Positions 1-64,000 of a stretch of DNA of 64,000 nt are shown in pieces. The translations under genes and the position numbers were made by a program. Source of the stretch: Amycolatopsis nigrescens CSC17Ta-90 (GTDB taxonomy: Bacteria; Actinomycetota; Actinomycetes; Mycobacteriales; Pseudonocardiaceae); contig NZ_ARVW01000001.1 of assembly GCF_000384315.1 (NCBI RefSeq), positions 1,063,746 to 1,127,745 on the forward strand, read 5' to 3'. A model generated the notes under the pieces. The model was not told the origin of the DNA and did no database searches. It worked only from the letters and a program-made list of their open reading frames with translations. The stretch's first letter is position 1. Every line of letters starts with the position of its first letter.

Positions 1-948
1 AGGTCCATCCGCGCGGCCGGCGGGCGGCCCGGCCACAAGGTGCACGTGGCCTACGGCTACGGCCTGTTCACCGGCGGGCTCGGCGCGCACTACGGCGCCG
101 AGAAGCTGGGCTGCACGGTGATCCCGGCCTCCGGTGGGATGACGGCGCGGCAGGTGCGGCTGATCACCGACTTCCGGCCCGAGGTGATCATGGTGACGCC
201 CTCGTACATGCTCACCCTGCTCGACGAGTTCGAGCGCCAGTGCATCGATCCCGCGGCGAGTTCGCTGCGGGTGGGCATCTTCGGCGCGGAACCGTGGACC
301 GAGCGGATGCGCGCCGAAATCGAAGGCAGGGCGAACCTGGACGCGGTGGACATCTACGGCCTGTCCGAGGTGATGGGGCCAGGGGTCGCGCAGGAGTGCG
401 TGGAGACCAAGGACGGCCTGCACATCTGGGAGGACCACTTCTACCCCGAGGTGATCGACCCGTTCACCGATCAGGTGGCCGCGCCCGGCGAGCAGGGCGA
501 GTTGCTGTTCACCTCGCTGACCAAGCAGGCGATGCCGGTCATCCGGTACCGCACCAGGGACCTGACCAGGCTGCTGCCCGGCACCGCGCGGCCCGCGTTC
601 CGGCGGATGGAGAAGGTCACCGGCCGGACCGACGACATGATCATCCTGCGCGGGGTGAACGTGTTCCCCACCCAGATCGAGGAGATCGTGCTGCGCACCG
701 AAGGGCTGGCGCCGCACTTCCAGCTGGTGCGGTCCACGAAGGGCAGGATGGAGCAGCTCACCGTGCACGTGGAGGCGCGCGCGGACACCCCGGCCGGGCG
801 CCGGGCGGCCGCCGCGGCCGAGCTGGTCGCCGGGGTCAAGGACGGGGTCGGCGTGACAGTGGAGGTCGCGGTGCTCGACCCGGACACCCTGGAACGCTCG
901 CTTGGCAAGATGCGGCGGGTGCTCGACCAGCGGGACGGCCGGAGTTGA
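1..948 (+). CDS. paaK: Phenylacetate-CoA ligase, C-terminal part (5' end outside window)
   Basis: Activates phenylacetate or a related aryl acid to its CoA thioester through an acyl-adenylate, the entry step of aerobic phenylacetate breakdown. The frame is open from base 1, so the start lies upstream; about 315 codons are visible. Family signatures are YGYGLFTGGLG near the left edge, YGLSEVMGPG (adenylate-forming A5-type motif), RYRTRDLTRL (A7/A8 region, ribose-binding Asp) and the C-terminal AMP-binding lid. The last codons overlap the start of the downstream TetR gene. The product name rests on overall resemblance to PaaK; the exact aryl substrate cannot be read from sequence. Confidence 0.9.
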   Translation, partial: RSIRAAGGRPGHKVHVAYGYGLFTGGLGAHYGAEKLGCTVIPASGGMTARQVRLITDFRPEVIMVTPSYMLTLLDEFERQCIDPAASSLRVGIFGAEPWTERMRAEIEGRANLDAVDIYGLSEVMGPGVAQECVETKDGLHIWEDHFYPEVIDPFTDQVAAPGEQGELLFTSLTKQAMPVIRYRTRDLTRLLPGTARPAFRRMEKVTGRTDDMIILRGVNVFPTQIEEIVLRTEGLAPHFQLVRSTKGRMEQLTVHVEARADTPAGRRAAAAAELVAGVKDGVGVTVEVAVLDPDTLERSLGKMRRVLDQRDGRS

Positions 949-1544
949 CCGAGCCGAAGCAGGCCCGGCGCGGGCGCCCCGGCTACGACCTGGAGTCCCT
1001 GTTGCAGGTCGCGGTGAAGCTGTTCAACGAACGCGGCTACGACGGCACCAGCATGGAGGACCTGGCCAGGAAGCTGGGCATCACCAAGTCCGCCATCTAC
1101 CACCACGTGCGCAGCAAGGACGAGCTGCTGCGGCTGGCGGTGGACCGCGCGCTGGACGGCCTGTTCGAGGTGGCCGCCGAGGCGGAGGCCGCGCCGGGGC
1201 CGGCGATCGACCGGCTGGAGCTGCTGGTGCGCGGCAGTATCGGGGTGCTCACCGAGCGGCTGCCGTTCGTCACCCTGCTGCTGCGCGTGCGCGGCAACAC
1301 GAAGGTGGAGCGCGCCGCGCTGGCCCGCCGCCGCGAGTTCGACCGGTTCGTCACCGACCTGGTCAAGCAGGCCGAGGCGGAGGGCGACGTGCGCCCGGAC
1401 GTCGACCCGGCGCTGACCAGCAGGCTGCTGTTCGGCACGGTGAACTCGCTGATCGAGTGGTACCGCCCGCGTCGCGGCTCCAGCGGCGCCGAACTCGCCG
1501 ACGCGGTCTGCAAAATCGCCTTCGACGGCCTCCGCCGCTCGTGA
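945..1544 (+). CDS. TetR/AcrR-family transcriptional regulator
   Basis: A protein of about 199 residues with an N-terminal TetR helix-turn-helix (LFNERGYDGTSMEDLARKLG, then KSAIYHHVRSKDELL, roughly residues 25-65) and a helical ligand-binding domain ending in SLIEWYRP...DGLRR. The chosen TTG start at 945 overlaps the paaK stop (TTGA), with a purine-rich GGGAC about 9 bases upstream; it gives a length normal for the family. Cotranscription with paaK suggests that it senses an aryl-CoA and controls phenylacetate catabolism, as PaaR-type TetR proteins do, but this is inference. Its stop codon lies inside the left arm of a terminator-like palindrome. Confidence 0.85.
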   Translation: MTEPKQARRGRPGYDLESLLQVAVKLFNERGYDGTSMEDLARKLGITKSAIYHHVRSKDELLRLAVDRALDGLFEVAAEAEAAPGPAIDRLELLVRGSIGVLTERLPFVTLLLRVRGNTKVERAALARRREFDRFVTDLVKQAEAEGDVRPDVDPALTSRLLFGTVNSLIEWYRPRRGSSGAELADAVCKIAFDGLRRS

Positions 1545-1581
1545 GTGAAAAGTGTTGCCCCAGCAACGTTTTTCACTCACG
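1540..1581. terminator. Bidirectional terminator-like palindrome of a repeated family, overlapping two stop codons
   Basis: Two 19-base arms, 17 of 19 complementary, surround a 4-base loop. The left arm contains the TGA of the TetR gene (1542-1544) and the right arm contains the TGA of the convergent small gene (1573-1575). The same arm sequence recurs as a perfect palindrome at 18655-18700, so this is a dispersed element used as a terminator at a convergent gene junction. Confidence 0.75.
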
Positions 1582-1890
1582 ACCGTCGACCTGCGGGCGA
1601 GGTTTGCCGGACTGCCAGAGCAAAGCGTTGCGCAGCAACTGGATCACGCGCTCGTCGTCGGCCTCGGTTGGCTCGGTGCCGATCGGCAGCCATTTCTCCG
1701 CGACCTTCTCCCCGTCGTCGTAGCTGGTGATCAGAATGCCCGAGTAGGTCAGCGTGACCTGTTCCCCCGCCGAGGTTTCGATCACCACCTGCCGGTGGTC
1801 CAGGTTCAGGCCCACCGTCCGCCCTCCGGTTGGCCTGGCTTCGCCGCTCGAGCTGTCCATCATCACTGCCCTGCCCCCACGAAGCGCCAT
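1573..1890 (-). CDS. Hypothetical protein, 105 aa
   Basis: A small soluble protein not assigned to a family. The ATG at 1890 was chosen because AAAGGAGGG precedes it with about 9 bases of spacing; the frame stays open further upstream but without a better start. The central part (VGLNLDHRQVVIET, VTLTYSGILITSYDDGEKVAEKWLPIG) reads as alternating beta strands and the C-terminus (DDERVIQLLRNALLWQSG) as an amphipathic helix. It lies just downstream of the AraC gene on the same strand (37-base gap) and may be cotranscribed with it. No function is proposed. Confidence 0.7.
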   Translation of the reverse strand: MALRGGRAVMMDSSSGEARPTGGRTVGLNLDHRQVVIETSAGEQVTLTYSGILITSYDDGEKVAEKWLPIGTEPTEADDERVIQLLRNALLWQSGKPRPQVDGRE

Positions 1891-1927
1891 CCCTCTTGCC
1901 CTCCTTTCGCCGGAGAGCCCCAGGTGG

Positions 1928-2980
1928 TTACCGCGGAGTTGTCCCGTTTCGGCAACGATCGCCGCGCACATAGGCCGCCGGGGTGACGCCCTTCCACCGT
2001 TTGAACGCGTAGATGAAGCTCGACGCCTCCGCATAGCCCAGCCGGATCGCGACATCCTCGACGGACAGCGCGCCGGTCGCGAGCATCTCCTCGGCCAGCG
2101 CCTGGCGCACCTCGTCCACCAGCGCGCGGTAGCTGGTGCCCGCGTCCTCCAGCCGCCGGCGCAGGGTCCGCGGGCTCATCCCCAGCCGCCTGGCCACGTC
2201 GTCCATCCCGGCCGCCACCCCGCCGACCCGGACCAGCCGTTCCCGCACCTCGTGCGCGATCCCGCTGCGAGCCCGGCGCCGGGTGACCAGCTCGCGGCAG
2301 TGCGCCTCGCAGATCGCCACGGTGTGCTCGTTCGCCTGCGGCAGCGGATGGTCCAGGTAGGCCGCGTCGATCGTGCTGACGTTGTCCGCGGCCCCGAACG
2401 ACGGCCGCACCCCGAAGGTCTCCAGGTATCCGTCCACAGAGGACGGTTCCGCGTGCCGGAACCGCACCGCCCGCAACGGAACCTCCGGCAATAGGTCGAG
2501 CAGCACCGTGTAGATCGCGGCGAGGTCGCGCAGCACCAGGAACTCCGCGACGTCCGACGGCACCCGTTCGTCCCGCATCGACACCACGATCTCGTCCCCG
2601 GACAGCTCCACGTGCGGGATGCAGAAGGTGAAGCTGAGGTCGAGGTAGCGCAACGCGAAACGCATCGTGTCGCCGAGCGTCGGGCTGCTGATGCAGGCGA
2701 AACCGAAGATGCCGAAGGTGGTCACGTGGTACCGGCGGCCCAGCTCCAGCGCCACCGCCGGGGCGCCGAGGCCGCCGGCCAGGTTCCGCACCACGGCCAG
2801 CTCCTGCCTGGCGTCCACCTGCAGCTCCGGGTCGTGCAGATCGCGCTCGGCCAGGCCGGAGCCCGCCAGCGCGCGGTCCGCCGGCATCCCCCGCTCGCCC
2901 GCGAACTTCGCCATCAGCAGGATGCTGCCCGCGCTGCGCGCGAAGTCCCAGTCACGTACCACGGGCGCGGCGAACTCCAT
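1928..2980 (-). CDS. AraC-family transcriptional regulator with arabinose-binding-like N-terminal domain
   Basis: A 350-residue regulator. The N-terminal about 200 residues match the OruR/VirS-like effector domain (YHVTTFGIFGFACISSPTLGDTMRFALRYLDLSF). The C-terminus holds two AraC helix-turn-helices: VARRLGMSPRTLRRRLEDAGTSYRALVDEVR, then VEDVAIRLGYAEASSFIYAFKRWKGVTPAAYV. It is divergent from the monooxygenase/GMC oxidoreductase pair across 91 bases, which makes that pair its likely target. OruR-type activators often govern oxidation of steroids, lipids or amines; the effector here is unknown. Confidence 0.9.
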   Translation of the reverse strand: MEFAAPVVRDWDFARSAGSILLMAKFAGERGMPADRALAGSGLAERDLHDPELQVDARQELAVVRNLAGGLGAPAVALELGRRYHVTTFGIFGFACISSPTLGDTMRFALRYLDLSFTFCIPHVELSGDEIVVSMRDERVPSDVAEFLVLRDLAAIYTVLLDLLPEVPLRAVRFRHAEPSSVDGYLETFGVRPSFGAADNVSTIDAAYLDHPLPQANEHTVAICEAHCRELVTRRRARSGIAHEVRERLVRVGGVAAGMDDVARRLGMSPRTLRRRLEDAGTSYRALVDEVRQALAEEMLATGALSVEDVAIRLGYAEASSFIYAFKRWKGVTPAAYVRGDRCRNGTTPR

Positions 2981-3071
2981 GGGTCCGGATTATTGATCGA
3001 CTGGCCGGAAATCTCAATTCGATGGCCGCGAGGGTCTTCAGCCAGGCCGCTCCCGGACGTACCGTCTGTGC

Positions 3072-4553
3072 ATGAGCAGCCCCTCGATCCTGATCGCCGG
3101 CAGCGGGTTCGGTGGCATCGCCGTGGCGATCGAGCTCAAGCGAGCCGGTTTCCACCAGTTCACCCTGCTGGAGAAGGCGGCCGAGATCGGCGGCGTCTGG
3201 CGGGAGAACACCTACCCCGGCGCGGCCTGCGACGTGCCGTCGCCGTACTACTCGCTGTCCTACGAGCCGAACCCGGCCTGGCCGACCAGGTACTCGCTCC
3301 AGGCGGACATTCACGCGTACATGAAGCACGTGGTGGAAAAGTACGATCTGGCCCGGCACATCCGGTTCGGCGCGGAGGTGGTCGGCGCCGCCTTCGAGCG
3401 GGAGACAGCGAGCTGGCGGGTTCGCACCGCGGACGGCGCCGAGCACGTCGCGAACGTCTTCGTGCCGGCGCTCGGCCAGCTCTCCCGCCCGGTCCGGCCG
3501 GACATCCCCGGCCGGGAGACCTTCGCCGGGCCGGCCTTCCACTCCGCCGAATGGGCACACGGCTGCGAACTCGCCGGGAAGCGGGTCGCGGTGATCGGCA
3601 CCGGCGCCAGCGCGATCCAGTTCGTGCCGAAGATCCAGCCCGAGGTCGCCCGGCTGACCCTGTTCCAGCGCGCCGCGCCCTATGTCGTGCCCAAGCCGGA
3701 TCGCGAGTACAGCGGCTGGCAGCGGCGGCTGTTCCGGGCCCTGCCGCCCGCGCAGTCGCTGGAGCGGCTGTTGTTCTGGAGCGCCGGCGAGCTGTCGGTG
3801 TTCGGGCTGAACGGCAACAAGAAGGTCGCCGGGCTGATCGGCTGGATCGCCAGGAAGCACCTCGACCGCCAGGTCGCAGACCCCGCGCTGCGCGCCAAGC
3901 TGACCCCCGACTACCCGATCGGCTGCAAGCGGGTGCTCTTCGCGAACGACTACTACCCCGCCGTCACCCAGTCCAATGTAGACGTTCAAACCGGGGCGAT
4001 CGCCGAGATCACCCCCGGCGGGGTGCGCACCGCGGACGACATCGAGCATCCGGCCGACGTGCTCGTCTACGGCACCGGGTTCGCGGCCACCGACTTCCTC
4101 GGCGGACTGGACGTCCGCGGCCTGGACGGAAGGGAGCTGAAGGACGCCTGGGCCGGCGGCGCCCGCGCCTACCTCGGACTGACCGTGCCCGGATTCCCCA
4201 ACCTGTTCTGCGTGTACGGCCCCAACACCAACCTCGGCTCCGGCTCGATCATCTACATGATCGAACGCCAGGCGTCCTACATCCGGCAGGCGGTGGAGCA
4301 CCTCTCCGCCACCGCACCGTCCTATCTGGACGTTCGGGCGGAGGTGGAACGGGACTACGACGAGGAGATCCAGGGCCGTCTCGCGCACAGCGTGTGGACC
4401 CTGTGCTCGTCCTGGTACCGCCAGGCCAACGGCAGGGTGCCGACCAACTGGCCGGGCACGGTCTCCGAATACGACCGCCGCACCAAGATCCTCGCCCTCA
4501 CCGACTACCGCACGGTCACCGTGCCGGGCGTGGCGAAGGCGGCGCTCCGGTGA
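3072..4553 (+). CDS. Flavin-dependent Baeyer-Villiger-type monooxygenase
   Basis: A class B flavoprotein monooxygenase of 493 residues that uses FAD and NADPH to insert oxygen next to a ketone or hydroxylate a substrate. Visible motifs are the N-terminal FAD Rossmann loop GSGFGG (about residues 10-15), the Baeyer-Villiger fingerprint FAGPAFHSAEW (FxGxxxHxxxW, about 151-161) and the second dinucleotide loop GTGASA (about 177-182). The aromatic conserved run GGVWRENTYPGAACD is typical of cyclohexanone/steroid monooxygenases. It overlaps the downstream oxidoreductase by 4 bases (GTGA), so the two are probably translationally coupled. The substrate is not known; a lipid or steroid ketone fits the neighbour. 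Confidence 0.9.
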   Translation: MSSPSILIAGSGFGGIAVAIELKRAGFHQFTLLEKAAEIGGVWRENTYPGAACDVPSPYYSLSYEPNPAWPTRYSLQADIHAYMKHVVEKYDLARHIRFGAEVVGAAFERETASWRVRTADGAEHVANVFVPALGQLSRPVRPDIPGRETFAGPAFHSAEWAHGCELAGKRVAVIGTGASAIQFVPKIQPEVARLTLFQRAAPYVVPKPDREYSGWQRRLFRALPPAQSLERLLFWSAGELSVFGLNGNKKVAGLIGWIARKHLDRQVADPALRAKLTPDYPIGCKRVLFANDYYPAVTQSNVDVQTGAIAEITPGGVRTADDIEHPADVLVYGTGFAATDFLGGLDVRGLDGRELKDAWAGGARAYLGLTVPGFPNLFCVYGPNTNLGSGSIIYMIERQASYIRQAVEHLSATAPSYLDVRAEVERDYDEEIQGRLAHSVWTLCSSWYRQANGRVPTNWPGTVSEYDRRTKILALTDYRTVTVPGVAKAALR

Positions 4554-6259
4554 CCGGGTCCGACGGTGCTTTCGATTACGACGTGCTGGTGATCGGCTCC
4601 GGCTTCGGCGGCAGCGTCACCGCGCTGCGGCTGACCGAGAAGGGCTACCGGGTCGGGGTGCTCGAAAGCGGCCGCAGGTTCGCCGACCACGAGTTCGCGA
4701 AAACCTCCTGGCGACTGCGGAAGTACCTGTGGGCCCCGAAACTGGGCTGCTTCGGGATTCAGCGGATGACCCTGCTGAAGAACACCTTCATCATGAGCGG
4801 CGCCGGGGTCGGCGGCGGTTCGCTGGTCTACGCGAACACCCTCTACGAACCCCCGGCGGAGTTCTACGCGGACCCGCAGTGGGCCGGCATCACCGACTGG
4901 AAGTCCGAGCTGGCGCCGTACTACGACCAGGCGAAGCGGATGCTCGGGGTGACCGAGAACCCGTTGACCACGGAACCGGACCGGGTCCTGCGCGAGGTGG
5001 CCGACGACCTCGGTGTCGGCCACACCTACCGGCGCACCCCGGTCGGCGTGTACTTCGGCGACGAGAGCACCAGGCCCGGCGAGCAGGCGCCCGACCCGTT
5101 CTTCGGCGGCGCCGGACCGGACCGGCGCGCCTGCACGCACTGCGGCGAATGCCTGACCGGCTGCCGGGTCGGCGCCAAGAACACCACCGTGCGGAACTAC
5201 CTCCACCTTGCCGAACGCGCCGGCGCGCGGGTGCATCCGCTGACCACCGCGACCACGGTCCGCCCGGTGCCCGGCGGCTACGCGGTGCAGACCGAACGGA
5301 CCGGGCGCTGGCTGCGCAAGCGGCGCCGGGTGCACACCGCCGAACAGGTGGTGTTCTCCGCCGCCGCCCTCGGCACCCAGCGGCTGTTGCACCGGCAGCG
5401 GGACAACGGCACCCTGCCGCGTCTTTCGCCCCGGCTCGGCATGCTGGCCAGGACCAACTCGGAGGCCGTGCTCGCGGTCAAGGCCAGGCGCGGCGGCACC
5501 GACTACACCCCGGGCGTGGCGATCACCTCGTCCATCCACCCGGACCCGGTCACGCACGTGGAACCGGTGCGGTACGGCAAGGGCAGCAACCTGCTCGGCC
5601 TGCTGGCCACCGTGCTGGTGGACGCCGAGCCCGGCCGCCGGCGCTGGGCGCTGGGCCTGCGGGAGCTGGCGAAACAGTGGCGGGACCTGGTCCGCGTGCA
5701 CAGCCCGCGCCGGTTCTCCGAGCGGATGATCGGGCTGCTGGTGATGCAGACCCTGAACAACTCGGTCAGCACCTACACCCGCCGCGGCCCGTTCGGCCGC
5801 CGGATGACCACCCGCCAGGGCATCGGCGAGCCGAGCCCGGACTGGGTGCCCGCCGGGCACGACGTGGCCCGCCGAGTCGCCGCGAAGATCGACGGCATCC
5901 CGCAGGGCGCCTGGACCGACCTGTTCAACATCCCGATCACCGGCCACTTCATCGGCGGCTGCCCGATCGGCGACTCCCCGGAGACCGGGGTGGTGGACGC
6001 CTACCAGCGGCTCTACGGTCATCCCGGGCTGCACGTGGTGGACGGTTCGGCGATCTCCGCCAACCTGGGCGTCAACCCGTCGCTCACCATCACCGCCCAG
6101 TCCGAGCGGGCGATGGCGTTCTGGCCCAACAAGGGCGAACACGACGAACGCCCGCCGCTCGGCGCGCCGTACCGCGCGATCCGCCCGGTCGCCCCGAAGA
6201 ACCCCGCCGTCCCCGACGGTGTCCCCGGCACCCTCCGCCTCCCCCTTTTCCCGGCCTAG
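4550..6259 (+). CDS. choD: GMC oxidoreductase, cholesterol-oxidase (ChoD)-like
   Basis: A 569-residue FAD-dependent GMC-fold oxidoreductase that strongly resembles mycobacterial ChoD along its whole length: GSGFGGSVTALRLTEKGYRV at the N-terminus, GAGVGGGSLVYANTLY, a cysteine cluster CTHCGECLTGCRVGAKNT, and the C-terminal VVDGSAISANLGVNPSL. ChoD-group proteins are annotated as cholesterol oxidases, but sterol activity is not certain for the clade, so the alcohol or sterol substrate remains open. The GTG start at 4550 overlaps the monooxygenase stop. The paired enzymes suggest sequential oxidation of an alcohol to a ketone and then to an ester or lactone (inference). Confidence 0.88.
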   Translation: MTGSDGAFDYDVLVIGSGFGGSVTALRLTEKGYRVGVLESGRRFADHEFAKTSWRLRKYLWAPKLGCFGIQRMTLLKNTFIMSGAGVGGGSLVYANTLYEPPAEFYADPQWAGITDWKSELAPYYDQAKRMLGVTENPLTTEPDRVLREVADDLGVGHTYRRTPVGVYFGDESTRPGEQAPDPFFGGAGPDRRACTHCGECLTGCRVGAKNTTVRNYLHLAERAGARVHPLTTATTVRPVPGGYAVQTERTGRWLRKRRRVHTAEQVVFSAAALGTQRLLHRQRDNGTLPRLSPRLGMLARTNSEAVLAVKARRGGTDYTPGVAITSSIHPDPVTHVEPVRYGKGSNLLGLLATVLVDAEPGRRRWALGLRELAKQWRDLVRVHSPRRFSERMIGLLVMQTLNNSVSTYTRRGPFGRRMTTRQGIGEPSPDWVPAGHDVARRVAAKIDGIPQGAWTDLFNIPITGHFIGGCPIGDSPETGVVDAYQRLYGHPGLHVVDGSAISANLGVNPSLTITAQSERAMAFWPNKGEHDERPPLGAPYRAIRPVAPKNPAVPDGVPGTLRLPLFPA

Positions 6260-6735
6260 CGGGTGCGTTCGTAGTGGCGGCGTGCCTTTTCGCGGTTGCC
6301 GCAGACGGCCATCGAGCACCAGCGGGCGCGGTTGGCGCGGCTGCGGTCGAGCAGGAACAGCCGGCACTCGTCGTTGGCGCAGGGGCGAAGCCGGCCGGGT
6401 AGCCGCTTCTCGGTGGCGGCCCAGGCGAGGACCACCTCGACGGCAAGCCGGGCGTGCGGTGGCGTCTTGACTGTCCACTGAAGACCGTCCGAAGTGAACT
6501 CCGGGATCTGGTGGACCCCTTCGAGCAGCGGGCGCAACGCGGCGGGCGGACTTTCTCCCCGCACTACGTCCCGCAGTGCGTCCCGCGCCGCGCGCAGCAA
6601 GGCCAGTTCCGCGAGGCTGCCTTCGCCGCCGTGCTCCCGCGCCCAGCGCCTGCCCGCGGCCGGCTCGCCGAGCGCGTCCCGTTCCTCGCCGTCGACCCGC
6701 GGCCTGCTGTTGAGCAGGTCCAGCAGCGTGTCCAT
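6256..6735 (-). CDS. CGNR zinc-finger transcriptional regulator (ABATE domain)
   Basis: A protein of about 159 residues with the hallmark C-terminal CGNR finger: PCANDECRLFLLDRSRANRARWCSMAVCGNREKARRHY. Its N-terminal part corresponds to the ABATE (putative stress-response) domain. The ATG at 6735 has GGGAG about 10 bases upstream and yields the family's usual MDTLLDLLNS opening. It is divergent from an alpha/beta hydrolase gene, and the 106-base gap holds two copies of a 30-bp operator-like element. It is therefore likely to regulate both itself and the hydrolase. Its 3' end overlaps the convergent GMC gene by 4 bases. Confidence 0.85.
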   Translation of the reverse strand: MDTLLDLLNSRPRVDGEERDALGEPAAGRRWAREHGGEGSLAELALLRAARDALRDVVRGESPPAALRPLLEGVHQIPEFTSDGLQWTVKTPPHARLAVEVVLAWAATEKRLPGRLRPCANDECRLFLLDRSRANRARWCSMAVCGNREKARRHYERTR

Positions 6736-6752
6736 CAGCCGTCGCTCTCCCT

Positions 6753-6782
6753 CTAACCAGATCGAACCCTTTGACAGGTTAG
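6753..6782. promoter_or_regulatory. Operator-like 30-bp element, copy 1
   Basis: Bounded by CTAACC and its complement GGTTAG, with a GAT..AAC stretch shared with copy 2. It lies 18 bases upstream of the CGNR regulator start. The same length and ends in copy 2 suggest a binding site for that regulator. Confidence 0.55.
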
Positions 6783-6809
6783 CCCACTTCGTGCTTGCAT
6801 GGCCAGGAA

Positions 6810-6839
6810 CTAACCGGATTAAACATTCAAAGGGGTTAG
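6810..6839. promoter_or_regulatory. Operator-like 30-bp element, copy 2, overlapping the hydrolase ribosome-binding site
   Basis: Bounded by CTAACC and GGTTAG exactly as copy 1, starting 57 bases further on. It ends two bases before the hydrolase ATG and contains its GGGG Shine-Dalgarno sequence, so a bound protein would block the 5' end of the hydrolase gene. A TTGACA-like hexamer lies in copy 1 (6771-6776). Confidence 0.55.
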
Positions 6840-6841
6840 GC

Positions 6842-7708
6842 ATGAGCTCGGTGCACCACCGGACCGCCACCGTCGAAGGCCACGAGATCTTCTACCGCGA
6901 AGCCGGCCCCGCCGACGCTCCGGCGATCGTCCTGCTGCACGGCTACCCGACCAGCTCGTTCATGTTCCGCGAACTCATCCCGCTGCTGGCAGGGGACTAC
7001 CACGTGATCGCGCCGGATCACCTCGGCTTCGGCCGCTCCGCCGCTCCCCGCGCGGAGGAGTTCGCCTACACCTTCGACGCCCTCGCCGAACTCACCTCCG
7101 GGCTGCTCGACCAACTGGGCCTGGACCGCTACGCCCTCTACGTCCAGGACTACGGCGCCCCCATCGGCTGGCGCCTCGCGCTCGAGCACCCCGAACGGAT
7201 CTCCGCCATCGTCACCCAGAACGGCAACGGCTACGAGGACGGGTTCGTCGAGTCGTTCTGGACCGACGTCTGGGCGTACGGGGCGAATCCCGGCCCCGGC
7301 ACCGAACCCGCCGTCCGCGCCGCGCTGAGCATCGACGCCATCCGCTGGCAGTACGTGCACGGCGTGCCCGACCCGAGCCTGGTCAGCCCGGACACCTGGG
7401 AGCACGACTTCGCCCTTGTCTCCCGCGAGGGCAACGACGAGGTCCAGCTGGCACTGTTCCGCGACTACCCGAACAACCGCCCGCTCTACCCGCTGCTGCA
7501 CGAGTTCCTGCGCACCAGCGAGGTCCCGGTGCTCGCCGTGTGGGGCCGCAACGACGAAATCTTCGGCCCGGCGGGCGCGCAGGCCTTCGCCCGCGACGCC
7601 AAGGACGCCGAGGTGCACCTGATCAACGGCGGCCACTTCCTGCTCGAGAGCCACCTGGACGAGGTCGCAGGCCACCTGTGCGACTTCCTCGGCCGAGTCC
7701 TGCGCTAA
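6842..7708 (+). CDS. Alpha/beta hydrolase, epoxide hydrolase / haloalkane dehalogenase group
   Basis: A 288-residue alpha/beta hydrolase. The oxyanion region is HGYPTSSFMFRE, the nucleophile elbow is VQDYGAPIG (Asp nucleophile, as in epoxide hydrolases and haloalkane dehalogenases rather than Ser esterases), a candidate acid is in WGRNDEIF, and the catalytic His is in NGGHFLLES. The ATG at 6842 is preceded by GGGG inside an operator-like element. The divergent CGNR regulator is its probable controller. Whether it opens epoxides, removes halogens or cleaves another bond cannot be settled from sequence. Confidence 0.88.
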   Translation: MSSVHHRTATVEGHEIFYREAGPADAPAIVLLHGYPTSSFMFRELIPLLAGDYHVIAPDHLGFGRSAAPRAEEFAYTFDALAELTSGLLDQLGLDRYALYVQDYGAPIGWRLALEHPERISAIVTQNGNGYEDGFVESFWTDVWAYGANPGPGTEPAVRAALSIDAIRWQYVHGVPDPSLVSPDTWEHDFALVSREGNDEVQLALFRDYPNNRPLYPLLHEFLRTSEVPVLAVWGRNDEIFGPAGAQAFARDAKDAEVHLINGGHFLLESHLDEVAGHLCDFLGRVLR

Positions 7709-7721
7709 CCAGCTTTCGCGC

Positions 7722-7905
7722 GCGAGTCCCACACTCGCACACCGCGAGTCCCACGTTCGCGCACTGCGAGTTCCACATTCGTGTCGTCGGCCCGCCAGCC
7801 GTACTGGCACCCGAATGGCGAACTCGCCGTGCGCCAACGGTCAACTCGCGGGGGCCGAACGTGGGACTCGCCGGGCGAGGGGCGCACTGGCGAGTCCCAC
7901 GTTCG
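7722..7905. repeat. Cluster of five 16-17-bp repeats (GCGAGTCCCACGTTCG type) in a convergent gap
   Basis: Between the convergent hydrolase and chitinase genes the unit GCGAGTCCCACGTTCG occurs near 7722, 7744, 7766 (two changes), inverted near 7856-7872, and again at 7890-7905. The inverted copies can form a hairpin at the 3' ends of both genes. No ORF in the gap is convincing. The cluster looks like a dispersed intergenic repeat family serving as a terminator or as a nucleoid- or recombination-associated element. Confidence 0.7.
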
Positions 7906-7909
7906 GGGG

Positions 7910-9388
7910 CTAGGGGAGCTTCTTGAGGTGGGCGGAGACGGGGTTGGCGAAGGCGTAGCCGCTGGACGCGTCCCAGTTGATCGACCAGGTCATCGCGCCC
8001 CGGATCGACGGATACGTGGTGGCCGGCTTGAATCCGGCGCAGTTGGTGCCGACGGCGAGGCAGCTCAGCGCCGCGTTCACGTTCGACGGTGACTGGTAAC
8101 CGCCGCCGGCGCCGGACGGGGACGCGGGCAGGCCGAGCCCGACCTGGTCCGGCCGCAACCCGCCCTGGAGCTGGATGCAGGCCAGTGCGGTGAGGAAGTC
8201 CACGCTCCCTTGCCCGTACACTTTCTGGTCGCAGCCGAGCATGGTCCCGGAGTTGTAGTACTGCATGTTGACGATGGTCAGAATGTCCTTGACCGCCAGC
8301 GCGAGCTGGAAGTAACCGCCCTGGGTGGACTGCATGTCCACGGTCTGCGGCGCCATGGTGATCACCGTGCCGCCGGCGGCGTGGATCTTGCGCAGCGCCG
8401 AGCCCATGTGCGTGGGGTTGATCCCGTTCTCCAGGTCCACGTCCACGCCGTCGAAGCCGTAACGCTGGATCAGCTCGCTCATAGTGCTGGCGAAGTTCGC
8501 CGAAGAGGCTGCGTCGCCGACGTAAATGGTGCCCTTCTCACCGCCGACCGACAGGATCACCTTCTGGCCGCGCGACTGCAGGGTCTTGATGTCGGCCTTG
8601 AACTGCTCGTCGGTGTAGCCGCCGAGCCGCGAGGACAGCGCGGGGTCCAGGGTGAACGACACCGCGCCGAACCGGCCGGGCACCGCATCCGCGAAGGCCA
8701 CCGCCACGATGTCGTAGCTGGTGGGCACGTCGGCGAGCTTCAGCGCCTTGGCCCCGTTGTAGAAGTTCTGCCAGTAGCCGGTGAGCACGTGCTTGGGCAG
8801 CGCGCCACCACTGGGCGGCGGCGTGGTGGTGGTCGGTGTCGTCGTGGTCGGGCTGGTGGTCGGGCTGGTGCTGGTGGTCGGCGGAGTACCCGGACCGTCC
8901 AGGCTCACGTCGTCGGCGAAGTAGGCCGCCTGCCCGTACCAGCCGTGCAGGTAGATTGTCACGCTCTCGGCGGCACCGCCGGTGGTGAACTCCAGGGAAA
9001 GCTGGGTCCATGAGCCCGTGCCCGGCGTCCAGGTGCTGGTGTCCGCGCCCCCGGTCCCGGTCACGCCGAGGTAGGTGTGCGCGCCCTGCACCCACGCGGT
9101 CAGCTTGTAGGCGCTGTTCGGCCGCACCGGCACGGTCTGCGCGCAGCGGCCGTTCTCCTGCCCGGCCGGCACCCCGGTCAGCGCGTACGAGCCGGCGTGC
9201 ACCGGGGTGCTCACCACTCCCCCGCCCGCCGAGCACGACCAGCCATCGGTGCTGCCCGCTTCGAAGCCGGCGTTGCGCATCAGGTTGGCCGCCGAGGCGT
9301 TTCCGGACGACAGCGCGAGCACCAGCCCGGCGAAGACCACCACCGCGGCCAGCAGGACCAGTGGCCAGGGTTTCTTCTCGATCGTCAC
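7910..9388 (-). CDS. Secreted GH18 chitinase with N-terminal carbohydrate-binding domain
   Basis: A 492-residue exported protein. Residues 1-34 are a signal peptide or membrane anchor (KKPWPLVLLAAVVVFAGLVLAL). Residues about 35-165 form a jelly-roll carbohydrate-binding domain (LMRNAGFEAGSTDGWSC), followed by a Thr/Pro linker and a GH18 barrel from about 200. The catalytic signature DGVDVDLENG fits DxxDxDxE, with Glu near residue 318 as the acid/base. It should cleave beta-1,4-GlcNAc bonds in chitin outside the cell. A DasR-type palindrome lies about 50 bases upstream of its start, indicating control by amino-sugar availability. Confidence 0.93.
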   Translation of the reverse strand: MTIEKKPWPLVLLAAVVVFAGLVLALSSGNASAANLMRNAGFEAGSTDGWSCSAGGGVVSTPVHAGSYALTGVPAGQENGRCAQTVPVRPNSAYKLTAWVQGAHTYLGVTGTGGADTSTWTPGTGSWTQLSLEFTTGGAAESVTIYLHGWYGQAAYFADDVSLDGPGTPPTTSTSPTTSPTTTTPTTTTPPPSGGALPKHVLTGYWQNFYNGAKALKLADVPTSYDIVAVAFADAVPGRFGAVSFTLDPALSSRLGGYTDEQFKADIKTLQSRGQKVILSVGGEKGTIYVGDAASSANFASTMSELIQRYGFDGVDVDLENGINPTHMGSALRKIHAAGGTVITMAPQTVDMQSTQGGYFQLALAVKDILTIVNMQYYNSGTMLGCDQKVYGQGSVDFLTALACIQLQGGLRPDQVGLGLPASPSGAGGGYQSPSNVNAALSCLAVGTNCAGFKPATTYPSIRGAMTWSINWDASSGYAFANPVSAHLKKLP

Positions 9389-9436
9389 GGTTTCCTCCAG
9401 CGCAGGGTGACGTGAACCACAACAAGCACGGTCAAA

Positions 9437-9452
9437 TTTGGTCTAGACCACT
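9437..9452. promoter_or_regulatory. DasR-responsive element (dre)-like palindrome upstream of chitinase
   Basis: TTTGGTCTAGACCACT contains the perfect 12-bp palindrome TGGTCTAGACCA, the core of the dre bound by the GntR regulator DasR in Streptomyces. It lies 49 bases upstream of the chitinase start and 100 bases upstream of the divergent tex gene. The family knowledge is from Streptomyces; the DasR orthologue is not in this window. Confidence 0.75.
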
Positions 9453-9551
9453 AGAGCTGTCAAGTCGCCGGATCAGATGCCCTACGAAAGTCGCGAAGCA
9501 CGAGCAGGCAGAATGCTCTACCGGACTTACACGAGAGGGCGGAACAGAATC

Positions 9552-11957
9552 GTGACAGTGGCCGTGCAGTCGGTGCAGCAGAAGATCGCCGAAGAACTAG
9601 GGGTACGCGAGAACCAGGTCAAGGCGGCCGTCGACCTGCTCGACGGCGGCTCGACCGTGCCGTTCATCGCCAGGTACCGCAAGGAAGCCACCGGCATGCT
9701 CGACGACGAGCAGCTGCGCACGCTGGAGGACCGGCTGCGATACCTGCGTGAGCTGGACGAACGCCGGGGCTCGGTACTGGAGTCGATCCGGAGCCAGGGC
9801 AAGCTGGACGAGGCGCTGGAAGCGCAGATCATGGCCGCGGACACCAAGTCGCGGCTGGAGGACATCTACCTCCCCTACAAGCCGAAGCGCCGCACCAAGG
9901 CGCAGGTGGCCAGGGAGGCCGGCCTCGAACCGCTCGCGGACGGCCTGCTCGGCGACCCCTCCACCGATCCGCAGGCGGCGGCCGCGGTGTTCGTGGACGC
10001 CGAGAAGGGCGTGGCCGACGCGGCCGCGGCGCTGGAAGGCGCCCGCTCGATCCTGGTCGAGCGCTTCGCCGAGGACGCCGACCTGATCGGCGAACTGCGC
10101 GAGAAGATGTGGGCCGAAGGACGGCTGGCGTCGAAGGTCCGCGACGGCAAGGCCGACGAGGGCGCCAAGTTCTCCGACTACTTCGAGTTCTCCGAGCCGT
10201 TCACCAAGATGCCCTCGCACCGCATCCTGGCCATGTTCCGCGGCGAAAAAGAAGAGATCCTCGACCTCACTGTCGAGCCGGAGGAGCCGGCCGATGACAC
10301 CGCTGGGCCGCGCGTGGGGCCGACCGACTACGAGCGGCGGATCGCGCAGAAGTTCGGCGTCACCGACGAGGGACGGCCGGGCGACAAGTGGCTCAACGAC
10401 ACCGTGCGCTGGGCCTGGCGCACCAAGATCCTGCTGCACCTCGGCATCGATCTGCGGCTGCGGCTGCGGCAGTCGGCCGAGGACGACGCGGTGCGCGTGT
10501 TCGCCGCGAACCTGCGTGACCTGCTGCTGGCCGCCCCGGCCGGCACCCGCGCCACGATGGGCCTCGACCCGGGCTTCCGCACCGGGGTGAAGGTGGCCGT
10601 GGTGGACGCGACCGGCAAGGTGGTCGACACCCATGTGATCTACCCGCACCAGCCGGCCAACAAGTGGGACGCCTCGATCGCCGAGCTGGCGAAACTGGCC
10701 GCCCGGCACCAGGTGGACCTGATCGCGATCGGCAACGGCACCGCGTCCAGGGAGACCGACAAGCTGGCCGGCGAGCTGATCAAGAAGCACCCGGAGCTGA
10801 AGCTGACCAAGGCCGTGGTGTCCGAGGCCGGTGCTTCGGTGTACTCCGCGTCCGCGTTCGCCTCGCAGGAACTGCCCGGCATGGACGTTTCGCTGCGCGG
10901 CGCGGTGTCCATCGCCCGGCGGCTGCAGGACCCGCTGGCCGAGCTGGTGAAGATCGACCCGAAGTCGATCGGGGTCGGGCAGTACCAGCACGACCTGTCC
11001 GAGGTCTCGCTCTCCCGCTCGCTGGACGCGGTGGTCGAGGACTGCGTGAACGCGGTCGGGGTGGACGTCAACACCGCCTCCGCACCGCTGCTGACCCGGG
11101 TCTCCGGCATCACCACCGGCCTGGCCGAGAACATCGTCGGGCACCGCGACGAGCACGGCCCGTTCCGTTCGCGCGGCGCGCTGAAGGAGGTGCCGCGGCT
11201 GGGGCCGAAGGCGTTCGAGCAGTGCGCGGGCTTCCTGCGCATCCCCGGCGGCGAGGACCCGCTCGACTCCTCCAGCGTGCACCCGGAGGCCTACCCGGTG
11301 GTGCGCCGGATCCTGTCCGCCACCAGCACCGAGCTGCGTTCGCTGATCGGCAACACCCGCGCGCTGCAGAAGCTGCGGCCACAGGACTTCGTGGACGACA
11401 CCTTCGGCCTGCCGACCGTCACCGACATCCTGGCCGAGCTGGACAAGCCAGGCCGCGACCCGCGGCCCGCGTTCAAGACCGCGACCTTCGCCGAGGGCGT
11501 GGACAAGCTCTCCGACCTCAAGCCGGGGATGCGGCTGGAGGGCGTGGTGACCAACGTGGCGGCGTTCGGCGCGTTCATCGACGTCGGCGTGCACCAGGAC
11601 GGCCTGGCGCATGTATCGGCGCTGTCGAAGAACTTCGTCAAAGACCCGCGTGAAGTGGTGAAGCCGGGCGACATCGTCAAGGTGAAGGTGCTCGAGGTGG
11701 ACATCCCGCGCAAGCGGATCTCGCTCACCCTCCGGCTGGACGACGAGCCGGGCGCCGGTGGCGGCGAGCAGCGCCGCTCCTCCGGTGGCGGCCGCGACGG
11801 CGGCGGCAACCGCCAGGCCCAGCGCAAGGGCGGCCAGCCACGCCGGCAGGGCCGCGACTCCGGCGGCTCGGGTGGCTCCGGTGGCTCGGGTGGATCCAGC
11901 GGTGGCGGCGCCCTCGCCGACGCCCTCCGCCGCGCCGGCTACGACAACAAACGCTGA
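9552..11957 (+). CDS. tex: Tex-family S1 RNA-binding transcription accessory protein
   Basis: A protein of about 801 residues with the conserved Tex order: N-terminal helical domain ([25 protein letters not shown]), YqgF/RuvC-like domain ([16 protein letters not shown]), helix-hairpin-helix region ([19 protein letters not shown]) and a C-terminal S1 domain ([31 protein letters not shown]). Tex proteins bind nucleic acid and influence transcription and stress tolerance. After S1 comes a Gly/Ser/Arg/Gln-rich tail of about 60 residues, probably disordered and RNA-interacting. The GTG at 9552 was chosen because it gives the family's usual N-terminus ([13 protein letters not shown]) with a GAGGGCGGA upstream; the frame is open to 9477. 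Confidence 0.93.
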
Positions 11958-11965
11958 CTCTCTCC

Positions 11966-12018
11966 GGCAAATAGCCGGCTTTTCGCCCATCCAAAGGGCA
12001 GAAAGCCGGCTATTTGCC
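11966..12018. terminator. Bidirectional terminator between tex and the convergent nitroreductase gene
   Basis: Perfect 17-base arms (GGCAAATAGCCGGCTTT at 11966-11982 and its complement at 12002-12018) surround a 19-base loop. It begins 8 bases after the tex stop and ends 14 bases from the end of the leftward gene. Confidence 0.85.
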
Positions 12019-12032
12019 TTCCCCGGGGTGGT

Positions 12033-12944
12033 CTAGGCGGCGAGGGCGGCCGGGAAGGAGAGCAGGTCCGCCAAGGGGCGCCTTGGTGTGGGCGGCAGCG
12101 GCGCCGAATCCTTGACCACCCGGCCAAGGCGCAGCACGGCATGGGGAAAGGCGCCGTCCAGCACCCTGGTCCGGAGCAGCGTGCTGACCCCGGCGCTCGC
12201 CAGCGGTTCGGTCAGCGCGCAGGTGGCAAGGCCGAGCGCGGTGGCGGCTAGCAGCAGCGCGCTCATCGCCTCACCGGCCCGCAGCCGGGACAGCCGGTCG
12301 TGCGCGCGGGTGCCCAGCGCGAGGAACATCGACTGGCCGTCCTCGTCCACCAGCGCGTTGCCCTCGTCCGCGAGCAGCGCCTCCGGGGTCGCGTGCAGCC
12401 TCGCCGCCGCCGCGAGCTCGAGCAGGTAGTCGGGCTCCAGCCGATACATCCTGGCCGGCAACGCCACCACGTACGCCAGCCGCCGTCTGGTCAGCGAGTC
12501 ACCGGCGATCCGGACCACCGCGCCTTCCACGCCCGCGTGCGCGATCAGCGCGGCGACCTGGGACCGCGGCACGAACCACGAGCTGTATCGCCGCCGGTCG
12601 GTCCGCCGCAGCGGGATCGCCGCGGCCATCGCCCGTTCGTCACCGGAGGGCGCGCCGCGGTACGGCAGCACCGTGGCCAGATGCGAAGGGTCGGCCGGCT
12701 CGGGCAGCCGGTGCACCCTGCTCCGCCAGCCGGACGCGGCCAGCGCCACCCGCAGGTGATGCAGCGCGGCCCCGCAGTCGAGCAGCGACTCCGGGCGGCG
12801 TTCGGGATCGGGGCGGGCATGCAGGTGCAGGCACCGCTCTTCGAGCCGCCAGTGCCACGGCTGCGAGTTGCGTGCGGACGGTGCCCGTGCGGCGAGCGCC
12901 AGCGCGGCCAGCACGGTGTCCTGATCCGGCGATCCGTAGTCCAT
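12033..12944 (-). CDS. Acg-like nitroreductase-family FMN protein
   Basis: A 303-residue protein of the nitroreductase fold in the mycobacterial Acg (Rv2032) subgroup: APSARNSQPWHWRLE at the N-terminus, the conserved DCGAALHHLRVALAASGW, RRTDRRRY, and a C-terminal ATALGLATCALTEPLA. Acg-type proteins bind flavin and are members of dormancy regulons rather than proven nitroreductases. The ATG at 12944 has GGAGG 9 bases upstream. It is the last gene of a leftward group with DevS-like and DevR-like genes; a degenerate DosR-box-like sequence lies 63 bases upstream. Confidence 0.85.
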   Translation of the reverse strand: MDYGSPDQDTVLAALALAARAPSARNSQPWHWRLEERCLHLHARPDPERRPESLLDCGAALHHLRVALAASGWRSRVHRLPEPADPSHLATVLPYRGAPSGDERAMAAAIPLRRTDRRRYSSWFVPRSQVAALIAHAGVEGAVVRIAGDSLTRRRLAYVVALPARMYRLEPDYLLELAAAARLHATPEALLADEGNALVDEDGQSMFLALGTRAHDRLSRLRAGEAMSALLLAATALGLATCALTEPLASAGVSTLLRTRVLDGAFPHAVLRLGRVVKDSAPLPPTPRRPLADLLSFPAALAA

Positions 12945-13006
12945 CGAAGTACCTCCGGCCGAAGGGAACTTCCGGACCGAAGATGGCAGCCTGGCGCGGG
13001 CGCACG

Positions 13007-13026
13007 GCAGGGCCGAAAGACCTCCG
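13007..13026. promoter_or_regulatory. Candidate degenerate DosR/DevR box upstream of the Acg-like gene
   Basis: The segment contains GGGCCGAAAGACC, matching 11 of 20 positions of the mycobacterial consensus TTSGGGACTWWAGTCCCSAA, including the GGG, AAAG and CC core. It is 63 bases upstream of the gene. By itself the match is weak; the gene context is the reason to note it. Confidence 0.3.
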
Positions 13027-13066
13027 AAGGCCGGCCACTCGGCCCCCGAACGGCCCTGAGCTGCGC

Positions 13067-14698
13067 CTAGGGCAGGGGTGCGGACCAGGCCAGTCTGGTG
13101 CCGCCGTCCCACACCTTGGTCACTGCCATCCGGCCGCCCGCCGCGTCCGCCCGCTGGACGAGGTTGTGCAGCCCGCTGCGGGCCGCCGAGTCCGGGATGC
13201 CCACTCCGTTGTCGGTGACCACGATGGCCAGATCGTCGGCCACCGACACGGTCAGGTTCACCGTGGTCGCCCTGGCGTGCCGCACCACGTTGCTGACCGC
13301 CTCCCGCACCACCGCCTCGGCATGGTCGGCCAGCGCCGCCGGCACCACGCTGAGCGGCCCGGACATCCGCACCGTGGAGCGCAGCCCGGCGTCCCCGGTC
13401 AGCTCGGCGATCACCTCGTGCAAGCGCTTGCGCAGCTGGCCGCCGCCCTGCGCGCCGTCGTGCAGGTCGAAGATCGCGGTGCGGATCACCCGCACCAGCT
13501 CCTGCAGCTCGTCCACGATCTCGCCGATCCTGACCTGGATCTCCGGCGACCTGCTGCGCTGCTGGGTGCTCTGCAGGGAAAGCCCGATCGCGAACACCCG
13601 CTGGATGACGTGATCGTGCAGATCGCGCGCGATCCGCTCCCGGTCGGCCAGCAGGTCCAGCTCGCGCTGCCGGCGCTGGTCGCCGGCCAGTTGCAGGGCG
13701 AGCGCGGCCTGGTCCGCGAAGGAGGCCATCAACGGCAGCAGCTCCGGGCCGAATGGCCGGCCGCCCCGCGCACGCAGTGCGGCCAGTACCCCGGTCACCG
13801 AGTCGCCGGCCCGCAGCGGCAGCACGAGCGCGGCCCCGAACGCGGCCCCGGTGCCGGTGGCGAGATCGTAGGTCAGCGCGGGCACCCGGCGCGGCGCCTT
13901 GCCGCGGAACACCTCGCCGCAGGTGGAGCCCTGGATGGGAATCGCGCGGCCGGTCAGCGCACCCGCGTCCAGCCCGGCGCAGACCCGGACCACCAGCTCC
14001 GGCACCTCCTCCGCGGGCAGCTCGGGGTCGTCCGCCAGTGCGATGAAGGCGTAGTCGGCCTCCGCCAAGTCTCGCGCCCTGGCGGCGATCAGGTTCAGCA
14101 CCTCTTTGCTGTCGGTGGCCACCAGCAGGGCCGACCTGATCTCCGCGGCCGCCTCACGCCAGCGCTCGCGCGCACGGAGTTCCTCGTAGCGACGGGCGTT
14201 CTCCACCGCGATACCGGCCGCCGCTGCGAGCGCCTGCAGCACCACCTCGTCCGCCTCGGTGAACGCGGCGCCGTCCTCCTTCTCACTGAGGTGGAGGACG
14301 CCGAAGACCTCGTCCCGCACCAGCACCGGGACGCTGAGCAGAGATCGCAGCGCCGGGTGGTGCTCCGGAAAACCCTCCGCCGCCGGATGCGCGGACAGCT
14401 CGTCCAGGCGCAGCGGTGCGGCCCGCGCCGGCACCACACCCAGCAGGCCACGCCCGGTCGGCATCCCGCCGATCGCCTGGCAGACCCGCTCGTCGAACCC
14501 TTCGCAGAGGAACTCCGCCAGCCCGCCACCGGGAGCGAGCACGCCCAGCGCGCCGTAACGCGCGTGCACCAGCTTCCTGGCCACCCCGACGATGCGCTTC
14601 AGGGTGGGCCGCAGCTCCAGCCCCGAGCCGACCTCGAGCATCGCTTCGACCAGACCGTCCATCCGGCCGAGCGGACGCGGTCTGCCACCCTCGGTCAC
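13067..14698 (-). CDS. devS: DevS/DosT-like two-GAF sensor histidine kinase
   Basis: A 543-residue cytoplasmic kinase with two tandem GAF domains (about residues 20-165 and 185-340), a HisKA_3 dimerisation/phosphoacceptor segment ERIARDLHDHVIQRVFAIG (His near 359) and a C-terminal HATPase with NVVRHA and DNGVGIP. This is the DevS/DosS/DosT architecture, in which the first GAF may hold haem and sense O2, NO or redox state; haem ligation cannot be confirmed from sequence. The nearest start is GTG at 14698; ATG at 14662 is an alternative. It lies 63 bases after the devR-like gene, its obvious partner. Confidence 0.88.
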   Translation of the reverse strand: MTEGGRPRPLGRMDGLVEAMLEVGSGLELRPTLKRIVGVARKLVHARYGALGVLAPGGGLAEFLCEGFDERVCQAIGGMPTGRGLLGVVPARAAPLRLDELSAHPAAEGFPEHHPALRSLLSVPVLVRDEVFGVLHLSEKEDGAAFTEADEVVLQALAAAAGIAVENARRYEELRARERWREAAAEIRSALLVATDSKEVLNLIAARARDLAEADYAFIALADDPELPAEEVPELVVRVCAGLDAGALTGRAIPIQGSTCGEVFRGKAPRRVPALTYDLATGTGAAFGAALVLPLRAGDSVTGVLAALRARGGRPFGPELLPLMASFADQAALALQLAGDQRRQRELDLLADRERIARDLHDHVIQRVFAIGLSLQSTQQRSRSPEIQVRIGEIVDELQELVRVIRTAIFDLHDGAQGGGQLRKRLHEVIAELTGDAGLRSTVRMSGPLSVVPAALADHAEAVVREAVSNVVRHARATTVNLTVSVADDLAIVVTDNGVGIPDSAARSGLHNLVQRADAAGGRMAVTKVWDGGTRLAWSAPLP

Positions 14699-14761
14699 CG
14701 GTCAAGCCTGGCACTGGTCCCCGCGCTGTGCCAGCCCCGTTCGTGGCCGGTATTTCGGCCG

Positions 14762-15391
14762 TCACCACCGTAGTTTCGCGGCCAATGCGGCGATCTGCGC
14801 GCGCCGTTGCATACCGAGTTTCGCGAGCAGCCGGGAAACGTAGTTCTTCACGGTTTTCTCGGCCAGATGCATTCGTTCCGAGATCTGCCGGTTGGTGAGC
14901 CCTTCGCTGATCAAATTCAGCAGCACGCGTTCCCGCTCGGAAAGCGCCTCCAGCGGATCGGCATTCTCCACATCGGTCCGCAGCTTGGCCATCAGCGCCG
15001 CCGCGGCCCTGTTGTCCAGCAGCGAGCGGCCGGAGCCGACCTCGCGCACCGCGGAAACCAGCTGCATTCCGCGGATATCCTTGATCACATAACCGCCGGC
15101 CCCGGCAAGAATCGCGTCGAGCATGGCCTGTTCGTCGGTGAACGAGGTGAGCATCAGGCAGTTCAGCGCCGGCAGCTTCGACCGCAGCTCACGGCAGAGC
15201 TCGATCCCGCTGCCGTCCGGCAGCCGCACGTCCAGCACGGCGATGTCGGGCCGCAGCGCGGGAACCCTGGCCAGCGCCTGGGACACCGTGCCCGCCTCGC
15301 CGACCACGGCCAGTTCCGGATCGGCCTCCAGCAGATTGGCGATACCGCGTCTCACCACTTCGTGGTCGTCGACCAGGAATACCTTGATCAT
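14762..15391 (-). CDS. devR: DevR/DosR-like NarL-family response regulator
   Basis: A 209-residue response regulator that resembles mycobacterial DosR almost throughout: [36 protein letters not shown] with phosphoacceptor Asp54, [33 protein letters not shown], and the LuxR-type helix-turn-helix [20 protein letters not shown]. It should activate a dormancy/hypoxia gene set when phosphorylated by the adjacent DevS-like kinase. It follows the flavin-binding protein gene by 22 bases, so the leftward order is flavoprotein, devR, devS, then the Acg-like gene. Confidence 0.93.
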
Positions 15392-15413
15392 GCGCCACCT
15401 TCTCGTTCCGGCC

Positions 15414-15809
15414 TCAGGTTACGGCGATGCGCTCACCGATGGCCAGTTCGACTTCGACCGCGATATAACGCGCGTCGGCCGGCGACCAGCCGCGGAGACC
15501 GAGATCGGCCAGTTGGGCGCATTCGGAACGATCACGGATTTCGGTGGCGCGGCCGATCACCCGCACGGTCCAGCCCACCGTCAGGTCCGCCGCGAACCGG
15601 TCCGCCTGGAATGCCACCACCGCCCCCTTGATCGCGGTCGCCATCTGCTGGTCCTCACCGACCCGGAAAACGACAACGCCCTCCCGGAGCAGGAAATTGA
15701 CCGGCCGGATGGCGGGCATCGCATTGTCCGTGTACACCACCCGGCCGAGGGAGACGCTGCCGAGCAAGCGCAGGCACTCACCGTGCCGCAAGGTCTCCGC
15801 ACCGATCAT
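15414..15809 (-). CDS. Pyridoxamine 5'-phosphate oxidase-like flavin-binding split-barrel protein
   Basis: A 131-residue split beta-barrel protein of the PNPOx-like family ([28 protein letters not shown]..., [39 protein letters not shown]). Such proteins bind FMN, F420 or haem, and several belong to the mycobacterial DosR regulon. The ATG at 15809 follows AAAGGGG; a GTG at 15839 is a weaker alternative. It heads the leftward dormancy module and is divergent from a second nitroreductase-like gene. Confidence 0.85.
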
Positions 15810-15942
15810 TCCGCCCCTTTCCCCAGAACTCCTCGCCACCCGCCCGTCCCTGCGGTGTCCCGCAGAGCCCCACTGTGCTCGCGGTCCGGATCACACGCCA
15901 GGGGCCGAGCAGCGCGGACCGGGGTGACCGTCGGCCCCGGAT

Positions 15943-15962
15943 TCAGGGACCAAAGCCTCTTC
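15943..15962. promoter_or_regulatory. Candidate degenerate DosR/DevR box between divergent dormancy genes
   Basis: Contains GGGACCAAAGCCTC, matching 11 of 20 positions of TTSGGGACTWWAGTCCCSAA with an intact GGGAC and AAAG. It lies 81 bases upstream of the rightward nitroreductase-like gene and 133 bases upstream of the leftward flavoprotein gene. Confidence 0.35.
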
Positions 15963-16043
15963 GAACTCCCGGTCACCCGGCACACGCTGTTGGCTTGGTG
16001 CGGGCCGGCAAGCCACGGTTCGCGAAGACTGGAGGCTGAGCAG

Positions 16044-16868
16044 ATGACCATCCGACTTGGTCTTGGCCGGCCCTCTGGCGGCGCGCCCCGGAGCGACCGC
16101 GAGAGCACCGTGCACGCCCTGATCACCGGCAGCCAGATGCACACCGCGCTGCAGGCCGCCGCCCGGGTGCCTTCGGCCACCCCGGCCCGGCCATGGCGGA
16201 CCGAGACCAGGGGTGACCGGATCGAGCTGCTGCTCGCCGAAGACCGGCTGCCGGGCGGCGGGGCGCAGACCCGTGAGGTGCTGCTGTCCTGCGGCGCGGT
16301 ACTGCTGAACCTGCGGGTGGGCCTGCGCGCGGCCGGCCGCGGATCGGTCACGCACCTGCTGCCGAGCCGACGTCGGCCAGTGCACCTCGCCACCGTCTGG
16401 CTCAACGGCGCCCGCCCGACGACCCGCGCCGACCAGGCGCTCTACCAGGCCATCTCGCACTGCTGGCCGAACCGCCGCCCGTACGGCGAGCAGCCGTTGC
16501 CACCGGAACTGCGGCGGTCACTGGTCAAGGCCGCCCGCAGCGAGGGCGCGGAGCTGGTGCTGGACCGGCCGTCCGGCGAGGAGGACGAGCCGACGGTGGC
16601 GCGGCTCGTGCTGCGGGACGAGAGCATCCGCGGCTACCTCTGCGCCGGCCAGGCACTGCAGCGGGTGCTGCTCACCGCGACCGCCGCGGGGGCCGGTGCG
16701 GGCGTGCTCTACCAGCCGCTCACCGACGGCACGGAGAGCACCGAAAGCACAGTGCTGCGCCGCCTGCGCCACGACGCGGCACTGCCGGTGATCGTGCTCC
16801 GCTTCGGCTACGGCTCGTCCGCACAGCTTCCGGTGCCGGTCCAGCGCCCACCGCGACTCGCCTCGTGA
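16044..16868 (+). CDS. Nitroreductase-family protein, Acg-related
   Basis: A 274-residue protein related to the Acg-like gene at 12033-12944: ALQAAARVPSATPARPWRTE corresponds to the N-terminal APSxxNSQPW segment, though the NSQ is lost here, and LLSCGAVLLNLRVGLRAAGRG plus LCAGQALQRVLLTATAAGAGAGVLYQPL follow. The ATG at 16044 has GGAGG 8 bases upstream. Loss of the usual flavin-contacting residues suggests a divergent or non-catalytic flavin-binding role. Its position opposite the devR module, with a DosR-box-like sequence upstream, makes it a probable member of the same stress regulon. Confidence 0.75.
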   Translation: MTIRLGLGRPSGGAPRSDRESTVHALITGSQMHTALQAAARVPSATPARPWRTETRGDRIELLLAEDRLPGGGAQTREVLLSCGAVLLNLRVGLRAAGRGSVTHLLPSRRRPVHLATVWLNGARPTTRADQALYQAISHCWPNRRPYGEQPLPPELRRSLVKAARSEGAELVLDRPSGEEDEPTVARLVLRDESIRGYLCAGQALQRVLLTATAAGAGAGVLYQPLTDGTESTESTVLRRLRHDAALPVIVLRFGYGSSAQLPVPVQRPPRLAS

Positions 16869-16875
16869 TACCGGG

Positions 16876-18603
16876 TCAGGGGTTCATCCGGTAGGTCCCG
16901 CTCAGCGCCGCGACCTCGGCCCAGACGCGGTCGAACCGACCGGCGTCCACCACCGGCTTGCGCACCGCGGCCAGCGCGAGCCGCTGCTGCGCCTCGGTGG
17001 AACCGGACTTGCCGTACAGCTCAACCGCGCCGGCCGAGAAGTCCCGCACCAGCACCTCGAAGATCTGGTCCAGCACGTCGTCCGCCAGCCCGGTGATCTC
17101 CGCCTGCTCGAGGACGAGCTGCCCGTAGACGACCAGGGTGAACAGCTCCGCCACGGCGAGCCCGAAGTCGAGGTCGGCCTGCTGGTCCGCGTCCGGGGTG
17201 GCCTTGGCCAGCAGCTCGACCAGTCCCTCGGCCTGTTCGGTGAACCTGGCCACGTTCGGCACGCCAGCCGAACGCGTGTACACCGCACGCCAGTCGTGGA
17301 AGCGCACCTTGGACAGTCCGCGGGCCGGTCCCTGGCGGAACAGGAACTCGTCGTCGGCCGCGTCCGCCCTGGTCGGCACCTCCGGGTAGCTCTCCGGCTG
17401 GAACAGGTACGCCGGCATGAACTTGGCGATCAGGGCCAGGTTCACCGCGACCGTGCCCTCCAGCTTCGGCAGGCCGTCCACGTCGGTCTTGGCCATCGCG
17501 AGATAGGTGTCCGCCTCGAAACCCTTGGCCGCCACCACATCCGCGACCAGGCCGATCACCCGCTGCGCCTCGGTGGTCACCTTCATCTTGGTGATCGGGT
17601 TGAACAGCAGGTACCGGCGGTCCTCGGCGTTCGCCGAACGGAAGTAGTCGATCGACCGGTCGGAGAACAGCCGCATCGCCACCAGCCGGGCGTAGGCGTC
17701 CACGAACTCCCTGCGCACATGCGGGAAGTCGGTGACCGGATTGCCGTAGAGCACCCGGTTGTGCGCGTGCGTGATCGCTTCGTAGAGCGAGTGCGTCGCC
17801 ATCCCGATGCCGCCGAAGCACAGGTTGAACTTGCCGATGTTCACCGTGTTCAGCGCGGCGCTGAAGGCCTCGGCGCCGGTGTGCAGCAGATCCTCCTCGC
17901 GCACCGGGTAGTCCTCCAGCCGGAACTCCGCCACATACATCTGCGACGGCACCACGTTCTTCACCACGTGGTAGTTCGGGTGGTCCGAGTCGGCGTAGAA
18001 GAACACGTACTGGTCCTGGCCCTCGACCCCGTCCAGCCGGCCGAACACCGACACCGTGCCGGCGCAGTTGCCGTTGCCGATGTAGTACTTCGAGCCGTTG
18101 GCGAGGTAGCCGCCAGCGCCGTCCGGGGTCAGCACCAGGTCCGAGGAGTAGATGTCCGCGCCGTGCTCCTTTTCGGACAATCCGAACGCGCCGACTCCGC
18201 CGGCGGCCAGCGCGTCCGCGGCCCGCTTGCGGGCGGTCTCGTTCCCGCTCTGCCACACCGGGCCGAGGCCGAGAATGGTGACCTGCCACGGGTACCAGTA
18301 GTTGAGCCCGTAGAAGCCGAGGATTTCCGACAGCGCGGCGATCCGGCTGGTGTCCCAGCGCTTGTCCGGGTGGCCGTCTGCGTCGCCGGCGGGGGTGAGG
18401 AAGGTGGCGAACAACCCTTCCTTGCCGGCGAACTCCAGGAAGTCCGAGTAGAAGACCTTCGCGTGGTAGTCCTCGGTCAGCTTCGCCTTGCCGCGGCCTT
18501 CGAACCAGTCGATGGTGGCCCGGAGCAGCCGCCGGGTCTCCGCGTCGAACTGCCGCGGGTCGTAGGTGTGCGGGTTCAGCAGCGCTGCGGGCTGTTTGCC
18601 CAT
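16876..18603 (-). CDS. Acyl-CoA dehydrogenase
   Basis: A 575-residue flavoprotein of the acyl-CoA dehydrogenase superfamily, catalysing alpha,beta-desaturation of acyl-CoA with FAD. Seen are the middle-domain run GVGAFGLSEKEHGADIYSSD and GSKYYIGNGNCAGTVSVFGR, and the helical C-terminal domain including GGIGMATHSLYEAITHAHNRV. It is longer than classic FadE proteins (about 380-400), with extra N- and C-terminal segments. The ATG at 18603 has GAGGAGG about 7 bases upstream; an apparent upstream extension is only the translated palindrome at 18655-18700. The substrate chain length is unknown. Confidence 0.88.
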   Translation of the reverse strand: MGKQPAALLNPHTYDPRQFDAETRRLLRATIDWFEGRGKAKLTEDYHAKVFYSDFLEFAGKEGLFATFLTPAGDADGHPDKRWDTSRIAALSEILGFYGLNYWYPWQVTILGLGPVWQSGNETARKRAADALAAGGVGAFGLSEKEHGADIYSSDLVLTPDGAGGYLANGSKYYIGNGNCAGTVSVFGRLDGVEGQDQYVFFYADSDHPNYHVVKNVVPSQMYVAEFRLEDYPVREEDLLHTGAEAFSAALNTVNIGKFNLCFGGIGMATHSLYEAITHAHNRVLYGNPVTDFPHVRREFVDAYARLVAMRLFSDRSIDYFRSANAEDRRYLLFNPITKMKVTTEAQRVIGLVADVVAAKGFEADTYLAMAKTDVDGLPKLEGTVAVNLALIAKFMPAYLFQPESYPEVPTRADAADDEFLFRQGPARGLSKVRFHDWRAVYTRSAGVPNVARFTEQAEGLVELLAKATPDADQQADLDFGLAVAELFTLVVYGQLVLEQAEITGLADDVLDQIFEVLVRDFSAGAVELYGKSGSTEAQQRLALAAVRKPVVDAGRFDRVWAEVAALSGTYRMNP

Positions 18604-18654
18604 GGATGGCCTCCTCGCCGTCTTACTGGCGGGTAACTTACCACCACGCGCACG

Positions 18655-18700
18655 GTCGTGAGTGAAAAGTGTTCCTGGGGCAACACTTTTCACTCACGAC
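18655..18700. terminator. Perfect 19-bp palindrome, second copy of the GTGAGTGAAAAGTGTT element
   Basis: Arms GTCGTGAGTGAAAAGTGTT (18655-18673) and its exact complement (18682-18700) flank an 8-base loop. It lies 21 bases beyond the end of the leftward sigma factor gene and 52 bases upstream of the leftward acyl-CoA dehydrogenase gene, where it would terminate sigma factor transcripts. The arm sequence is shared with the element at 1540-1581. Confidence 0.8.
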
Positions 18701-18720
18701 GGTCATACTGGCCACACCGG

Positions 18721-19293
18721 TCACACCGCGCCGTTGTCCGCTTCCCAGCTGGCGTCCAGCAGGTCCTGGCGGGCGCGGGCCACCCTGGAGCGGATGGTGC
18801 CGACCGGGCAGCCGCACACGTCGGCCGCCTCCTGGTAGGACAGCCCGAGCACCTGGGTGAGCACCAGCACCTCCCGCCGGTCCGAGTCCAGCCCGGACAG
18901 CAGCAGGCGCAGCTCGACCAGGTCCTCGAAACCGCCGGTGCGCTGCTCGTTGCGGCGCTCCACCACGGACTCCCAGTCCGCGTCGCCGCTGATCCGGGGC
19001 CGCGCGGAAGCGGACCGGATGCTGTCCACCACGACCCGCCTTGCGATCGACAGCAGCCAGGTCCTGGACGAGGACCGCCCGGCGAACCGGCGCAGGCTGC
19101 CGAACGCCCGCAGATAGGTCTCCTGGGTGAGGTCGTCGGCCGAGCTGACATCGGCGAGATGCGCGACGAACCGCCAGACGTCGGCCTGCGTGGCCCGGAC
19201 CCAGTCCTCCAGGGCACGCCGGTCGCCACGGGCGGCCGAGATGGCCATGGCGGTCACCCGCTCGTCGTGATCGCCGTCGCGCTGCCTCGACAT
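18721..19293 (-). CDS. sigC: ECF-type RNA polymerase sigma factor, SigC-like
   Basis: A 190-residue extracytoplasmic-function sigma factor. Region 2 reads [26 protein letters not shown] with the core-binding [11 protein letters not shown] motif, followed by [15 protein letters not shown]; region 4 reads [38 protein letters not shown]. The arrangement and the [19 protein letters not shown] signature resemble mycobacterial SigC. It is divergent by 62 bases from a zinc-finger membrane protein that may act as its anti-sigma factor or be a target. Confidence 0.9.
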
Positions 19294-19355
19294 GGCGACA
19301 GGTTATTACACGGGCCGCCGGGAACCGACGCGCGCCGAGGGCCGACTATCTAACC

Positions 19356-20093
19356 GTGCGATGTGAGGTATGCCGAGAAGCGCTGTCCGCCCGGCTGGAC
19401 GGCGAGCAGGAACCGGTGCCGGCCGAAGCGGTCGACCGGCATCTCGCCGGCTGCCCTGGCTGCCGGTCCTACCAGGCCAGGGCCCAGTTGCTGCACCGGT
19501 CCATGACGCTGCGCCCGGCGCCGGCGGTGCCGGACCTGACCACGGTCATCCTGGACCGGACCCCCGCGCCACCCGCCGAGCGCTGGGCGTTGCGGATCGC
19601 GCTGGGCGTGGTCGCGATCGCCCAGCTGACCCTCGCCGTGTCCCAGCTGCTGGGAGCCGGGCACGCCGGGCATGCGGGCGGCCTCCAGCTCGGGCACCTC
19701 GACCACGAGAGCGCGGCTTGGAACCTGGCCGTCGGGGTCGGGCTGCTCTGGGCGGCGCTGCGGCCGCGGGCCGCCGTCGGGCAGCTGCCGGTGCTCGCCG
19801 GGTTCGTCGCGGTGCTGACCGTGCTCTCCACCGGCGACCTGATCAACCAGGCGGTCTCGGTGGGCCGGGTGCTCTCCCACGGCCTCGTCGTGCTCGGGCT
19901 GCTGCTGCTCTTCCTGGTGCACCGCCAGTACCGCGGCCACCACCCGCTGCCCGCCGGCTACGGCGACTCGTCGGGCACCGGGGACACCTCGGCGAGCACG
20001 ACGGACGACGACCACGCGCTCGACTCCGGCGGCCGCGGGCCGCGGCGGGTGCACCGCTTCCACCGCCCGGCCAGCAAGCACCGTGCCGCATAG
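19356..20093 (+). CDS. Zinc-finger (zf-HC2) membrane protein, possible anti-sigma factor
   Basis: A 245-residue protein. Residues 1-40 carry the anti-sigma zinc-binding pattern CEVCREALSARLDGE...HLAGCPGC (HxxxCxxC). Hydrophobic segments follow, at about 75-95 (WALRIALGVVAIAQLTLAVSQLL), 120-165 and 170-190, then a Ser/Thr/Asp/His-rich cytoplasmic-looking tail. The architecture is that of a membrane-bound anti-sigma factor with extra helices. It starts at GTG 19356, divergent from the SigC-like gene, so it probably senses an envelope signal for that sigma factor. SigC of mycobacteria has no established anti-sigma factor, so this is inference. Confidence 0.75.
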   Translation: MRCEVCREALSARLDGEQEPVPAEAVDRHLAGCPGCRSYQARAQLLHRSMTLRPAPAVPDLTTVILDRTPAPPAERWALRIALGVVAIAQLTLAVSQLLGAGHAGHAGGLQLGHLDHESAAWNLAVGVGLLWAALRPRAAVGQLPVLAGFVAVLTVLSTGDLINQAVSVGRVLSHGLVVLGLLLLFLVHRQYRGHHPLPAGYGDSSGTGDTSASTTDDDHALDSGGRGPRRVHRFHRPASKHRAA

Positions 20094-20167
20094 GGGTTGT
20101 TCTTCCGCGAGCCTGTAACGGGACCCGCTCGCCCTGCGAATCATGGGCGACGAGAACGAGGTGCCCT

Positions 20168-21043
20168 ATGGTCCCCAGATCCCTGTTGCGGCGCGGTGCA
20201 GCGCTGGCCGGAGTCGTACTGCTCAGCGCCGGTATCGCCACGGCGAGTCCAGCGGCCGCGGCGGAACCCGAAGTGGAGGTGAGCGTTTCGCCGTCCACCG
20301 CGCAACCCGGTGACGTGCTGACCGTGACCGAAACGATCCGCAACCAGACCGGGGGCTCCATTCTCAACCCGACCGCCCGGTTGTTCAGCGAGCCGACCCC
20401 GATCACCGCCTACAGCACGCTGGAAGGCTGCACCGGCGCCGCCGTGTGCACCACAGTGGACGGTCCGGACGGGCCGGTGGGCTACCAGGCGGTGCTGGCC
20501 GCCGCGATGGACAACAACCAGGCCGTGACGGTCACCTTCACCCTGCGCCTCTCGGCCGAGCTCACCGAGCTCGACGAAACCCTGCTGGGACAGCTGTTCG
20601 GCCGGAACTACGCGACCGAGAAGACCCCGGGTCCCGCCCTCACCGTCCGGGCCGACGCGGACGCGTCCGTAAAACTGACCGGCACCCCGAAGTTCGGCCT
20701 GCTGGTGTCGCGCCTCGAGTTCACGGTCACGATCGGCAACGCCGGCCCGGCCCGGCTCCGCAACGCGAAGGTCACCACCACGCTGCCCGCCGGGCTGAAC
20801 GCCAATGCGAGCGGCGCCTGTGCGGCGGGCGCCGCCGGAGTGGTCTGCACCGTGCCCGAACTGGCCGCCGGCGCGACCACCAAGCTCACCTTCTCGGTGC
20901 CGCTGAAGCTGCTCTCCCTTGGCCTGCCGTACCGGTTCACCGCGAGCCGTACCGCATCGGACAGCCACGATCCCAACCCCGCCAACGACACCGCGGCCAC
21001 CACCTGTACCGTGCTGACCCCGCTACTGGCCGGCTGCGGCTGA
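20168..21043 (+). CDS. Secreted DUF11-type repeat-domain protein
   Basis: A 291-residue exported protein. The signal peptide covers about residues 1-32 (RSLLRRGAALAGVVLLSAG, cleavage near SPAAAA-EP). Two beta-sandwich domains follow: one opening with VEVSVSPSTAQPGDVLTVTETIRNQT and a DUF11-like domain (FTVTIGNAGPARLRNAKVTTTLPAGL ... DPNPANDTAATTCTV). Such domains are found in cell-surface structural or adhesion proteins. Start at ATG 20168 with GAGG 8 bases upstream. No catalytic residues are visible; a surface or binding role is inferred. Confidence 0.8.
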   Translation: MVPRSLLRRGAALAGVVLLSAGIATASPAAAAEPEVEVSVSPSTAQPGDVLTVTETIRNQTGGSILNPTARLFSEPTPITAYSTLEGCTGAAVCTTVDGPDGPVGYQAVLAAAMDNNQAVTVTFTLRLSAELTELDETLLGQLFGRNYATEKTPGPALTVRADADASVKLTGTPKFGLLVSRLEFTVTIGNAGPARLRNAKVTTTLPAGLNANASGACAAGAAGVVCTVPELAAGATTKLTFSVPLKLLSLGLPYRFTASRTASDSHDPNPANDTAATTCTVLTPLLAGCG

Positions 21044-21066
21044 GCCCGATATGCGAGGCTGGCGCG

Positions 21067-21891
21067 ATGAGTGACCTCGAGCGCCGTTACCTCCAGGAAC
21101 TGATCATCGCGGAGCTGGGCGTACCACGCACTTTCGACAGCGGCGCCGAGATCGAGCGGCGCGTCACCTTCCTAACCGAGACCCTGCGCACGTCCGGCGC
21201 GAACGGCCTGGTGCTCGGCATCAGCGGCGGGGTGGACTCCAGCACCGCCGGGCGGCTGTGCCAGCTCGCCGTGCAGCGGGTGCGGGACGGCGGCGGGGAG
21301 GCGACCTTCGTCGCGATGCGACTGCCCTACGGGGTGCAGGGCGACGAGGCGGACGCCCAGCGCTCGCTGGAGTTCATCCGGCCGGACCGGACGGTGACGG
21401 TGAACGTGAAACCGGCCAGTGACGCGATGTTCGAGTCGGTGCGACCGGAACTGTCGACCGCCGGGCGAGAGGACTTCCTGCTCGGCAACATCAAGGCCCG
21501 TCAGCGGATGATCGCCCAGTACGCGATCGGCGGCGACATCGGCGGGCTGGTGGTGGGCACCGACCACGCGGCCGAGGCGGTGATGGGCTTCTTCACCAAG
21601 TACGGCGACGGCGCCTGCGACCTGACCCCCCTGTCCGGGCTGACCAAACGGCGCGTCCGCGCACTGGCCACCGAGTTGGGCGCGCCGCCGGAGGTGGTGC
21701 AGAAGGTGCCGACCGCGGACCTGGAGTCCGATCAGCCCGGGCTGCCGGATGAAGACGCCTTCGGCATCGGCTACCACGAGATCGACGAGTTCCTGGAGGG
21801 AAACCCGGTGAGCGACAAGGCATACCGGACCATCCTGAGCTGGCACCGCCGCACCGCGCACAAGCGCGCGGTGCCGATCGCCTGCCCGTGA
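21067..21891 (+). CDS. nadE: Ammonia-dependent NAD+ synthetase
   Basis: A 274-residue enzyme that amidates deamido-NAD+ to NAD+ using ATP and ammonia, the last step of NAD synthesis. The length and lack of an N-terminal nitrilase domain mark it as the short, ammonia-dependent type. Visible are the ATP-PPase P-loop GISGGVDSS (about residues 54-62), GTDHAAEAVMGFFTKYGDGACDLTPLSGLTKR and PTADLESDQPGLPDE. Actinobacteria usually carry the glutamine-dependent two-domain enzyme, so this may be an additional copy. It follows the DUF11 gene by 23 bases. Confidence 0.93.
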   Translation: MSDLERRYLQELIIAELGVPRTFDSGAEIERRVTFLTETLRTSGANGLVLGISGGVDSSTAGRLCQLAVQRVRDGGGEATFVAMRLPYGVQGDEADAQRSLEFIRPDRTVTVNVKPASDAMFESVRPELSTAGREDFLLGNIKARQRMIAQYAIGGDIGGLVVGTDHAAEAVMGFFTKYGDGACDLTPLSGLTKRRVRALATELGAPPEVVQKVPTADLESDQPGLPDEDAFGIGYHEIDEFLEGNPVSDKAYRTILSWHRRTAHKRAVPIACP

Positions 21892-21895
21892 CTCC

Positions 21896-22633
21896 TCAGG
21901 CGTGCAAGGGGACGTCCTCGGCGGTGTCGGCCACCGTGGCCGCCGTGGACACAGTGGCCGGCTCGGGTTCGCAGGGCAGCAGGCCCAGCCGGTAGCCGAG
22001 GGCGACCGCGTGCGTCCGGTTGTGCGCGGCCAGCTTGCTGAGCACGGACCGCACGTGGCAGCGCACGGTGTCCGTGCTCAGGTACAGCTGCCGCGCGATC
22101 GCGTCGTTGGTCATGCCCTCGGCCACCAGTACGAGCACGGTGTGCTCCCGTGCGCTGAGCGGGCGGCGCCCCGGCCCTGCGGCGGTGAGTTCTTCGGGTG
22201 AGCCGGGATAGTGGTGTCCCCGCCGGAAACACGTCCTCGCCATCGCCACCCGCAGTTCGGCCGCAGTGACGTCGGACGGCAGCAGCCCGCGCACCCCGGC
22301 CGCCCGCAGCGCGCGCAGCGTGTCCGCCCCGGCCGCACCGGAGAGCAGCACCAGCAGCGGCACCTCCGGGTGTCGCTCGCCGAGCCGGGTCGCCAGCCGC
22401 ATCGCCTCCGGTGCCTCGGCGTGCGCGATCACCATCGCCGGACCGGTCGCGCCGATCAGCTCGAAGACGGCATCGACCGTGCCCGCCGGTGCCGCCGTGC
22501 TGAGTTCGGGCAGCGCCAGTGCCGCGTTGGCGGCGACCCCGAGACCGGAGATGGGATAGGGGTCGAACACCACGATCGTCCGGCCGTAGGTCCGGCCGTC
22601 AGTCCGGGCATGGCGGTTCGCCGGGTCATCCAA
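21896..22633 (-). CDS. LuxR/NarL-type response-regulator-like protein
   Basis: A 245-residue protein with a receiver-like N-terminal half (IVVFDPYPISGLGVAANAAL; VPLLVLLSGAAGADTLRALRAAGVRGLLPSDV) and a LuxR helix-turn-helix LSAREHTVLVLVAEGMTNDAIARQLYLSTDTVRCHVRSVL near residues 155-205. The usual phosphoacceptor Asp in strand 3 is replaced (PAMVIAHAEAPEA), so it is probably an atypical receiver regulated without phosphorylation. It overlaps the upstream STAS-like gene by 8 bases and is presumably translationally coupled to it. Confidence 0.85.
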   Translation of the reverse strand: MDDPANRHARTDGRTYGRTIVVFDPYPISGLGVAANAALALPELSTAAPAGTVDAVFELIGATGPAMVIAHAEAPEAMRLATRLGERHPEVPLLVLLSGAAGADTLRALRAAGVRGLLPSDVTAAELRVAMARTCFRRGHHYPGSPEELTAAGPGRRPLSAREHTVLVLVAEGMTNDAIARQLYLSTDTVRCHVRSVLSKLAAHNRTHAVALGYRLGLLPCEPEPATVSTAATVADTAEDVPLHA

Positions 22634-23012
22634 CGCGCACCCCGGGCGCGTCGTCCAGCGCGACCGCGACCCCCAGTTCCGGATACACCTCCAGCGAGCG
22701 CAGCGACCGGTCCGCGCGCAGGGCCGCCAGTACGTCGTGGTCCGTGGCCACCAGCCGCAGCGGAACCTCCCGCACCTCCACCGCTTCGGAGACCCTTGCC
22801 AGTACCGACATCCGCAGCGGGGTCAGCCGGCGGGACGCGCTGAGGTCCACCACCACCGAGGTCAGTGGCGCGCCGGTGATCAGCGCGCAGATCAGGTCCA
22901 CCACCCACCGGCCGCCGGAGAGCGAGTCCTCGTCGTAGGAAGCCTGCACCACGACGACGCCGTCCGCGTCCCGGCGCACGACTCGCAACCAGGGTCCGAG
23001 AATCTCTGCCAT
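22626..23012 (-). CDS. STAS-like anti-sigma-antagonist-type protein
   Basis: A 128-residue single-domain protein with a fold pattern like STAS domains: VVVVQASYDEDSLSGGRWVVDLICALITGAPLTSVVVDLSASRRLTPLRMSVLARVSEAVEVREVPLRLVATDHDVLAALRA. The segment SVVVDLSASRRLT resembles the strand/loop where anti-sigma antagonists carry their phosphorylatable Ser or Thr. It overlaps the downstream LuxR-type gene, suggesting a two-protein switch. Assignment rests on pattern only. Confidence 0.6.
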   Translation of the reverse strand: MAEILGPWLRVVRRDADGVVVVQASYDEDSLSGGRWVVDLICALITGAPLTSVVVDLSASRRLTPLRMSVLARVSEAVEVREVPLRLVATDHDVLAALRADRSLRSLEVYPELGVAVALDDAPGVRVG

Positions 23013-23457
23013 GGTTACCGTCCCCTTCTGACACGACGCCCGCGGGCTGCCAGGCGATCTTCGTGAACCCGGTCAACGACCGTCGGTGAATTTCGGTCCT
23101 GTGACGGACCGGACAAGGAGAATCAGTAACGTGAACAACTGTCGCCTTTCTTCGCTCCGGCGCAGGTGACAACGATCTTTCGCGCACGGCAAACGAAACC
23201 GGCAAAGGCGTAATTCAGCCGGGCGGACCTACTCAGACGGGTGAGCCGCAAGATGGTTGAAAGAGAAACTTCACGGTTTCCGGCAGAACCCAGCAGACAG
23301 GGATTCCGGTTTCCCTGCCAACACTATTCAGGGCGGCACGGCCGTCGTCCAGCCCCGGACGGCGGCAGAAAGGCGGCACTCTCGCGGGTTAACCCGGCGA
23401 GGGTGACTTCATCACTACCGTTGGCGATCGGATGGCTACCCAGTGCATCATCGGAAC
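23013..23457. other. Intergenic region (about 445 bp) between divergent regulator and DUF6401-type genes
   Basis: No convincing gene is present: the open frames here are low-complexity shadows. AT-richer patches near 23180-23330 probably hold the promoters of the two divergent units. No specific operator or RNA structure was recognised. Confidence 0.5.
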
Positions 23458-23901
23458 ATGAGCTGGCTGGACCTGCTGACCGACCGATCGGCGCGCCGCT
23501 GGCTGTCCGCGGTGGCCGCCGAGCTGACCGCCGGCTGGGCCGCACTGGCCGCGGACCCCTCCCTGCACAAGGGTTTCGAACGGCATCTGCGCGGCGCCGC
23601 CGACTCGGTGCGCCGCGAGGAGGAACTCGTCCTGCGCACCTCCCCGGTGAGCCCGCTGGTCCTGCTCGCCAGTCACGCGCACGACGTCCGCGCCCTCGCG
23701 CTGCGCACCGGCTGGCGCCCGCCCGACGAGCCGGCGGACTGGACGCCCGGCGAGTGGACCGGGCTCCGGCTGCTCGCCTGCTACCGGCTGGCCGCCCGTG
23801 AACCGCGCGGACCCCGGCTGCCGGTCGCGCCGGAAGGTGTTCCGTTGCCGTCCTTCGCGCTTCCCGAGGCATTGCACGTTCACCACGCCGGCCCGGAATA
23901 G
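23458..23901 (+). CDS. DUF6401-type protein
   Basis: A 147-residue actinobacterial protein opening with MSWLDLLTDRSARRWLSAVAAEL and continuing with SPLVLLASHAHDVRALALRTGWRPPDEPADWTPGEWTGLRLLACYRLA, which resembles the DUF6401 group sometimes found near natural-product genes. It is helical and soluble, without a signal peptide. The ATG at 23458 was chosen over 23443 because it matches the usual N-terminus. Function is unknown, and the family name is a resemblance, not a search result. Confidence 0.65.
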   Translation: MSWLDLLTDRSARRWLSAVAAELTAGWAALAADPSLHKGFERHLRGAADSVRREEELVLRTSPVSPLVLLASHAHDVRALALRTGWRPPDEPADWTPGEWTGLRLLACYRLAAREPRGPRLPVAPEGVPLPSFALPEALHVHHAGPE

Positions 23902-24060
23902 TTCCCGGCCACCCCCGAACTCCCCCGCCGAGACCCTTCCTTTATGCCTTTGCGCGACGATTACGGCACGTACCGCATCGGATCGGCCAGATATTCGTTG
24001 AAAGGTTTGTCGTCGGCTGGACACCCAGGCACGCGACGACGACGGATACGGGGAGCAGAT

Positions 24061-24768
24061 ATGACACTGGACCAGCACCCACCCGGGCCTCCCGGCCGGC
24101 TGCGCCGCCCGTCCGCCCAGCCGGCCGGACTGCGACGCCAGAAGAAGCAGCGGACGCACACCGCCCTGTGGTGCTCGGCGATGCGACTGTTCGCCGACCG
24201 CGGCATCACCAGAACCACCATCGCGGACATCGCCGAGTCGGTCGGCGTGTCCGAGCGGACCTTCTTCCGCTACTACCCGTCCAAGGAGAGCCTGGTCACC
24301 GGGATCACGAAGAAGTTCTGGGAAAGCTTCGTGACACTGGCCGCGCAGCGCCCGGCGGACGAGCCGATGCTGCGCTCGGTGAGCCTGAGCATCCACGCCG
24401 CCTACGCGACCACGTTCGAGACCGACGAGGTGGACGGCGACGTCCGGGACGGCATGCGGAACCTGCTGAAGGTGCTCGCCGCGGCGCCCGAGCTGAACCA
24501 CACCAACAACCTGCAGATCGTGCAGGCGAAGAACCGGCTCGGCGAGCTGCTCTGCCGGCGGCACGGCACCGACGAAGATCCCCGCGCCTACGGGGAGGCG
24601 CACGCCGCGCTGGCCCTGGTGCGCGAGTCGACCTACTGGTGGGTTCGGGACCCGACCAGGACGATCGCCGGGATCTCCTACGACATGTACGAGTCGCTCA
24701 GCGGCGGGGTGATCAAGCTGGTTCAGGAACCGTCCAGGGTCAGCGCGGCCTCGGAAAGCGTGGTGTAG
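24061..24768 (+). CDS. TetR-family transcriptional regulator
   Basis: A 235-residue regulator with a helix-turn-helix near residues 35-80 (AMRLFADRGITRTTIADIAESVGVSERTFFRYYPSKESLV), where the FFRYYPSK turn is typical of actinobacterial TetR proteins. The first 20 residues are Pro/Gly/Gln-rich. The ATG at 24061 has GGGGAG upstream. Its 3' end overlaps the convergent exopolysaccharide-locus gene by 46 bases, so the two are antisense to each other at their ends. Its target is unknown; the adjacent exopolysaccharide genes are one candidate. Confidence 0.85.
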   Translation: MTLDQHPPGPPGRLRRPSAQPAGLRRQKKQRTHTALWCSAMRLFADRGITRTTIADIAESVGVSERTFFRYYPSKESLVTGITKKFWESFVTLAAQRPADEPMLRSVSLSIHAAYATTFETDEVDGDVRDGMRNLLKVLAAAPELNHTNNLQIVQAKNRLGELLCRRHGTDEDPRAYGEAHAALALVRESTYWWVRDPTRTIAGISYDMYESLSGGVIKLVQEPSRVSAASESVV

Positions 24769-25385
24769 AGCTTGTTCTCGGTGAAGCCGGGACCGGTCTG
24801 CTCGCCGATGTAGACGTCCACGTGCCGGTCGCCGCCGAAGCCCGGGGTGAACTCGTCGCTGATCCGCCAGCTCGCCCCCGCCAGCAGCCCGCAGACCTCC
24901 GGATCGATCGCGGCGCCGTCCTCGGCCCTGCCGCAGTCGGCGATCCGGAATCGCCTGCCCGCCGGCAGCACCCCGGGATCGGCGGCGGCCGAGACGAATG
25001 GCTCCAGCGCGCGGCCGGCACTGTCGCGCGGCGCGCTGTCCAGCCAGTAGCCCACGTTGTGGGACCAGTTCAGGTATTTCCCGGCGTGCGGCCCGCTGGT
25101 GATCCGCCCGGTGCCCTCGTCCCGGACGGCCTCGGCGAAACCGCCGGGATAGCTGCCCAGGTCTGCGTCCCCGCGCTCGCAGTCCAGCACCGGGCAGCCG
25201 GTGACCGGTTCGAGTTCGCCGTCCTGGAAGGCTTCCACCGCGGTGTAGTACACGGTCACCAGCCAGTGCTCGGACCTGGCCGGCACCGGCTCGTCCCGCC
25301 CCGGCCGCCAGAGCAGCAGGCCGGCCAGCACGGCGATCGCCACCATCGCGCAGGCCGCGGCGAACAGCCCGCGGCGACCTGTCAT
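24723..25385 (-). CDS. Membrane-anchored 3D-like (double-psi barrel) protein
   Basis: A 220-residue protein with one N-terminal membrane segment (LFAAACAMVAIAVLAGLLLW, residues about 6-25) and an extracellular domain. WLVTVYYTAVEAF, VLPAGRRFRIADCGR and the terminal GDRHVDVYIGEQTG resemble the DPBB-fold 3D domain of MltA/Rpf-associated cell-wall proteins, where such an Asp-rich end is functional. The ATG at 25385 overlaps the upstream glycosyltransferase stop (ATGA). Operon position suggests modification or anchoring of the polysaccharide made by that enzyme; a cell-wall lytic role is also possible. Fold assignment is by eye. Confidence 0.65.
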   Translation of the reverse strand: MTGRRGLFAAACAMVAIAVLAGLLLWRPGRDEPVPARSEHWLVTVYYTAVEAFQDGELEPVTGCPVLDCERGDADLGSYPGGFAEAVRDEGTGRITSGPHAGKYLNWSHNVGYWLDSAPRDSAGRALEPFVSAAADPGVLPAGRRFRIADCGRAEDGAAIDPEVCGLLAGASWRISDEFTPGFGGDRHVDVYIGEQTGPGFTENKLYTTLSEAALTLDGS

Positions 25386-26719
25386 CCGCGGCTCGCTTCC
25401 ACGGCGGCGACCGGCACGTCCGGGACGGCGGCAGCCGCGGGACCGTCTTCGAGCAGTCGCTCGGTCTTGGTCCACGAGTTCCGCCCGGCCAACATCCGGA
25501 ACAGCGCCCGCCACGTCGAGACCACGCCGAGGAACAGGAAAAGCGGGTACAGCAGGCCCGCCAGCAGGCAGCGGTACAGCGGTTCTTCGCGCAGCCGGTA
25601 CCGGTACACCACCGCCCAGATCAGACCGGGCACCAGCAGCATCGCCAGCCAGACCACCCCCGCCACCGGCAACGCCGAGCCGGCCGCGACCAGCCCGCCC
25701 AGGGTGCCGCCGGTGGCCACCGCGACCGCGGACGCCACCAGCACTCCGCACACCAGCAAGGAAAACGGCACGGTCAGCCAGGGCGTGACCAGATAGAGAC
25801 CGAAGTCGACCAGCCCGACGCTGCCGACGAACCTGGACATCGAAAGCCGGCGCAGGTGTCCGGCGCACTGCAGGTTGCCCTGCGCCCAGCGAGCGCGCTG
25901 GCGGAGCAGCCGGCGCACATCGGTCAGCCCCTGCTGCGTCACCCACGCGGTTTTGGTGTAGCGCAACCGAATCCCGGCCAGGTGCAGCCGCAGCCCGAGT
26001 TCGAGGTCTTCGACGAGGCACTTGGACCACGGCGCCGGATCGAACCTGGCCAGCACGGACAGCCTGGTGAACTGCCCGTTGCCGCCCATGCCGACGCTGC
26101 CGAGCAGGTCCCGCAGCGACTGCGACGCGTCCGCGACCACGCCGAACTCGAGGTCCTGCAACAGGGCCAGCACGTTGCTGCGGTTGTGGATGCGCACCCG
26201 GCACTGCACCGCGCCGACCGAGCGTTCCGCGAACAGCTTGGCGATCTCCCCCAGCATGCCGGGGCTGCCACGGCCGTCGCCGTCGATCACACCGACCACG
26301 GTCCGGCTCACCGAGCCCTCTTCCTTCGCCGCCGCGAGGATGTGGCGGTAGGCCGCGTTGAGCGCCTCTCCCTTGCCCTGTCTGGCTTCTGGCGGGTCGC
26401 GGCGCAGTACGTGCAGCCGCGGGTCGGCGATCCCGGCGAGCACCTCCGGGGTGGCGTCGTCCGAGCCGTCGTCCACCACCAGCACCCGGACCGGGGTGCC
26501 GGCGGCGCCCAGGGACAAGGCGTTGAGCACGGTCTTGCCGACCACCCGCTCCTCGTTCAGCGCCGGGATGATGATCCAGAACGTCAGCTGCTCGTTGGGC
26601 GGCGCGTCCGGCCGTCGCGGCCGGGGCACCCGCCAGGTGAACGCCGCCAGCACCAGGTTGTGCACCGGCCACCACAGCAGCAGCACGGCCATCAGCACGG
26701 AGGAGACCGGCCCGGTCAA
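25382..26719 (-). CDS. Processive family 2 glycosyltransferase (polysaccharide synthase)
   Basis: A 445-residue inner-membrane GT2 enzyme of the cellulose/hyaluronan/poly-GlcNAc synthase type. It has an N-terminal membrane helix, donor-binding Asp residues in VVDDGSDD (83-84) and IDGDG (146-148), the base in LVEDLE (237-238), and the processive signature QRARW (274-278), followed by three or more C-terminal helices (about 300-415). It should polymerise a nucleotide-sugar and extrude the chain. The TTG start at 26719 overlaps the stop of a 58-residue upstream gene. A divergent UDP-GlcNAc 2-epimerase suggests ManNAc- or GlcNAc-based polymer. Confidence 0.88.
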   Translation of the reverse strand: MTGPVSSVLMAVLLLWWPVHNLVLAAFTWRVPRPRRPDAPPNEQLTFWIIIPALNEERVVGKTVLNALSLGAAGTPVRVLVVDDGSDDATPEVLAGIADPRLHVLRRDPPEARQGKGEALNAAYRHILAAAKEEGSVSRTVVGVIDGDGRGSPGMLGEIAKLFAERSVGAVQCRVRIHNRSNVLALLQDLEFGVVADASQSLRDLLGSVGMGGNGQFTRLSVLARFDPAPWSKCLVEDLELGLRLHLAGIRLRYTKTAWVTQQGLTDVRRLLRQRARWAQGNLQCAGHLRRLSMSRFVGSVGLVDFGLYLVTPWLTVPFSLLVCGVLVASAVAVATGGTLGGLVAAGSALPVAGVVWLAMLLVPGLIWAVVYRYRLREEPLYRCLLAGLLYPLFLFLGVVSTWRALFRMLAGRNSWTKTERLLEDGPAAAAVPDVPVAAVEASRG

Positions 26720-26892
26720 AGCCGGTGCGCCGGTGCGGAGCCGGTGCGCTGCCGCAGCCGCAGCGAACGGGTGGCGAGCGCACTCATCAGCAGCGCGGCC
26801 ACTCCGGCCGCGATCAGCATCCAGTAGGGCCCCCCGACCACTCCCACCCCGGCCACCGAGACCGTGGCAGGAAACACCCTGACCACTGACAT
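26716..26892 (-). CDS. Small membrane protein, 58 aa, first gene of the glycosyltransferase operon
   Basis: Begins at ATG 26892 with a strong CGGAGGAAAA Shine-Dalgarno sequence and ends with a TGA that overlaps the TTG start of the glycosyltransferase (TTGA), so translation of the enzyme probably depends on it. The product has a hydrophobic core (PYWMLIAAGVAALLMSALA, about residues 22-40) flanked by an Arg-rich tail (RSLRLRQR), i.e. a single-span membrane protein. It may be a small subunit or regulator of the synthase. No family was recognised. Confidence 0.7.
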   Translation of the reverse strand: MSVVRVFPATVSVAGVGVVGGPYWMLIAAGVAALLMSALATRSLRLRQRTGSAPAHRL

Positions 26893-27101
26893 TTTTCCTC
26901 CGTTAGAGTTCCTCGGCGCACCGGCTACCCAGAGTGCGTCGAGCAGGAATTACGCGCGTATCGCTCACTCATTCGAGTTGTGCCTGAGGTATGTTACAAA
27001 CATCGAAAGCGCTGCGTAGCGTTCTTGATCACCCTGTCGGGAAAACGCCCTAGAACAACCCGTCACAAACCTTGTAAAAACTGTCATTGGAGTGTATTTA
27101 G

Positions 27102-28316
27102 GTGAGCACGCAGCCGGAGGCGAAGAAACCAGAGATCTGGCTTGTCGCAGGTACCCGCCCGGAGGCGGTGAAACTGGCTCCGGTCGCGAAGGCACTCACC
27201 CAAGTGGGTCGGCTGCGGCCTGTGATGGTGGCCACCGGCCAGCACCCGGCCATGGTCGACCAGGCCTTGGCCGCTTTCGGAATGGCACCGGACGAAAGGC
27301 TCACCCTCGACCGCGCGGACGGCGGGCAGCCCGAACTCTTCGCTCAGCTCATCACCGGACTGGATCGGCTCGCCGCCCGGCGCGAGCCGGCGGCCGTGCT
27401 CGTACAGGGCGACACCACCACAACACTGGCCGGCACGATGGTCGCATTCTGGCGACGAATTCCCATCATTCACCTGGAAGCCGGATTGCGTTCCTTCGAC
27501 CTCGATGCTCCGTTTCCTGAGGAACTGAATCGCAGAATGATCTCCCAGGCCGCCGGTCTGCATCTGGCGCCGACCGCGGACGCCGCGAAGAACCTGCTGG
27601 ACGGCGGCGCCGACCCGGACCGCGTGCTGGTGACCGGCAATACCGTGGTGGACGCCATTCTCGCGGTCACCGACCGCCCGGTGCGGTTCACCGACCCGGC
27701 GCTGGCCGACGTCGTGGAGAACGCCACCCGCGGCCACCACAAACTGATGCTGGTCACCGCGCACCGCCGCGAATCCTGGGGCCAGCCGCTTTCACAGGTG
27801 CTGTCTGCGGTGGCCGAGCTGGTGGCGTCCGACGAAGACCTCCAGGTGGTGCTCCCGGTGCACCCGAACCCGGAGGTGCGGCGGCTGGTTTCGGCCGCGC
27901 TCGGCGCCACGCCGCGCATCCTGCTCACCGAGCCGCTGCCCTACCAGGAGCTCGCGGCGGTGCTCGCGGCGAGCACCCTGGTGCTGTCCGACTCCGGCGG
28001 CATCCAGGAGGAGGCGCCCACCTTCGGCGTGCCGGTGCTGGTGCTGCGCGAGGTCACCGAGCGGATGGAGGCGGTCGACGCGGGCTGCGCCGCGCTGGTC
28101 GGCACCGACCGCGAGCTGATCGTGCGCACCGCCTCGCGGCTGCTGGCCGACGCCACCGCCAGGGCGGCCATGATGAGCGCGGGCAACCCCTTCGGCGACG
28201 GCCTCGCGGCCGAGCGCACCGAACGCGCGCTGGGCTGGCTGCTCGGCCTCGATCCATGGCTGCCCGCCCCGTTCGAGCACCTGACGGCGCTGGCCGACGA
28301 CTCGACCCGCCCGTGA
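27102..28316 (+). CDS. wecB: UDP-N-acetylglucosamine 2-epimerase (non-hydrolysing)
   Basis: A 404-residue enzyme that interconverts UDP-GlcNAc and UDP-ManNAc. The family motifs are clear: GTRPEAVKLAPVAKAL near the N-terminus, QGDTTTTLAGTMVAFW, HLEAGLRSFD, PFPEELNRRMISQAAGLHLAPT, TAHRRESWG and SDSGGIQEEAPTFGVPVLVLRE. The GTG start at 27102 has GGAG 9 bases upstream. It is divergent from the glycosyltransferase operon across an AT-rich 209-base region and coupled by a 4-base overlap to a DUF2334 gene, consistent with supplying an amino-sugar for a surface polysaccharide. Confidence 0.93.
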   Translation: MSTQPEAKKPEIWLVAGTRPEAVKLAPVAKALTQVGRLRPVMVATGQHPAMVDQALAAFGMAPDERLTLDRADGGQPELFAQLITGLDRLAARREPAAVLVQGDTTTTLAGTMVAFWRRIPIIHLEAGLRSFDLDAPFPEELNRRMISQAAGLHLAPTADAAKNLLDGGADPDRVLVTGNTVVDAILAVTDRPVRFTDPALADVVENATRGHHKLMLVTAHRRESWGQPLSQVLSAVAELVASDEDLQVVLPVHPNPEVRRLVSAALGATPRILLTEPLPYQELAAVLAASTLVLSDSGGIQEEAPTFGVPVLVLREVTERMEAVDAGCAALVGTDRELIVRTASRLLADATARAAMMSAGNPFGDGLAAERTERALGWLLGLDPWLPAPFEHLTALADDSTRP

Positions 28317-30040
28317 GCACGATGCCCGGCCGCGTCCTCTCGTTCCACCGCCGCCTGCCCGCCGCGCTGCGGCTGGTCGTGCTGGCCGCGGTGCTCGTGC
28401 TCGTCGCGGTGCTCGTCCTGCGGGTCACGTCGCGGCCAGCCGGCCAGGCCAGCGCGCCCGCCGATCCGGTGCCGTTGACCGGGCCCGCCGCGGCGGCCGG
28501 CAACGCGGGTGCCGCCGGGCCGGGCGGCCGGGACGACCGGCGCACCCTGGTGCTCTACGACGACGGCAGGCGCGCCGGGCTGCCCCACGCCGCCGCCGAG
28601 GACGTGGCGCAGGCCGAGGCCTACGCGATGTTCACCGCCAACCTCGTCTCCAGGGCCACCGCCTGGGACCTGCTCCCGGCCGCGGACTACCGGCGCGGCA
28701 AGGCGATGGACTATGCGTCCCTGGTGTACATCGGCTCGGTTTACGACGGCGAGCTGCCCGCGGAGTTCAGCGCGGACGTGCTCGGCTCGCCGGTGCCGGT
28801 GCTCTGGATCGGCGCCAACATCTGGCAGCTCTTCGACCGGGTGCCCGGCGCCGCCGGGCGGCTCGGCTGGACCCAGACCGGCTACCGCGCCGACTCACCG
28901 TCCGAAGTGGACTACAAGGGGACCGCGCTGCGCCGGGACCCGGCCGCGGGCACCGGGGTGCTCGGCATCAACGTGACCGACGCGCGCAAGGCGACCGTGC
29001 TGGCCGAGGCGAAGGCCGGGCAGCACAGCACGCCGTGGGCGGTCCGCGCCGGCACGCTGACCTACCTCGCCGAGGTGCCCTACGCCTACACCGGCGCGGG
29101 TGACCGTTATCTCGCCGCCGCCGATATCTTGCTCGGCACTCTGGCCCCGGACACCGCGGAACGGCACCGCGCGCTGGTCCGGATCGAGGACGTCGGGCCG
29201 CGCACCGACCCCGCGCAGATCCGGGCGATCACCTCGTATCTGGCCTCGAAGAAGGTGCCGTTCTCGCTGGCGGTCTACCCGTACTACACGGACCCGCTCG
29301 GCAAGGCGAACAACGGGCAGCCCACCTTCGCCAGGCTGGTGGACAGCCCCGATCTCGTCGACGCGCTGCGCGAGGCCACCGAGCGGGGCGCCACCCTGCT
29401 CATGCACGGCTACAGCCACCAGTACCGCGAACAGCCCAACCCCTACGACGGGGTGAGCGCCGCCGACTTCGAGTTCTTCCGCGCTGCGCTGGACCAGGAC
29501 GACAACGTGCGGCTCTCCGGCCCGGTGCCGGAGGACTCCCCGCAGTGGTTCAGCGACCGGATCGCCACCGGGCTCGGCGAGTTCGCCAGGGTCGGCCTGC
29601 CGAGGCCCGCGTTCTTCGAGTTCCCGCACTACGCCGGCTCCGCGGCCGACTACCAGGCCGTCACGCCGATCTTCGGCGCCAGGTACGACCGGGGCAGCTA
29701 CTACGCCGGTTTCTGCCCTGGTGGCAAATGCGGCTCGAGCACCGTTTCGTACCAGGAGGTCTACGGGCAGTTCTTCCCGTACCCGGTGCGGGACGTGTAC
29801 GGCGCGGTCGTGGTGCCGGAGAACATCGGCAACGTCGCACCGTCCTCGTTCAACCAGCACTCGGCCAGGTCCGGGGCGGAAATGGTGGCCGACGCCGCCA
29901 CCGCCAGGGTGGTGCGGGACAACGTGGCGAGTTTCTTCTACCACCCGTTCCTCGGCACCGACGGCCTGGCCGCGCTGGTGGACGGCATCAGCGGCCTCGG
30001 TTACCAGTTCGCCTCACCAGGCGACGTTCTCCGCGGCTGA
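28313..30040 (+). CDS. Membrane-anchored DUF2334 polysaccharide deacetylase-like protein, copy 1
   Basis: A 575-residue protein with an N-terminal membrane helix (LRLVVLAAVLVLVAVLVLRV, about residues 20-40), an Ala/Gly/Pro linker and a DUF2334-type domain. The N-terminal part has a Rossmann-like element (TLVLYDD, ASLVYIGSVYDGELP) and the catalytic part has a NodB-like metal-site pattern: RIEDVGPRTDP (Asp), HGYSHQYR (H-x3-H). This is the domain found in PelA-like deacetylases. It overlaps the epimerase stop by 4 bases (GTGA). It probably de-N-acetylates the polymer made by the neighbouring synthase. Confidence 0.85.
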   Translation: MSTMPGRVLSFHRRLPAALRLVVLAAVLVLVAVLVLRVTSRPAGQASAPADPVPLTGPAAAAGNAGAAGPGGRDDRRTLVLYDDGRRAGLPHAAAEDVAQAEAYAMFTANLVSRATAWDLLPAADYRRGKAMDYASLVYIGSVYDGELPAEFSADVLGSPVPVLWIGANIWQLFDRVPGAAGRLGWTQTGYRADSPSEVDYKGTALRRDPAAGTGVLGINVTDARKATVLAEAKAGQHSTPWAVRAGTLTYLAEVPYAYTGAGDRYLAAADILLGTLAPDTAERHRALVRIEDVGPRTDPAQIRAITSYLASKKVPFSLAVYPYYTDPLGKANNGQPTFARLVDSPDLVDALREATERGATLLMHGYSHQYREQPNPYDGVSAADFEFFRAALDQDDNVRLSGPVPEDSPQWFSDRIATGLGEFARVGLPRPAFFEFPHYAGSAADYQAVTPIFGARYDRGSYYAGFCPGGKCGSSTVSYQEVYGQFFPYPVRDVYGAVVVPENIGNVAPSSFNQHSARSGAEMVADAATARVVRDNVASFFYHPFLGTDGLAALVDGISGLGYQFASPGDVLRG

Positions 30041-30079
30041 CCCCCTTTTCGATCCACCCCTTCTGAAAGGCGGGATATC

Positions 30080-31690
30080 TTGGCTGGCTCACGAAGAACC
30101 ATGCGGACCGTGCTCGCGGCGGTCGTCCTGTTGCTCGCCGTACCCGGCACTGCACGGGCCGCCGAACCTGCGCCGTCCTACCCCGGCGCGCCCGGTTCGG
30201 ACCCGGGCCGCAGGACACTGGTGCTCTACGACACCACCGGCCCCTACGGCTGGCTCGGCGAGCCGTACGCGGTCCAAATAGGACAACTGGCCTCGCACGG
30301 CGGAAGCTGGGCGATGCGGCCGGTGACCCAGTACACCAAGGGCGAACTGGCCGGCTACACGTCGGTGATCTACGCCGGGTCCACCTACGACGAGCCGCTG
30401 CCGTCGGCGTTCCTGGACGACGTGCTCGGCGGCACCCGCCCGGTGCTGTGGCTGAACGACAACATCTGGCAGCTCGAAGCCAGGGCCGGTGACTTCCCCG
30501 CCCGGTACGGCTGGGAGCCGGACGAGTTCGACACCAGCACGGTGCGCACCATCCGGTACCGCGGCGCGTCGCTGAGCCGAAGTGAGCTCGCCGCGCCGAG
30601 CGGCATCCTGCGCCCGGAAATCGACGACCCGGCCCTGGTCACCACCGTGGGCACGGCGGTCCGCCCGGACGGCAGCACCTTTCCCTGGGGGGTGCGCTCC
30701 GGCGCGCTGACCTACATCGGTGAGATCCCGTTGTCCTACATCGGCGAGGGCGACCGCTACCTGGCGCTGGCGGACGTGGTCAGCGGGCTGGTCCGGCCGG
30801 GGGCGCCGGACCGCAAGCGCGCGCTGGTGCGGATCGAGGACGTCGGCCCGGACGCCGATCCGGCCGAGCTGCGGGCGATCACGGACTACCTGCACAGCAA
30901 GCGGGTGCCGTTCTCTCTCGCGGTGTACCCGCGCTACGAAGACCCGAAGGGCGTCTACCACAACGGGGTCCCGACCCGGATGGACCTGCGCGAGGTGCCC
31001 GAGGTGGTGCAGGCGCTGCGGTACGCCGAGGCGCGCGGCGGCACGCTGCTGATGCACGGCTACACCCACCAGTACGAGACGGTGGACAATCCCTACGACG
31101 CGGTCAGCGCGGACGACTTCGAGTTCTACGGCGCGCACGTGGACGAAGCGGACTACGTAAGGCTGGACGGGCCGGTGCCCAAGGACTCCGCGCTCTGGGC
31201 CACCGGCCGAGTCATCGCGTCCAGGGGCGCGTTCCGGGCCGCCGGCCTGGCCGAGCCGACCATCTTCGAACCGCCGCACTACGCCGCTTCGGCGGTGGAC
31301 TACCAGGTGTTCAACCAGCAGTTCGGCCTGCGCTACGACCGGGGGCTGTACTTTCCCGGCTGGTGCCCCGCTGGGAAGTGCGGTTCCGGCCAGCCGGACT
31401 ACACCCGCGAGTACGGCCAGTACTTTCCTTACCTGGTAAGGGATGTCTACGGCTCGACGGTGATCCCCGAGGGTCTCGGCAACGTCGAGCTCGAAGAGAT
31501 GAACCACCATCCGCCGCGATTGCCGGCGGAGATCGTGGCGGCCGCGAAGGCGAACCTCGCGGTCACCGACGGGACGGCCAGCTTCTTCTACCACCCGTAC
31601 CTGGGCGTGGACGACCTCCGCAAGGTCGTGGAGGGCATCCAGGGCCTCGGCTACCAGTTCGTCCCCGCCGGCGAGGTGGCGAAGGGCTAA
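30080..31690 (+). CDS. Secreted DUF2334 polysaccharide deacetylase-like protein, copy 2
   Basis: A 536-residue paralogue of the preceding gene with a cleavable signal peptide (MRTVLAAVVLLLAVPGTARA) instead of a membrane anchor. Conserved pieces recur: RIEDVGPDADP, HGYTHQYE, EPPHYAAS, FFYHPYLG and a Cys pair in WCPAGKCGSG. The TTG at 30080 with AAAGGCGGG upstream was chosen; ATG at 30101 is possible. One anchored and one released copy suggests action on the polysaccharide both at the membrane and outside. It ends at the convergent HxlR gene with a 4-base overlap. Confidence 0.85.
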   Translation: MAGSRRTMRTVLAAVVLLLAVPGTARAAEPAPSYPGAPGSDPGRRTLVLYDTTGPYGWLGEPYAVQIGQLASHGGSWAMRPVTQYTKGELAGYTSVIYAGSTYDEPLPSAFLDDVLGGTRPVLWLNDNIWQLEARAGDFPARYGWEPDEFDTSTVRTIRYRGASLSRSELAAPSGILRPEIDDPALVTTVGTAVRPDGSTFPWGVRSGALTYIGEIPLSYIGEGDRYLALADVVSGLVRPGAPDRKRALVRIEDVGPDADPAELRAITDYLHSKRVPFSLAVYPRYEDPKGVYHNGVPTRMDLREVPEVVQALRYAEARGGTLLMHGYTHQYETVDNPYDAVSADDFEFYGAHVDEADYVRLDGPVPKDSALWATGRVIASRGAFRAAGLAEPTIFEPPHYAASAVDYQVFNQQFGLRYDRGLYFPGWCPAGKCGSGQPDYTREYGQYFPYLVRDVYGSTVIPEGLGNVELEEMNHHPPRLPAEIVAAAKANLAVTDGTASFFYHPYLGVDDLRKVVEGIQGLGYQFVPAGEVAKG

Positions 31691-32040
31691 CCGTTCTCGC
31701 GGGCTTCGATCAGCTTCGCGAGGTTCTCCTGGGACCATTCGCACAGGGCGGCCATCGGCTTGCGCAGGCTGCGGCCGAGTTCGGTCAGCTCGTACTCGAC
31801 CCTGGGCGGAATCTCGGGGTAGGCGGTGCGGGTGATCAGCCTGTCCCGCTCCATCGCCCGCAGTGATTCGGTGAGCACCTTGGGAGTGATGCCGCGCAGG
31901 GGCACCTGCAGTTCGGAGAAGCGCCGCGGGCCGTCAAGCAGGCAGGTGATGATCTTTGACGTCCACTTGTCGCCGATCCGGAACAGCGGGGTGATCGGCG
32001 CGCAGCCGGCGAACAGGTCAGGGTCCAGTGGTGTGCTCAC
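31687..32040 (-). CDS. HxlR-family transcriptional regulator
   Basis: A winged-helix protein of about 117 residues: APITPLFRIGDKWTSKIITCLLDGPRRFSELQVPLRGITPKVLTESLRAMERDRLITRTAYPEIPPRVEYELTELGRSL, with the HxlR wing and a Cys near the N-terminus that in relatives can be redox- or aldehyde-responsive. GTG 32040 is taken as start; TTG 32049 is an alternative. It is divergent from an NAD(P)-binding reductase gene by about 100 bases that include GTAAC-type half-sites, so that gene is its likely target. Confidence 0.88.
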   Translation of the reverse strand: MSTPLDPDLFAGCAPITPLFRIGDKWTSKIITCLLDGPRRFSELQVPLRGITPKVLTESLRAMERDRLITRTAYPEIPPRVEYELTELGRSLRKPMAALCEWSQENLAKLIEARENG

Positions 32041-32143
32041 CCTGCCCAAGGTACGTAACTATCGTTGCGGTAACCATCACCTCCGCGGCTACCTTCGCGG
32101 CAGGCCGGCGAAAGCGCCGGCCACGGCGGACGGAGTGGCCATC

Positions 32144-32782
32144 ATGGACAGGATCGTGGTTTTCGGCGCGGGCGGACGGGCCGGCAGGCGGATCGTGGCC
32201 GAGGCGGTCGACCACGGCCATCAGGTCACCGCTGTGGTCCGCGACCCCGCACGGCACGACTTTCCCGCCGACGTGACCGTGGCAGCCGGTGACGTGACCG
32301 ACGCGGACAGCGTGGCGGCGGCCGCGGCGGGCCACGACGTGGCGATCAGTACCGTCTACCGGGCGGATGTGGACGCCCGGGAGTTCTACGCCTCGGCCGC
32401 GCGAGCCCTGCTGGACGGGTTGAAGCGGGCGGGCACCGAGCGGCTGCTGGTGGTCGGCATCGGGTCCTTGCTGGAAACCGCGCCGGGGGTCCGAGTGCTG
32501 GACGCACCCGATTTCCCGGCCGAGGCCAGGGTGTTCTCGCTGGGACATGCGGCGGGGTTGGAGGTGCTCCAGGCGGGCGAGTTGGACTGGGTGATGTTCG
32601 CGCCGCCGCCGGTGGTGCTGGGCGACGGGGACGCGCGTGCGGGGAGGTACCGGGTGGGTGGGGTTTCGGTTCTGCCGGCTTCGGAGGGGTTCTCGTACTC
32701 GGATCTTGCGGTGGTTGTGGTGCGGGAGGTTGGTTCTCCTTCTTGTTCTCGTTCTCTTGTGGCTGTGGGATATTCGGGGTAG
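32144..32782 (+). CDS. NAD(P)H-binding protein (atypical SDR)
   Basis: A 212-residue Rossmann-fold protein of the NAD(P)H-binding/NmrA-like group: MDRIVVFGAGGRAGRRIVAEAVDHGHQVTAVVRDPAR gives the GxGGxxG dinucleotide loop, followed by VAAGDVTDADSVAAAAAGHDVAIST. There is no classical YxxxK, as is usual for the atypical group that senses redox state or reduces quinones and flavins. ATG 32144 with GGAG 9 bases upstream. The HxlR regulator on the other strand is its likely controller. Confidence 0.85.
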   Translation: MDRIVVFGAGGRAGRRIVAEAVDHGHQVTAVVRDPARHDFPADVTVAAGDVTDADSVAAAAAGHDVAISTVYRADVDAREFYASAARALLDGLKRAGTERLLVVGIGSLLETAPGVRVLDAPDFPAEARVFSLGHAAGLEVLQAGELDWVMFAPPPVVLGDGDARAGRYRVGGVSVLPASEGFSYSDLAVVVVREVGSPSCSRSLVAVGYSG

Positions 32783-32813
32783 CCCGGTTTTGTCGGGGGT
32801 CGCCGATAGAATT

Positions 32814-33603
32814 ATGGGCATGGACAAAGACCAGGCTTGCGAGTTGTTGAAGGACATTCAGGTTATTCAGGAGCAGAAGTGCCGGTTGGAGGCGGCACAG
32901 CTCCGGTTGGTAGCGCGGTTGAACGAGGTCGAAGAAAGAACCAGAGGGGTGCCAGCGGAGTTGGCGCTCGGGCTGGCGATCACGAAGAACATGGCCGGTA
33001 AGCAGGTCGCGCTCGCCGAGGCATTGGCGACACGGTTACCGAAAACGTTGCAGGCCATGGAATCCGGGGTCATCGATGGGTACAAAGCCTCCAAGATCTT
33101 CGATGCCACCGCCGCACTCTCCGATGAGAAGGCCCGCGAAGTCGACGCTGTGATGGGCGATCGACTGGCGGGCAAGAACCCCTCCGGCCTGCGGCGGGCA
33201 GTGAACCGAGTGGTCGCCCGAATCGACCCGAACGGACACGCCGCCCGGACCCTGCGCCGCCACCTGGGCCGCAAAGTTGAGCTGGTGCACCAAGGCAAAG
33301 GCATGTCCACCCTGATTGTCGATGTTCCAGTGGAAGTCGGCACAGCGATCTACGCCCGCACCGACCGCGAAGCCCGCACCCTCAAGGTCAAAGGCGAGCC
33401 CCGCACACTGGACCAGCTTCGGGCCGACGTGCTCGCCGACCGGTGCCTCCGCGAACGCGGCACATCGCGTAACCCCAAGGCCGGTGTGTACCCACTATGC
33501 CGACTTCGCCACCCTGGCCAGGTCGAACAACAACCCCGCCGAACTCGCCGACACCGGCCCCATCCTCACCCGGCAAGCCAAGGAAATCGCCTACAACCTG
33601 TGA
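32814..33603 (+). pseudogene. DUF222/HNH-type protein gene, frameshifted and truncated
   Basis: The N-terminal about 225 residues match DUF222 proteins (LADRCLRERGTSRNPKAGV at the end of the intact part). Reading then continues in another frame, where THYADFATLARSNNNPAEL restores the family pattern up to a TGA at 33601. The shift lies near 33481-33492. The C-terminal HNH nuclease domain that full-length relatives of 400-500 residues carry is absent. Base composition is AT-richer than the neighbours. DUF222/HNH genes are repeated, mobile-like elements in actinobacteria, so this is probably a decaying copy. Confidence 0.8.
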
Positions 33604-33668
33604 ACGGGAGCGATGCCATGTACCAAGTGGACGGTGCCTTTGGAGTCCGTCCATAACGGACAAGATCC

Positions 33669-34465
33669 TCACCGCCTGGCGACGGCGATCAGGTGTGCGC
33701 TCGCGCCGAGAACACTGGGTTCCGACTCCACCGCCCTGACCGCATCCAGGATCGCAGCCCGGCCGTCCGGCGTCTCCCAACGATCGGCGAGTTGGGGCAG
33801 CCAGCAGGCGATGCCCTCCACGCCGACCACTTCGAGCACCTCGAGCCCGGCGTCCGCGCATTCGCCGCGTAGTTCTTCGGGCTGGTGAAAGTATGCCGTG
33901 GTGAACCAGCGCGGGTTCTCCGCCTCATTGCGATGCTGACCGTCGACCAGATCCGCCGCCACGATCCGACGGAAATCGGGGTCGAAGAACGCGCCACCGC
34001 TGAGGCCGTCGAACAAGGACGCGAACCGGGAGATCGCGGCCGCGAACACCAAGCCGCCGGGGCGAACCGCGCGAGCGGCCTCGCTCAGCGCGATCACCCG
34101 GTCTTCGCGGGTCGTGAGGTGATAGAGCGGGCCCAGCAGCAACGCGGCGTCGAAACCGGCGTCCGGGACCGGCAGCACGCGGGCGTCACCGAGCGATGCG
34201 GTCACGCCCGGCAGCCGCTGCGCCTGTTCGACATGTTCGGGACCACGTCGAACAGTTCGACTTCATGCCCGTCGTCGGCGAGCCATGCGGCATGCACCCC
34301 GGTGCCCCCACCGATGTCCAGCACCCGCGACGGTGCGCCGGGCAGGTGCCGGCGCAGGATCTCCTGCGTCCGGAGCAACTCCAGCCTGCCAAGGCCGTCG
34401 ATGATCCGCGCGCCCTCGTCGATGGTGCGGTAGTGCGCGAGGATCTCGGCGGGGATGTCGTTCAT
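33669..34465 (-). pseudogene. Class I SAM-dependent methyltransferase gene with a single-base frameshift
   Basis: The first part, from ATG 34465, holds the SAM-binding motif I VLDIGGGTGVHAAWLADDGHEVELFDVVP; it then runs out of frame to a stop near 34202. The rest resumes in another frame as LPGVTASLGDARVLPVPDAGFDAALLLGPLYHLTTREDR and extends to 33669 with a full C-terminal half. Restoring one G in the short G run near 34239-34241 joins the two parts into VVP-EHVEQAQRLPG, the family's usual sequence. A real mutation or a sequencing error are both possible. The intact product would methylate an unknown small molecule. Confidence 0.8.
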
Positions 34466-34510
34466 GCGCTCGCATGCTAGGACCCCGCCGGGCCTGCCCG
34501 CAGCCGAATA

Positions 34511-36067
34511 TCAGGCCTTCTGCAGGCCCGGCTTGCCGGCCTGGACCACGTAGCTCACGTCCGTCTTGATCACCACTTTGGCCGGGTCCCGCTCCAGCGC
34601 GTTGGACACCGTCACGAAGTCCGCCTTCATCTGCTGCGGGGTCGCAGTCACCCGCACATACCCGCGTTCGCCCTTGCAGTACTTCACATGCGGGTTGTTC
34701 GCGTACCACCCGGCGGTCGGCGGGGCGGACCCCGCGCTGGTGCTGGTCACCGAAGTGGACACCAGCTCGGAACCCACGATCGGGTCGCTGTGGTCGAAGT
34801 AGTCCTGGCGCAGGTCGGCCGCCCAGTGCCGGTGCACGTCCCCGGTCAGCACGATCGGGTTCGGCACCTTGCGGTCCACCCAACCCTTGGTGATCCGGTC
34901 CCGCGAACCCTGGTAGCCGTTCCACGAGTCCGGCGACTCACAGGTGGAACTCTTGCCGTCGCCGTCCCGCTGGGCGAAGAACACCTGCTGGCCGAGGAAG
35001 TCCCAGGTGCACGGATGCGTCTCGAAAGCCTTGAGCAACCACTGTTCCTGCGCGCTCCCGGTGATCGTCCGCTTCGGATCGCGCATGGTCGTGCAGTTGT
35101 CCCCGGTGGCCTGCGCGTTCCGGTACTGCCGGGTGTCCATCATGTGGAAGCGGGCCAGATTGCCCCAGGCGAGCTGGCGGTACAGCTGGATCGACGCGCC
35201 ACTGGGCTTCGCGGTGGACCGGATCGGCATGTGCTCGTAGAACGCCTGGAAACCCGCCGTCTTGCGGGCCGTGCTGGCCGGGGCGGTGGTGGCGTTCCAG
35301 TTGTTCATCACCTCGTGGTCGTCGAACACCGTGATCCACGGCGCCACCGCGTGCGCGGCCTGGAGGTCTGCGTCGGTCTTGTGCTGGCCGTGCCGGGCCC
35401 GGTAGAGCGCCAGCGTGGCGGTGTCCTCCGGTACCGCGAGCCCGCGCACCTTCAGCTCGGGTCCGCGGCCCGAGGGCTTCTCGTAGATGTAGTCGCCCAT
35501 GAACAACACCAGCTCCGGGTTGTCCGCGACGATCCCGCGGTGCGCGTGGTACCAGCCCTCCTCCCAGTGCTGGCAGGACGCGAAGCAGTACTTCAGCTGG
35601 TTGACCGCGGCTCCGGCGGCCGGCGCGGTGCGGGTCCGCCCGACCGGGGAGATGAAGCCCTCGGTCTTGAACCGGTAGAAGTACTCGCGTCCCGGCTCCA
35701 GGCCGACCGGCTCGATGTGCACGCTGTGCGCCTGTGCCCGCACCGCCGCCGCTGTCCCGTGCTGCACGACCGAACCGAAGGCCTGGTCGTTCGCCAACTC
35801 CCACTCGACGTTGTACGTCGCGTCGGGCATGCCGCCGAAGCCGTCCGGGTTCAGCGGCGCGGGAGCGAGGCGGGTCCACAGCACCACGCTGTCGGGCAGC
35901 GGGTCACCCGAGGCCACCCCCAGTTGGAACGGGTCCCGGATCGCGGGTGCTGCGGCGGTCGTCCTGGCACTCGCCCAGGACGGGATCGAGGAGGGCAGGG
36001 TGACCGCGCCCGAAACGGCTGCGGCGAGCCCGCCGAGCAAAACCCGTCGCCTGTTCACCGTGGCCAT
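34511..36067 (-). CDS. phoD: Secreted alkaline phosphatase D (PhoD)
   Basis: A 518-residue phosphodiesterase/monoesterase exported by the Tat system: the signal NRRRVLLGGLAAAVSG contains the twin-arginine motif. The mature protein has the PhoD N-terminal domain (FQLGVASGDPLPDSVVLWTRLAP) and a calcineurin-like metallophosphatase domain with FASCQ, LFMGDYIYE, VFDDHEVMNNW and VLTGDVHRHW as metal-binding motifs. It releases phosphate from nucleotides, phospholipids or teichoic acids outside the cell and is usually induced by phosphate starvation; no PHO box was identified. Confidence 0.93.
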   Translation of the reverse strand: MATVNRRRVLLGGLAAAVSGAVTLPSSIPSWASARTTAAAPAIRDPFQLGVASGDPLPDSVVLWTRLAPAPLNPDGFGGMPDATYNVEWELANDQAFGSVVQHGTAAAVRAQAHSVHIEPVGLEPGREYFYRFKTEGFISPVGRTRTAPAAGAAVNQLKYCFASCQHWEEGWYHAHRGIVADNPELVLFMGDYIYEKPSGRGPELKVRGLAVPEDTATLALYRARHGQHKTDADLQAAHAVAPWITVFDDHEVMNNWNATTAPASTARKTAGFQAFYEHMPIRSTAKPSGASIQLYRQLAWGNLARFHMMDTRQYRNAQATGDNCTTMRDPKRTITGSAQEQWLLKAFETHPCTWDFLGQQVFFAQRDGDGKSSTCESPDSWNGYQGSRDRITKGWVDRKVPNPIVLTGDVHRHWAADLRQDYFDHSDPIVGSELVSTSVTSTSAGSAPPTAGWYANNPHVKYCKGERGYVRVTATPQQMKADFVTVSNALERDPAKVVIKTDVSYVVQAGKPGLQKA

Positions 36068-36120
36068 GTGAATTCCCTCCGAAACACCTCAGTAACACCT
36101 TCAGTGCAGAAATTGAATTT

Positions 36121-36780
36121 TCAAGATGCGTAATCTGTCAGTCCACCACTGCAGTTCTGCAGAATCGGGTTCGTCGCGGAATAGTCCGCGATGCAGACCT
36201 TGTAGTAGACCCAACTCCCCTTCGGCACGTTCACCGCCTTGTCGACGCTGGTTCCGTTGCCGTTGGAGTTCCACACATAAAGTGGGCCGGCGCCGCCTTC
36301 GAGCCAATAAGCCACCACGGCGGACTTACCGTCACCGGCCCGGTCGTAGACGATGAAGTGCGCGTCCGAGGAACGGAACTGCGCCTCCCCCGCGCAGGCG
36401 CCGGTGGAGCATTCGGCGCTTCCGCTGCCCACCCCGCAGTCCGGGGCGATCCGCCCGGCCGGGGTGGACTTGACATAGCTGTGGGAGATGTAGCCGCGCA
36501 ACGCGGGCACGTAATCCCAGATGGTGCTGGTGCCCAGCGGACCGCTGACCGAGCTTCCGATGGTCTGGCAGTCGATGGTCACGGTTGCGCCATTTGCCAC
36601 CGTGCCCACCGCGGTGGCACTGGTAGTGGGCGCCCGCCGGACATTCAGCGGATCACCGGCGGTCTGCACGGTTCCGCTTGCCGCCAGCGCCGGAAACGCG
36701 CTGACCAGGAGAAAACCACTCGCGGCGGCCAGTATCGCGGCCGTCCGACCAGCCCGTCGCCGGAACGTGGAACGCATCAT
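36121..36780 (-). CDS. Secreted SH3-like-domain protein
   Basis: An exported protein of about 219 residues. After a basic N-terminus (MMRSTFRRRAGR) and signal helix (AAILAAASGFLLVSAFPALA) comes an SH3b-like domain (DPLNVRRAPTTSATAVGTVANGATVTIDCQ...IWDYVPALRGYISHSYVKS), which in relatives binds peptidoglycan, then a Cys-containing C-terminal domain (SDAHFIVYDRAGDGKSAVVAYWLE). The ATG at 36780 lacks a Shine-Dalgarno sequence and lies 22 bases after a heptamer-repeat site, consistent with a leaderless transcript. The SH3 part resembles that of the gene at 40124. Control by the divergent SARP gene is likely. Confidence 0.8.
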   Translation of the reverse strand: MMRSTFRRRAGRTAAILAAASGFLLVSAFPALAASGTVQTAGDPLNVRRAPTTSATAVGTVANGATVTIDCQTIGSSVSGPLGTSTIWDYVPALRGYISHSYVKSTPAGRIAPDCGVGSGSAECSTGACAGEAQFRSSDAHFIVYDRAGDGKSAVVAYWLEGGAGPLYVWNSNGNGTSVDKAVNVPKGSWVYYKVCIADYSATNPILQNCSGGLTDYAS

Positions 36781-36802
36781 ACGATCAGCGTCACTCACAG
36801 GT

Positions 36803-36820
36803 GTACACGACGCGTACAAA
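36803..36820 (-). promoter_or_regulatory. SARP-type direct heptamer repeat upstream of the SH3 protein gene
   Basis: Reading leftward, TTTGTAC-GCGT-CGTGTAC: two YKTGTAY heptamers with a 4-base spacer (11-bp period). The same pattern occurs at 40030, 44175 and 46062. SARP proteins of the AfsR/ActII-ORF4 type bind heptamer repeats of this spacing next to the -10 region. Confidence 0.7.
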
Positions 36821-36926
36821 CATGGGATCATCGTTTACGTTCTGGCCATCCCAATGGTGCTAGCTATCTGGCACAACCCGACTTACCATCCGATTGGATT
36901 GGGGCTCCTGCGCACGGGCGGTAATA

Positions 36927-39860
36927 GTGATTGCGATTTCCTTCCGCGTTTTGGGCCCGCTCGAGGTCACCGTGGCCGGGCGGGCCGTTCCGCTCGGCGG
37001 GCCGAAACCGCGCATGCTGCTGGCCGCACTGCTGATGCAACCGAATGTGGCAGTCTCCACAGACCAGTTGATCGAGGTGTTGTGGCCGAGCAGCACCCCG
37101 CGCTCCGCTTCGGCGAACGTGCGCACCTATGTGCATTCGCTGCGGAGGCGGCTCGCCGAAAGCGCCGCTGAACTGGCCGAACGCATTCAGAGCCGGTCCT
37201 CGGGCTACATCCTGACCGCCGCGCCGGGCGAACTGGACCTGGCCGTGTTCGAGGACCTGGTGGCCACCGCGCAGCGGGCACTGTCCGAAAACGACCCGAA
37301 AACCGCACTTGCGCTCCTTGACGACGCCGACCGGCTGTGGCGCGGCGACGTGCTGGAGGACCTGCCGCACAGCCATATCTGGGGCTCCACCCTGGCCAGG
37401 CTGAGTGAGCTGCGGTTGTCCGTGCAGGAACAGCGGCTGAAGATCCGGATCGAACTCGGCGAGCACCACGACGCGGTGGTCGAGCTGCGCGGACTGCTCG
37501 CCGCCCATCCGCTGCGCGAGGAGCTGTGGCAGCAGCTGATCCTGGCGCTGGAGGCGGGCGGGCGCAAAGCCGAAGCCCTGCAGGCTTACGGACAGGTCGA
37601 GCGGATCCTGCGGGACGAGCTGGACGCCCAGCCGGGTCCGGAGCTGCGCCGGTTGCGGGCCGGGCTGGCCGGTACCGGGCCGACCAAGGCGCCGCCGAAG
37701 CCGCCGTCGGCGTTCCCGGTCTGCCAGCTCCCGCTCGACCTACCCGACTTCACCGGCCGGGACGACCTGGTAGCGGACCTGGTCGACCGGCTGCGGAACC
37801 GGCGAGACTGCGATCAGCCCGCCGTGCTGGTGCTCTCCGGCGCGCCCGGGGTCGGCAAGTCCGCGATGGCCGTGCGGGTGGCGCATGCGGTACGTGCGGA
37901 GTTCCCGGACGGGCAGCTGCATCTCGACCTCGGCGGCACCTCGGTGGCCCCGCGCACGCCGATGGACGTGCTGCCGGAACTGCTGCGCGCACTCGGCGTG
38001 CCGGACGCGGGGATGCCGCGCGGACTCGCCGAACGCGCCGCGCTGCTGCGGTCCAGGCTGGCCCGCCGCCGCCTGTGCCTGGTCTTCGACGACGCGGCGA
38101 ACGCGGCGCAGGTCCGCCCGCTGCTGCCGGGCAGCGGCGGCTGCGCGGTGCTGGTCACCAGCAGGGCCCGGATGCCCGACCTGGCCGGCGCCCGGCCGGT
38201 GGACGTGGACGTGCTGCCCGCCGCCGAGGCCGAACGGCTGCTGGCCGGCATCGTCGGCGCCGGGCGGACCGCCGCCGAACCGGACAGCGCGGAGGCGATC
38301 CTGCGCTGCTGCGGCTACCTGCCGTTGGCGATCAGGGTGGTCGGCGCGAAGCTGACGCACCGACCGGGCTGGACCCTGCGCGTGCTGGCCGAGCGGCTGC
38401 GCGACGAGCACCGGCGGCTGGACGAGCTGCGGGTCGGTGACCTGGCGGTCCGGGCCAGCGTCACACTCAGCTATGACCAGCTGCCGCCGGACGCGGCGCG
38501 CGCCTTCCGCGGGCTCGGCGCGCTGGGCCCGGTGCAGTTCCCCGGCTGGGTGGTGGCCGCGCTGCTGGACCGCCCGTCCGCCGAGGACGTGCTGGACGTG
38601 CTGGTGGACGCGCACCTGGTCGAACTGGTCGGCTCGGACGGCTGCGGTCAGCCGCGCTACCGCCTGCACGACCTGCTGCGCTGCTACGCCGCGGAACAGG
38701 CCGCCCGCGACGACCAGGCCGAGCACCGGGACGCGCAGCGCCGCGTCATCGAGGGCTATCTGGCGATGGCCATCACCGCCGGCGAACGCATGCCCATCCA
38801 CTTCTTCGGCGTGGTGGCGGTGGACGGCCGGGACGAGCTGTGGTGCCCGGAGCGCCCGGACGAGCTCGCGGCCGAGCCGGCGGACTGGTTCGAGGCCGAA
38901 CGGCGAACCGCGGTGGACCTGGTCGACCTGGCCGCGCGGGAAGGGTTCGACGCGCTGGCCTGGCGGCTGACCACGGCGTTCACCCCGTACTTCGACCTGC
39001 GCGGGCACCACGAGGACTGGCACCACACGCACGCGGTCGCGGTCGCCGCGGCCGGGCGGACCGCGGACCTGCGCGGCAAGGCGATCCTGCTGCGCAACCT
39101 CGGCCAGGTGCACATCTACCAGGACGACTACGTCAAGGCGCTGACCGCGTTCGAGGAGTCCCGCCGGCTGTTCGGGCTGGTCGCGGACGACCGGGGGGCG
39201 GCAACCGCGCTCGCCGGGCTAGCCACCGCGCTGCGCTTCCAGGGCGAGCACGAACGTTCCCTCGACCACTGCTACCAGGCGCTGAGCCTGTTCATCCGGG
39301 TCGGCGACCAGCACGGCGAGGCGGTGGCCAGGATCGGCGTCGGCGCGGCCAGGCTGGCGCAGGGCTGCTACTCCTCGGCGGGCCGGTGGTTCACCGAGGC
39401 ATACCAGCTGGCCGCGGCCATCGGCGACCGGCACCGCGAGGCGCACGCGCTGAAGCGGCTGGCCATGCTGCACCAGCACCGCGGCAACCTGGCCGCGGCC
39501 AGGGAGGACGTGGACAGGGCGATCGCCATCTTCAACGAGCTCGGCGACGACCACTGCGTCGGCTACGCGCATCAGCACCTCGGCGAGCTGTACCTGTGCA
39601 GCGGCGAGCTGGCGCACGCCAGGCTGCTGCTGGTGAACTCGCTGAGCGTGCACCGGCGCAACGGCGACCGCCGCTCCGAGGCCGAGGTGGCCGAGCGGCT
39701 CGGCGAGCTGCACGACGCGCTCGGCCAGGCCGACCGGTCCCGCGGCTACTACGAGCGGGCGATGGCGATCTGGCGTGAGCTCTCCGCCGGTCCCCAGGAG
39801 TCGGCGCTCGCCCTGCGGCTGCGGGCCACCACCAACGGCACAGCCGCGCAACTGGCCTGA
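36927..39860 (+). CDS. SARP-family regulator with NB-ARC and TPR domains (AfsR-like)
   Basis: A 977-residue regulator. Order: OmpR-type winged helix (ISFRVLGPLEVTVAGRAVPLGGPKPRMLLAALL), BTAD helical domain (DLAVFEDLVATAQRALSENDPKTALALLDDADRLW...), NB-ARC ATPase with P-loop SGAPGVGKSAM (about residues 305-315) and Walker-B-like LCLVFDDAAN, then TPR repeats over the last 300 residues. AfsR-type SARPs activate genes by binding heptamer direct repeats. GTG 36927 fits the family N-terminus; the frame is open to 36894. It sits amid four promoters with matching repeats and is their probable activator. Confidence 0.9.
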   Translation: MIAISFRVLGPLEVTVAGRAVPLGGPKPRMLLAALLMQPNVAVSTDQLIEVLWPSSTPRSASANVRTYVHSLRRRLAESAAELAERIQSRSSGYILTAAPGELDLAVFEDLVATAQRALSENDPKTALALLDDADRLWRGDVLEDLPHSHIWGSTLARLSELRLSVQEQRLKIRIELGEHHDAVVELRGLLAAHPLREELWQQLILALEAGGRKAEALQAYGQVERILRDELDAQPGPELRRLRAGLAGTGPTKAPPKPPSAFPVCQLPLDLPDFTGRDDLVADLVDRLRNRRDCDQPAVLVLSGAPGVGKSAMAVRVAHAVRAEFPDGQLHLDLGGTSVAPRTPMDVLPELLRALGVPDAGMPRGLAERAALLRSRLARRRLCLVFDDAANAAQVRPLLPGSGGCAVLVTSRARMPDLAGARPVDVDVLPAAEAERLLAGIVGAGRTAAEPDSAEAILRCCGYLPLAIRVVGAKLTHRPGWTLRVLAERLRDEHRRLDELRVGDLAVRASVTLSYDQLPPDAARAFRGLGALGPVQFPGWVVAALLDRPSAEDVLDVLVDAHLVELVGSDGCGQPRYRLHDLLRCYAAEQAARDDQAEHRDAQRRVIEGYLAMAITAGERMPIHFFGVVAVDGRDELWCPERPDELAAEPADWFEAERRTAVDLVDLAAREGFDALAWRLTTAFTPYFDLRGHHEDWHHTHAVAVAAAGRTADLRGKAILLRNLGQVHIYQDDYVKALTAFEESRRLFGLVADDRGAATALAGLATALRFQGEHERSLDHCYQALSLFIRVGDQHGEAVARIGVGAARLAQGCYSSAGRWFTEAYQLAAAIGDRHREAHALKRLAMLHQHRGNLAAAREDVDRAIAIFNELGDDHCVGYAHQHLGELYLCSGELAHARLLLVNSLSVHRRNGDRRSEAEVAERLGELHDALGQADRSRGYYERAMAIWRELSAGPQESALALRLRATTNGTAAQLA

Positions 39861-40029
39861 AGCCGTTCCCGCGCACATCACCTGAACGGGAAAAGCGCGC
39901 CCGATTCCGCACCGACGGAAAACCGCTATAAAAAGCCGGGCCGATCGCGTCGGGAAACCGAGCGAACCTGCCAGAGCTACAGCACGCGCTGTCACCGTTC
40001 GGACAGTACTTCGCCAGATTCCGGCCACG

Positions 40030-40047
40030 TTTGTATCGATCGTGTAC
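40030..40047 (+). promoter_or_regulatory. SARP-type direct heptamer repeat upstream of the MauE-containing operon
   Basis: TTTGTAT-CGAT-CGTGTAC: the YKTGTAY pair with 4-base spacer, 76 bases upstream of the first gene of the four-gene operon. A further single TTTGTAT at 40068 is out of the 11-bp phase and could be part of a -10 element. Confidence 0.7.
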
Positions 40048-40123
40048 ATGCGCGACGCACACTCCGCTTTGTATCCGGCACCGCCGGTTACCAATACCTC
40101 CATGTGGTGGAAAGGAGCCCGGC

Positions 40124-41413
40124 ATGGTCCGGTCTTCGGTGTCCCGGTCGCCTGGCCGCTTCCCCCGGCTCAGGCGCCTGACCGCGGCCGCCGTGCTCGC
40201 TCCGGTCGCCGTGCTGATTCCGGCCGGAACCGCGACGGCTCAGGCCGGGCCGGGCATCGGCTGGCAGGCCGACCTTTCCACTGTGGACGGGGATGACGTC
40301 AACGTCCGGTTCGACGGCGCACTGCGCCTGACCGAGCCCCGCACGGGCCCGGCCGGTGACCACGGTGATCTCAGCGACCTCGGCGACCTCGGTGACCACG
40401 GAGCCGGGCACGAAGGTCAGCTGCTGCTCCCCGAGCGCGCACTGGACCGGCCGGTCGACCGGATCCGCGCGGAGGTCGACGCGGTGACCCCGGCGGGTTC
40501 GGCAGTGCACGTGTCCGTGCGGGGCAGGCTGGACGAGCGGACGTGGACCGAGTGGCAGCCGGCGCCCGCGGTGCTGCCCCGGCCGGTGCGGGCCGTGCAG
40601 GTCCGGATCGAACTTCGTTCGGGCAACCCCGCGGGCGCCTCGCCGGTGGTGTCCGCGGTCCGGCTCACCGGCGAGAACAGCGGCAGCACGGCCGCGCCAA
40701 GGGCCGCCGTCGCCGAACCGCTCACCTACCGGGTGTTCGCCACCCGCGAGGGCCTGGTCGGCGGGCAGACCGCGAACGGGCACATCATCACCGCACGCGA
40801 CCACTTCGTCTCCTTTCCTTCCGGAAAGTCGCTGTCTCCCAAGGGAACCGGCGACTACACGGTGCGGGTCTGCCGGGAAGACCGCAGCCGCTGCGAATAC
40901 GCGCCGGTCTGGGAGAAGGGGCCGTGGAACATCCGTGACGACTACTGGAACCCGTCCGCGCAACGCCAGATGTGGCAGGACCTGCCGCAGGGCAAGCCGG
41001 AGGCGCAGGCCGCGTACCAGGACGGCTACAACGGCGGCCGCGACGACAAGAACCGCAAGGTGGCCAACCCCGCCGGGATCGACCTGGCGGACGGCACCTA
41101 CTGGGACGGCCTGAAACTGACCGGCAACGCCTGGGTCGACATCACCTATCTGTGGACCGGTGCCGGGCCGACCGCGGTGGTGGGCACCGAAGGCGGCCCG
41201 CTGAACGTGCGCGCGGACGCGTCCACCTCCGCCGCGATCAAGGGCTTCGCCGCGAACTACGCCAAGGTCACCATCGAATGCCAGATCGAAGGCCAGACCG
41301 TCACCGGCAGGTACGGCACCAGCAATATCTGGCACCGCATCGGCCAGGACCACTACGTGTCCGACACCTACCTCCAGAGCGGGACCGGCCGCCCGGTCGC
41401 CCCGAAATGCTGA
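40124..41413 (+). CDS. Secreted SH3-like-domain protein, first gene of the MauE operon
   Basis: A 429-residue exported protein: signal peptide to about residue 40 (LTAAAVLAPVAVLIPAGTATA), a beta-sandwich-like N-terminal region with a low-complexity insert (GDHGDLSDLGDLGDHG), a central conserved domain (YRVFATREGLVGGQTANGH ... NAWVDITYLWTG) and a C-terminal SH3b-like domain (GPLNVRADASTSAAIKGFAANYAKVTIECQ ... HYVSDTYLQ) like that of the gene at 36121. ATG 40124 has AAAGGAG 8 bases upstream. It probably attaches to the cell wall. A heptamer-repeat site precedes it. No catalytic motif was recognised. Confidence 0.8.
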   Translation: MVRSSVSRSPGRFPRLRRLTAAAVLAPVAVLIPAGTATAQAGPGIGWQADLSTVDGDDVNVRFDGALRLTEPRTGPAGDHGDLSDLGDLGDHGAGHEGQLLLPERALDRPVDRIRAEVDAVTPAGSAVHVSVRGRLDERTWTEWQPAPAVLPRPVRAVQVRIELRSGNPAGASPVVSAVRLTGENSGSTAAPRAAVAEPLTYRVFATREGLVGGQTANGHIITARDHFVSFPSGKSLSPKGTGDYTVRVCREDRSRCEYAPVWEKGPWNIRDDYWNPSAQRQMWQDLPQGKPEAQAAYQDGYNGGRDDKNRKVANPAGIDLADGTYWDGLKLTGNAWVDITYLWTGAGPTAVVGTEGGPLNVRADASTSAAIKGFAANYAKVTIECQIEGQTVTGRYGTSNIWHRIGQDHYVSDTYLQSGTGRPVAPKC

Positions 41414-41477
41414 CCCTGCACGAGAAATCCCTGCAAGCCCCTGCAAGTGAAGGAAAGTAACCAGCGAGGGAGAAGAG

Positions 41478-41909
41478 ATGGCGGGACAAGAGATCGGTCT
41501 GTTGGCCGCGGCCAACAGTGAAGCGTCATGGTTCTGCTGCGGACCGGCATGGGGCCGGTGCAGCGCGGCGGGCGGCGGCGCCTGCGGGAACTGCAAGTCG
41601 GGCAGCTACCACTGCGCGTGGCCGAACGCCTCGCAAGCCTGTTTCGACATCACCCGACCCGACCGCTGCGGCGACACGCTCACCCGCCGCGGCTGCGGGC
41701 ACACCTTCTACGTCAAGCATCTGTGCGGCACCAAGGAGATCGGGGTCAAGATCGCGGACTGCGGCCCGGACACCGACCGCTGGTGCGGGGAGCAGAAGTG
41801 CTGCAGCGGGAAATGCGCGACCAACCGGCTGATCGACCTGACGCCCGCCGCGTTCAGCGCGATCGGCAGCCTCGACGCCGGCCTCATCCCCGTCCAGTTC
41901 CGTAGTTAG
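41478..41909 (+). CDS. Cysteine-rich double-psi beta-barrel-like protein
   Basis: A 143-residue protein with about 15 cysteines, several paired (FCC, CGNC, KCCSGKC). The C-terminal half (GVKIADCGPDTDRWCGEQ...NRLIDLTPAAFSAIGSLDAGLIPVQ) follows the RlpA/expansin DPBB pattern, whose ADCGP and IDLTPAAF segments are diagnostic; expansin-like proteins loosen wall polymers without hydrolysis. No ordinary signal peptide is visible at the N-terminus (MAGQEIGLLAAANSEASWF). GAGGGAGAAGAG precedes the ATG. The neighbouring MauE-like gene suggests that its disulfides need a dedicated redox partner. How it leaves the cell is unclear. Confidence 0.75.
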   Translation: MAGQEIGLLAAANSEASWFCCGPAWGRCSAAGGGACGNCKSGSYHCAWPNASQACFDITRPDRCGDTLTRRGCGHTFYVKHLCGTKEIGVKIADCGPDTDRWCGEQKCCSGKCATNRLIDLTPAAFSAIGSLDAGLIPVQFRS

Positions 41910-41919
41910 GAGCACCGCC

Positions 41920-42531
41920 ATGTCTACTGTGGATCGAAGAAGGTTCCTGACCAGGGCGGTGCTCGGCGGTGCCGCCACCGTGGCCGGCGCGACCGCGCTC
42001 GGCTCGGTGTCCCCCGAGGTCGCGCTCGCCGAGCAGGACGCCAACGTCGGCCTCGGCGCGGACCTGTACGACCCGAACTTCATAGAGGGCCGGATCACCG
42101 GGATCAAGGACAACATGCTGTGGGTGACCAGTTCCGACCGGTCCTACCACCGCATCCACGTCACCAACGGGACGAGCATCTGGAAGCTGCGGCACACCAC
42201 CTTCGCCGACGCGGAGGTCGGTGATGGGCTCTACGCGCGCGGTGTCCGGCTGGACGACGGCACGCTGGCCGCGGACTCGGTGTGGCTGAACATCGTCAAC
42301 CTGCGCACCACGATCGTCGGCATGTCGGCGAACGTGCTGCATCTGGACAGCGGCAGCGAGCGGGTGGTGGGGCACGTCGTGCCGGGCACCACGGCCGCGG
42401 TCTACAACAGCACCCCGGCGGTCCGGGACCTGTCGATGGTGCAGGTGGGCAGGCACGCCCAGGTGATCGGCGCCTGGGTGCCGGAGACCAACGAGGTGCA
42501 GATCTCCACGCTGTACACCTCCGCCGCTTGA
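41920..42531 (+). CDS. Tat-exported small beta-barrel protein
   Basis: A 203-residue protein with a twin-arginine signal (DRRRFLTRAVLGGAATVAG) cleaved near VALAEQ. The mature part consists of repeated short beta-strand modules (FIEGRITGIKDNMLWVTSSDRSYHRIHVTNGTSIWK ... VGDGLYARGVRLDDGTLAADSVWLNIVN), like an OB-fold/DUF5666-type barrel. ATG 41920 has TTAGGAG upstream, 10 bases after the Cys-rich gene. Tat export implies folding or cofactor loading in the cytoplasm, or piggy-back export of a partner such as the Cys-rich protein (inference). Confidence 0.75.
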   Translation: MSTVDRRRFLTRAVLGGAATVAGATALGSVSPEVALAEQDANVGLGADLYDPNFIEGRITGIKDNMLWVTSSDRSYHRIHVTNGTSIWKLRHTTFADAEVGDGLYARGVRLDDGTLAADSVWLNIVNLRTTIVGMSANVLHLDSGSERVVGHVVPGTTAAVYNSTPAVRDLSMVQVGRHAQVIGAWVPETNEVQISTLYTSAA

Positions 42532-42544
42532 AAGGAGTCTCCGG

Positions 42545-43372
42545 ATGCTCCACTGGATCGCGGCAACTCAGCTGGTCTTCGTCGCCGGGGCACTGGCGGC
42601 GGCCGGCGTGTTCAAACTGTGGGCGCGCGGCGCGCCGGTCGCGGCAAGGCGGTCCGCGCTCGCCAGGGTGCTCGGCAAGGAACGGGCGGTGGCCGCCTTC
42701 AAACTGATCGGCATGGCGGAACTGGCGATCGCGGCGGCACTGCTGCTGGCACCGCTGGTGCCGGCGGGACCGTACGCCGCCGTGCTGGCCACCGGCTGGA
42801 GCACCGGCATGCTCGGTTATCTGGGCTATGCCAAGGTGTCCGCGCCGGGTTCTTCGTGCGGTTGCCTGAGCGCGAAGGAGGCTCCGATCACCTGGCGAGC
42901 GTTCGCCAGGGCCGGGCTGCTGGTGGCCGCTTCGGCGGCCGCCGTCTTCAGCACCCCGGAGATCACCGCCCCGCTGGCGATGGCGGCGCTGCTGCTCGCC
43001 GAGGCCGCGCTGTTCGTGGCGCTGTCCGCCGAGCTCGACCACCGATGGCTGCTGCCGTTGCGCCGTTTCCGGGCGCGGCTGCGGCATCCGCTGCGGGAGA
43101 CCGTCAGCACCGAGGTCCCGCTGCAGGCAACCCTGCAGCAGCTCTACCGCAGTACCGCCTACCGGTCGGCACACGACCTGATCTCCTCGGCGGTGCTGGA
43201 TCACTGGGATGAACGGGAATGGCGGATGGTCACCTTCGCCACCCGTCAGGGCGAGCAACGGGCCATCGTGGTGTTCGCCGTTCCCCGGCTGACCGACGAT
43301 CCGGACCAAGTCCGCGCCGCGCTGGTCCCCGATCCCGACCCCCACGGTGCCGACGCCGTGCCCGTCGGCTGA
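42545..43372 (+). CDS. MauE/DoxX-like membrane protein
   Basis: A 275-residue protein with four to five N-terminal membrane helices (about 5-25, 48-70, 75-95, 118-160) and a soluble C-terminal extension of about 100 residues. The SCGC motif near residue 105 lies in the loop where MauE-family proteins carry a redox-active Cys pair. In methylamine dehydrogenase systems MauE is needed for the disulfide-rich light chain. Here it ends an operon with a 15-cysteine protein, implying a similar disulfide role. ATG 42545 has AAAGGAG 7 bases upstream. The C-terminal extension is unusual for MauE. Confidence 0.82.
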   Translation: MLHWIAATQLVFVAGALAAAGVFKLWARGAPVAARRSALARVLGKERAVAAFKLIGMAELAIAAALLLAPLVPAGPYAAVLATGWSTGMLGYLGYAKVSAPGSSCGCLSAKEAPITWRAFARAGLLVAASAAAVFSTPEITAPLAMAALLLAEAALFVALSAELDHRWLLPLRRFRARLRHPLRETVSTEVPLQATLQQLYRSTAYRSAHDLISSAVLDHWDEREWRMVTFATRQGEQRAIVVFAVPRLTDDPDQVRAALVPDPDPHGADAVPVG

Positions 43373-43382
43373 CACCGAAAAC

Positions 43383-43422
43383 CCCGAAGGCCACTTTCAC
43401 GCGGGTGAAAGTGGCCTTCGGG
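43383..43422. terminator. Bidirectional terminator between the MauE operon and the M23 peptidase gene
   Basis: Perfect 18-base arms (CCCGAAGGCCACTTTCAC and complement) around a 4-base loop, 10 bases after the rightward operon and 16 bases from the end of the leftward gene. Confidence 0.88.
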
Positions 43423-43438
43423 CTTTCGGGGAACGGAA

Positions 43439-43972
43439 TCAGCAGCCGGTGCTGCTGGTGACCGTGGTGTTGCCGAAGTACTTGATCGCCAGGCCGTTCA
43501 GCACCACGCGCTTGACGACGCCGCTGGCGCGCTGTTCGTAGTGCAGGTGCGGGCCGGTGGAACCGCCGGTGCTGCCGACCTTGCCGATGATGCTGCTGGT
43601 GGTGACGCTGGCGCCGACCGAGGTGTTGAACGAGTTGAGGTGCGCGTACAAAGTGGTCCAGCCGCTGCCGTGGTCGATCACGATGTACTTGCCGTAGGAG
43701 GTGCCGCCGAGGTCCCGCACGGTGGTCACCTTGCCGCTGGCGCTGGCGTGCACGTTCTTGCCCAGTGCGTCGCTGCGCTGGAAGTCGACCGAGTTCTGCG
43801 GGTTGTGGTTGGTGCGGGTGTTCGCGTTCCACACCTGCCCGCAGTCGAACGGGGTGCGGAAGTTGATCGCCTGCGCCTGCACGTCGGCGCTCGCCGGTAC
43901 CGCGGTTCCTGCCATGATCGCGGCGCCGGCCGCGAGCCCGGCGAATACTCTGCTGGCGGTCTTGGTTGCCAT
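43439..43972 (-). CDS. Secreted M23 metallopeptidase
   Basis: A 177-residue exported zinc endopeptidase of the lysostaphin/LytM type. The signal peptide is ASRVFAGLAAGAAIMAGTAVPASA; the catalytic domain has HNPQNSVDF (HxxxD-type zinc ligands), a beta-hairpin core (GKYIVIDHGSGWTTLYAHL) and GPHLHYEQ (HxH). It should cut peptidoglycan cross-bridges of its own or other bacteria. ATG 43972 has GGAGG 7 bases upstream and fits the signal peptide; the frame is open to 44020. Two tiny leader frames and a heptamer-repeat site lie upstream. Confidence 0.9.
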   Translation of the reverse strand: MATKTASRVFAGLAAGAAIMAGTAVPASADVQAQAINFRTPFDCGQVWNANTRTNHNPQNSVDFQRSDALGKNVHASASGKVTTVRDLGGTSYGKYIVIDHGSGWTTLYAHLNSFNTSVGASVTTSSIIGKVGSTGGSTGPHLHYEQRASGVVKRVVLNGLAIKYFGNTTVTSSTGC

Positions 43973-44044
43973 GACGATTCCTCCAGTTTTCAAAGATCGA
44001 AAGACGGAAATCCCAGCCATGCTGTGTCTTCTAAAAAAGGAGAT

Positions 44045-44071
44045 TTATGCACCCAAGTTGGTACGGCTCAT
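44045..44071 (-). CDS. Possible leader mini-ORF 2 (8 codons)
   Basis: ATG 44071 overlaps the stop of the preceding 23-codon frame (ATGA) and encodes MSRTNLGA before TAA. It is followed at once by AAATCTCCTTTTTT, complementary to the leader Shine-Dalgarno sequence. Coding status is unproven; a regulatory role in the M23 mRNA leader is possible. Confidence 0.3.
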   Translation of the reverse strand: MSRTNLGA

Positions 44072-44139
44072 ACGCCCGTCTCCCCGGTATCGACCCGCCG
44101 CGACCACCCTCCGGGCGGCCCCGTCGGCTCGATGTGCAT
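44068..44139 (-). CDS. Possible leader mini-ORF 1 (23 codons)
   Basis: ATG 44139 follows a strong AAGGAGAG two bases upstream and encodes a 23-residue Gly/Pro-rich peptide (MHIEPTGPPGGWSRRVDTGE...) ending in an ATGA overlap. It lies 35 bases downstream of the heptamer-repeat site and about 95 bases upstream of the M23 peptidase gene, so it would be the first frame of that transcript. The ribosome-binding site is the main support. Confidence 0.4.
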   Translation of the reverse strand: MHIEPTGPPGGWSRRVDTGETGV

Positions 44140-44174
44140 AACTCTCCTTGTGCGGCGAAGCGTAAAAAGGCGAC

Positions 44175-44192
44175 ATACAAGACCCGTACAAA
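44175..44192 (-). promoter_or_regulatory. SARP-type direct heptamer repeat upstream of the M23 peptidase gene
   Basis: Reading leftward, TTTGTAC-GGGT-CTTGTAT: the YKTGTAY pair with 4-base spacer, between the sialidase stop and the M23 leader. A TTTTTACG stretch lies about 8 bases downstream, where SARP-dependent -10 elements are usually found. Confidence 0.7.
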
Positions 44193-44199
44193 TCCGGCC

Positions 44200-46038
44200 C
44201 TATCCGGTCGTGTCGAACGGCAGGTGCAGGCGCAGCCCGGCGGACGGGCCGCCGTCCGACGTGGCCAGCGAACCGATCTCCGCGGCGGTCAACGCCCGGT
44301 CGTAGAGCCGGTAGTCGTCCAGCGAGCCCCGCAACCGGTACTGGCCGTCCAGTCGCTGCCCGGCGTGCACGGCGAACGGCCGGCCCGGGCTGACCGAGCC
44401 CTGCAACCCGGAACCGGTGGCGGCGAGCGCGCCGTCCAGGTAGAGCCGGACCGTGCCGCCCGCGCGCTGCAGCGCGAAATGGTGCCATGCCTTGTCGTTC
44501 AGCGCGGCAGCCGAACTAACGGTGACCCCGCCGGTCGGCCCGTTCTCCAGATGCGCCCGGATCCGGCCGCTTTCCGGCTCGGCCCGCAGCCACACCTGCG
44601 AGAACCCGTCACCCTGGTTGTACGCCCACAACAGCGCCTGCCCGGCGGTGCTCGCGCCGTAGTTGAACCAGCCGGACCAGGTGAAGTCGCCGCCGCCGGT
44701 GGCCAACGACTCGGCGAACGGCAGCTGCACGTAGTCGTCCGTGCCGTCCAAGGAGACCGCCTTCCCGAACCGGCCCGCGGCGAGCACCGGGCCGCCGCGC
44801 AGGTAGGCGTTGTTGCCCTGCGGTGAGACATCCGGGGTGACCGGCACGCCGGCGGTGGCGCCGTCCGGCAGCCCGAGCGCGGACTCGGTCAGCGTCGCCC
44901 ACCGGATGGTCTCGTTCGCGTTGAACTCCGGCCCCGCCTCGAACAGCAGCCCGGCCGTACCGGCGCCGAGCGGGACCAGGTCGGAGTAGGCCGCGTCCTG
45001 ACCCCAGACCAGCACCCCCTGGTCCCAGTTGGCGCCCTCGTCGAAGGAGGACCGCACGCGCAGCTCCTTGCGGCGGTCGCAGGTGGACGGGCCGGCGAAC
45101 AGGATCCGGTTGTACTTCGAACCTTCGTCGGTGGCCCGCAGCCGGCCCACCGAGCCCTGCACCGGCGGGGTGACCAGGTCGGGCTCGAAGGTGAACTTCT
45201 TGCTGAAGGTCGCGCCACCGTCGGAACTGATCGCGTACGCGCGGTTGTCGCGGCCCTGGTTGACGCATTTGTCGCCGTCGCTGTTCGCGTCGTTGCGCGC
45301 GGCGGCGTAGATCCGGCCGTCGGTCAGCTCGACCACGCTGATCTCCTGCGGGTTGAGCGTGGCCGTGGTGCTGATGTCGGTGGCTCCGCGCCGCCAGTTC
45401 AGTCCCCCGTTGTCGCTGTAGACCAGCGATCCCGCGCCTTCACCGGAGCCGAAGCTCATCCCGGCCAGCAACCGCCCGGCATGCTCGCCCCTGGTCAACA
45501 CGATGCCGTGGGACGGCCCGGTGGCGAGCCAGCCCGGCGCCACGGGGAACCCCAGCTCGGTGGTCAGCTCGCGGGGCACGCCCCAGGTCAGCCCGTTGTT
45601 CTCGCTGATCGACACCCGCGGGATGCGGCCGCAGGCCGGCGCCTTGACGCACTGGTAGGTGGACAGCAGCACGATCCGGTCGGTGCCGGGGACCACGATC
45701 GGCACCGGGTTTCCCTTGGTGTCCCCGTGTCCCTCGATCACCACCTTGGCCGGGCCCCAGCTCTTGCCGCCGTCGGTGGAGCGTTTGGAGACCAGGTCGA
45801 TGTCACCGGCGTCGGCGCAGAACTTGGCGCCGCCGTTGCGCCCTTCGGCGAAGGCGAGCAGGTCGCCGTTGTTCGCCTTGACCACGGACGGGATGCGGAA
45901 GCAGTCGTAGCCCTCGGTCTTCTCGCGGAAGACCACGGTGTTCGCGATGGCCGCCGACGCCGCTGGCGCCGGGGTGAAGGCCAGTACCAGCAGGACGCCG
46001 AGCAGCACCGGCAGGGATCTGTGCGGGATTTTCGCCAT
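44200..46038 (-). CDS. Secreted exo-alpha-sialidase (GH33) with LamG-like domain
   Basis: A 612-residue exported enzyme. Signal peptide to about residue 28 (LPVLLGVLLVLAFTPAPAASA); six-bladed propeller with the FRIP motif (DCFRIPSVV, arginine-triad Arg) and four Asp boxes (STDGGKSW, SDNGGLNW, SSDGGATF, SFDEGANW); then from about 420 a concanavalin/LamG-like lectin domain (FGKAVSLDGTDDYVQLP ... AWHHFALQRAGGTVRLYLDGAL). It releases terminal sialic or related nonulosonic acids from glycans. The ATG lies only 23 bases from a heptamer-repeat site and lacks a good Shine-Dalgarno sequence. Confidence 0.92.
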   Translation of the reverse strand: MAKIPHRSLPVLLGVLLVLAFTPAPAASAAIANTVVFREKTEGYDCFRIPSVVKANNGDLLAFAEGRNGGAKFCADAGDIDLVSKRSTDGGKSWGPAKVVIEGHGDTKGNPVPIVVPGTDRIVLLSTYQCVKAPACGRIPRVSISENNGLTWGVPRELTTELGFPVAPGWLATGPSHGIVLTRGEHAGRLLAGMSFGSGEGAGSLVYSDNGGLNWRRGATDISTTATLNPQEISVVELTDGRIYAAARNDANSDGDKCVNQGRDNRAYAISSDGGATFSKKFTFEPDLVTPPVQGSVGRLRATDEGSKYNRILFAGPSTCDRRKELRVRSSFDEGANWDQGVLVWGQDAAYSDLVPLGAGTAGLLFEAGPEFNANETIRWATLTESALGLPDGATAGVPVTPDVSPQGNNAYLRGGPVLAAGRFGKAVSLDGTDDYVQLPFAESLATGGGDFTWSGWFNYGASTAGQALLWAYNQGDGFSQVWLRAEPESGRIRAHLENGPTGGVTVSSAAALNDKAWHHFALQRAGGTVRLYLDGALAATGSGLQGSVSPGRPFAVHAGQRLDGQYRLRGSLDDYRLYDRALTAAEIGSLATSDGGPSAGLRLHLPFDTTG

Positions 46039-46061
46039 GCCCGCAAGCCTGGAGCGCCCGG

Positions 46062-46079
46062 ATACAAGTCGTGTACACG
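46062..46079 (-). promoter_or_regulatory. SARP-type direct heptamer repeat upstream of the sialidase gene
   Basis: Reading leftward, CGTGTAC-ACGA-CTTGTAT: the YKTGTAY pair with 4-base spacer, ending 23 bases before the sialidase ATG, almost the same distance as at the SH3 protein gene (22 bases). Confidence 0.7.
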
Positions 46080-46089
46080 GGACGGACGC

Positions 46090-46845
46090 TCAGTGCGGCT
46101 CGCGCTCGTGCCGCCCCGCGATCAGTTCCTGGACCCAGATCTTCGCCCGCACCACCGGTTCCCTCAGCTTGCGCTCGCGCCACAGCGCCTTGGTCAGCTT
46201 CCGGCCGCTGCCGCGGTAGCGCCAGCGGGCCCACGGCGAGTGCGGCCTGGCCAGCCGCACCGCGCCGACCACGATCAGCACCGGGATGAACACCCCGATC
46301 AGTCCGGCCCAGATCTTGCCCTTGAGCAGCGTGACCACCGCCAGCAGCAAGTCGAGCACCACGATCACGGTGACCATCCCGTCACCGTCCGCCGGCGCCA
46401 GCGCGCCGAGGTCGTCGACCGGGCCCGGCCGGAATCCGAGCAGCATCAGCCCGGTCAACGCGATCGCGACGAACACCGCGTCCACCGACACCCGGCCCTT
46501 CTCGGACCAGTAAACATCGCTGAGATGCAGGATGAGCGCGAACTCGTCCAGCACCAGTGCCGAGCCGACGCCGAACAACGCGGCCACCACCGCCCGCCAG
46601 ACCGGCTCACCGTCCGGCACCACCAGCCCGGCCACGCCGCCGACCAGCATGAACACCACACCGAAGACCACGTGATGGATGTGCAGCCCGCCGGGGGTGA
46701 TGTTGCCGGGCCACCAGCGCACTTCGGCACGGATCAGCCGGACCGAGAGCCGGATGAAGCCGAACCCGACGATCATGCCGGTGAAAAAGCACAGCAACGG
46801 AACCCGGCCGGTCGCCACGAAGGTAGCGACGAACCATTCATTCAT
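46090..46845 (-). CDS. Conserved integral membrane protein
   Basis: A protein of about 251 residues with six or so membrane helices (VPLLCFFTGMIVGFGFIRLSV; HHVVFGVVFMLVGGVAGLVV; AVVAALFGVGSALVLDEFALIL; VDAVFVAIALTGLMLLGF; TVIVVLDLLLAVVTLL; GLIGVFIPVLIVVGAV) and a basic C-terminal tail (RWRYRGSGRKLTKALWRERK). The intramembrane LHIHH and VLDEFALILHLSDVYW segments are conserved-looking and could bind metal or lipid. ATG 46845 is preferred because the open frame further upstream lacks a ribosome-binding site. Function unknown. Confidence 0.75.
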   Translation of the reverse strand: MNEWFVATFVATGRVPLLCFFTGMIVGFGFIRLSVRLIRAEVRWWPGNITPGGLHIHHVVFGVVFMLVGGVAGLVVPDGEPVWRAVVAALFGVGSALVLDEFALILHLSDVYWSEKGRVSVDAVFVAIALTGLMLLGFRPGPVDDLGALAPADGDGMVTVIVVLDLLLAVVTLLKGKIWAGLIGVFIPVLIVVGAVRLARPHSPWARWRYRGSGRKLTKALWRERKLREPVVRAKIWVQELIAGRHEREPH

Positions 46846-47049
46846 CCCGGTCACCCGCCCTCGAAGCCGGCCGCCACCGGTCGGCGGCACCACGCACGGC
46901 TGTGTGTACAGCTTCTTCATCGTGGCGCGCTCGGGTGTCGTATCGGTTCCTGTCGCGATCCGCTGAAATCGGGCGCGCCCCCGACACCACCTGTACCACC
47001 TATCGGGGACGGAACCACCGGATTCGAACAGACTTCTCGGAGTGCGCGC

Positions 47050-47337
47050 TCACCGGCCGTCCCCGGGCAGCCGGACGGCCAGCCTGCCCGCCAGCTCGGT
47101 GCTGGCGATCCGCAGGTCCTCCGCGGCGGCCGCGGCCTGGTCCAGCTCGCAGCGCACGATCGCGACCAGCTCGGGATCGGTCAGCCCGGCGGGCGGCTGC
47201 CCGCGAAGCCGGTCCAGCCTGCCGGTGATCGTGGCCGCGGTACGCGCGATGGCCGCCAACTCGGCCTGTGCCTCGGCGACTCCTGGCGCGCTCGCCGGGA
47301 TCGCCTCGGCGTTCAACTCGGAGTTCAGCTCGGCCAT
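47050..47337 (-). CDS. Small helical hypothetical protein, 95 aa
   Basis: A 95-residue, Ala/Leu/Glu-rich protein predicted to be helical (GVAEAQAELAAIARTAATITGRLDRLRG; LVAIVRCELDQAAAAAEDLRIASTELAGRLAV), possibly a coiled coil. It starts at ATG 47337 with AGG 4 bases upstream, 204 bases upstream of the membrane protein gene on the same strand and divergent from the GAF-ANTAR gene. No family recognised. Confidence 0.55.
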   Translation of the reverse strand: MAELNSELNAEAIPASAPGVAEAQAELAAIARTAATITGRLDRLRGQPPAGLTDPELVAIVRCELDQAAAAAEDLRIASTELAGRLAVRLPGDGR

Positions 47338-47526
47338 CGGACCTGGACGTCGTCGCTAGGCTCGGTCATCGGTATCTCCCGGGGAGTCGCACGAAAAGGG
47401 GGACCGTTGAGCGACGTATAGCCGTTTCCCTGGCCGGCCAAACCCCCTCGGCGCCCGGCGGCGGGCCGGACCGCATATGTTGAAGGCGGGTCGGGGTGGC
47501 CCAGAGCAGGCACGGAAGGACGGGAC

Positions 47527-48309
47527 ATGACCGAGGCCGTGCGATCGAGCCGCTGGATACTGGACGTACCCGAGAACCTCTCCGTCGCCGAGTTGCGGAC
47601 GGCGAACGCGGCGGACGCCCCGGTCGCACTGGCCCGCAGCTTCGCCGACCTGGCCCATCACCTGTACGGACGACAGAGCGGCGAGCAGGTGATCGACGCC
47701 GTGCTCGCCTACTCGGTCACCGGGCTGACCGGCTGCGACCATGCCGGCGTCTCACTGGTCCGCCGCGGCGGCCGGATCAGCACCCCGGCCACCACCGACG
47801 ACCGGGCGGCGAAACTGGACGAGCTCCAGTACACCCTCCGCGAAGGCCCCTGCGTGCAGGCGATCTGGGACGAGCGCAGCTTCAGCGTGCCCGACCTGGC
47901 CGCGGACCCGCGCTGGCCGAAGTACGGCCCGGCCGCGGCCGCCCGCGGCGCCCGGTCCATGCTCGCCTTCCAGCTGTTCACCGACAAGCGCACGCTGGGC
48001 GCGCTCAACCTCTACTCGGGCAGCGTGCGCGGCTTTACCGACGAGGACGAGCAGTTCGGGCTGCTGCTCGCCGCGCACGCCGCGGTCGCGCTGGACGCGG
48101 CCAGGACCCGCACCGAGCTGCGGGCGGCGATCGAAAGCAGGCAGGTGATCGGCGAGGCGCTCGGCATCCTCAAGGAGCGGCACCACCTGACCTCGGAAGA
48201 CGCCTTCACGACGCTCACCGAGGCGTCCCAGCGGCTGAACATCAAGCTGCGGGACCTGGCGGAAAAGGTCAGCACCACCGGCGAAGACCCGGCGACCATC
48301 ACGTCCTGA
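47527..48309 (+). CDS. GAF and ANTAR domain RNA-binding antiterminator
   Basis: A 260-residue regulator: N-terminal GAF domain (about residues 45-185; AGVSLVRRGGRISTPATTDDRAAKLDELQYTLREGPCVQAIW) and C-terminal ANTAR domain (about 195-250; LRAAIESRQVIGEALGILKERHHLTSEDAFTTLTEASQRLNIKLRDLAEKV). ANTAR proteins bind paired RNA hairpins and prevent termination; the GAF domain would sense a ligand or signal. ATG 47527 with GAAGG upstream. The RNA targets are not evident here. Its end overlaps the convergent GT87 gene by 11 bases. Confidence 0.92.
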   Translation: MTEAVRSSRWILDVPENLSVAELRTANAADAPVALARSFADLAHHLYGRQSGEQVIDAVLAYSVTGLTGCDHAGVSLVRRGGRISTPATTDDRAAKLDELQYTLREGPCVQAIWDERSFSVPDLAADPRWPKYGPAAAARGARSMLAFQLFTDKRTLGALNLYSGSVRGFTDEDEQFGLLLAAHAAVALDAARTRTELRAAIESRQVIGEALGILKERHHLTSEDAFTTLTEASQRLNIKLRDLAEKVSTTGEDPATITS

Positions 48310-49537
48310 CCGGCACCAGTGGGTCGAGGGTGACCCGCGCACGCCGCTGCCGCACCAGCAGCACGGCGCCGATGACCACCACGAACAGCAGGTAGAAGTT
48401 CGCCACCAGGAAGGTGCCGGCGGTCAACGGCGCGTCGCCGTTGCGGCCGGGCGTCCACGAGGGCGGGCGCAGCAGGAACACCGCCACGGTGATCGGCAGC
48501 AGCACCTGGGCCAGCCGGTCGCCCAGCCCGGATTCGGCGACCAGCAGCACCGCCAGCGGCACCACCCATACCCAGTGGTGAATCCAGGACACCGGGCTGA
48601 CCAGCAGCGCCAGGAACGCGGTGACCAGCATCGCGGACACCGGCCGCCCTTGCCGGTGGTAGTGCCGCACCAGCACCAGCCCGCCGACCGCGAACACCGC
48701 GGCGATCGCGTAGGCCACCGGCTGCGACCAGGATGCCTGTTCGGAGAGCCGCCGCACCGCACCGCCGACGGACTGGTTCCAGGTCCAGTCGGTGGGACCG
48801 ATCCGTGACGAGTCGAACACGGTATGTGTCCAGAACCGGATCGTGTCGTGCGGGGCGATCAGCAGCATCAGCCCCTGCAGCCCGACGAAAGTGCCCGCGG
48901 CCCGCGCCGCGTCCGCCTTGCGGCCGGTCAGCAGCAGGTGCACCACGAAGATCAGCGGGGTGAGCTTGGTCGCCGCCGCGACCCCGACCAGCACCCCGCC
49001 AAACTTGCCGGCCCGCCCGGTGGCCCCGCAGACCACCAGCAGGTCCACCACCACCAGCGCCATCAGCAACGCGTTGACCTGGCCGTACTCCAGGGTCACC
49101 CAGACCGGCGTGGTGGCCGAGAGCACCAGGCCGAGCACCACCGCGCCCCAAGCCGGGGACAGCCACGACGGCCGCCGCGGCAGGTGGCGCAGCACCAGGT
49201 AGGCGACCAGCACCACGCACAGCACCGAGAACGCGTTCAGCAGGCCCCAGGCCACCTGCGGCGGGAACAGCACCAGCGGCACGAACAGCAGGGCGGCGAA
49301 CGGCGCGTAGGTGAACGGGAGCTGCGCATAGGCGGGCTCGAACGGCAGCGAGTCGGAGTCGTACAGCGGGAAGCCGTGCAGCAGCGCGGCCGCGCCGCCG
49401 TGGTAGACGGCCGTGTCACCGCCCTCGGGTAACCCGTTCAGGTAGGAGAGCACCCCGCGCACCGTGAACCCGGCGACCACGAGCGCCAGTACCAGCCAGA
49501 TGGCCCAGCGACCTCGCACTACTCCCCCAACACCCAC
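48299..49537 (-). CDS. GT87-family (DUF2029) polyprenyl-phosphate mannosyltransferase-like membrane protein
   Basis: A polytopic membrane protein of about 412 residues with roughly 10-12 helices, related to the GT87/PimE-type GT-C mannosyltransferases that use polyprenyl-phosphomannose on the outer face of the membrane. The first extracytoplasmic loop contains GGDTAVYHGGAAALLHGFPLYD, where the catalytic Asp of GT-C enzymes is found, followed by FTYAPFAALLFVPL. GTG 49537 was chosen; the open frame upstream encodes an Arg/Pro-rich segment that looks non-coding, and GTG 49519 is an alternative. Likely role: envelope glycolipid or lipoglycan mannosylation. Confidence 0.85.
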   Translation of the reverse strand: MGVGGVVRGRWAIWLVLALVVAGFTVRGVLSYLNGLPEGGDTAVYHGGAAALLHGFPLYDSDSLPFEPAYAQLPFTYAPFAALLFVPLVLFPPQVAWGLLNAFSVLCVVLVAYLVLRHLPRRPSWLSPAWGAVVLGLVLSATTPVWVTLEYGQVNALLMALVVVDLLVVCGATGRAGKFGGVLVGVAAATKLTPLIFVVHLLLTGRKADAARAAGTFVGLQGLMLLIAPHDTIRFWTHTVFDSSRIGPTDWTWNQSVGGAVRRLSEQASWSQPVAYAIAAVFAVGGLVLVRHYHRQGRPVSAMLVTAFLALLVSPVSWIHHWVWVVPLAVLLVAESGLGDRLAQVLLPITVAVFLLRPPSWTPGRNGDAPLTAGTFLVANFYLLFVVVIGAVLLVRQRRARVTLDPLVPVRT

Positions 49538-49589
49538 GGCTGCCTTGTCGGCTGGCAACGGTAGCAGTTCGATCAGGAGAGCTTGTCGA

Positions 49590-49772
49590 TCAAGGTTTCC
49601 TGCCGCCCGCGGCCGCCTGCGGCCCGCCGGCCTGCTGCTTGCCGTCCGTCGAGGGGTTGGCCGCCGCGGCGGCCGTCTTGTGCTCGGCCGCGGGCTTGGA
49701 GTCCGCCGCTGGGCTCTGCTCACCGAAATGCCGGCGGCAGTATGTCGCGTATCGCCTTGCTCCCGCGGTCAT
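49590..49772 (-). CDS. Small hypothetical protein, 60 aa
   Basis: Begins at ATG 49772 with GGAG 7 bases upstream and encodes 60 residues: a basic start (MTAGARRYATYCRRHFGE) followed by an Ala/Lys/Gly/Gln-rich, presumably disordered tail. It lies 52 bases upstream of the GT87 gene on the same strand. Ribosome-binding site and length support it; nothing else does. Confidence 0.45.
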   Translation of the reverse strand: MTAGARRYATYCRRHFGEQSPAADSKPAAEHKTAAAAANPSTDGKQQAGGPQAAAGGRKP

Positions 49773-49865
49773 CGCCTTTCTCCGAATGCTCGGCAGAACC
49801 GAATTTGCGTGTAACCACACTAACTCTTTCGGCCTAACACTGCCACCGACTTAAGTTAATGATCA

Positions 49866-50303
49866 ATGGAGACCTCAGCGCACAGTCATGATGGCAAGGT
49901 GGACTTCGACGAGACAGCGGCGGCCCGTGCAGCCGCCGCACGGACGATCCTCGCCGGGCTCGGCGAACCCGGCGCGGACGCCGCTTCCGACAACGGGCAG
50001 GTCATCGTGCACCTCGCCCGCAACGGTGACCTGGCCGGCATCGACATCGATCCCCGCGCCGGTGACGTCAAGCAGCTCGAACGCGACATCCTCCAGGCAT
50101 GGCGGCGTGCCCAGCGAACGGTGCACCTTGCCGCGCAACAGGAGTTGCAAGCCGAGACCGGCATCGAAACCGACCAGAGCTACTACGACGCCATCGACGA
50201 ACGCTTCGGTGCGCCGGACTCGAAACCCCGGCCCGAGCGGCCGGCCCGGCGCACCGACGACGACGAGGACTTCGGGGACCAGACCTTCACGTACAACCTC
50301 TAG
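49866..50303 (+). CDS. YbaB/EbfC-like protein of an ESX-type operon
   Basis: A 145-residue protein resembling the YbaB/EbfC DNA-binding-like family that accompanies actinobacterial type VII substrates: NGQVIVHLARNGDLAGIDIDPRAGDVKQLERDILQAWRRAQRTVHLAAQQEL, with an acidic tail (TDDDEDFGDQ). It opens a rightward operon with an ESX-associated protein and a large polymorphic toxin. No Shine-Dalgarno sequence precedes ATG 49866, and the upstream region is AT-rich. It is probably a partner or chaperone for the secreted proteins rather than a transcription factor (inference). Confidence 0.75.
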   Translation: METSAHSHDGKVDFDETAAARAAAARTILAGLGEPGADAASDNGQVIVHLARNGDLAGIDIDPRAGDVKQLERDILQAWRRAQRTVHLAAQQELQAETGIETDQSYYDAIDERFGAPDSKPRPERPARRTDDDEDFGDQTFTYNL

Positions 50304-50379
50304 CGGAACGGTCACCAGCGGCAACACGTCCAAGACATCGAGCAAGGCGCACTGAAACAACTGAAGGGGCGGCGGCGGG

Positions 50380-50757
50380 ATGAGCGAAACACGGCCAGAA
50401 TCGGGCGGTGGCGGAGCGGGCGGGTTCTTCATCGATCCGGACGCGGTACGACAGGCGGCACAGGCCGCGCTGGACGTGGCGCACCGCCTTCGACTGGAAG
50501 CCACGTACGGGCCGACCGGATTGTCGCGGGCGGGAGGGCAGGGTGCGGGCGCGCAGCCTCCGGCCACGGTCGGCGAAGGTTTCGATCTCGACGACGGCTT
50601 CAAGGAATTCGCGAACGGCTGGAACCGGCGCATGGAGCGCTTCGTCGACGCCTGCGAGCAGGTAGGTCGAGCACTACAGCGCAGCGCCGAAACCAAACAG
50701 GAATTCGACTACGCCACGGCGCTGAAGATGTACGACAACCTCGACCGCATGCAATGA
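50380..50757 (+). CDS. ESX secretion-associated (WXG100-like/EspC-like) protein
   Basis: A 125-residue helical protein: GGFFIDPDAVRQAAQAALDVAHRLRLEATYG resembles the EspC-type N-terminus, FANGWNRRMERF stands in the position of the WxG turn, and the C-terminal ALKMYDNLD fits the YxxxD/E type VII export signal. It would be secreted through an ESX-like system, pairing with the following toxin. ATG 50380 follows AAGGGGCGG; the gap to the toxin gene is 13 bases. No secretion machinery gene lies in the window. Confidence 0.75.
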   Translation: MSETRPESGGGGAGGFFIDPDAVRQAAQAALDVAHRLRLEATYGPTGLSRAGGQGAGAQPPATVGEGFDLDDGFKEFANGWNRRMERFVDACEQVGRALQRSAETKQEFDYATALKMYDNLDRMQ

Positions 50758-50770
50758 CCAGGGGGACACG

Positions 50771-51991
50771 ATGATCGGCTACGACGCACTGCACGACGCG
50801 GACCTCACCAAGATCGCCACCCAGGTCGAGACCTGGAACAAGTTCAAGAGCAGTCTTACCCTGATCGCCGAAGATTTCCGGAACAACGTTCAGCGGGATT
50901 TCAAGGACAAGTTCCGGGGCGATGACGCGGACCTGATCTTCGGCGTGATCAACGAACTCGCGCAGGAGTTCGACGACGCGACCGCCTTGGCCGGTGCCGT
51001 AGGACCGATCGCCACTCCGGCCCAGAAGAAGCTCGAAGCACTCCAGAAAGAGCTGAAGGTACTGAAGCAGGAAGCCGCCCAGGTCGGCTACAAGATGAAT
51101 GCTGGATACCCGGAGCCGGTCAATGCGCTCGTACCTCTCAACCCCGCCGGCCGCAGCATCGGTCAAGTAGCCGGCGACATGACGAAGGTGCTCGAGAACG
51201 CCACCTCGGTCGACGGGCGCGCGGCCACCGCGCTGCGGGGCAATGTCAGCAAGGGAAAGGACTTCCGGGCGCCTGAGTTCGAGAACCTGGAAGCCACGAC
51301 GAAGGCCAGCGAACAAGACTTCATCACCATGAAGAAGTTCATCCTCGCCCAGATGAACAAGAATCTGAGCGCGAAAGAAATCGAGGAAATACGGAACCAA
51401 TGGAGCAAATCTGAGACTGGCGATATATTCATGGACCCTTTCTTCAAAAGAAAGAAACAATATGACATGTGGAAAGACCTCGTCGCCGAGGGTAAGAGGT
51501 GGGACTTCAAGGGACCACTGAGTGAGATACTCGGCAAAGACGAGGACTCCTTGTATACCAAGGTGCCCGGTCGCGACACGCGAGTGTACTACGATATCTG
51601 GGCTAATATACATTACGGATACATCGGCAAGAAAGCTGGGTTCAATTATCTTGAGCTTCTATACGGGCCAAGCGCCAACAATATCCTCGAGGGAAAAGGA
51701 GGCGGCCAAGAAGACGCCGGAGACATGGCTGTCATGCGTTTCGGAATAGAGCTTTACAAGGAGTACCCCGACGGCATTACGGAGAAACAGTTCGATGCCA
51801 AACTTGAAGAACTTCTGAATGATCTTGAGAAGGCCAAGGAGGGTGCCAGGAACTTCGACGATGTCTCGGCTCCGGGCGACCGCCCAGGGCCGGGGCATCT
51901 CGAAGACGAGCCGAACGTGGGTGAAGTCGACGAAAAGAAGGGAGGACAGGATCGGCAGGACGACTATCCGCAGTCCAGGACCTGGGAGTAG
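50771..51991 (+). CDS. Large type VII-associated polymorphic toxin, Ntox44-like C-terminus
   Basis: A 406-residue protein. The N-terminal 110 residues are helical and WXG/LXG-like (LTKIATQVETWNKFKSSLTLIAEDFRNNVQ). A linker follows, then a C-terminal domain (about 240-350) in which YYDIWANIHYGYIGKKAGF and MAVMRFGIELYKEYPDG match polymorphic toxin type 44 (Ntox44), a predicted nuclease. The last 50 residues are acidic and disordered. From about 51360 the DNA is clearly AT-richer than the 5' half, a sign of toxin-domain exchange. No immunity gene follows: the next gene is on the other strand. Confidence 0.8.
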   Translation: MIGYDALHDADLTKIATQVETWNKFKSSLTLIAEDFRNNVQRDFKDKFRGDDADLIFGVINELAQEFDDATALAGAVGPIATPAQKKLEALQKELKVLKQEAAQVGYKMNAGYPEPVNALVPLNPAGRSIGQVAGDMTKVLENATSVDGRAATALRGNVSKGKDFRAPEFENLEATTKASEQDFITMKKFILAQMNKNLSAKEIEEIRNQWSKSETGDIFMDPFFKRKKQYDMWKDLVAEGKRWDFKGPLSEILGKDEDSLYTKVPGRDTRVYYDIWANIHYGYIGKKAGFNYLELLYGPSANNILEGKGGGQEDAGDMAVMRFGIELYKEYPDGITEKQFDAKLEELLNDLEKAKEGARNFDDVSAPGDRPGPGHLEDEPNVGEVDEKKGGQDRQDDYPQSRTWE

Positions 51992-52735
51992 CTAGCGGGG
52001 CAGGCGGCGCCAGAGCGGCCTCGGCAGCAGGCGCATGATCGCGAACACCGGCCGCAGCAGGCCCGGTACCCAGACCTCACCGCGGCCCCGGCGCAGCGCG
52101 GCGACGGTGGCGTCCGCGACCTGGTCCGGGGTGCTGGAGAACGGGGCCGGTGCCATGCCCTCGGTCATCCTGCCGATCACGAAACCGGGCCGGACCAGCA
52201 GCAGGTGCACCCCGCTGCCGTGCAGCGCGTCGGCGAGACCGGAGGCGAACCCGTCGAGGCCGGCCTTCGCCGAGCCGTACACGTAGTTCGCCCGCCGCAC
52301 CCGCACGCCAGCCACCGAGGAGAACACCACGAGCCGGCCGTGGCCCTGGGCTCGCAGCAGGTTCGCCAGATGCGTCAGCACGCTCGCGTGCGCGGTGAAG
52401 TCGGTGTGCAGCACCTCCAGCGCGTGCGCGGCGTCCCGTTCGGCGCGCTGCTGCTCCCCCAGCACCCCGAACGCGGTGACCACCACCTCGAGCGGGCCGT
52501 GCTCCCGCACCACGGCCGACAGCAGCTCCTCGTGCCGCGTCACGTCGTCGGCGTCGAACTCGACCCGCGCCACCTCGCCCGCACCGGCCTGCCGGAGGGA
52601 TTCCTCCTCGGCGTCCAGCTCCGCGCTGCGCCGGGCGGCCAGCACCACCGTGCGGGTGCCCTGCGCGACCAGCCGCCGCGCCACCGCCAGACCGATCTCG
52701 CTGCGGCCGCCGAGTACCAGAACCGTGCCCTTCAC
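51992..52735 (-). CDS. dprE2: DprE2-like SDR (decaprenylphosphoryl-2-keto-ribose reductase-like)
   Basis: A 247-residue short-chain dehydrogenase with TVLVLGGRSEIGLAVARRLVAQG (cofactor loop), VVTAFGVLG, SSVAGVRVRRANYVYGSAKAGLDGF (Ser, YxxxK active site) and RPGFVIGRMTEGM. The long match to mycobacterial DprE2, which with DprE1 makes decaprenyl-phospho-arabinose for arabinogalactan, is clear, but DprE1 is not adjacent, so a paralogue with another substrate is possible. The GTG at 52735 gives the usual N-terminus. It directly abuts the convergent toxin gene. Confidence 0.78.
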   Translation of the reverse strand: MKGTVLVLGGRSEIGLAVARRLVAQGTRTVVLAARRSAELDAEEESLRQAGAGEVARVEFDADDVTRHEELLSAVVREHGPLEVVVTAFGVLGEQQRAERDAAHALEVLHTDFTAHASVLTHLANLLRAQGHGRLVVFSSVAGVRVRRANYVYGSAKAGLDGFASGLADALHGSGVHLLLVRPGFVIGRMTEGMAPAPFSSTPDQVADATVAALRRGRGEVWVPGLLRPVFAIMRLLPRPLWRRLPR

Positions 52736-52766
52736 GGCCCCGAGTCTGCCAAGGCGGGTCCGCCGG

Positions 52767-53486
52767 TCAGAGGTTGACCCTCGAGTACCGCGCGGCCAGC
52801 TCGGCGCGCATGGCCACGATGCCCTGCGCCGCCAGCTCCCACAACGGCCCCACCCGGCGCAGTGCCGGCAGCATGTCCCGGTCCACCGGGGCCACATACC
52901 GGACGTCGAGATCGAGTTCCGCGAACGGCCGCTCGTCCAGGTACTTGGCGCCGCCGCGGCCGCACAGGTACTCGGTGGCGCCGACCGCAGCGGTCAGGTC
53001 CGCCAGCCGGATCGACCGCCCGGCACGGGCCGGCAGCTCACTGCTGCGCACCACCCGGCCGCGCCAGCCGAGCGCGGAGAGCAGGGCACGAGCGGAGACC
53101 TCGGCCACGTCCGCGATCCGCGCGCTGAACAACAGCGCGGTGGAGACCTCGTCCACCACCGCGGCCACGTCCGCCCAGTGCCGCGCGCGACCGTAGTACT
53201 GCCGCACCAGTTGGTCGATCCGCCGCCTGCTCTTCTCCGGTTCGGCCAGCACCAGCTCGTTGATCCGGCTGTCCCTGCCGTGCGGCCGGTGCACCGGCAC
53301 GGTCAGCCACTGCTGGTGCGCCGGATCGTCCAAGCCGGCCAGCCGGGTGCGGTGCTGGTAGTCGCGCGCGTTGAACTGGACATCGTCGAGTACGACCCAC
53401 ACGTCCGCCTGCGACAGCTTGCCCAGCGTCGACAGTCGAGGAAAGAGGTTGGGCTGATGGATGGCACAGACAAGATGATTTCCCAT
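52767..53486 (-). CDS. WbqC-family protein
   Basis: A 239-residue protein of the WbqC family, which occurs in polysaccharide and glycolipid gene sets and may act on activated sugars or amino acids: CAIHQPNLFPRLSTLGKLSQADVWVVLDDVQFNARDYQHRTRLAG (HQPxxFP signature), WLTVPVHRPHGRDSRINELVL, TEYLCGRGGAKYLDE. ATG at 53486. It is 14 bases downstream of the YdcF gene, in a leftward run with it, and upstream of the DprE2-like gene. Catalytic role unknown. Confidence 0.85.
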   Translation of the reverse strand: MGNHLVCAIHQPNLFPRLSTLGKLSQADVWVVLDDVQFNARDYQHRTRLAGLDDPAHQQWLTVPVHRPHGRDSRINELVLAEPEKSRRRIDQLVRQYYGRARHWADVAAVVDEVSTALLFSARIADVAEVSARALLSALGWRGRVVRSSELPARAGRSIRLADLTAAVGATEYLCGRGGAKYLDERPFAELDLDVRYVAPVDRDMLPALRRVGPLWELAAQGIVAMRAELAARYSRVNL

Positions 53487-53500
53487 AGAGAGGCGCGAGT

Positions 53501-54184
53501 CTAACGCAGCAGACGGCTGTCGAACCCCGATTCAACCAAACGTTGGAAGGCACCGAGCACCGCAGCGGGCACCTCTTGATCAATGGCGAAACCACGCTTC
53601 GGATATTCGATCACCCGTTGGAGGTCGCCGACCATCATGTCGATCACCTCGAGATCACCGCCGAGCTCCTGAATGTACTCGGCCAGCGTCAGTGGTTCGG
53701 ACGCGCACACCGGCTCCACCTCACGCCATTGCTTGCGCACGGTGGCGTACGCGCGGCGCTCCATATAGGGCATGGAGACCAGCATCAGCGAGTTGACGTC
53801 CACCTCGTGGTCCCGGAGCACCTCCCTGGACAGCGCCACGTTGTCGCCGGTGTTCATCGCGTCGGGTTCGACCAGTATCGCCCGGTCCGGCACCCCGAGC
53901 CGCAGCGCGTGCTCGCGGTAGTGCACCGCCTCGCCCCGTGGAAAGGGACTCCACGTGTCCGGGCTGTTGGCACCGCTGAACACCACCACCGGAAACAGGC
54001 CACGGTGGAACAGTTCCGCGGTGTAGGCGGCCACCCCGATGTCGTTGCAGCCGAGCGCGATGGCGGCCGAGCACGGCCTCAGTTCGTGGTGCAATCGGTG
54101 GTATTCCCAAACCAGTTCCGCGTCCGCCCACTGCTGATCCGTCACCTGCTGCCGTACATCCACGACACCACTACTCCTACTCAC
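53501..54184 (-). CDS. YdcF/DUF218-family protein
   Basis: A protein of about 227 residues with a DUF218 core: AAIALGCNDIGVAAYTAELFHRGLFPVVVFSGAN, then REHALRLGVPDRAILVEPDAMNTGDNVALSREVL and LMLVSMPYMERRAYATVRKQW. Soluble YdcF-type proteins bind nucleotide-like ligands; membrane relatives act in envelope synthesis. GTG 54184 has GGGAG 5 bases upstream; GTG 54163 with AGGAG is an equally possible start. It follows the XRE regulator by 16 bases and is probably cotranscribed with it and with the WbqC gene. Confidence 0.82.
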   Translation of the reverse strand: MSRSSGVVDVRQQVTDQQWADAELVWEYHRLHHELRPCSAAIALGCNDIGVAAYTAELFHRGLFPVVVFSGANSPDTWSPFPRGEAVHYREHALRLGVPDRAILVEPDAMNTGDNVALSREVLRDHEVDVNSLMLVSMPYMERRAYATVRKQWREVEPVCASEPLTLAEYIQELGGDLEVIDMMVGDLQRVIEYPKRGFAIDQEVPAAVLGAFQRLVESGFDSRLLR

Positions 54185-54200
54185 GGTCGCTCCCGGGCCG

Positions 54201-55292
54201 CTACGCCGACTGCCCCTCGAACGTGCGGCGAATGTTCTCGATGCTCTGCAGCTGGTGGAGCAGGCCGTACTGGGCCGAAAGCCGGCCGGCCTGATCCAGG
54301 ATCTCCAGTCCGCTGGACGAAGTCGCCTTGTCGGACAGCAGAATGTGGGCGTACGCGGTGTCGAGGCGTACGCGTTGCATCGGGGTGTCACCGGCGCGGT
54401 TGGACAGCGCGATATCGATGAACTGGGACGCGGTCCGCAGATCACCGGCGCCGCGATGCGCGAGCGCGAGTTTCTGGTGCGCGATGGACCAGTCCAGCGG
54501 CTCTTCCAGGTTTTCGAAACCGTGGATGGCGGGCACGATGTGCTGGGTCGCGGACTCGTTCAGGCCTCTTTTGCTGAGTGCGGTGCCGATCCAGAGCCTG
54601 GCCCTGGTGCGATCGCGTTCACTCAGCCGATGGTCGGTGGCGAGCAGCTCGTAGCGCTGTGCGGCGACATCCAGCCTGCCGCACATCTCTTCGACCACCA
54701 CGAGTTGCAGTTCGAGCTGGGCCACCCGGCGCGGCATGTCCAGTTCGGTGTAGATCCGGACCGCCTTGCGGTAGCTCTGCTGCGCGGACAGCGGCCCCTG
54801 GATGGATCCCTGGTCCTGCTGCACTTCACCGAGCAGCCACAGCGAACGGCCGTAGAGCTGCAGACCCCTGGTGTCGTTGCTGTTCGGCTCGTAGCCGTAC
54901 AGCCACCGCTGCAGCAGGTTGTGCGCCAGCCGGAACTCCTGGCGGCCGAGGCAGACCAGGGTGCGGTCGAGATCGTCGGACCAGGACTCGTAGTCGACCT
55001 GGCTCCGGCCGGGGTCTGCCTGGGGCGCCCGCTGGGCCGGAATCCAGTGTTCCCCGGTTTCGCCGAGCAGCAGCTCGAAACGGTCCCGCGCTTCGCCATC
55101 CGCCCGGTTGAGCGCAGCGTCCAGGATCGCCTGGGTTTCCAGGCGGGGCACGGTGTCCGCGCCCCCGGCCTCCCATTTCGCCACAGTACGGGGAGCGACG
55201 CCGAGATGCTCGGCGAAGGCACGCACACTGAGCCGCAGGGCACGGCGCAAGAACCGTGCCTCTCGACCGCTCCAGTGGCACACTGGGGCCAC
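54201..55292 (-). CDS. XRE-family regulator with TPR-like C-terminal region
   Basis: A 363-residue protein: N-terminal Cro/CI helix-turn-helix (RRALRLSVRAFAEHLGVAPRTVAKWEAGG, about residues 16-45) and a C-terminal helical repeat region (about 110-355) typical of actinobacterial XRE-TPR regulators that respond to peptides or small signals. The GTG at 55292 has AAAGGAG about 8 bases upstream. It heads a leftward run with YdcF and WbqC genes, its likely regulatory targets. Confidence 0.88.
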   Translation of the reverse strand: MAPVCHWSGREARFLRRALRLSVRAFAEHLGVAPRTVAKWEAGGADTVPRLETQAILDAALNRADGEARDRFELLLGETGEHWIPAQRAPQADPGRSQVDYESWSDDLDRTLVCLGRQEFRLAHNLLQRWLYGYEPNSNDTRGLQLYGRSLWLLGEVQQDQGSIQGPLSAQQSYRKAVRIYTELDMPRRVAQLELQLVVVEEMCGRLDVAAQRYELLATDHRLSERDRTRARLWIGTALSKRGLNESATQHIVPAIHGFENLEEPLDWSIAHQKLALAHRGAGDLRTASQFIDIALSNRAGDTPMQRVRLDTAYAHILLSDKATSSSGLEILDQAGRLSAQYGLLHQLQSIENIRRTFEGQSA

Positions 55293-55636
55293 AGCGTGTC
55301 TCCTTTCCCCCTTTCATCTTGACAGGTCGACACGTGCTTGTGCAGCGAAAGTGCATCACGAGTGCAACATTGGTTCATTCCAATCACCGCCCGCCGGGGC
55401 GCAAACTTGTCTACAGGTACCCGGTGTTGAGTAGATCCCCTTTCCCAGAGCCAAAGGGCCGGCATCCCGCACGAATGCCCGCCGTTTGTGGCTGCGATCC
55501 TCAACGCCGGGTACCGCTCCATCACTACCTGAACGGAGCAACACGATGACCCGGTTATCGAGCGGTTGGCTCCATAGAGTGCCTATTCGGACTATGTTCG
55601 GCCGGGATTTCTCCTATAGATGACCCCAACGGCGCA
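55293..55636. other. Intergenic region (about 340 bp) upstream of the XRE operon
   Basis: No plausible gene. The AT-richer stretch around 55310-55430 probably carries the promoter of the leftward XRE operon; the right part could carry one for the small rightward gene. No recognised operator, riboswitch or repeat. Confidence 0.5.
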
Positions 55637-55846
55637 GTGGCTACCGTGACACCCCAGACACGTGAGTTACTCGCCGCGTTGGCAGCGCTCAACCAGAAGA
55701 TTCCCGAAGTGGCCCTGTCCCTGCTCGACGGCAGCCTGAGCACGCGGCGGCAGCACGAGTTCGCCGAACTGCTCGCCGAGACCAGCGAACTGTTGCACCA
55801 GCACGCCCGCAACCGCGACGCCATCCCGGAACGGCCGGACGACTGA
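55637..55846 (+). CDS. Small hypothetical protein, 69 aa
   Basis: A 69-residue helical protein (TRELLAALAALNQKIPEVALSLLDGSLSTRRQHEFAELLAETSELLHQHARNRD). It begins at GTG 55637 (GTG 55646 also possible) with no strong ribosome-binding site. The predicted helices and normal codon use support coding. Convergent with ispG, about 100 bases away. Function unknown. Confidence 0.55.
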   Translation: MATVTPQTRELLAALAALNQKIPEVALSLLDGSLSTRRQHEFAELLAETSELLHQHARNRDAIPERPDD

Positions 55847-55948
55847 GGCCCTGCGCTCCAGCGGCAGATTCACCGGCAGATTGACCGGCAGCTGTGCGAG
55901 ATTGTCACCGCGCGGGACACATGCATCCGCACGAGCACCGGTACCGGT

Positions 55949-57058
55949 TCAGCCGACCGACCAGTCGCGGTTCATGGCCTCCTCCAGGAGGGTCTCCACG
56001 ATCTGGCTTTCCGGCACGGTTTTGATCACTTCCCCGCGGACGAAGATCTGCCCCTTGCCGTTGCCGGAGGACACGCCGAGATCGGCTTCGCGGGCCTCGC
56101 CCGGCCCGTTCACCACGCAGCCCATCACGGCCACCCGCAGCGGCGCCGGGAAGCCGTCGAAGGCGGCGGTCACCTGTTCGGCCAGTTCGTACACGTCCAC
56201 CTGCGCTCGCCCGCAGGACGGGCAGGACACGATCTCCAGCCGGCGCGGCCGCAGCCCCAGCGATTCCAGGATCTGCGCGCCCACCTTGATCTCCTCCACC
56301 GGCGGTGCGGACAGCGACACCCGGATGGTGTCGCCGATCCCGTCCGCGAGCAGCACCCCGAAGGCCACCGCGGACTTGATGGTGCCCTGGAACCGCGGCC
56401 CCGCCTCGGTGACCCCGAGGTGCAGCGGATAGTCGCAGCGCTCGGCGAGCCGGCGGTACGCGGCGATCATCACCAGCGGATCGTGGTGCTTGACCGAGAT
56501 CTTCAGGTCACCGAACCCGTGCTCCTCGAACAGCGAGCACTCCCACAGCGCGGACTCCACCAGCGCCTCCGGGGTGGCGCGGCCGTGCTTGGCCAGCAGC
56601 CGCTTGTCCAGCGACCCGGCGTTGACCCCGATCCGGATCGGCACCCCCGCACCGTCCGCCGCCCGCGCGATCTCCTTGACCTTGTCGTCGAACTTGATGA
56701 TGTTGCCGGGGTTCACCCGCACCGCCGCGCACCCGGCGTCGATCGCGGCGAACACGTACTTCGGCTGGAAGTGGATGTCCGCGACCACCGGGATCTTCGA
56801 CTTCCGCGCGATCATCGGCAACGCGTCCGCGTCGTCCTGCGACGGCACCGCGACCCGCACGATCTCGCAGCCGGCCGCGGTCAGCTCGGCGATCTGCTGC
56901 AGGGTCGCGTCCACATCCGCGGTCAGCGTGGTGGTCATGGACTGCACCGACACCGGTGCCCCGCCGCCCACCGCGACCCCGCCCACCAGCACCTGCCGGG
57001 ACGTCCGCCGCGGCAGCTCCGGTTGCACCGACGGCATGCCAAGCTCGACCAGGGTCAT
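55949..57058 (-). CDS. ispG: 4-hydroxy-3-methylbut-2-enyl diphosphate synthase
   Basis: A 369-residue iron-sulfur enzyme that converts MEcPP to HMBPP, the penultimate MEP-pathway step. Seen are the TIM-barrel N-terminal part ([56 protein letters not shown]) and the [4Fe-4S] ligands in SCPSCGR and [11 protein letters not shown]. The ATG at 57058 overlaps the dxs stop (ATGA). Last gene of the terpene nanocompartment operon. Actinobacteria usually have an ispG elsewhere, so this is probably a second, pathway-dedicated copy. Confidence 0.95.
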
Positions 57059-58839
57059 CAGCACTCCTCGGGATTCAGTCCGGTGATGAGGTCCAGCACC
57101 GCGTTGCGAATGCCTTCCGCGTCCAGGCCGTGCGCCCGCAGCAGCTCGCCGCGGGCCGCGTGCGGGAGAAAACCGGGCCGCAACGCGCGGGTCGCCACGG
57201 TGCGTTCCGGCAGCGCCTGCGCCAGCCTGGCGCCGAGCGAGCCGGTCGCGACGGCGTCCTCCACCACCAGCACCTTCCGGTGCGCGCCGGCCAGTTCGAG
57301 CAGCGCCGGGTCGAGCGGCGCGACCCAGCGCGGATCCACCACGGTGACCTTCGGCCCGAGCGCGGCCAGCTCGGCCGCCGCGGCTAGGCAGGGCTCCGCC
57401 ATCGGGCCGACCGCCACCAGCAGCACGTCCGCGGCGGCCGGGACATCCGCGGCCACGCGCAGCAGGTCGCAGCCGCCGATCCGGCGCACCGCTGGCAGGT
57501 CCGGCCCGAGCGCGCCCTTGGGGTAGCGCAGCACGGTCGGCCCGTCCCGGACGTCGACCGCCTCGGTCAGCAGCTCCCGCAGCCGGGCGCCGTCGCGGGG
57601 TGCGGCCAGCCGCAGCCCCGGCACCACCGGCAGCACGGACGCGTCCCAGACCCCGTGGTGGCTCGGCCCGTCCTGGCCGGTGATGCCGGCCCGGTCGGCC
57701 ACCACGGTGACCGGCAGCCGGTGCAGCGCCACATCCATCAGCAACTGGTCGAAGGCCCGGTTCAGGAAGGTCGAGTAGATGGCCACCACCGGGTGCAGCC
57801 CGCCGAGGGCCAGCCCGGCTGCCGACGTGATCGCGTGCTGCTCGGCGATGCCCACGTCGTACACCCGGTCCGGGAACCGCTCGGCGAACCGGCCGAGACC
57901 GGTCGGGCCGAGCATCGCCGCGGTCACCGCCACCACGTCCGGCCGGACCTCGGCGATCTCGGCGAGCCGCGCGCCGAACACCGAGGTCCAGCCCACCGCC
58001 GATGGCTTGCCGGGCCGTCCGGTGACCGGGTCCACCACCCCGACGGCGTGCAGGCAGTCCGCCTCGTCCTGTTCGGCGGGCGGGTAGCCCTTGCCCTTGC
58101 TGGTCACGCAGTGCACCACCACCGGCCGGTCCAGCGCGACCGCGCACCGCAGCGCGTCCTCCACCGCGGCCACGTCGTGCCCGTCGACCGGGCCGAGGTA
58201 GCGGAGCCCGAGCGTCTCGAACAGGTTGGCCCGCGCCGGCCCGCGCAGCCGGGCGAGGTGGCCGGACAGCCCGCCGACGGTGGGCGCGTAGGAGCGGCCG
58301 TTGTCGTTCAGCACGATGATCACCGGCCGGTGCGGGGCGCCGGCGAGGTTGTTCAGCGCCTCCCAGCACATGCCGCCGGTGAGCGCCCCGTCGCCGACCA
58401 GCGCGACCACCCGGCGGTCCAGCTCACCCCGATGGGCGAACGCCTTCGCCAACCCATCGGCGTAGCTGAGCGCGGTCGAGGCGTGCGAGTTCTCGATCAC
58501 GTCGTGCACCGACTCGGCCTGCGACGGATAGCCGGACAATCCACCGGACTGGCGCAGTGAGCCGAACTCGCCGGCCCGCCCGGTGATCATCTTGTGCACG
58601 TAGGACTGGTGGCCGGTGTCGAAGAGCAGCACGTCCCGCGGCGAGTCGAACACCCGGTGCAGTGCCAGCGTCAGCTCCACCACGCCCAAGTTCGGCCCGA
58701 GGTGGCCGCCTGAGCGGCAGACCCGGTCGATCAGGAACTCGCGGATCCGCCCTGCCAGGTCGAGCAGCTGACCGGCGGAGAGCTCGCGCAGCCCGGCCGG
58801 TCCCGGAATGGCGGTGGACGGCTCGGCCTGGGTGGTCAT
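57058..58839 (-). CDS. dxs: 1-deoxy-D-xylulose-5-phosphate synthase
   Basis: A 593-residue thiamine-diphosphate enzyme that condenses pyruvate and glyceraldehyde 3-phosphate, the first and flux-controlling MEP step. Motifs: [37 protein letters not shown], ThDP-binding [16 protein letters not shown]...NDN, and the transketolase catalytic region [17 protein letters not shown] and [15 protein letters not shown]. Somewhat shorter than typical Dxs (about 620-640). Overlaps both neighbours by 3-4 bases. A dedicated dxs copy would raise precursor flux to the adjacent terpene genes. Confidence 0.95.
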
Positions 58840-59819
58840 CCCCGCCTCACCGCCGAGGGCAGCGTGAAGTGGATGCTCTCCCTGGCGGTCTCCCGCTCCT
58901 CGACCGTCACCGGCCCGAGCCCGCCCAGCGCGGTGACCACCTCCTCGACCAGCCGGGGCGGCGCGGAGGCACCCGCGGTCAGGCCGAGCACCCGCACTCC
59001 GTCCAGCCAGTCCGGCCGCAGGTCACCGACGTCGTCGATCAGGTACGCGGGCGTGCCCTGCCGCCGCGCCAGCTCCACCAGCCGCACCGAGTTCGACGAG
59101 TTGCCCGAACCGACCACCAGCACCAGCTCCGACTCGTTCGCGATGGCCCGCAGGGACAGCTGCCGGTTGGTGGTCGCGTAGCAGATGTCGTCCGAGCCCG
59201 GCCCGCGCAGGGCGGGAAACCTGGCCCGCAGCGCCTCGACCACCTCCGCGGTCTCGTCCACCGCCAACGTGGTCTGGGTCAGGTAGGAGACCCGCTCCGG
59301 GTCGGGCACCTCAAGCTCCGCCGCCTCGGCCGCGCTCTGCACCAGCACGGTGTGCTCCGGCGCCTCGCCGAGGGTGCCTTCGACCTCCTCGTGCCCGGCG
59401 TGCCCGATCAGCACCACGGTGTCCCCGCGTCCGGCGAACCGCAGTGCCTCGTTGTGCACCTTCGTGACCAGCGGGCAGGTCGCGTCCACCGCGTCGAGGC
59501 CGCGCCGCGCGGCCTGCGCGCGGACGGCCGGCGCCACCCCGTGCGCGGAAAAGACGACGGTTGCGCCTTCGGGCACCGTGTCCAGGTCGTCCACGAACAC
59601 CGCGCCCCGCGACTCGAGGTCGGCCACCACATGGCTGTTGTGCACGATCTGCTTGCGCACGTAGATCGGCCCGCCGCGGCTGTCCAGCAGGTTCTCCACC
59701 ACTTCGATGGCGCGTTCCACCCCGGCGCAGAACGATCTCGGCGCGGCCAGCAGCACCGTGCGCGGGCCGGTCACCGCCCGCCAGGCCGGGTGTTTCGGAT
59801 CGATCGGGTCGGCTGGCAT
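58836..59819 (-). CDS. ispH: 4-hydroxy-3-methylbut-2-enyl diphosphate reductase
   Basis: A 327-residue [4Fe-4S] enzyme that reduces HMBPP to IPP and DMAPP, the last MEP step. The three cluster cysteines are at 31 (PRSFCAGV), 115 (DATCPLV) and 213 ([11 protein letters not shown]); conserved substrate-binding segments include [25 protein letters not shown] and [11 protein letters not shown]. The ATG at 59819 lies 32 bases after the polyprenyl synthase gene. Together with dxs and ispG it supplies C5 units to the encapsulated terpene enzymes. Confidence 0.95.
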
Positions 59820-59851
59820 CGATTCGTCTCCCTGGAGGGTCGGACCGGATT

Positions 59852-60901
59852 TCAGCGGTCGCGGCGGATGATCAACCTGGCCAGTGCCGCCAGTTCGGCG
59901 GCGGGCACCGGCGGCGCCGCGCCGGCGGGCGGGACGTCCAGCAGGCTCAGCGCACCGGCCAGCAGCTCGTCCGCCCTGGTCTGGCTCCAGCTCCGGCCGC
60001 CCGCGTCGTCGACCAGCTCCGCGGCGCGCACCAGCTCCGCCCCGGACAGCGGCCGGTCGAGCCGGTAGAGCGCGGCCAGCTCACGGGCGCCCGGCGTGCC
60101 GGTGGCCAGTGCGGCCACCACCGGCAGCGACTTCTTCCTGTTCTGCAGGTCGGAGTACACCGGCTTGCCGGTCACCGCGGCCTGGCCCCAGATCCCCAGC
60201 AGGTCGTCCACCAGCTGGAAGGCCACCCCGACCCGTCTGCCGAACTCGCGCAGCCGTTCCACCTGGCCCCCATCCGCGCCGCCGAACAGGCCGCCGATCG
60301 CGCAGGCGCAGCCGAGCAGCGCCCCGGTCTTGCTCTCGGCCATCCGCAGGCATTCGGCGAGCTCCACGTCGTCCCGCCGCTCGAAGGACATGTCCGCGCT
60401 CTGCCCGTCCACCAGGTCCTGCACCGCGGCGCTGAGCAGGCGCATCCCGTCGGCGGCCCTGGGGTGGCCGCTGGCCGCGAGCACGTCCAGCGCCAGGGTC
60501 AGCAGGGCGTCACCGGCCAGGATCGCCGCGCCGGTACCGAACACGGTCCACGCCGCCGGCCGGTGCCGCCTGGTGACGTCACCGTCCATCACGTCGTCGT
60601 GCAGCAGGGAGAAGTTGTGCACCAGCTCGACCGCGACCGCGGCCGGTACCGCGGCCGGCGGCGCGCCACCGGCGAGCTCGGTGGCCAGCAGCGCCAGTGC
60701 GGGACGGATCGCCTTGCCGGCCGCGCCTTCGGTCTCCCGGCCGGTCTCGTCGCACCAGCCGATGTGGTAGCCCGCGACGACGCGCATGGACTCCGGTAGT
60801 GACCCGACAGCCTCCCGAAGTGCCGGGTCGAACTCGCCGCGACTCCACGCGAGCACCTCACGCGCCGACCGGCCCGTCGGCCGGACCTCCAGATCCGTCA
60901 T
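59852..60901 (-). CDS. Polyprenyl diphosphate synthase, probable family 2 encapsulin cargo
   Basis: A 349-residue trans-prenyltransferase that elongates IPP/DMAPP to a linear prenyl diphosphate. The first Asp-rich motif HDDVMDGD is at 101-108; the second is DDLLG (232-236) instead of DDxxD. GKAIRPAL and [12 protein letters not shown] are family signatures. The N-terminal segment [22 protein letters not shown] resembles the polyprenyl transferases found beside family 2B encapsulin shells. The ATG at 60901 has AGGGAG next to it and GAGGGG upstream, 13 bases after the shell gene. It probably makes farnesyl (or geranyl) diphosphate for the cyclase; chain length is not readable by eye. Confidence 0.88.
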
Positions 60902-60914
60902 CTCCCTGTTCCCC

Positions 60915-62321
60915 TCAACGACCGATTTCGACGTTCTCCAGCACTCCGAGCGCATCCGGCACCAGCACCGCCGCGGAGTAGAAGGCACTGGCCACATAGG
61001 ACACGATCGCGCGGTCGTCGATGCCGCCGAAGCGCACCGAGAGCCCTGGCTCGTACTCGTCCGGCATGCCGGTCTGGTGCAGGCCGACCACTCCGTGGTC
61101 CTCCACTCCGGTGCGGAACGCCAGTATCGAGCTGGTGCCGGTGGCGCTGATCGGGATCTTGTTGCAGGGCAGCATCGGAACCCCGCGCCAAGCCTGCATC
61201 TGCCTGCCCTCGAACTCCACAGTGGACGGATAGACACCGCGCCCGGAACACTCCCTGCCGAAGGCCGCGATGGTGCGCGGGTGGGCGATGAAACACCGGG
61301 TCTTGCGCCGGCGGCAGAGCAGCTCGTCCAGATCGTCCGGGGTGGGCGGTCCGGTCCTGGTGTACAGCCGCTGGGCGAGGTCGGCGTTGTGCAGCAGACC
61401 GAAGTCCGTGTTGTTGACCAGTTCGTGCTCCTGCCGCTCCCGCAGCGCCTGCACGGTCAGCCGCAGCTGCTCGTCGAGTTGGTTCATCGGCTGGTTGTAG
61501 AGGTCGGCCACCCTGGTGTGCAGCCGGAGCACGGTCTGCGCCAAGCTCAGCTCGTACTCGCGCGGCTTGATCTCGTAGTCCGCGAAGGTGGCGGGCAGGT
61601 CGACCTCGCCGTCGTGCCCGGCGGCCAGTGCGATATCGGCCTCACCAGACTTGTTGCTCGGCGGCTTCCGCCCGGAGGCCAATGCCTGGATGTGCTGGCG
61701 CAGCGGCACCGACTGCCCGTTCATCTCCTGGAAGGCGTTGCCCGGCAAAGAAAGCAGGATGCACGGGGTGTTCGCCTTGATGGTGAACTCCCAGCTCCCA
61801 CCCTGGCCGGCGAGCAGTTGCTCACCGAAGTACTGGCCGTCACCGAGCACCCCGAGCACGTTCTGGCCGCCGTACTCGCCGGCCCCCAGCTTGGTCACCT
61901 TCCCGTGCGCGATGAGCACCAGCTCCTCGGCCGGTTCACCGGCACGGACCAGCACCTCGCCCGCCTCCGCGGTGCGCTGCTCGAACCGGCCGGCCAATGC
62001 GGCTAGCGCCTCCTCGTCCTCGAAACCCCGCAGCAGCGGCAGTTCGGCGAGCTCCTGCGGGACGACCCGCACCTGGTCGCCTTCGGACAGGAAACTGACC
62101 CGGCCGTCGCCGACGACATAGCTCAGCCGCCGGTTGACCCGGTAGGTACCGGAGGACGCCTCGACCCAGGGCAGCACCCGCAACAGCCAGCGCGGCGTGA
62201 TGCCCTGCATCATCGGCGGGGTCTTGGTCGTGGTCGCCAGGTTCCGCGCGGCCGCGGTGGTCAGGCTGGACGGTTGCGCCGGGGCGTCACTGCCCGGCTG
62301 TTCCAGATCGGTCAAAGTCAC
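60915..62321 (-). CDS. Family 2B encapsulin nanocompartment shell protein with cyclic-nucleotide-binding-like domain
   Basis: A 468-residue protein that should assemble into an icosahedral protein shell. Order: extended N-terminal arm (to about residue 60), cNMP-binding-like barrel inserted at about 90-205 ([25 protein letters not shown] ... [11 protein letters not shown]), then the HK97-type shell domain (about 225-468: [76 protein letters not shown]). In the phosphate-binding cassette the usual Arg is a Trp (177). The GTG at 62321 overlaps the cyclase stop (GTGA). Neighbouring cargo genes fit known 2B systems. Confidence 0.92.
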
Positions 62322-64000
62322 CTTGCACCCCAACTGCTCTCGAAGTTCCTGTTCAGCAATGCGCCGATTCGGGTGATCTCAGTGCCCAGCCCGCTCGGTG
62401 CGCCGACGAGGCCGGGTAGCCGCGCGTCCGGCGGCCGTGGTTCGCGGTAGCGGCCGGACGTCGACTCCCACAGCAGGTCACCGGCAAGCCAGTCCTGCAG
62501 GCCGCGGACGTAGGCCCCGAGGTGCGTGTTCGCGACCTCGTCCAGCCCGAACCGCTGCCCGAGCCCGGGCAGCTCCCGCGCGGCCACCTCTTGGAACTGG
62601 CGCAGCCGCGAGGAGACCAGGTCGTTCAGGATGTGCGCAGCCCGCGCCGGATCGAGGTCGAAGAACTTCCGCACGACCACGACCCCGTTGTTGATGCCGC
62701 CTTCGGTACCGGCCTCCTTCGGGTAGGAGATGATGTCGTTGCGCAGCGCCGAAGTGTCGGCGAAGGTGTCCGCCAGCGTGCGCATCGGCGCCGAGTCGAA
62801 CAGTTCCGCCGGCAGCGCGGTACCCAGTGCGTGCCGGACGAGCAGCAGGGAGAACCGCGCGCCCGCGGTTTTGCGGCGCATCTCCAGCAGATCCACCGGG
62901 TCCGGCACGCGGTTCTGCGCGACGTTGGCGAGCTCCCACAGCATGCCGCGGGCGAACTCCATCAGCCCGGCGGCGAACTCCCGCCGCAGGTCCTCGGGCA
63001 TCCCGGCCACCGTGCGCGGCCACAGGTCCGCCAGTCCCCACTCCACCGGGTTCTCCGGCGCCGGCGTGGCAGAGACGTCGGGGACGTCGGTGTCCTCCAC
63101 CGGCATGAACTCCGCGAGCCGCTCCACGAACACCCGTGCCCCGGCCTGGTCTCCGGTGCGTTCGAAGGTGGCGGCGAACAGGTCGTCCAGGAAGAAACGC
63201 CAGACGTGCCAGTCGACGACCAGTTCCAGTGCCGCACCCGGCACCCGGGGATGGGTCAGCGCGCCGAACCGGCCGAAGTCCATCGCGTCGAACGCCGGCG
63301 TGCTCCAGATCCCGGTGTCCAGCATGCCCAGCTCATCGGCCCATGCCTTGGCCCGGCCCCGCGCGGCCGCCAGTCCCGGGTTCGTCCTGGCCCGGAAGGG
63401 CATGGTGAACTCCGGCCGCGGGAAGTCGTGATCACTACCGGGCAAGGGAAACGGGCGGCTGTGCACGATCCGGTGCTGCAAGGCGCTGCGGGCCGAACGC
63501 AGCCGCGCCGCGCCGGCCCCGAGACCCGTCGGCCCGGTCGGCCCCTGCGTCCCGGGCTGCCCGTCGTTCATGTAGCGGCCCGCCCGCAGATGCCACTCGT
63601 GCCCGCCGGACTGCCAGTCCTGCAGCCCCTGCACGTACTTGAGCACGTTCAGCCGGTCCTCCGGGGCGAGACCGTATTCCTCGAACATCGGCGCCAGTTC
63701 GGTGAGCGCGGTGTTCTCGAACTGGTGCAGCCTGGAGGTCAGCAGGTCGTTGGTCACGTTCGCGGCCCGCTGCGGATCGATGTCCAGGAACCGCTCCAGC
63801 ACCAGCACCCCGTTGTTGAGCTCGCCCTCCACCTCCGTTTCCCGTTGGTAGGACATGATGTCGTTGCGCAGGTGCACCCCGTCGGCGAAGGTGTCCTTCA
63901 GTACTCGCATCGGCCGGGTGCCCGCGACGGCGGCCGGTACCTCCGCCCCGTTGGCGACCTCGACCAGATCCGCCGACCACGGGGCGCCGCCCACCCGCCG
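62318..64000 (-). CDS. geoA: Two-domain terpene cyclase, geosmin-synthase-like, probable encapsulin cargo (5' end outside window)
   Basis: About 560 C-terminal residues of a bifunctional class I terpene synthase; the start is beyond the right edge. The first domain shows its Mg-binding NSE motif [19 protein letters not shown] and the geosmin-family run [20 protein letters not shown] ... [19 protein letters not shown]. After a Gly/Pro/Ser linker the second domain shows [12 protein letters not shown], where the third acidic residue of DDxxD is missing, and a second [22 protein letters not shown]. Geosmin synthases (about 730 residues) have this layout, making geosmin from FPP, but another sesquiterpenoid is possible. 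Confidence 0.85.

Follow-up and report, generated by a model that had tools for sequence, protein, structure and literature searches.

Why would genes for encapsulin shell proteins, a terpene cyclase, a prenyl synthase and three MEP enzymes lie together in one run, and which of their products would a shell take in? The question is raised by a leftward operon at the end of the window, that is, the whole stretch of 64,000 nucleotides analysed from Amycolatopsis nigrescens. All of its genes lie on the reverse strand: a two-domain class I terpene cyclase of 749 aa (62318..64000, cut by the window edge), Enc2, a Family 2B encapsulin shell protein with an HK97-type domain and a CBD insert (60915..62321), the polyprenyl diphosphate synthase PT (59852..60901), the HMBPP reductase ispH (58836..59819), the DXP synthase dxs (57058..58839) and the HMBPP synthase ispG (55949..57058). 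These are the six genes listed in an earlier note on this DNA, in the same order, but that inventory missed a second shell gene just beyond the window. Reading upstream of position 64000, as the note had proposed, completed the cyclase gene to 64567 and revealed Enc1 5 bases further on (about 64573-65991), giving the full order Enc1–cyclase–Enc2–PT–ispH–dxs–ispG. With starts inferred as the most likely ones, the cyclase and Enc2 overlap by 4 bases (GTG at 62321), ispH and dxs by 4 and dxs and ispG by 1, while 13 bases separate Enc2 from PT (ATG at 60901) and 32 separate PT from ispH. The earlier count of four junctions out of five that overlap or lie within 13 bases is thus correct, PT/ispH being the exception. 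Scanning for consensus signals revealed neither a promoter nor a coding-strand terminator in the operon; this says little, because no promoter was found before Enc1 either. The order is more than chance, since all seven genes, identical in kind and order, recur in Amycolatopsis anabasis (locus L030) and shorter or expanded versions occur in other genomes, so the synteny is not confined to one genome.

The Family 2B identity of the shell was borne out. Enc2 scored 746 bits against NF041163 (cut-off 400), and both Enc1 and Enc2 exceed this cut-off and contain PF19307 and PF00027. Enc2 matches the solved shells 9bix, 9bhu (from Streptomyces griseus) and 9bje at E below 1e-180, with residues 14-467 of 468 aligned to a solved shell. 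Its structure model is poor (pLDDT 54.6, pTM 0.37), so the HK97 assignment rests on the sequence match to solved shells. Two-component systems were recognized by two shell genes no more than 10 kb apart that carry the Enc1 and Enc2 versions of diagnostic motif 1; the two genes here have VWK in Enc1 and RRRK in Enc2, and on these motifs the locus is a two-component Family 2B system. The cNMP-like domain noted before is present as the PF00027/CBD insert, but according to a 2025 paper, which cites a preprint, such domains bind no cyclic nucleotides.

The cyclase model (pLDDT 84.6) has two folded domains and disordered stretches at residues 335-378 and 712-749. Its first domain aligns over its length to 5dw7 (E 3e-141) and 5dz2 (E 2e-139) and is 64% identical to the first domain of the normal geosmin synthase encoded elsewhere in the genome, away from the operon, whereas the second domains of the two proteins are only 36% identical. 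Against our own HMMs, the second domain scored 344 bits with the GS N-domain and 354 bits with the GS C-domain; the corresponding values for the normal synthase were 312 and 541 bits. Trees place it in a separate lineage, termed C', outside GS-C, with support for the C' clade being weak (76/90) when the trees are combined into one. An NCBIfam alignment hinted that C' is a copy of the N-domain; this was rejected, as C' is about equidistant from both domains in our HMMs and the joint tree. Cyclases of the C' type adjoin a shell in 14/14 loci and those of the geosmin type in 13/66. Both domains of the operon cyclase retain the pyrophosphate-sensor Arg, NSE and RY motifs, and the first-domain metal motif reads DDHFLK, with E in most of the 119 listed relatives. 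Against the cargo family NF041168 (curated cut-off 1200), the cyclase scored 1040; the two shell-linked geosmin-type cyclases tested (1185 and 1188) and the genome's lone geosmin synthase (1190) also fall just under.

That the cyclase looks like shell cargo is upheld by its tags. The inter-domain tag (residues 345-356; 63500..63535, reverse strand) and the C-terminal tag (residues 723-734; 62366..62401, reverse strand) each lie inside one of the disordered stretches. These GPTGLG-type sequences scored 25.9 and 13.8 bits, respectively, on a 12-residue tag profile, the latter being weak, the highest background score being 10.9 bits among 1,427 unrelated proteins encoded in the retrieved loci. 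GS-like cargo cyclases are described as having a GPTGLGTSAAR-type motif between the domains and at the C-terminus, and both are found here around two cyclase domains. The A. anabasis cyclase, 60% identical, was found to carry the inter-domain tag alone. In two genomes of one genus (L112 and L166), the cyclase is split into two genes, and each half has its own C-terminal tag. The operon dxs scored 11.7 bits on the same profile, with a tag-like stretch at residue 311; this is probably a dxs motif rather than a tag, because scores of up to 8.7 are seen at this place in other dxs proteins.

The tag core, LGT[SA]AAR, recurs in the shell's own N-arm and was found in just 1 of 1,943 other proteins. 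It was absent from the PT ORFs and from 42 ispH, 33 dxs and 15 ispG ORFs. The link between shell and tag is visible with the 7-residue core alone: on the full 12-residue profile, 59 shell ORFs were at background (median −5.8 bits; mean −8.0 and sd 5.0 for the 1,427 others). As a control, the N-arm of the shells in 11 fetched Family 2A loci reads LGDLAAR or a close variant. The Family 2A cargo motif LARLANEFFS, given in an eLife 2021 paper (PMC8049743), suggested that cargo might copy the N-arm there too; no match was found in the neighbouring genes of these 11 loci. We regard the shared core as a lead on loading.

The prenyl synthase call stands: PT contains PF00348 and, with 476 bits, exceeds the cut-off of 450 set for the curated family NF041169 ('family 2 encapsulin nanocompartment cargo protein polyprenyl transferase'). 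The earlier note had placed two sequential enzymes inside the shell; its tags make the cyclase a candidate for such a place, whereas PT, which lacks the tag core, may lie inside or outside. An SAxExLAWSR-like N-terminal stretch is, by eye, frequent in shell-linked PTs and mostly missing from shell-free ones; we do not call it a tag, as it may simply be an enzyme helix. The runner-up model for PT is the GGPP synthase IdsB, with 341 bits against a cut-off of 475, and the PT product may be C20 and ill-suited to an FPP cyclase; a literature search on 3nf2 for PT chain length returned no paper.

All three MEP genes exceed their equivalog cut-offs: ispH scored 307 bits with TIGR00216 (cut-off 188), dxs 528 bits with TIGR00204 (cut-off 466) and ispG 427 bits with TIGR00612 (cut-off 280). 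The genome encodes each of these enzymes three times, confirming that the operon genes are extra copies. Their presence had been called unusual, which is true of the full trio but not of ispH. Among 49 Family 2B loci from the same taxonomic order, PT is joined by ispH in 20, by dxs in 6, each of which also has ispH, and by ispG in 2, both of which have dxs. All 20 ispH cases fall within the 39 PT loci and none within the 10 loci without PT. The supply arm is therefore nested and tied to PT, and the complete trio is rare. A 2021 survey likewise states that PT systems often carry precursor genes. PT occurs without a same-strand two-domain cyclase in 19/49 shell loci (the reverse in 1/49). Of the C' cyclase loci, 17/19 also have PT, and the remaining two (L037 and L040) come from records that stop inside the cyclase or no more than 365 bases past Enc2.

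Taken as a whole, the locus is likely an operon for a two-component Family 2B terpene nanocompartment that includes a dedicated precursor arm. The two shell proteins would co-assemble into a mixed shell, by analogy with the Streptomyces lydicus pair, and the cyclase would be the main cargo, held, by analogy with the family, through the GPTGLG-type tags of its linker and C-terminal end. Its first domain, of the germacradienol-synthase lineage, likely cyclises FPP. C' is a second, distinct class I site whose motifs are intact, and the compound that it makes or converts is probably not geosmin. PT would carry out elongation of C5 units within the shell or close to it, while the extra IspH, DXS and IspG would raise the IPP/DMAPP supply from the cytosol, a placement suggested because none of the three has the tag core; the high terpene flux proposed in the earlier note is likewise a prediction.

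The earlier note had mentioned geosmin, and the cyclase could be a second geosmin synthase whose volatile product or intermediate is contained by the shell. The close match of the first domains fits this, as do the two-domain build and tags common to geosmin-type cargo, but the second domain lies outside the geosmin lineage in identity and HMM score, and the separate normal synthase makes a second one unnecessary. We consider this reading weak and improbable; the operon's cyclase is unlikely to be a geosmin synthase. A possible, though still unlikely, alternative is that PT makes up a module with the MEP genes for another terpenoid of C20 or longer, shell and cyclase being merely co-regulated. 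The loci in which PT lacks a cyclase partner, 12/19 of which have ispH, are consistent with it, as are the restriction of ispH to PT loci, the IdsB similarity with the GGPP product that it suggests, and a same-genus genome in which the 3' remnant of a shell gene is followed by an intact PT-ispH-dxs-ispG; membership of PT in a curated encapsulin-cargo family and its near-constant presence beside C' cyclases argue against it.

IspG and IspH are 4Fe-4S enzymes, and all seven products could form a metabolon in which these two are shielded from oxygen inside the shell. This would fit ispH being the MEP gene most often linked and the tag-like stretch in dxs, although the latter lies within the enzyme domain. 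With the tag core missing from every ispH, dxs and ispG ORF, and with dxs absent from 43/49 and ispG from 47/49 shell loci, we regard it as highly improbable. A more far-reaching version of the nanocompartment reading is that the tag core copies the shell N-arm, so that cargo would compete for the sites where the N-arm docks, and that the C' lineage is obligately shell-bound and co-evolved with the shell and a PT-ispH-dxs-ispG arm that grew stepwise. We hold this combination to be doubtful; if true, tags that mimic the N-arm would be a simple rule for loading and engineering Family 2B shells.

On the nanocompartment reading, the locus offers a compact test case for how terpene cyclases are recruited into Family 2B shells and what paired cyclase-PT shells produce, given a C' lineage found here beside shells only, a split form in which each half has its own tag, and a dedicated supply arm. 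In the titles, opening abstract lines and accessible passages of the papers listed on terpene encapsulins, we found neither the seven-gene order nor C' cyclases described. The closest known systems are the Family 2B TC/PT two-component operons, in which, according to the accessible parts of two papers (PMC8346489; PMC12407261), the cyclase lies between Enc1 and Enc2 and PT after Enc2; precursor genes are named there in general terms and cyclases are divided into 2-MIBS-like and GS-like. The present operon has the same arrangement, with two CBD-bearing shell proteins, the cyclase between them and PT past Enc2, but adds ispH, dxs and ispG and a cyclase with a C' second domain. Germacradienol/geosmin synthase (5dw7, 5dz2) resembles the cyclase in its first domain and in that the complete protein comprises two class I domains, and differs in the lineage of its second domain and in one residue of the first-domain metal motif. 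The Streptomyces griseus 2-MIB synthase shell, which reportedly consists of one shell protein with a monoterpenoid cyclase as cargo, belongs to the same shell family, while the present operon has a pair of shell genes together with PT and MEP genes. The 2-MIB synthase of the A. nigrescens genome also has a GPTGLG-like tag (29.9 bits). The compartment is of a known kind, set apart by an unusual cyclase and by a supply line of unusual completeness.

The window (G000:C1:1063746-1127745), part of a 9.11 Mb single-contig genome, carries in leftward order genes for a two-domain terpene cyclase (TC), a Family 2B shell (Enc2), a polyprenyl synthase (PT), ispH, dxs and ispG, and the outline drawn in the earlier note holds. 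DNA beyond the window completed the cyclase (749 aa), and a second Family 2B shell gene, Enc1, was found 5 bases upstream of it, so that the full operon reads Enc1-TC-Enc2-PT-ispH-dxs-ispG. Enc1 and Enc2 scored 772 and 746 bits with the Family 2B model (cut-off 400), and Enc2 aligned over almost its full length with solved shells, with 9bix as top match (E 3e-189); excerpts of PMC12407261 assign 9BJE and 9BIX to a Streptomyces lydicus pair and 9BHU to an S. griseus shell. The predicted structure of Enc2 was of too low quality for use. The diagnostic motifs read from the sequences, VWK in Enc1 and RRRK in Enc2, agree with the TVWK and RRRK that the same excerpts give for the published two-component pair (PMC12407261).

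The whole genome holds four shell genes. A second Family 2B locus (G000:C1:682499-688095; L007, about 10500-16096) contains Enc1, an Enc2 interrupted by an in-frame stop and a PT of reduced length, together with a methyltransferase and a 2-MIB synthase whose GPTGLG-type tag is strong. Past the window end, Enc1 neighbours a divergent bestrophin-like membrane gene (PF14023; G000:C1:1130465-1131223; L005:18466-19224), and divergent relatives of it (at least 50% identity) lie near the shell gene in 8 of the other 48 loci.

No close relative of the cyclase was detected among the best 120 of 5,192 proteins over threshold, where identities were 46-60%, self aside. In the tree, its first domain clusters with all other first domains, and its second groups with proteins of Actinomadura, Spirillospora and Amycolatopsis anabasis, away from the geosmin-type second domain. 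With separate HMMs, this second domain scored 344 bits for the geosmin N-domain and 354 for the C-domain, and the C-domain of a normal two-domain synthase elsewhere in the genome (1,487,524-1,489,773) scored 312 and 541. Three domain groups are visible in the joint tree, in which support for the group of the operon's second domain (C') is weak (76/90) and several branches are long. Scanning named genomes with the second domain gave 422 confirmed matches, of which the best 80 were kept; among these, the HMMs assigned 14 loci to C', all 14 with a shell gene, and a shell gene accompanied 13 of 66 geosmin-type loci (Fisher p 1e-8, kinship ignored). Both active sites retain the NSE motif, an Arg 46 residues ahead of it and the RY pair, and the first-domain acidic motif ends in K, not E. 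The cyclase is predicted to be active. The hint of geosmin in the earlier note is not borne out, given a second domain outside the geosmin-type group and a normal synthase elsewhere in the genome; the enzyme is probably not a geosmin synthase and would make another product.

Within the 80 matches kept of the 422, the seven-gene order recurs identically in A. anabasis (L030), and ten Actinomadura loci show Enc-TC-Enc-PT with MEP genes absent from the examined stretch. From the same 80, a Pseudonocardiales MAG (L038:8614-20981) has Enc-TC-2MIBS-methyltransferase-Enc-PT-ispH-dxs-ispG in one operon, including a 2-MIB synthase beside the two-domain cyclase, and Nocardiopsis chromatogenes (L100) has Enc-TC-Enc-PT-ispH before the record ends. 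At L118:2501-12669, a P450-like gene (by eye) occupies the expected Enc2 place in Enc-TC-(P450-like gene)-PT-ispH-dxs-ispG. In a genome of the same genus, a 3' shell remnant (G069:C4:524576-524740; L110) directly precedes an intact PT-ispH-dxs-ispG.

The genome encodes three copies each of ispG, dxs and ispH, so the MEP genes of the operon are extra copies. A second ispH-dxs-ispG trio at 7.956-7.960 Mb (G000:C1:7956131-7960075; L027) is shell-free, all four shell genes lying elsewhere; its neighbours, annotated by eye, include P450, ferredoxin and monooxygenase-like genes. A search for the shell family covered 249 genomes of the same order. Manual grouping of the matches gave 49 loci that hold a full-length Family 2B shell, our own two among them; 11 Family 2A loci were excluded, as were fragments in G062, G069, G118, G135 and G150. 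All were scored by tblastn for same-strand genes within 8 kb of the shell; relatedness is not accounted for in these counts, and some records stop close to the shell. PT was present in 39/49 loci, a two-domain cyclase in 21/49, a 2-MIB-synthase type in 10/49, ispH in 20/49, dxs in 6/49 and ispG in 2/49. PT accompanied ispH in 20/20 loci, ispH accompanied dxs in 6/6 and dxs accompanied ispG in 2/2; the supply arm is therefore nested and tied to PT. ispH occurred in 8/21 cyclase loci and in 12/19 PT loci without a same-strand cyclase. The MEP linkage, taken as unusual in the earlier note, is thus not singular, and precursor genes are often encoded in PT systems according to excerpts of the 2021 survey (PMC8346489). 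The operon-type dxs was found in 28/249 genomes, and at 4 of its 31 places outside our genome (L112, L114, L118, L124) the examined stretch held a shell gene. Shell-linked IspH proteins at five loci (L142, L148, L152, L155, L162) carry an N-terminal extension; in the three scanned (L142, L152, L155), the start of the LYTB domain lies at residue 80-119, compared with 22 in the operon IspH, and the extension had no Pfam match.

The GPTGLGTSAAR motif is described in the 2021 survey, as excerpted (PMC8346489). A profile of 233 12-residue tags from other cyclases was run over 1,691 proteins of 111 loci; among the non-cyclases it gave 38.2 for one of the two 2-MIB synthase ORFs and at most 10.9 for everything else. 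In the operon cyclase it matched two tags, spanning residues 345-356 (25.9 bits) and 723-734 (13.8 bits), and the operon dxs gave an 11.7-bit match inside its enzyme domain. In the predicted cyclase structure (mean pLDDT 84.6), the only long disordered stretches, 335-378 and 712-749, each enclose a tag. Median best and second scores were 29.8 and 14.8 for shell-linked cyclase ORFs (n=31) and 17.2 and -10.2 for those without a shell in the locus (n=57), a few starts being clipped and many of the 57 coming from related Streptomyces. In two genomes of one genus the cyclase is split into two genes (L112:4153-6235 and L166:9020-11099), and both halves bear a C-terminal tag of their own (23.2 and 15.9; 25.2 and 17.9).

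Strong tags in some geosmin synthases without an adjacent shell (L031, L032, L035 and the lone synthase of our genome, 31.0 and 29.5) speak against a strict tag-shell reading. The lone synthase (G000:C1:1487524-1489773; L029:9525-11774), with two intact tags and no adjoining shell gene, is nested among shell-linked synthases in the tree (84/86), and it is possible that it is loaded in trans by the shell of another locus.

The heptapeptide LGT[SA]AAR, the tag core, occurred in 32/105 cyclase ORFs, 8/12 2-MIB synthase ORFs and 41/139 shell ORFs (fragments included) versus 1/1,943 other proteins; the looser L[GS]T.AAR was found in 90/139 shells. No core was detected in PT (74), ispH (42), dxs (33) or ispG (15) ORFs. 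Where present among 57 shell N-termini, it lies within the N-terminal arm, immediately ahead of the RWLL stretch. Since the shells are mutually related, a few loci are a single genome listed twice (L074 and L150) and shells do not stand out with the full 12-residue profile, the apparent sharing of the core between tag and arm is a lead rather than a result.

We propose that Enc1 and Enc2 would form a mixed shell with the cyclase inside, the PT inside or docked and the MEP enzymes outside, where the extra genes may raise precursor supply. After the cargo family, the best PT model was the GGPP synthase IdsB, below cut-off. The 2021 survey counts cyclases in 904 Family 2B operons, PTs in 900 and both together in 165 clusters (PMC8346489), and the 2025 paper counts 503 two-component operons and, citing a preprint, reports that cyclic nucleotides are not bound by the CBD (PMC12407261). 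In the TC/PT type, as the latter paper describes it, PT immediately follows Enc2 and the cyclase can sit between the two shell genes (PMC12407261). The A. nigrescens operon fits this two-component layout and is a variant of an already known compartment type.
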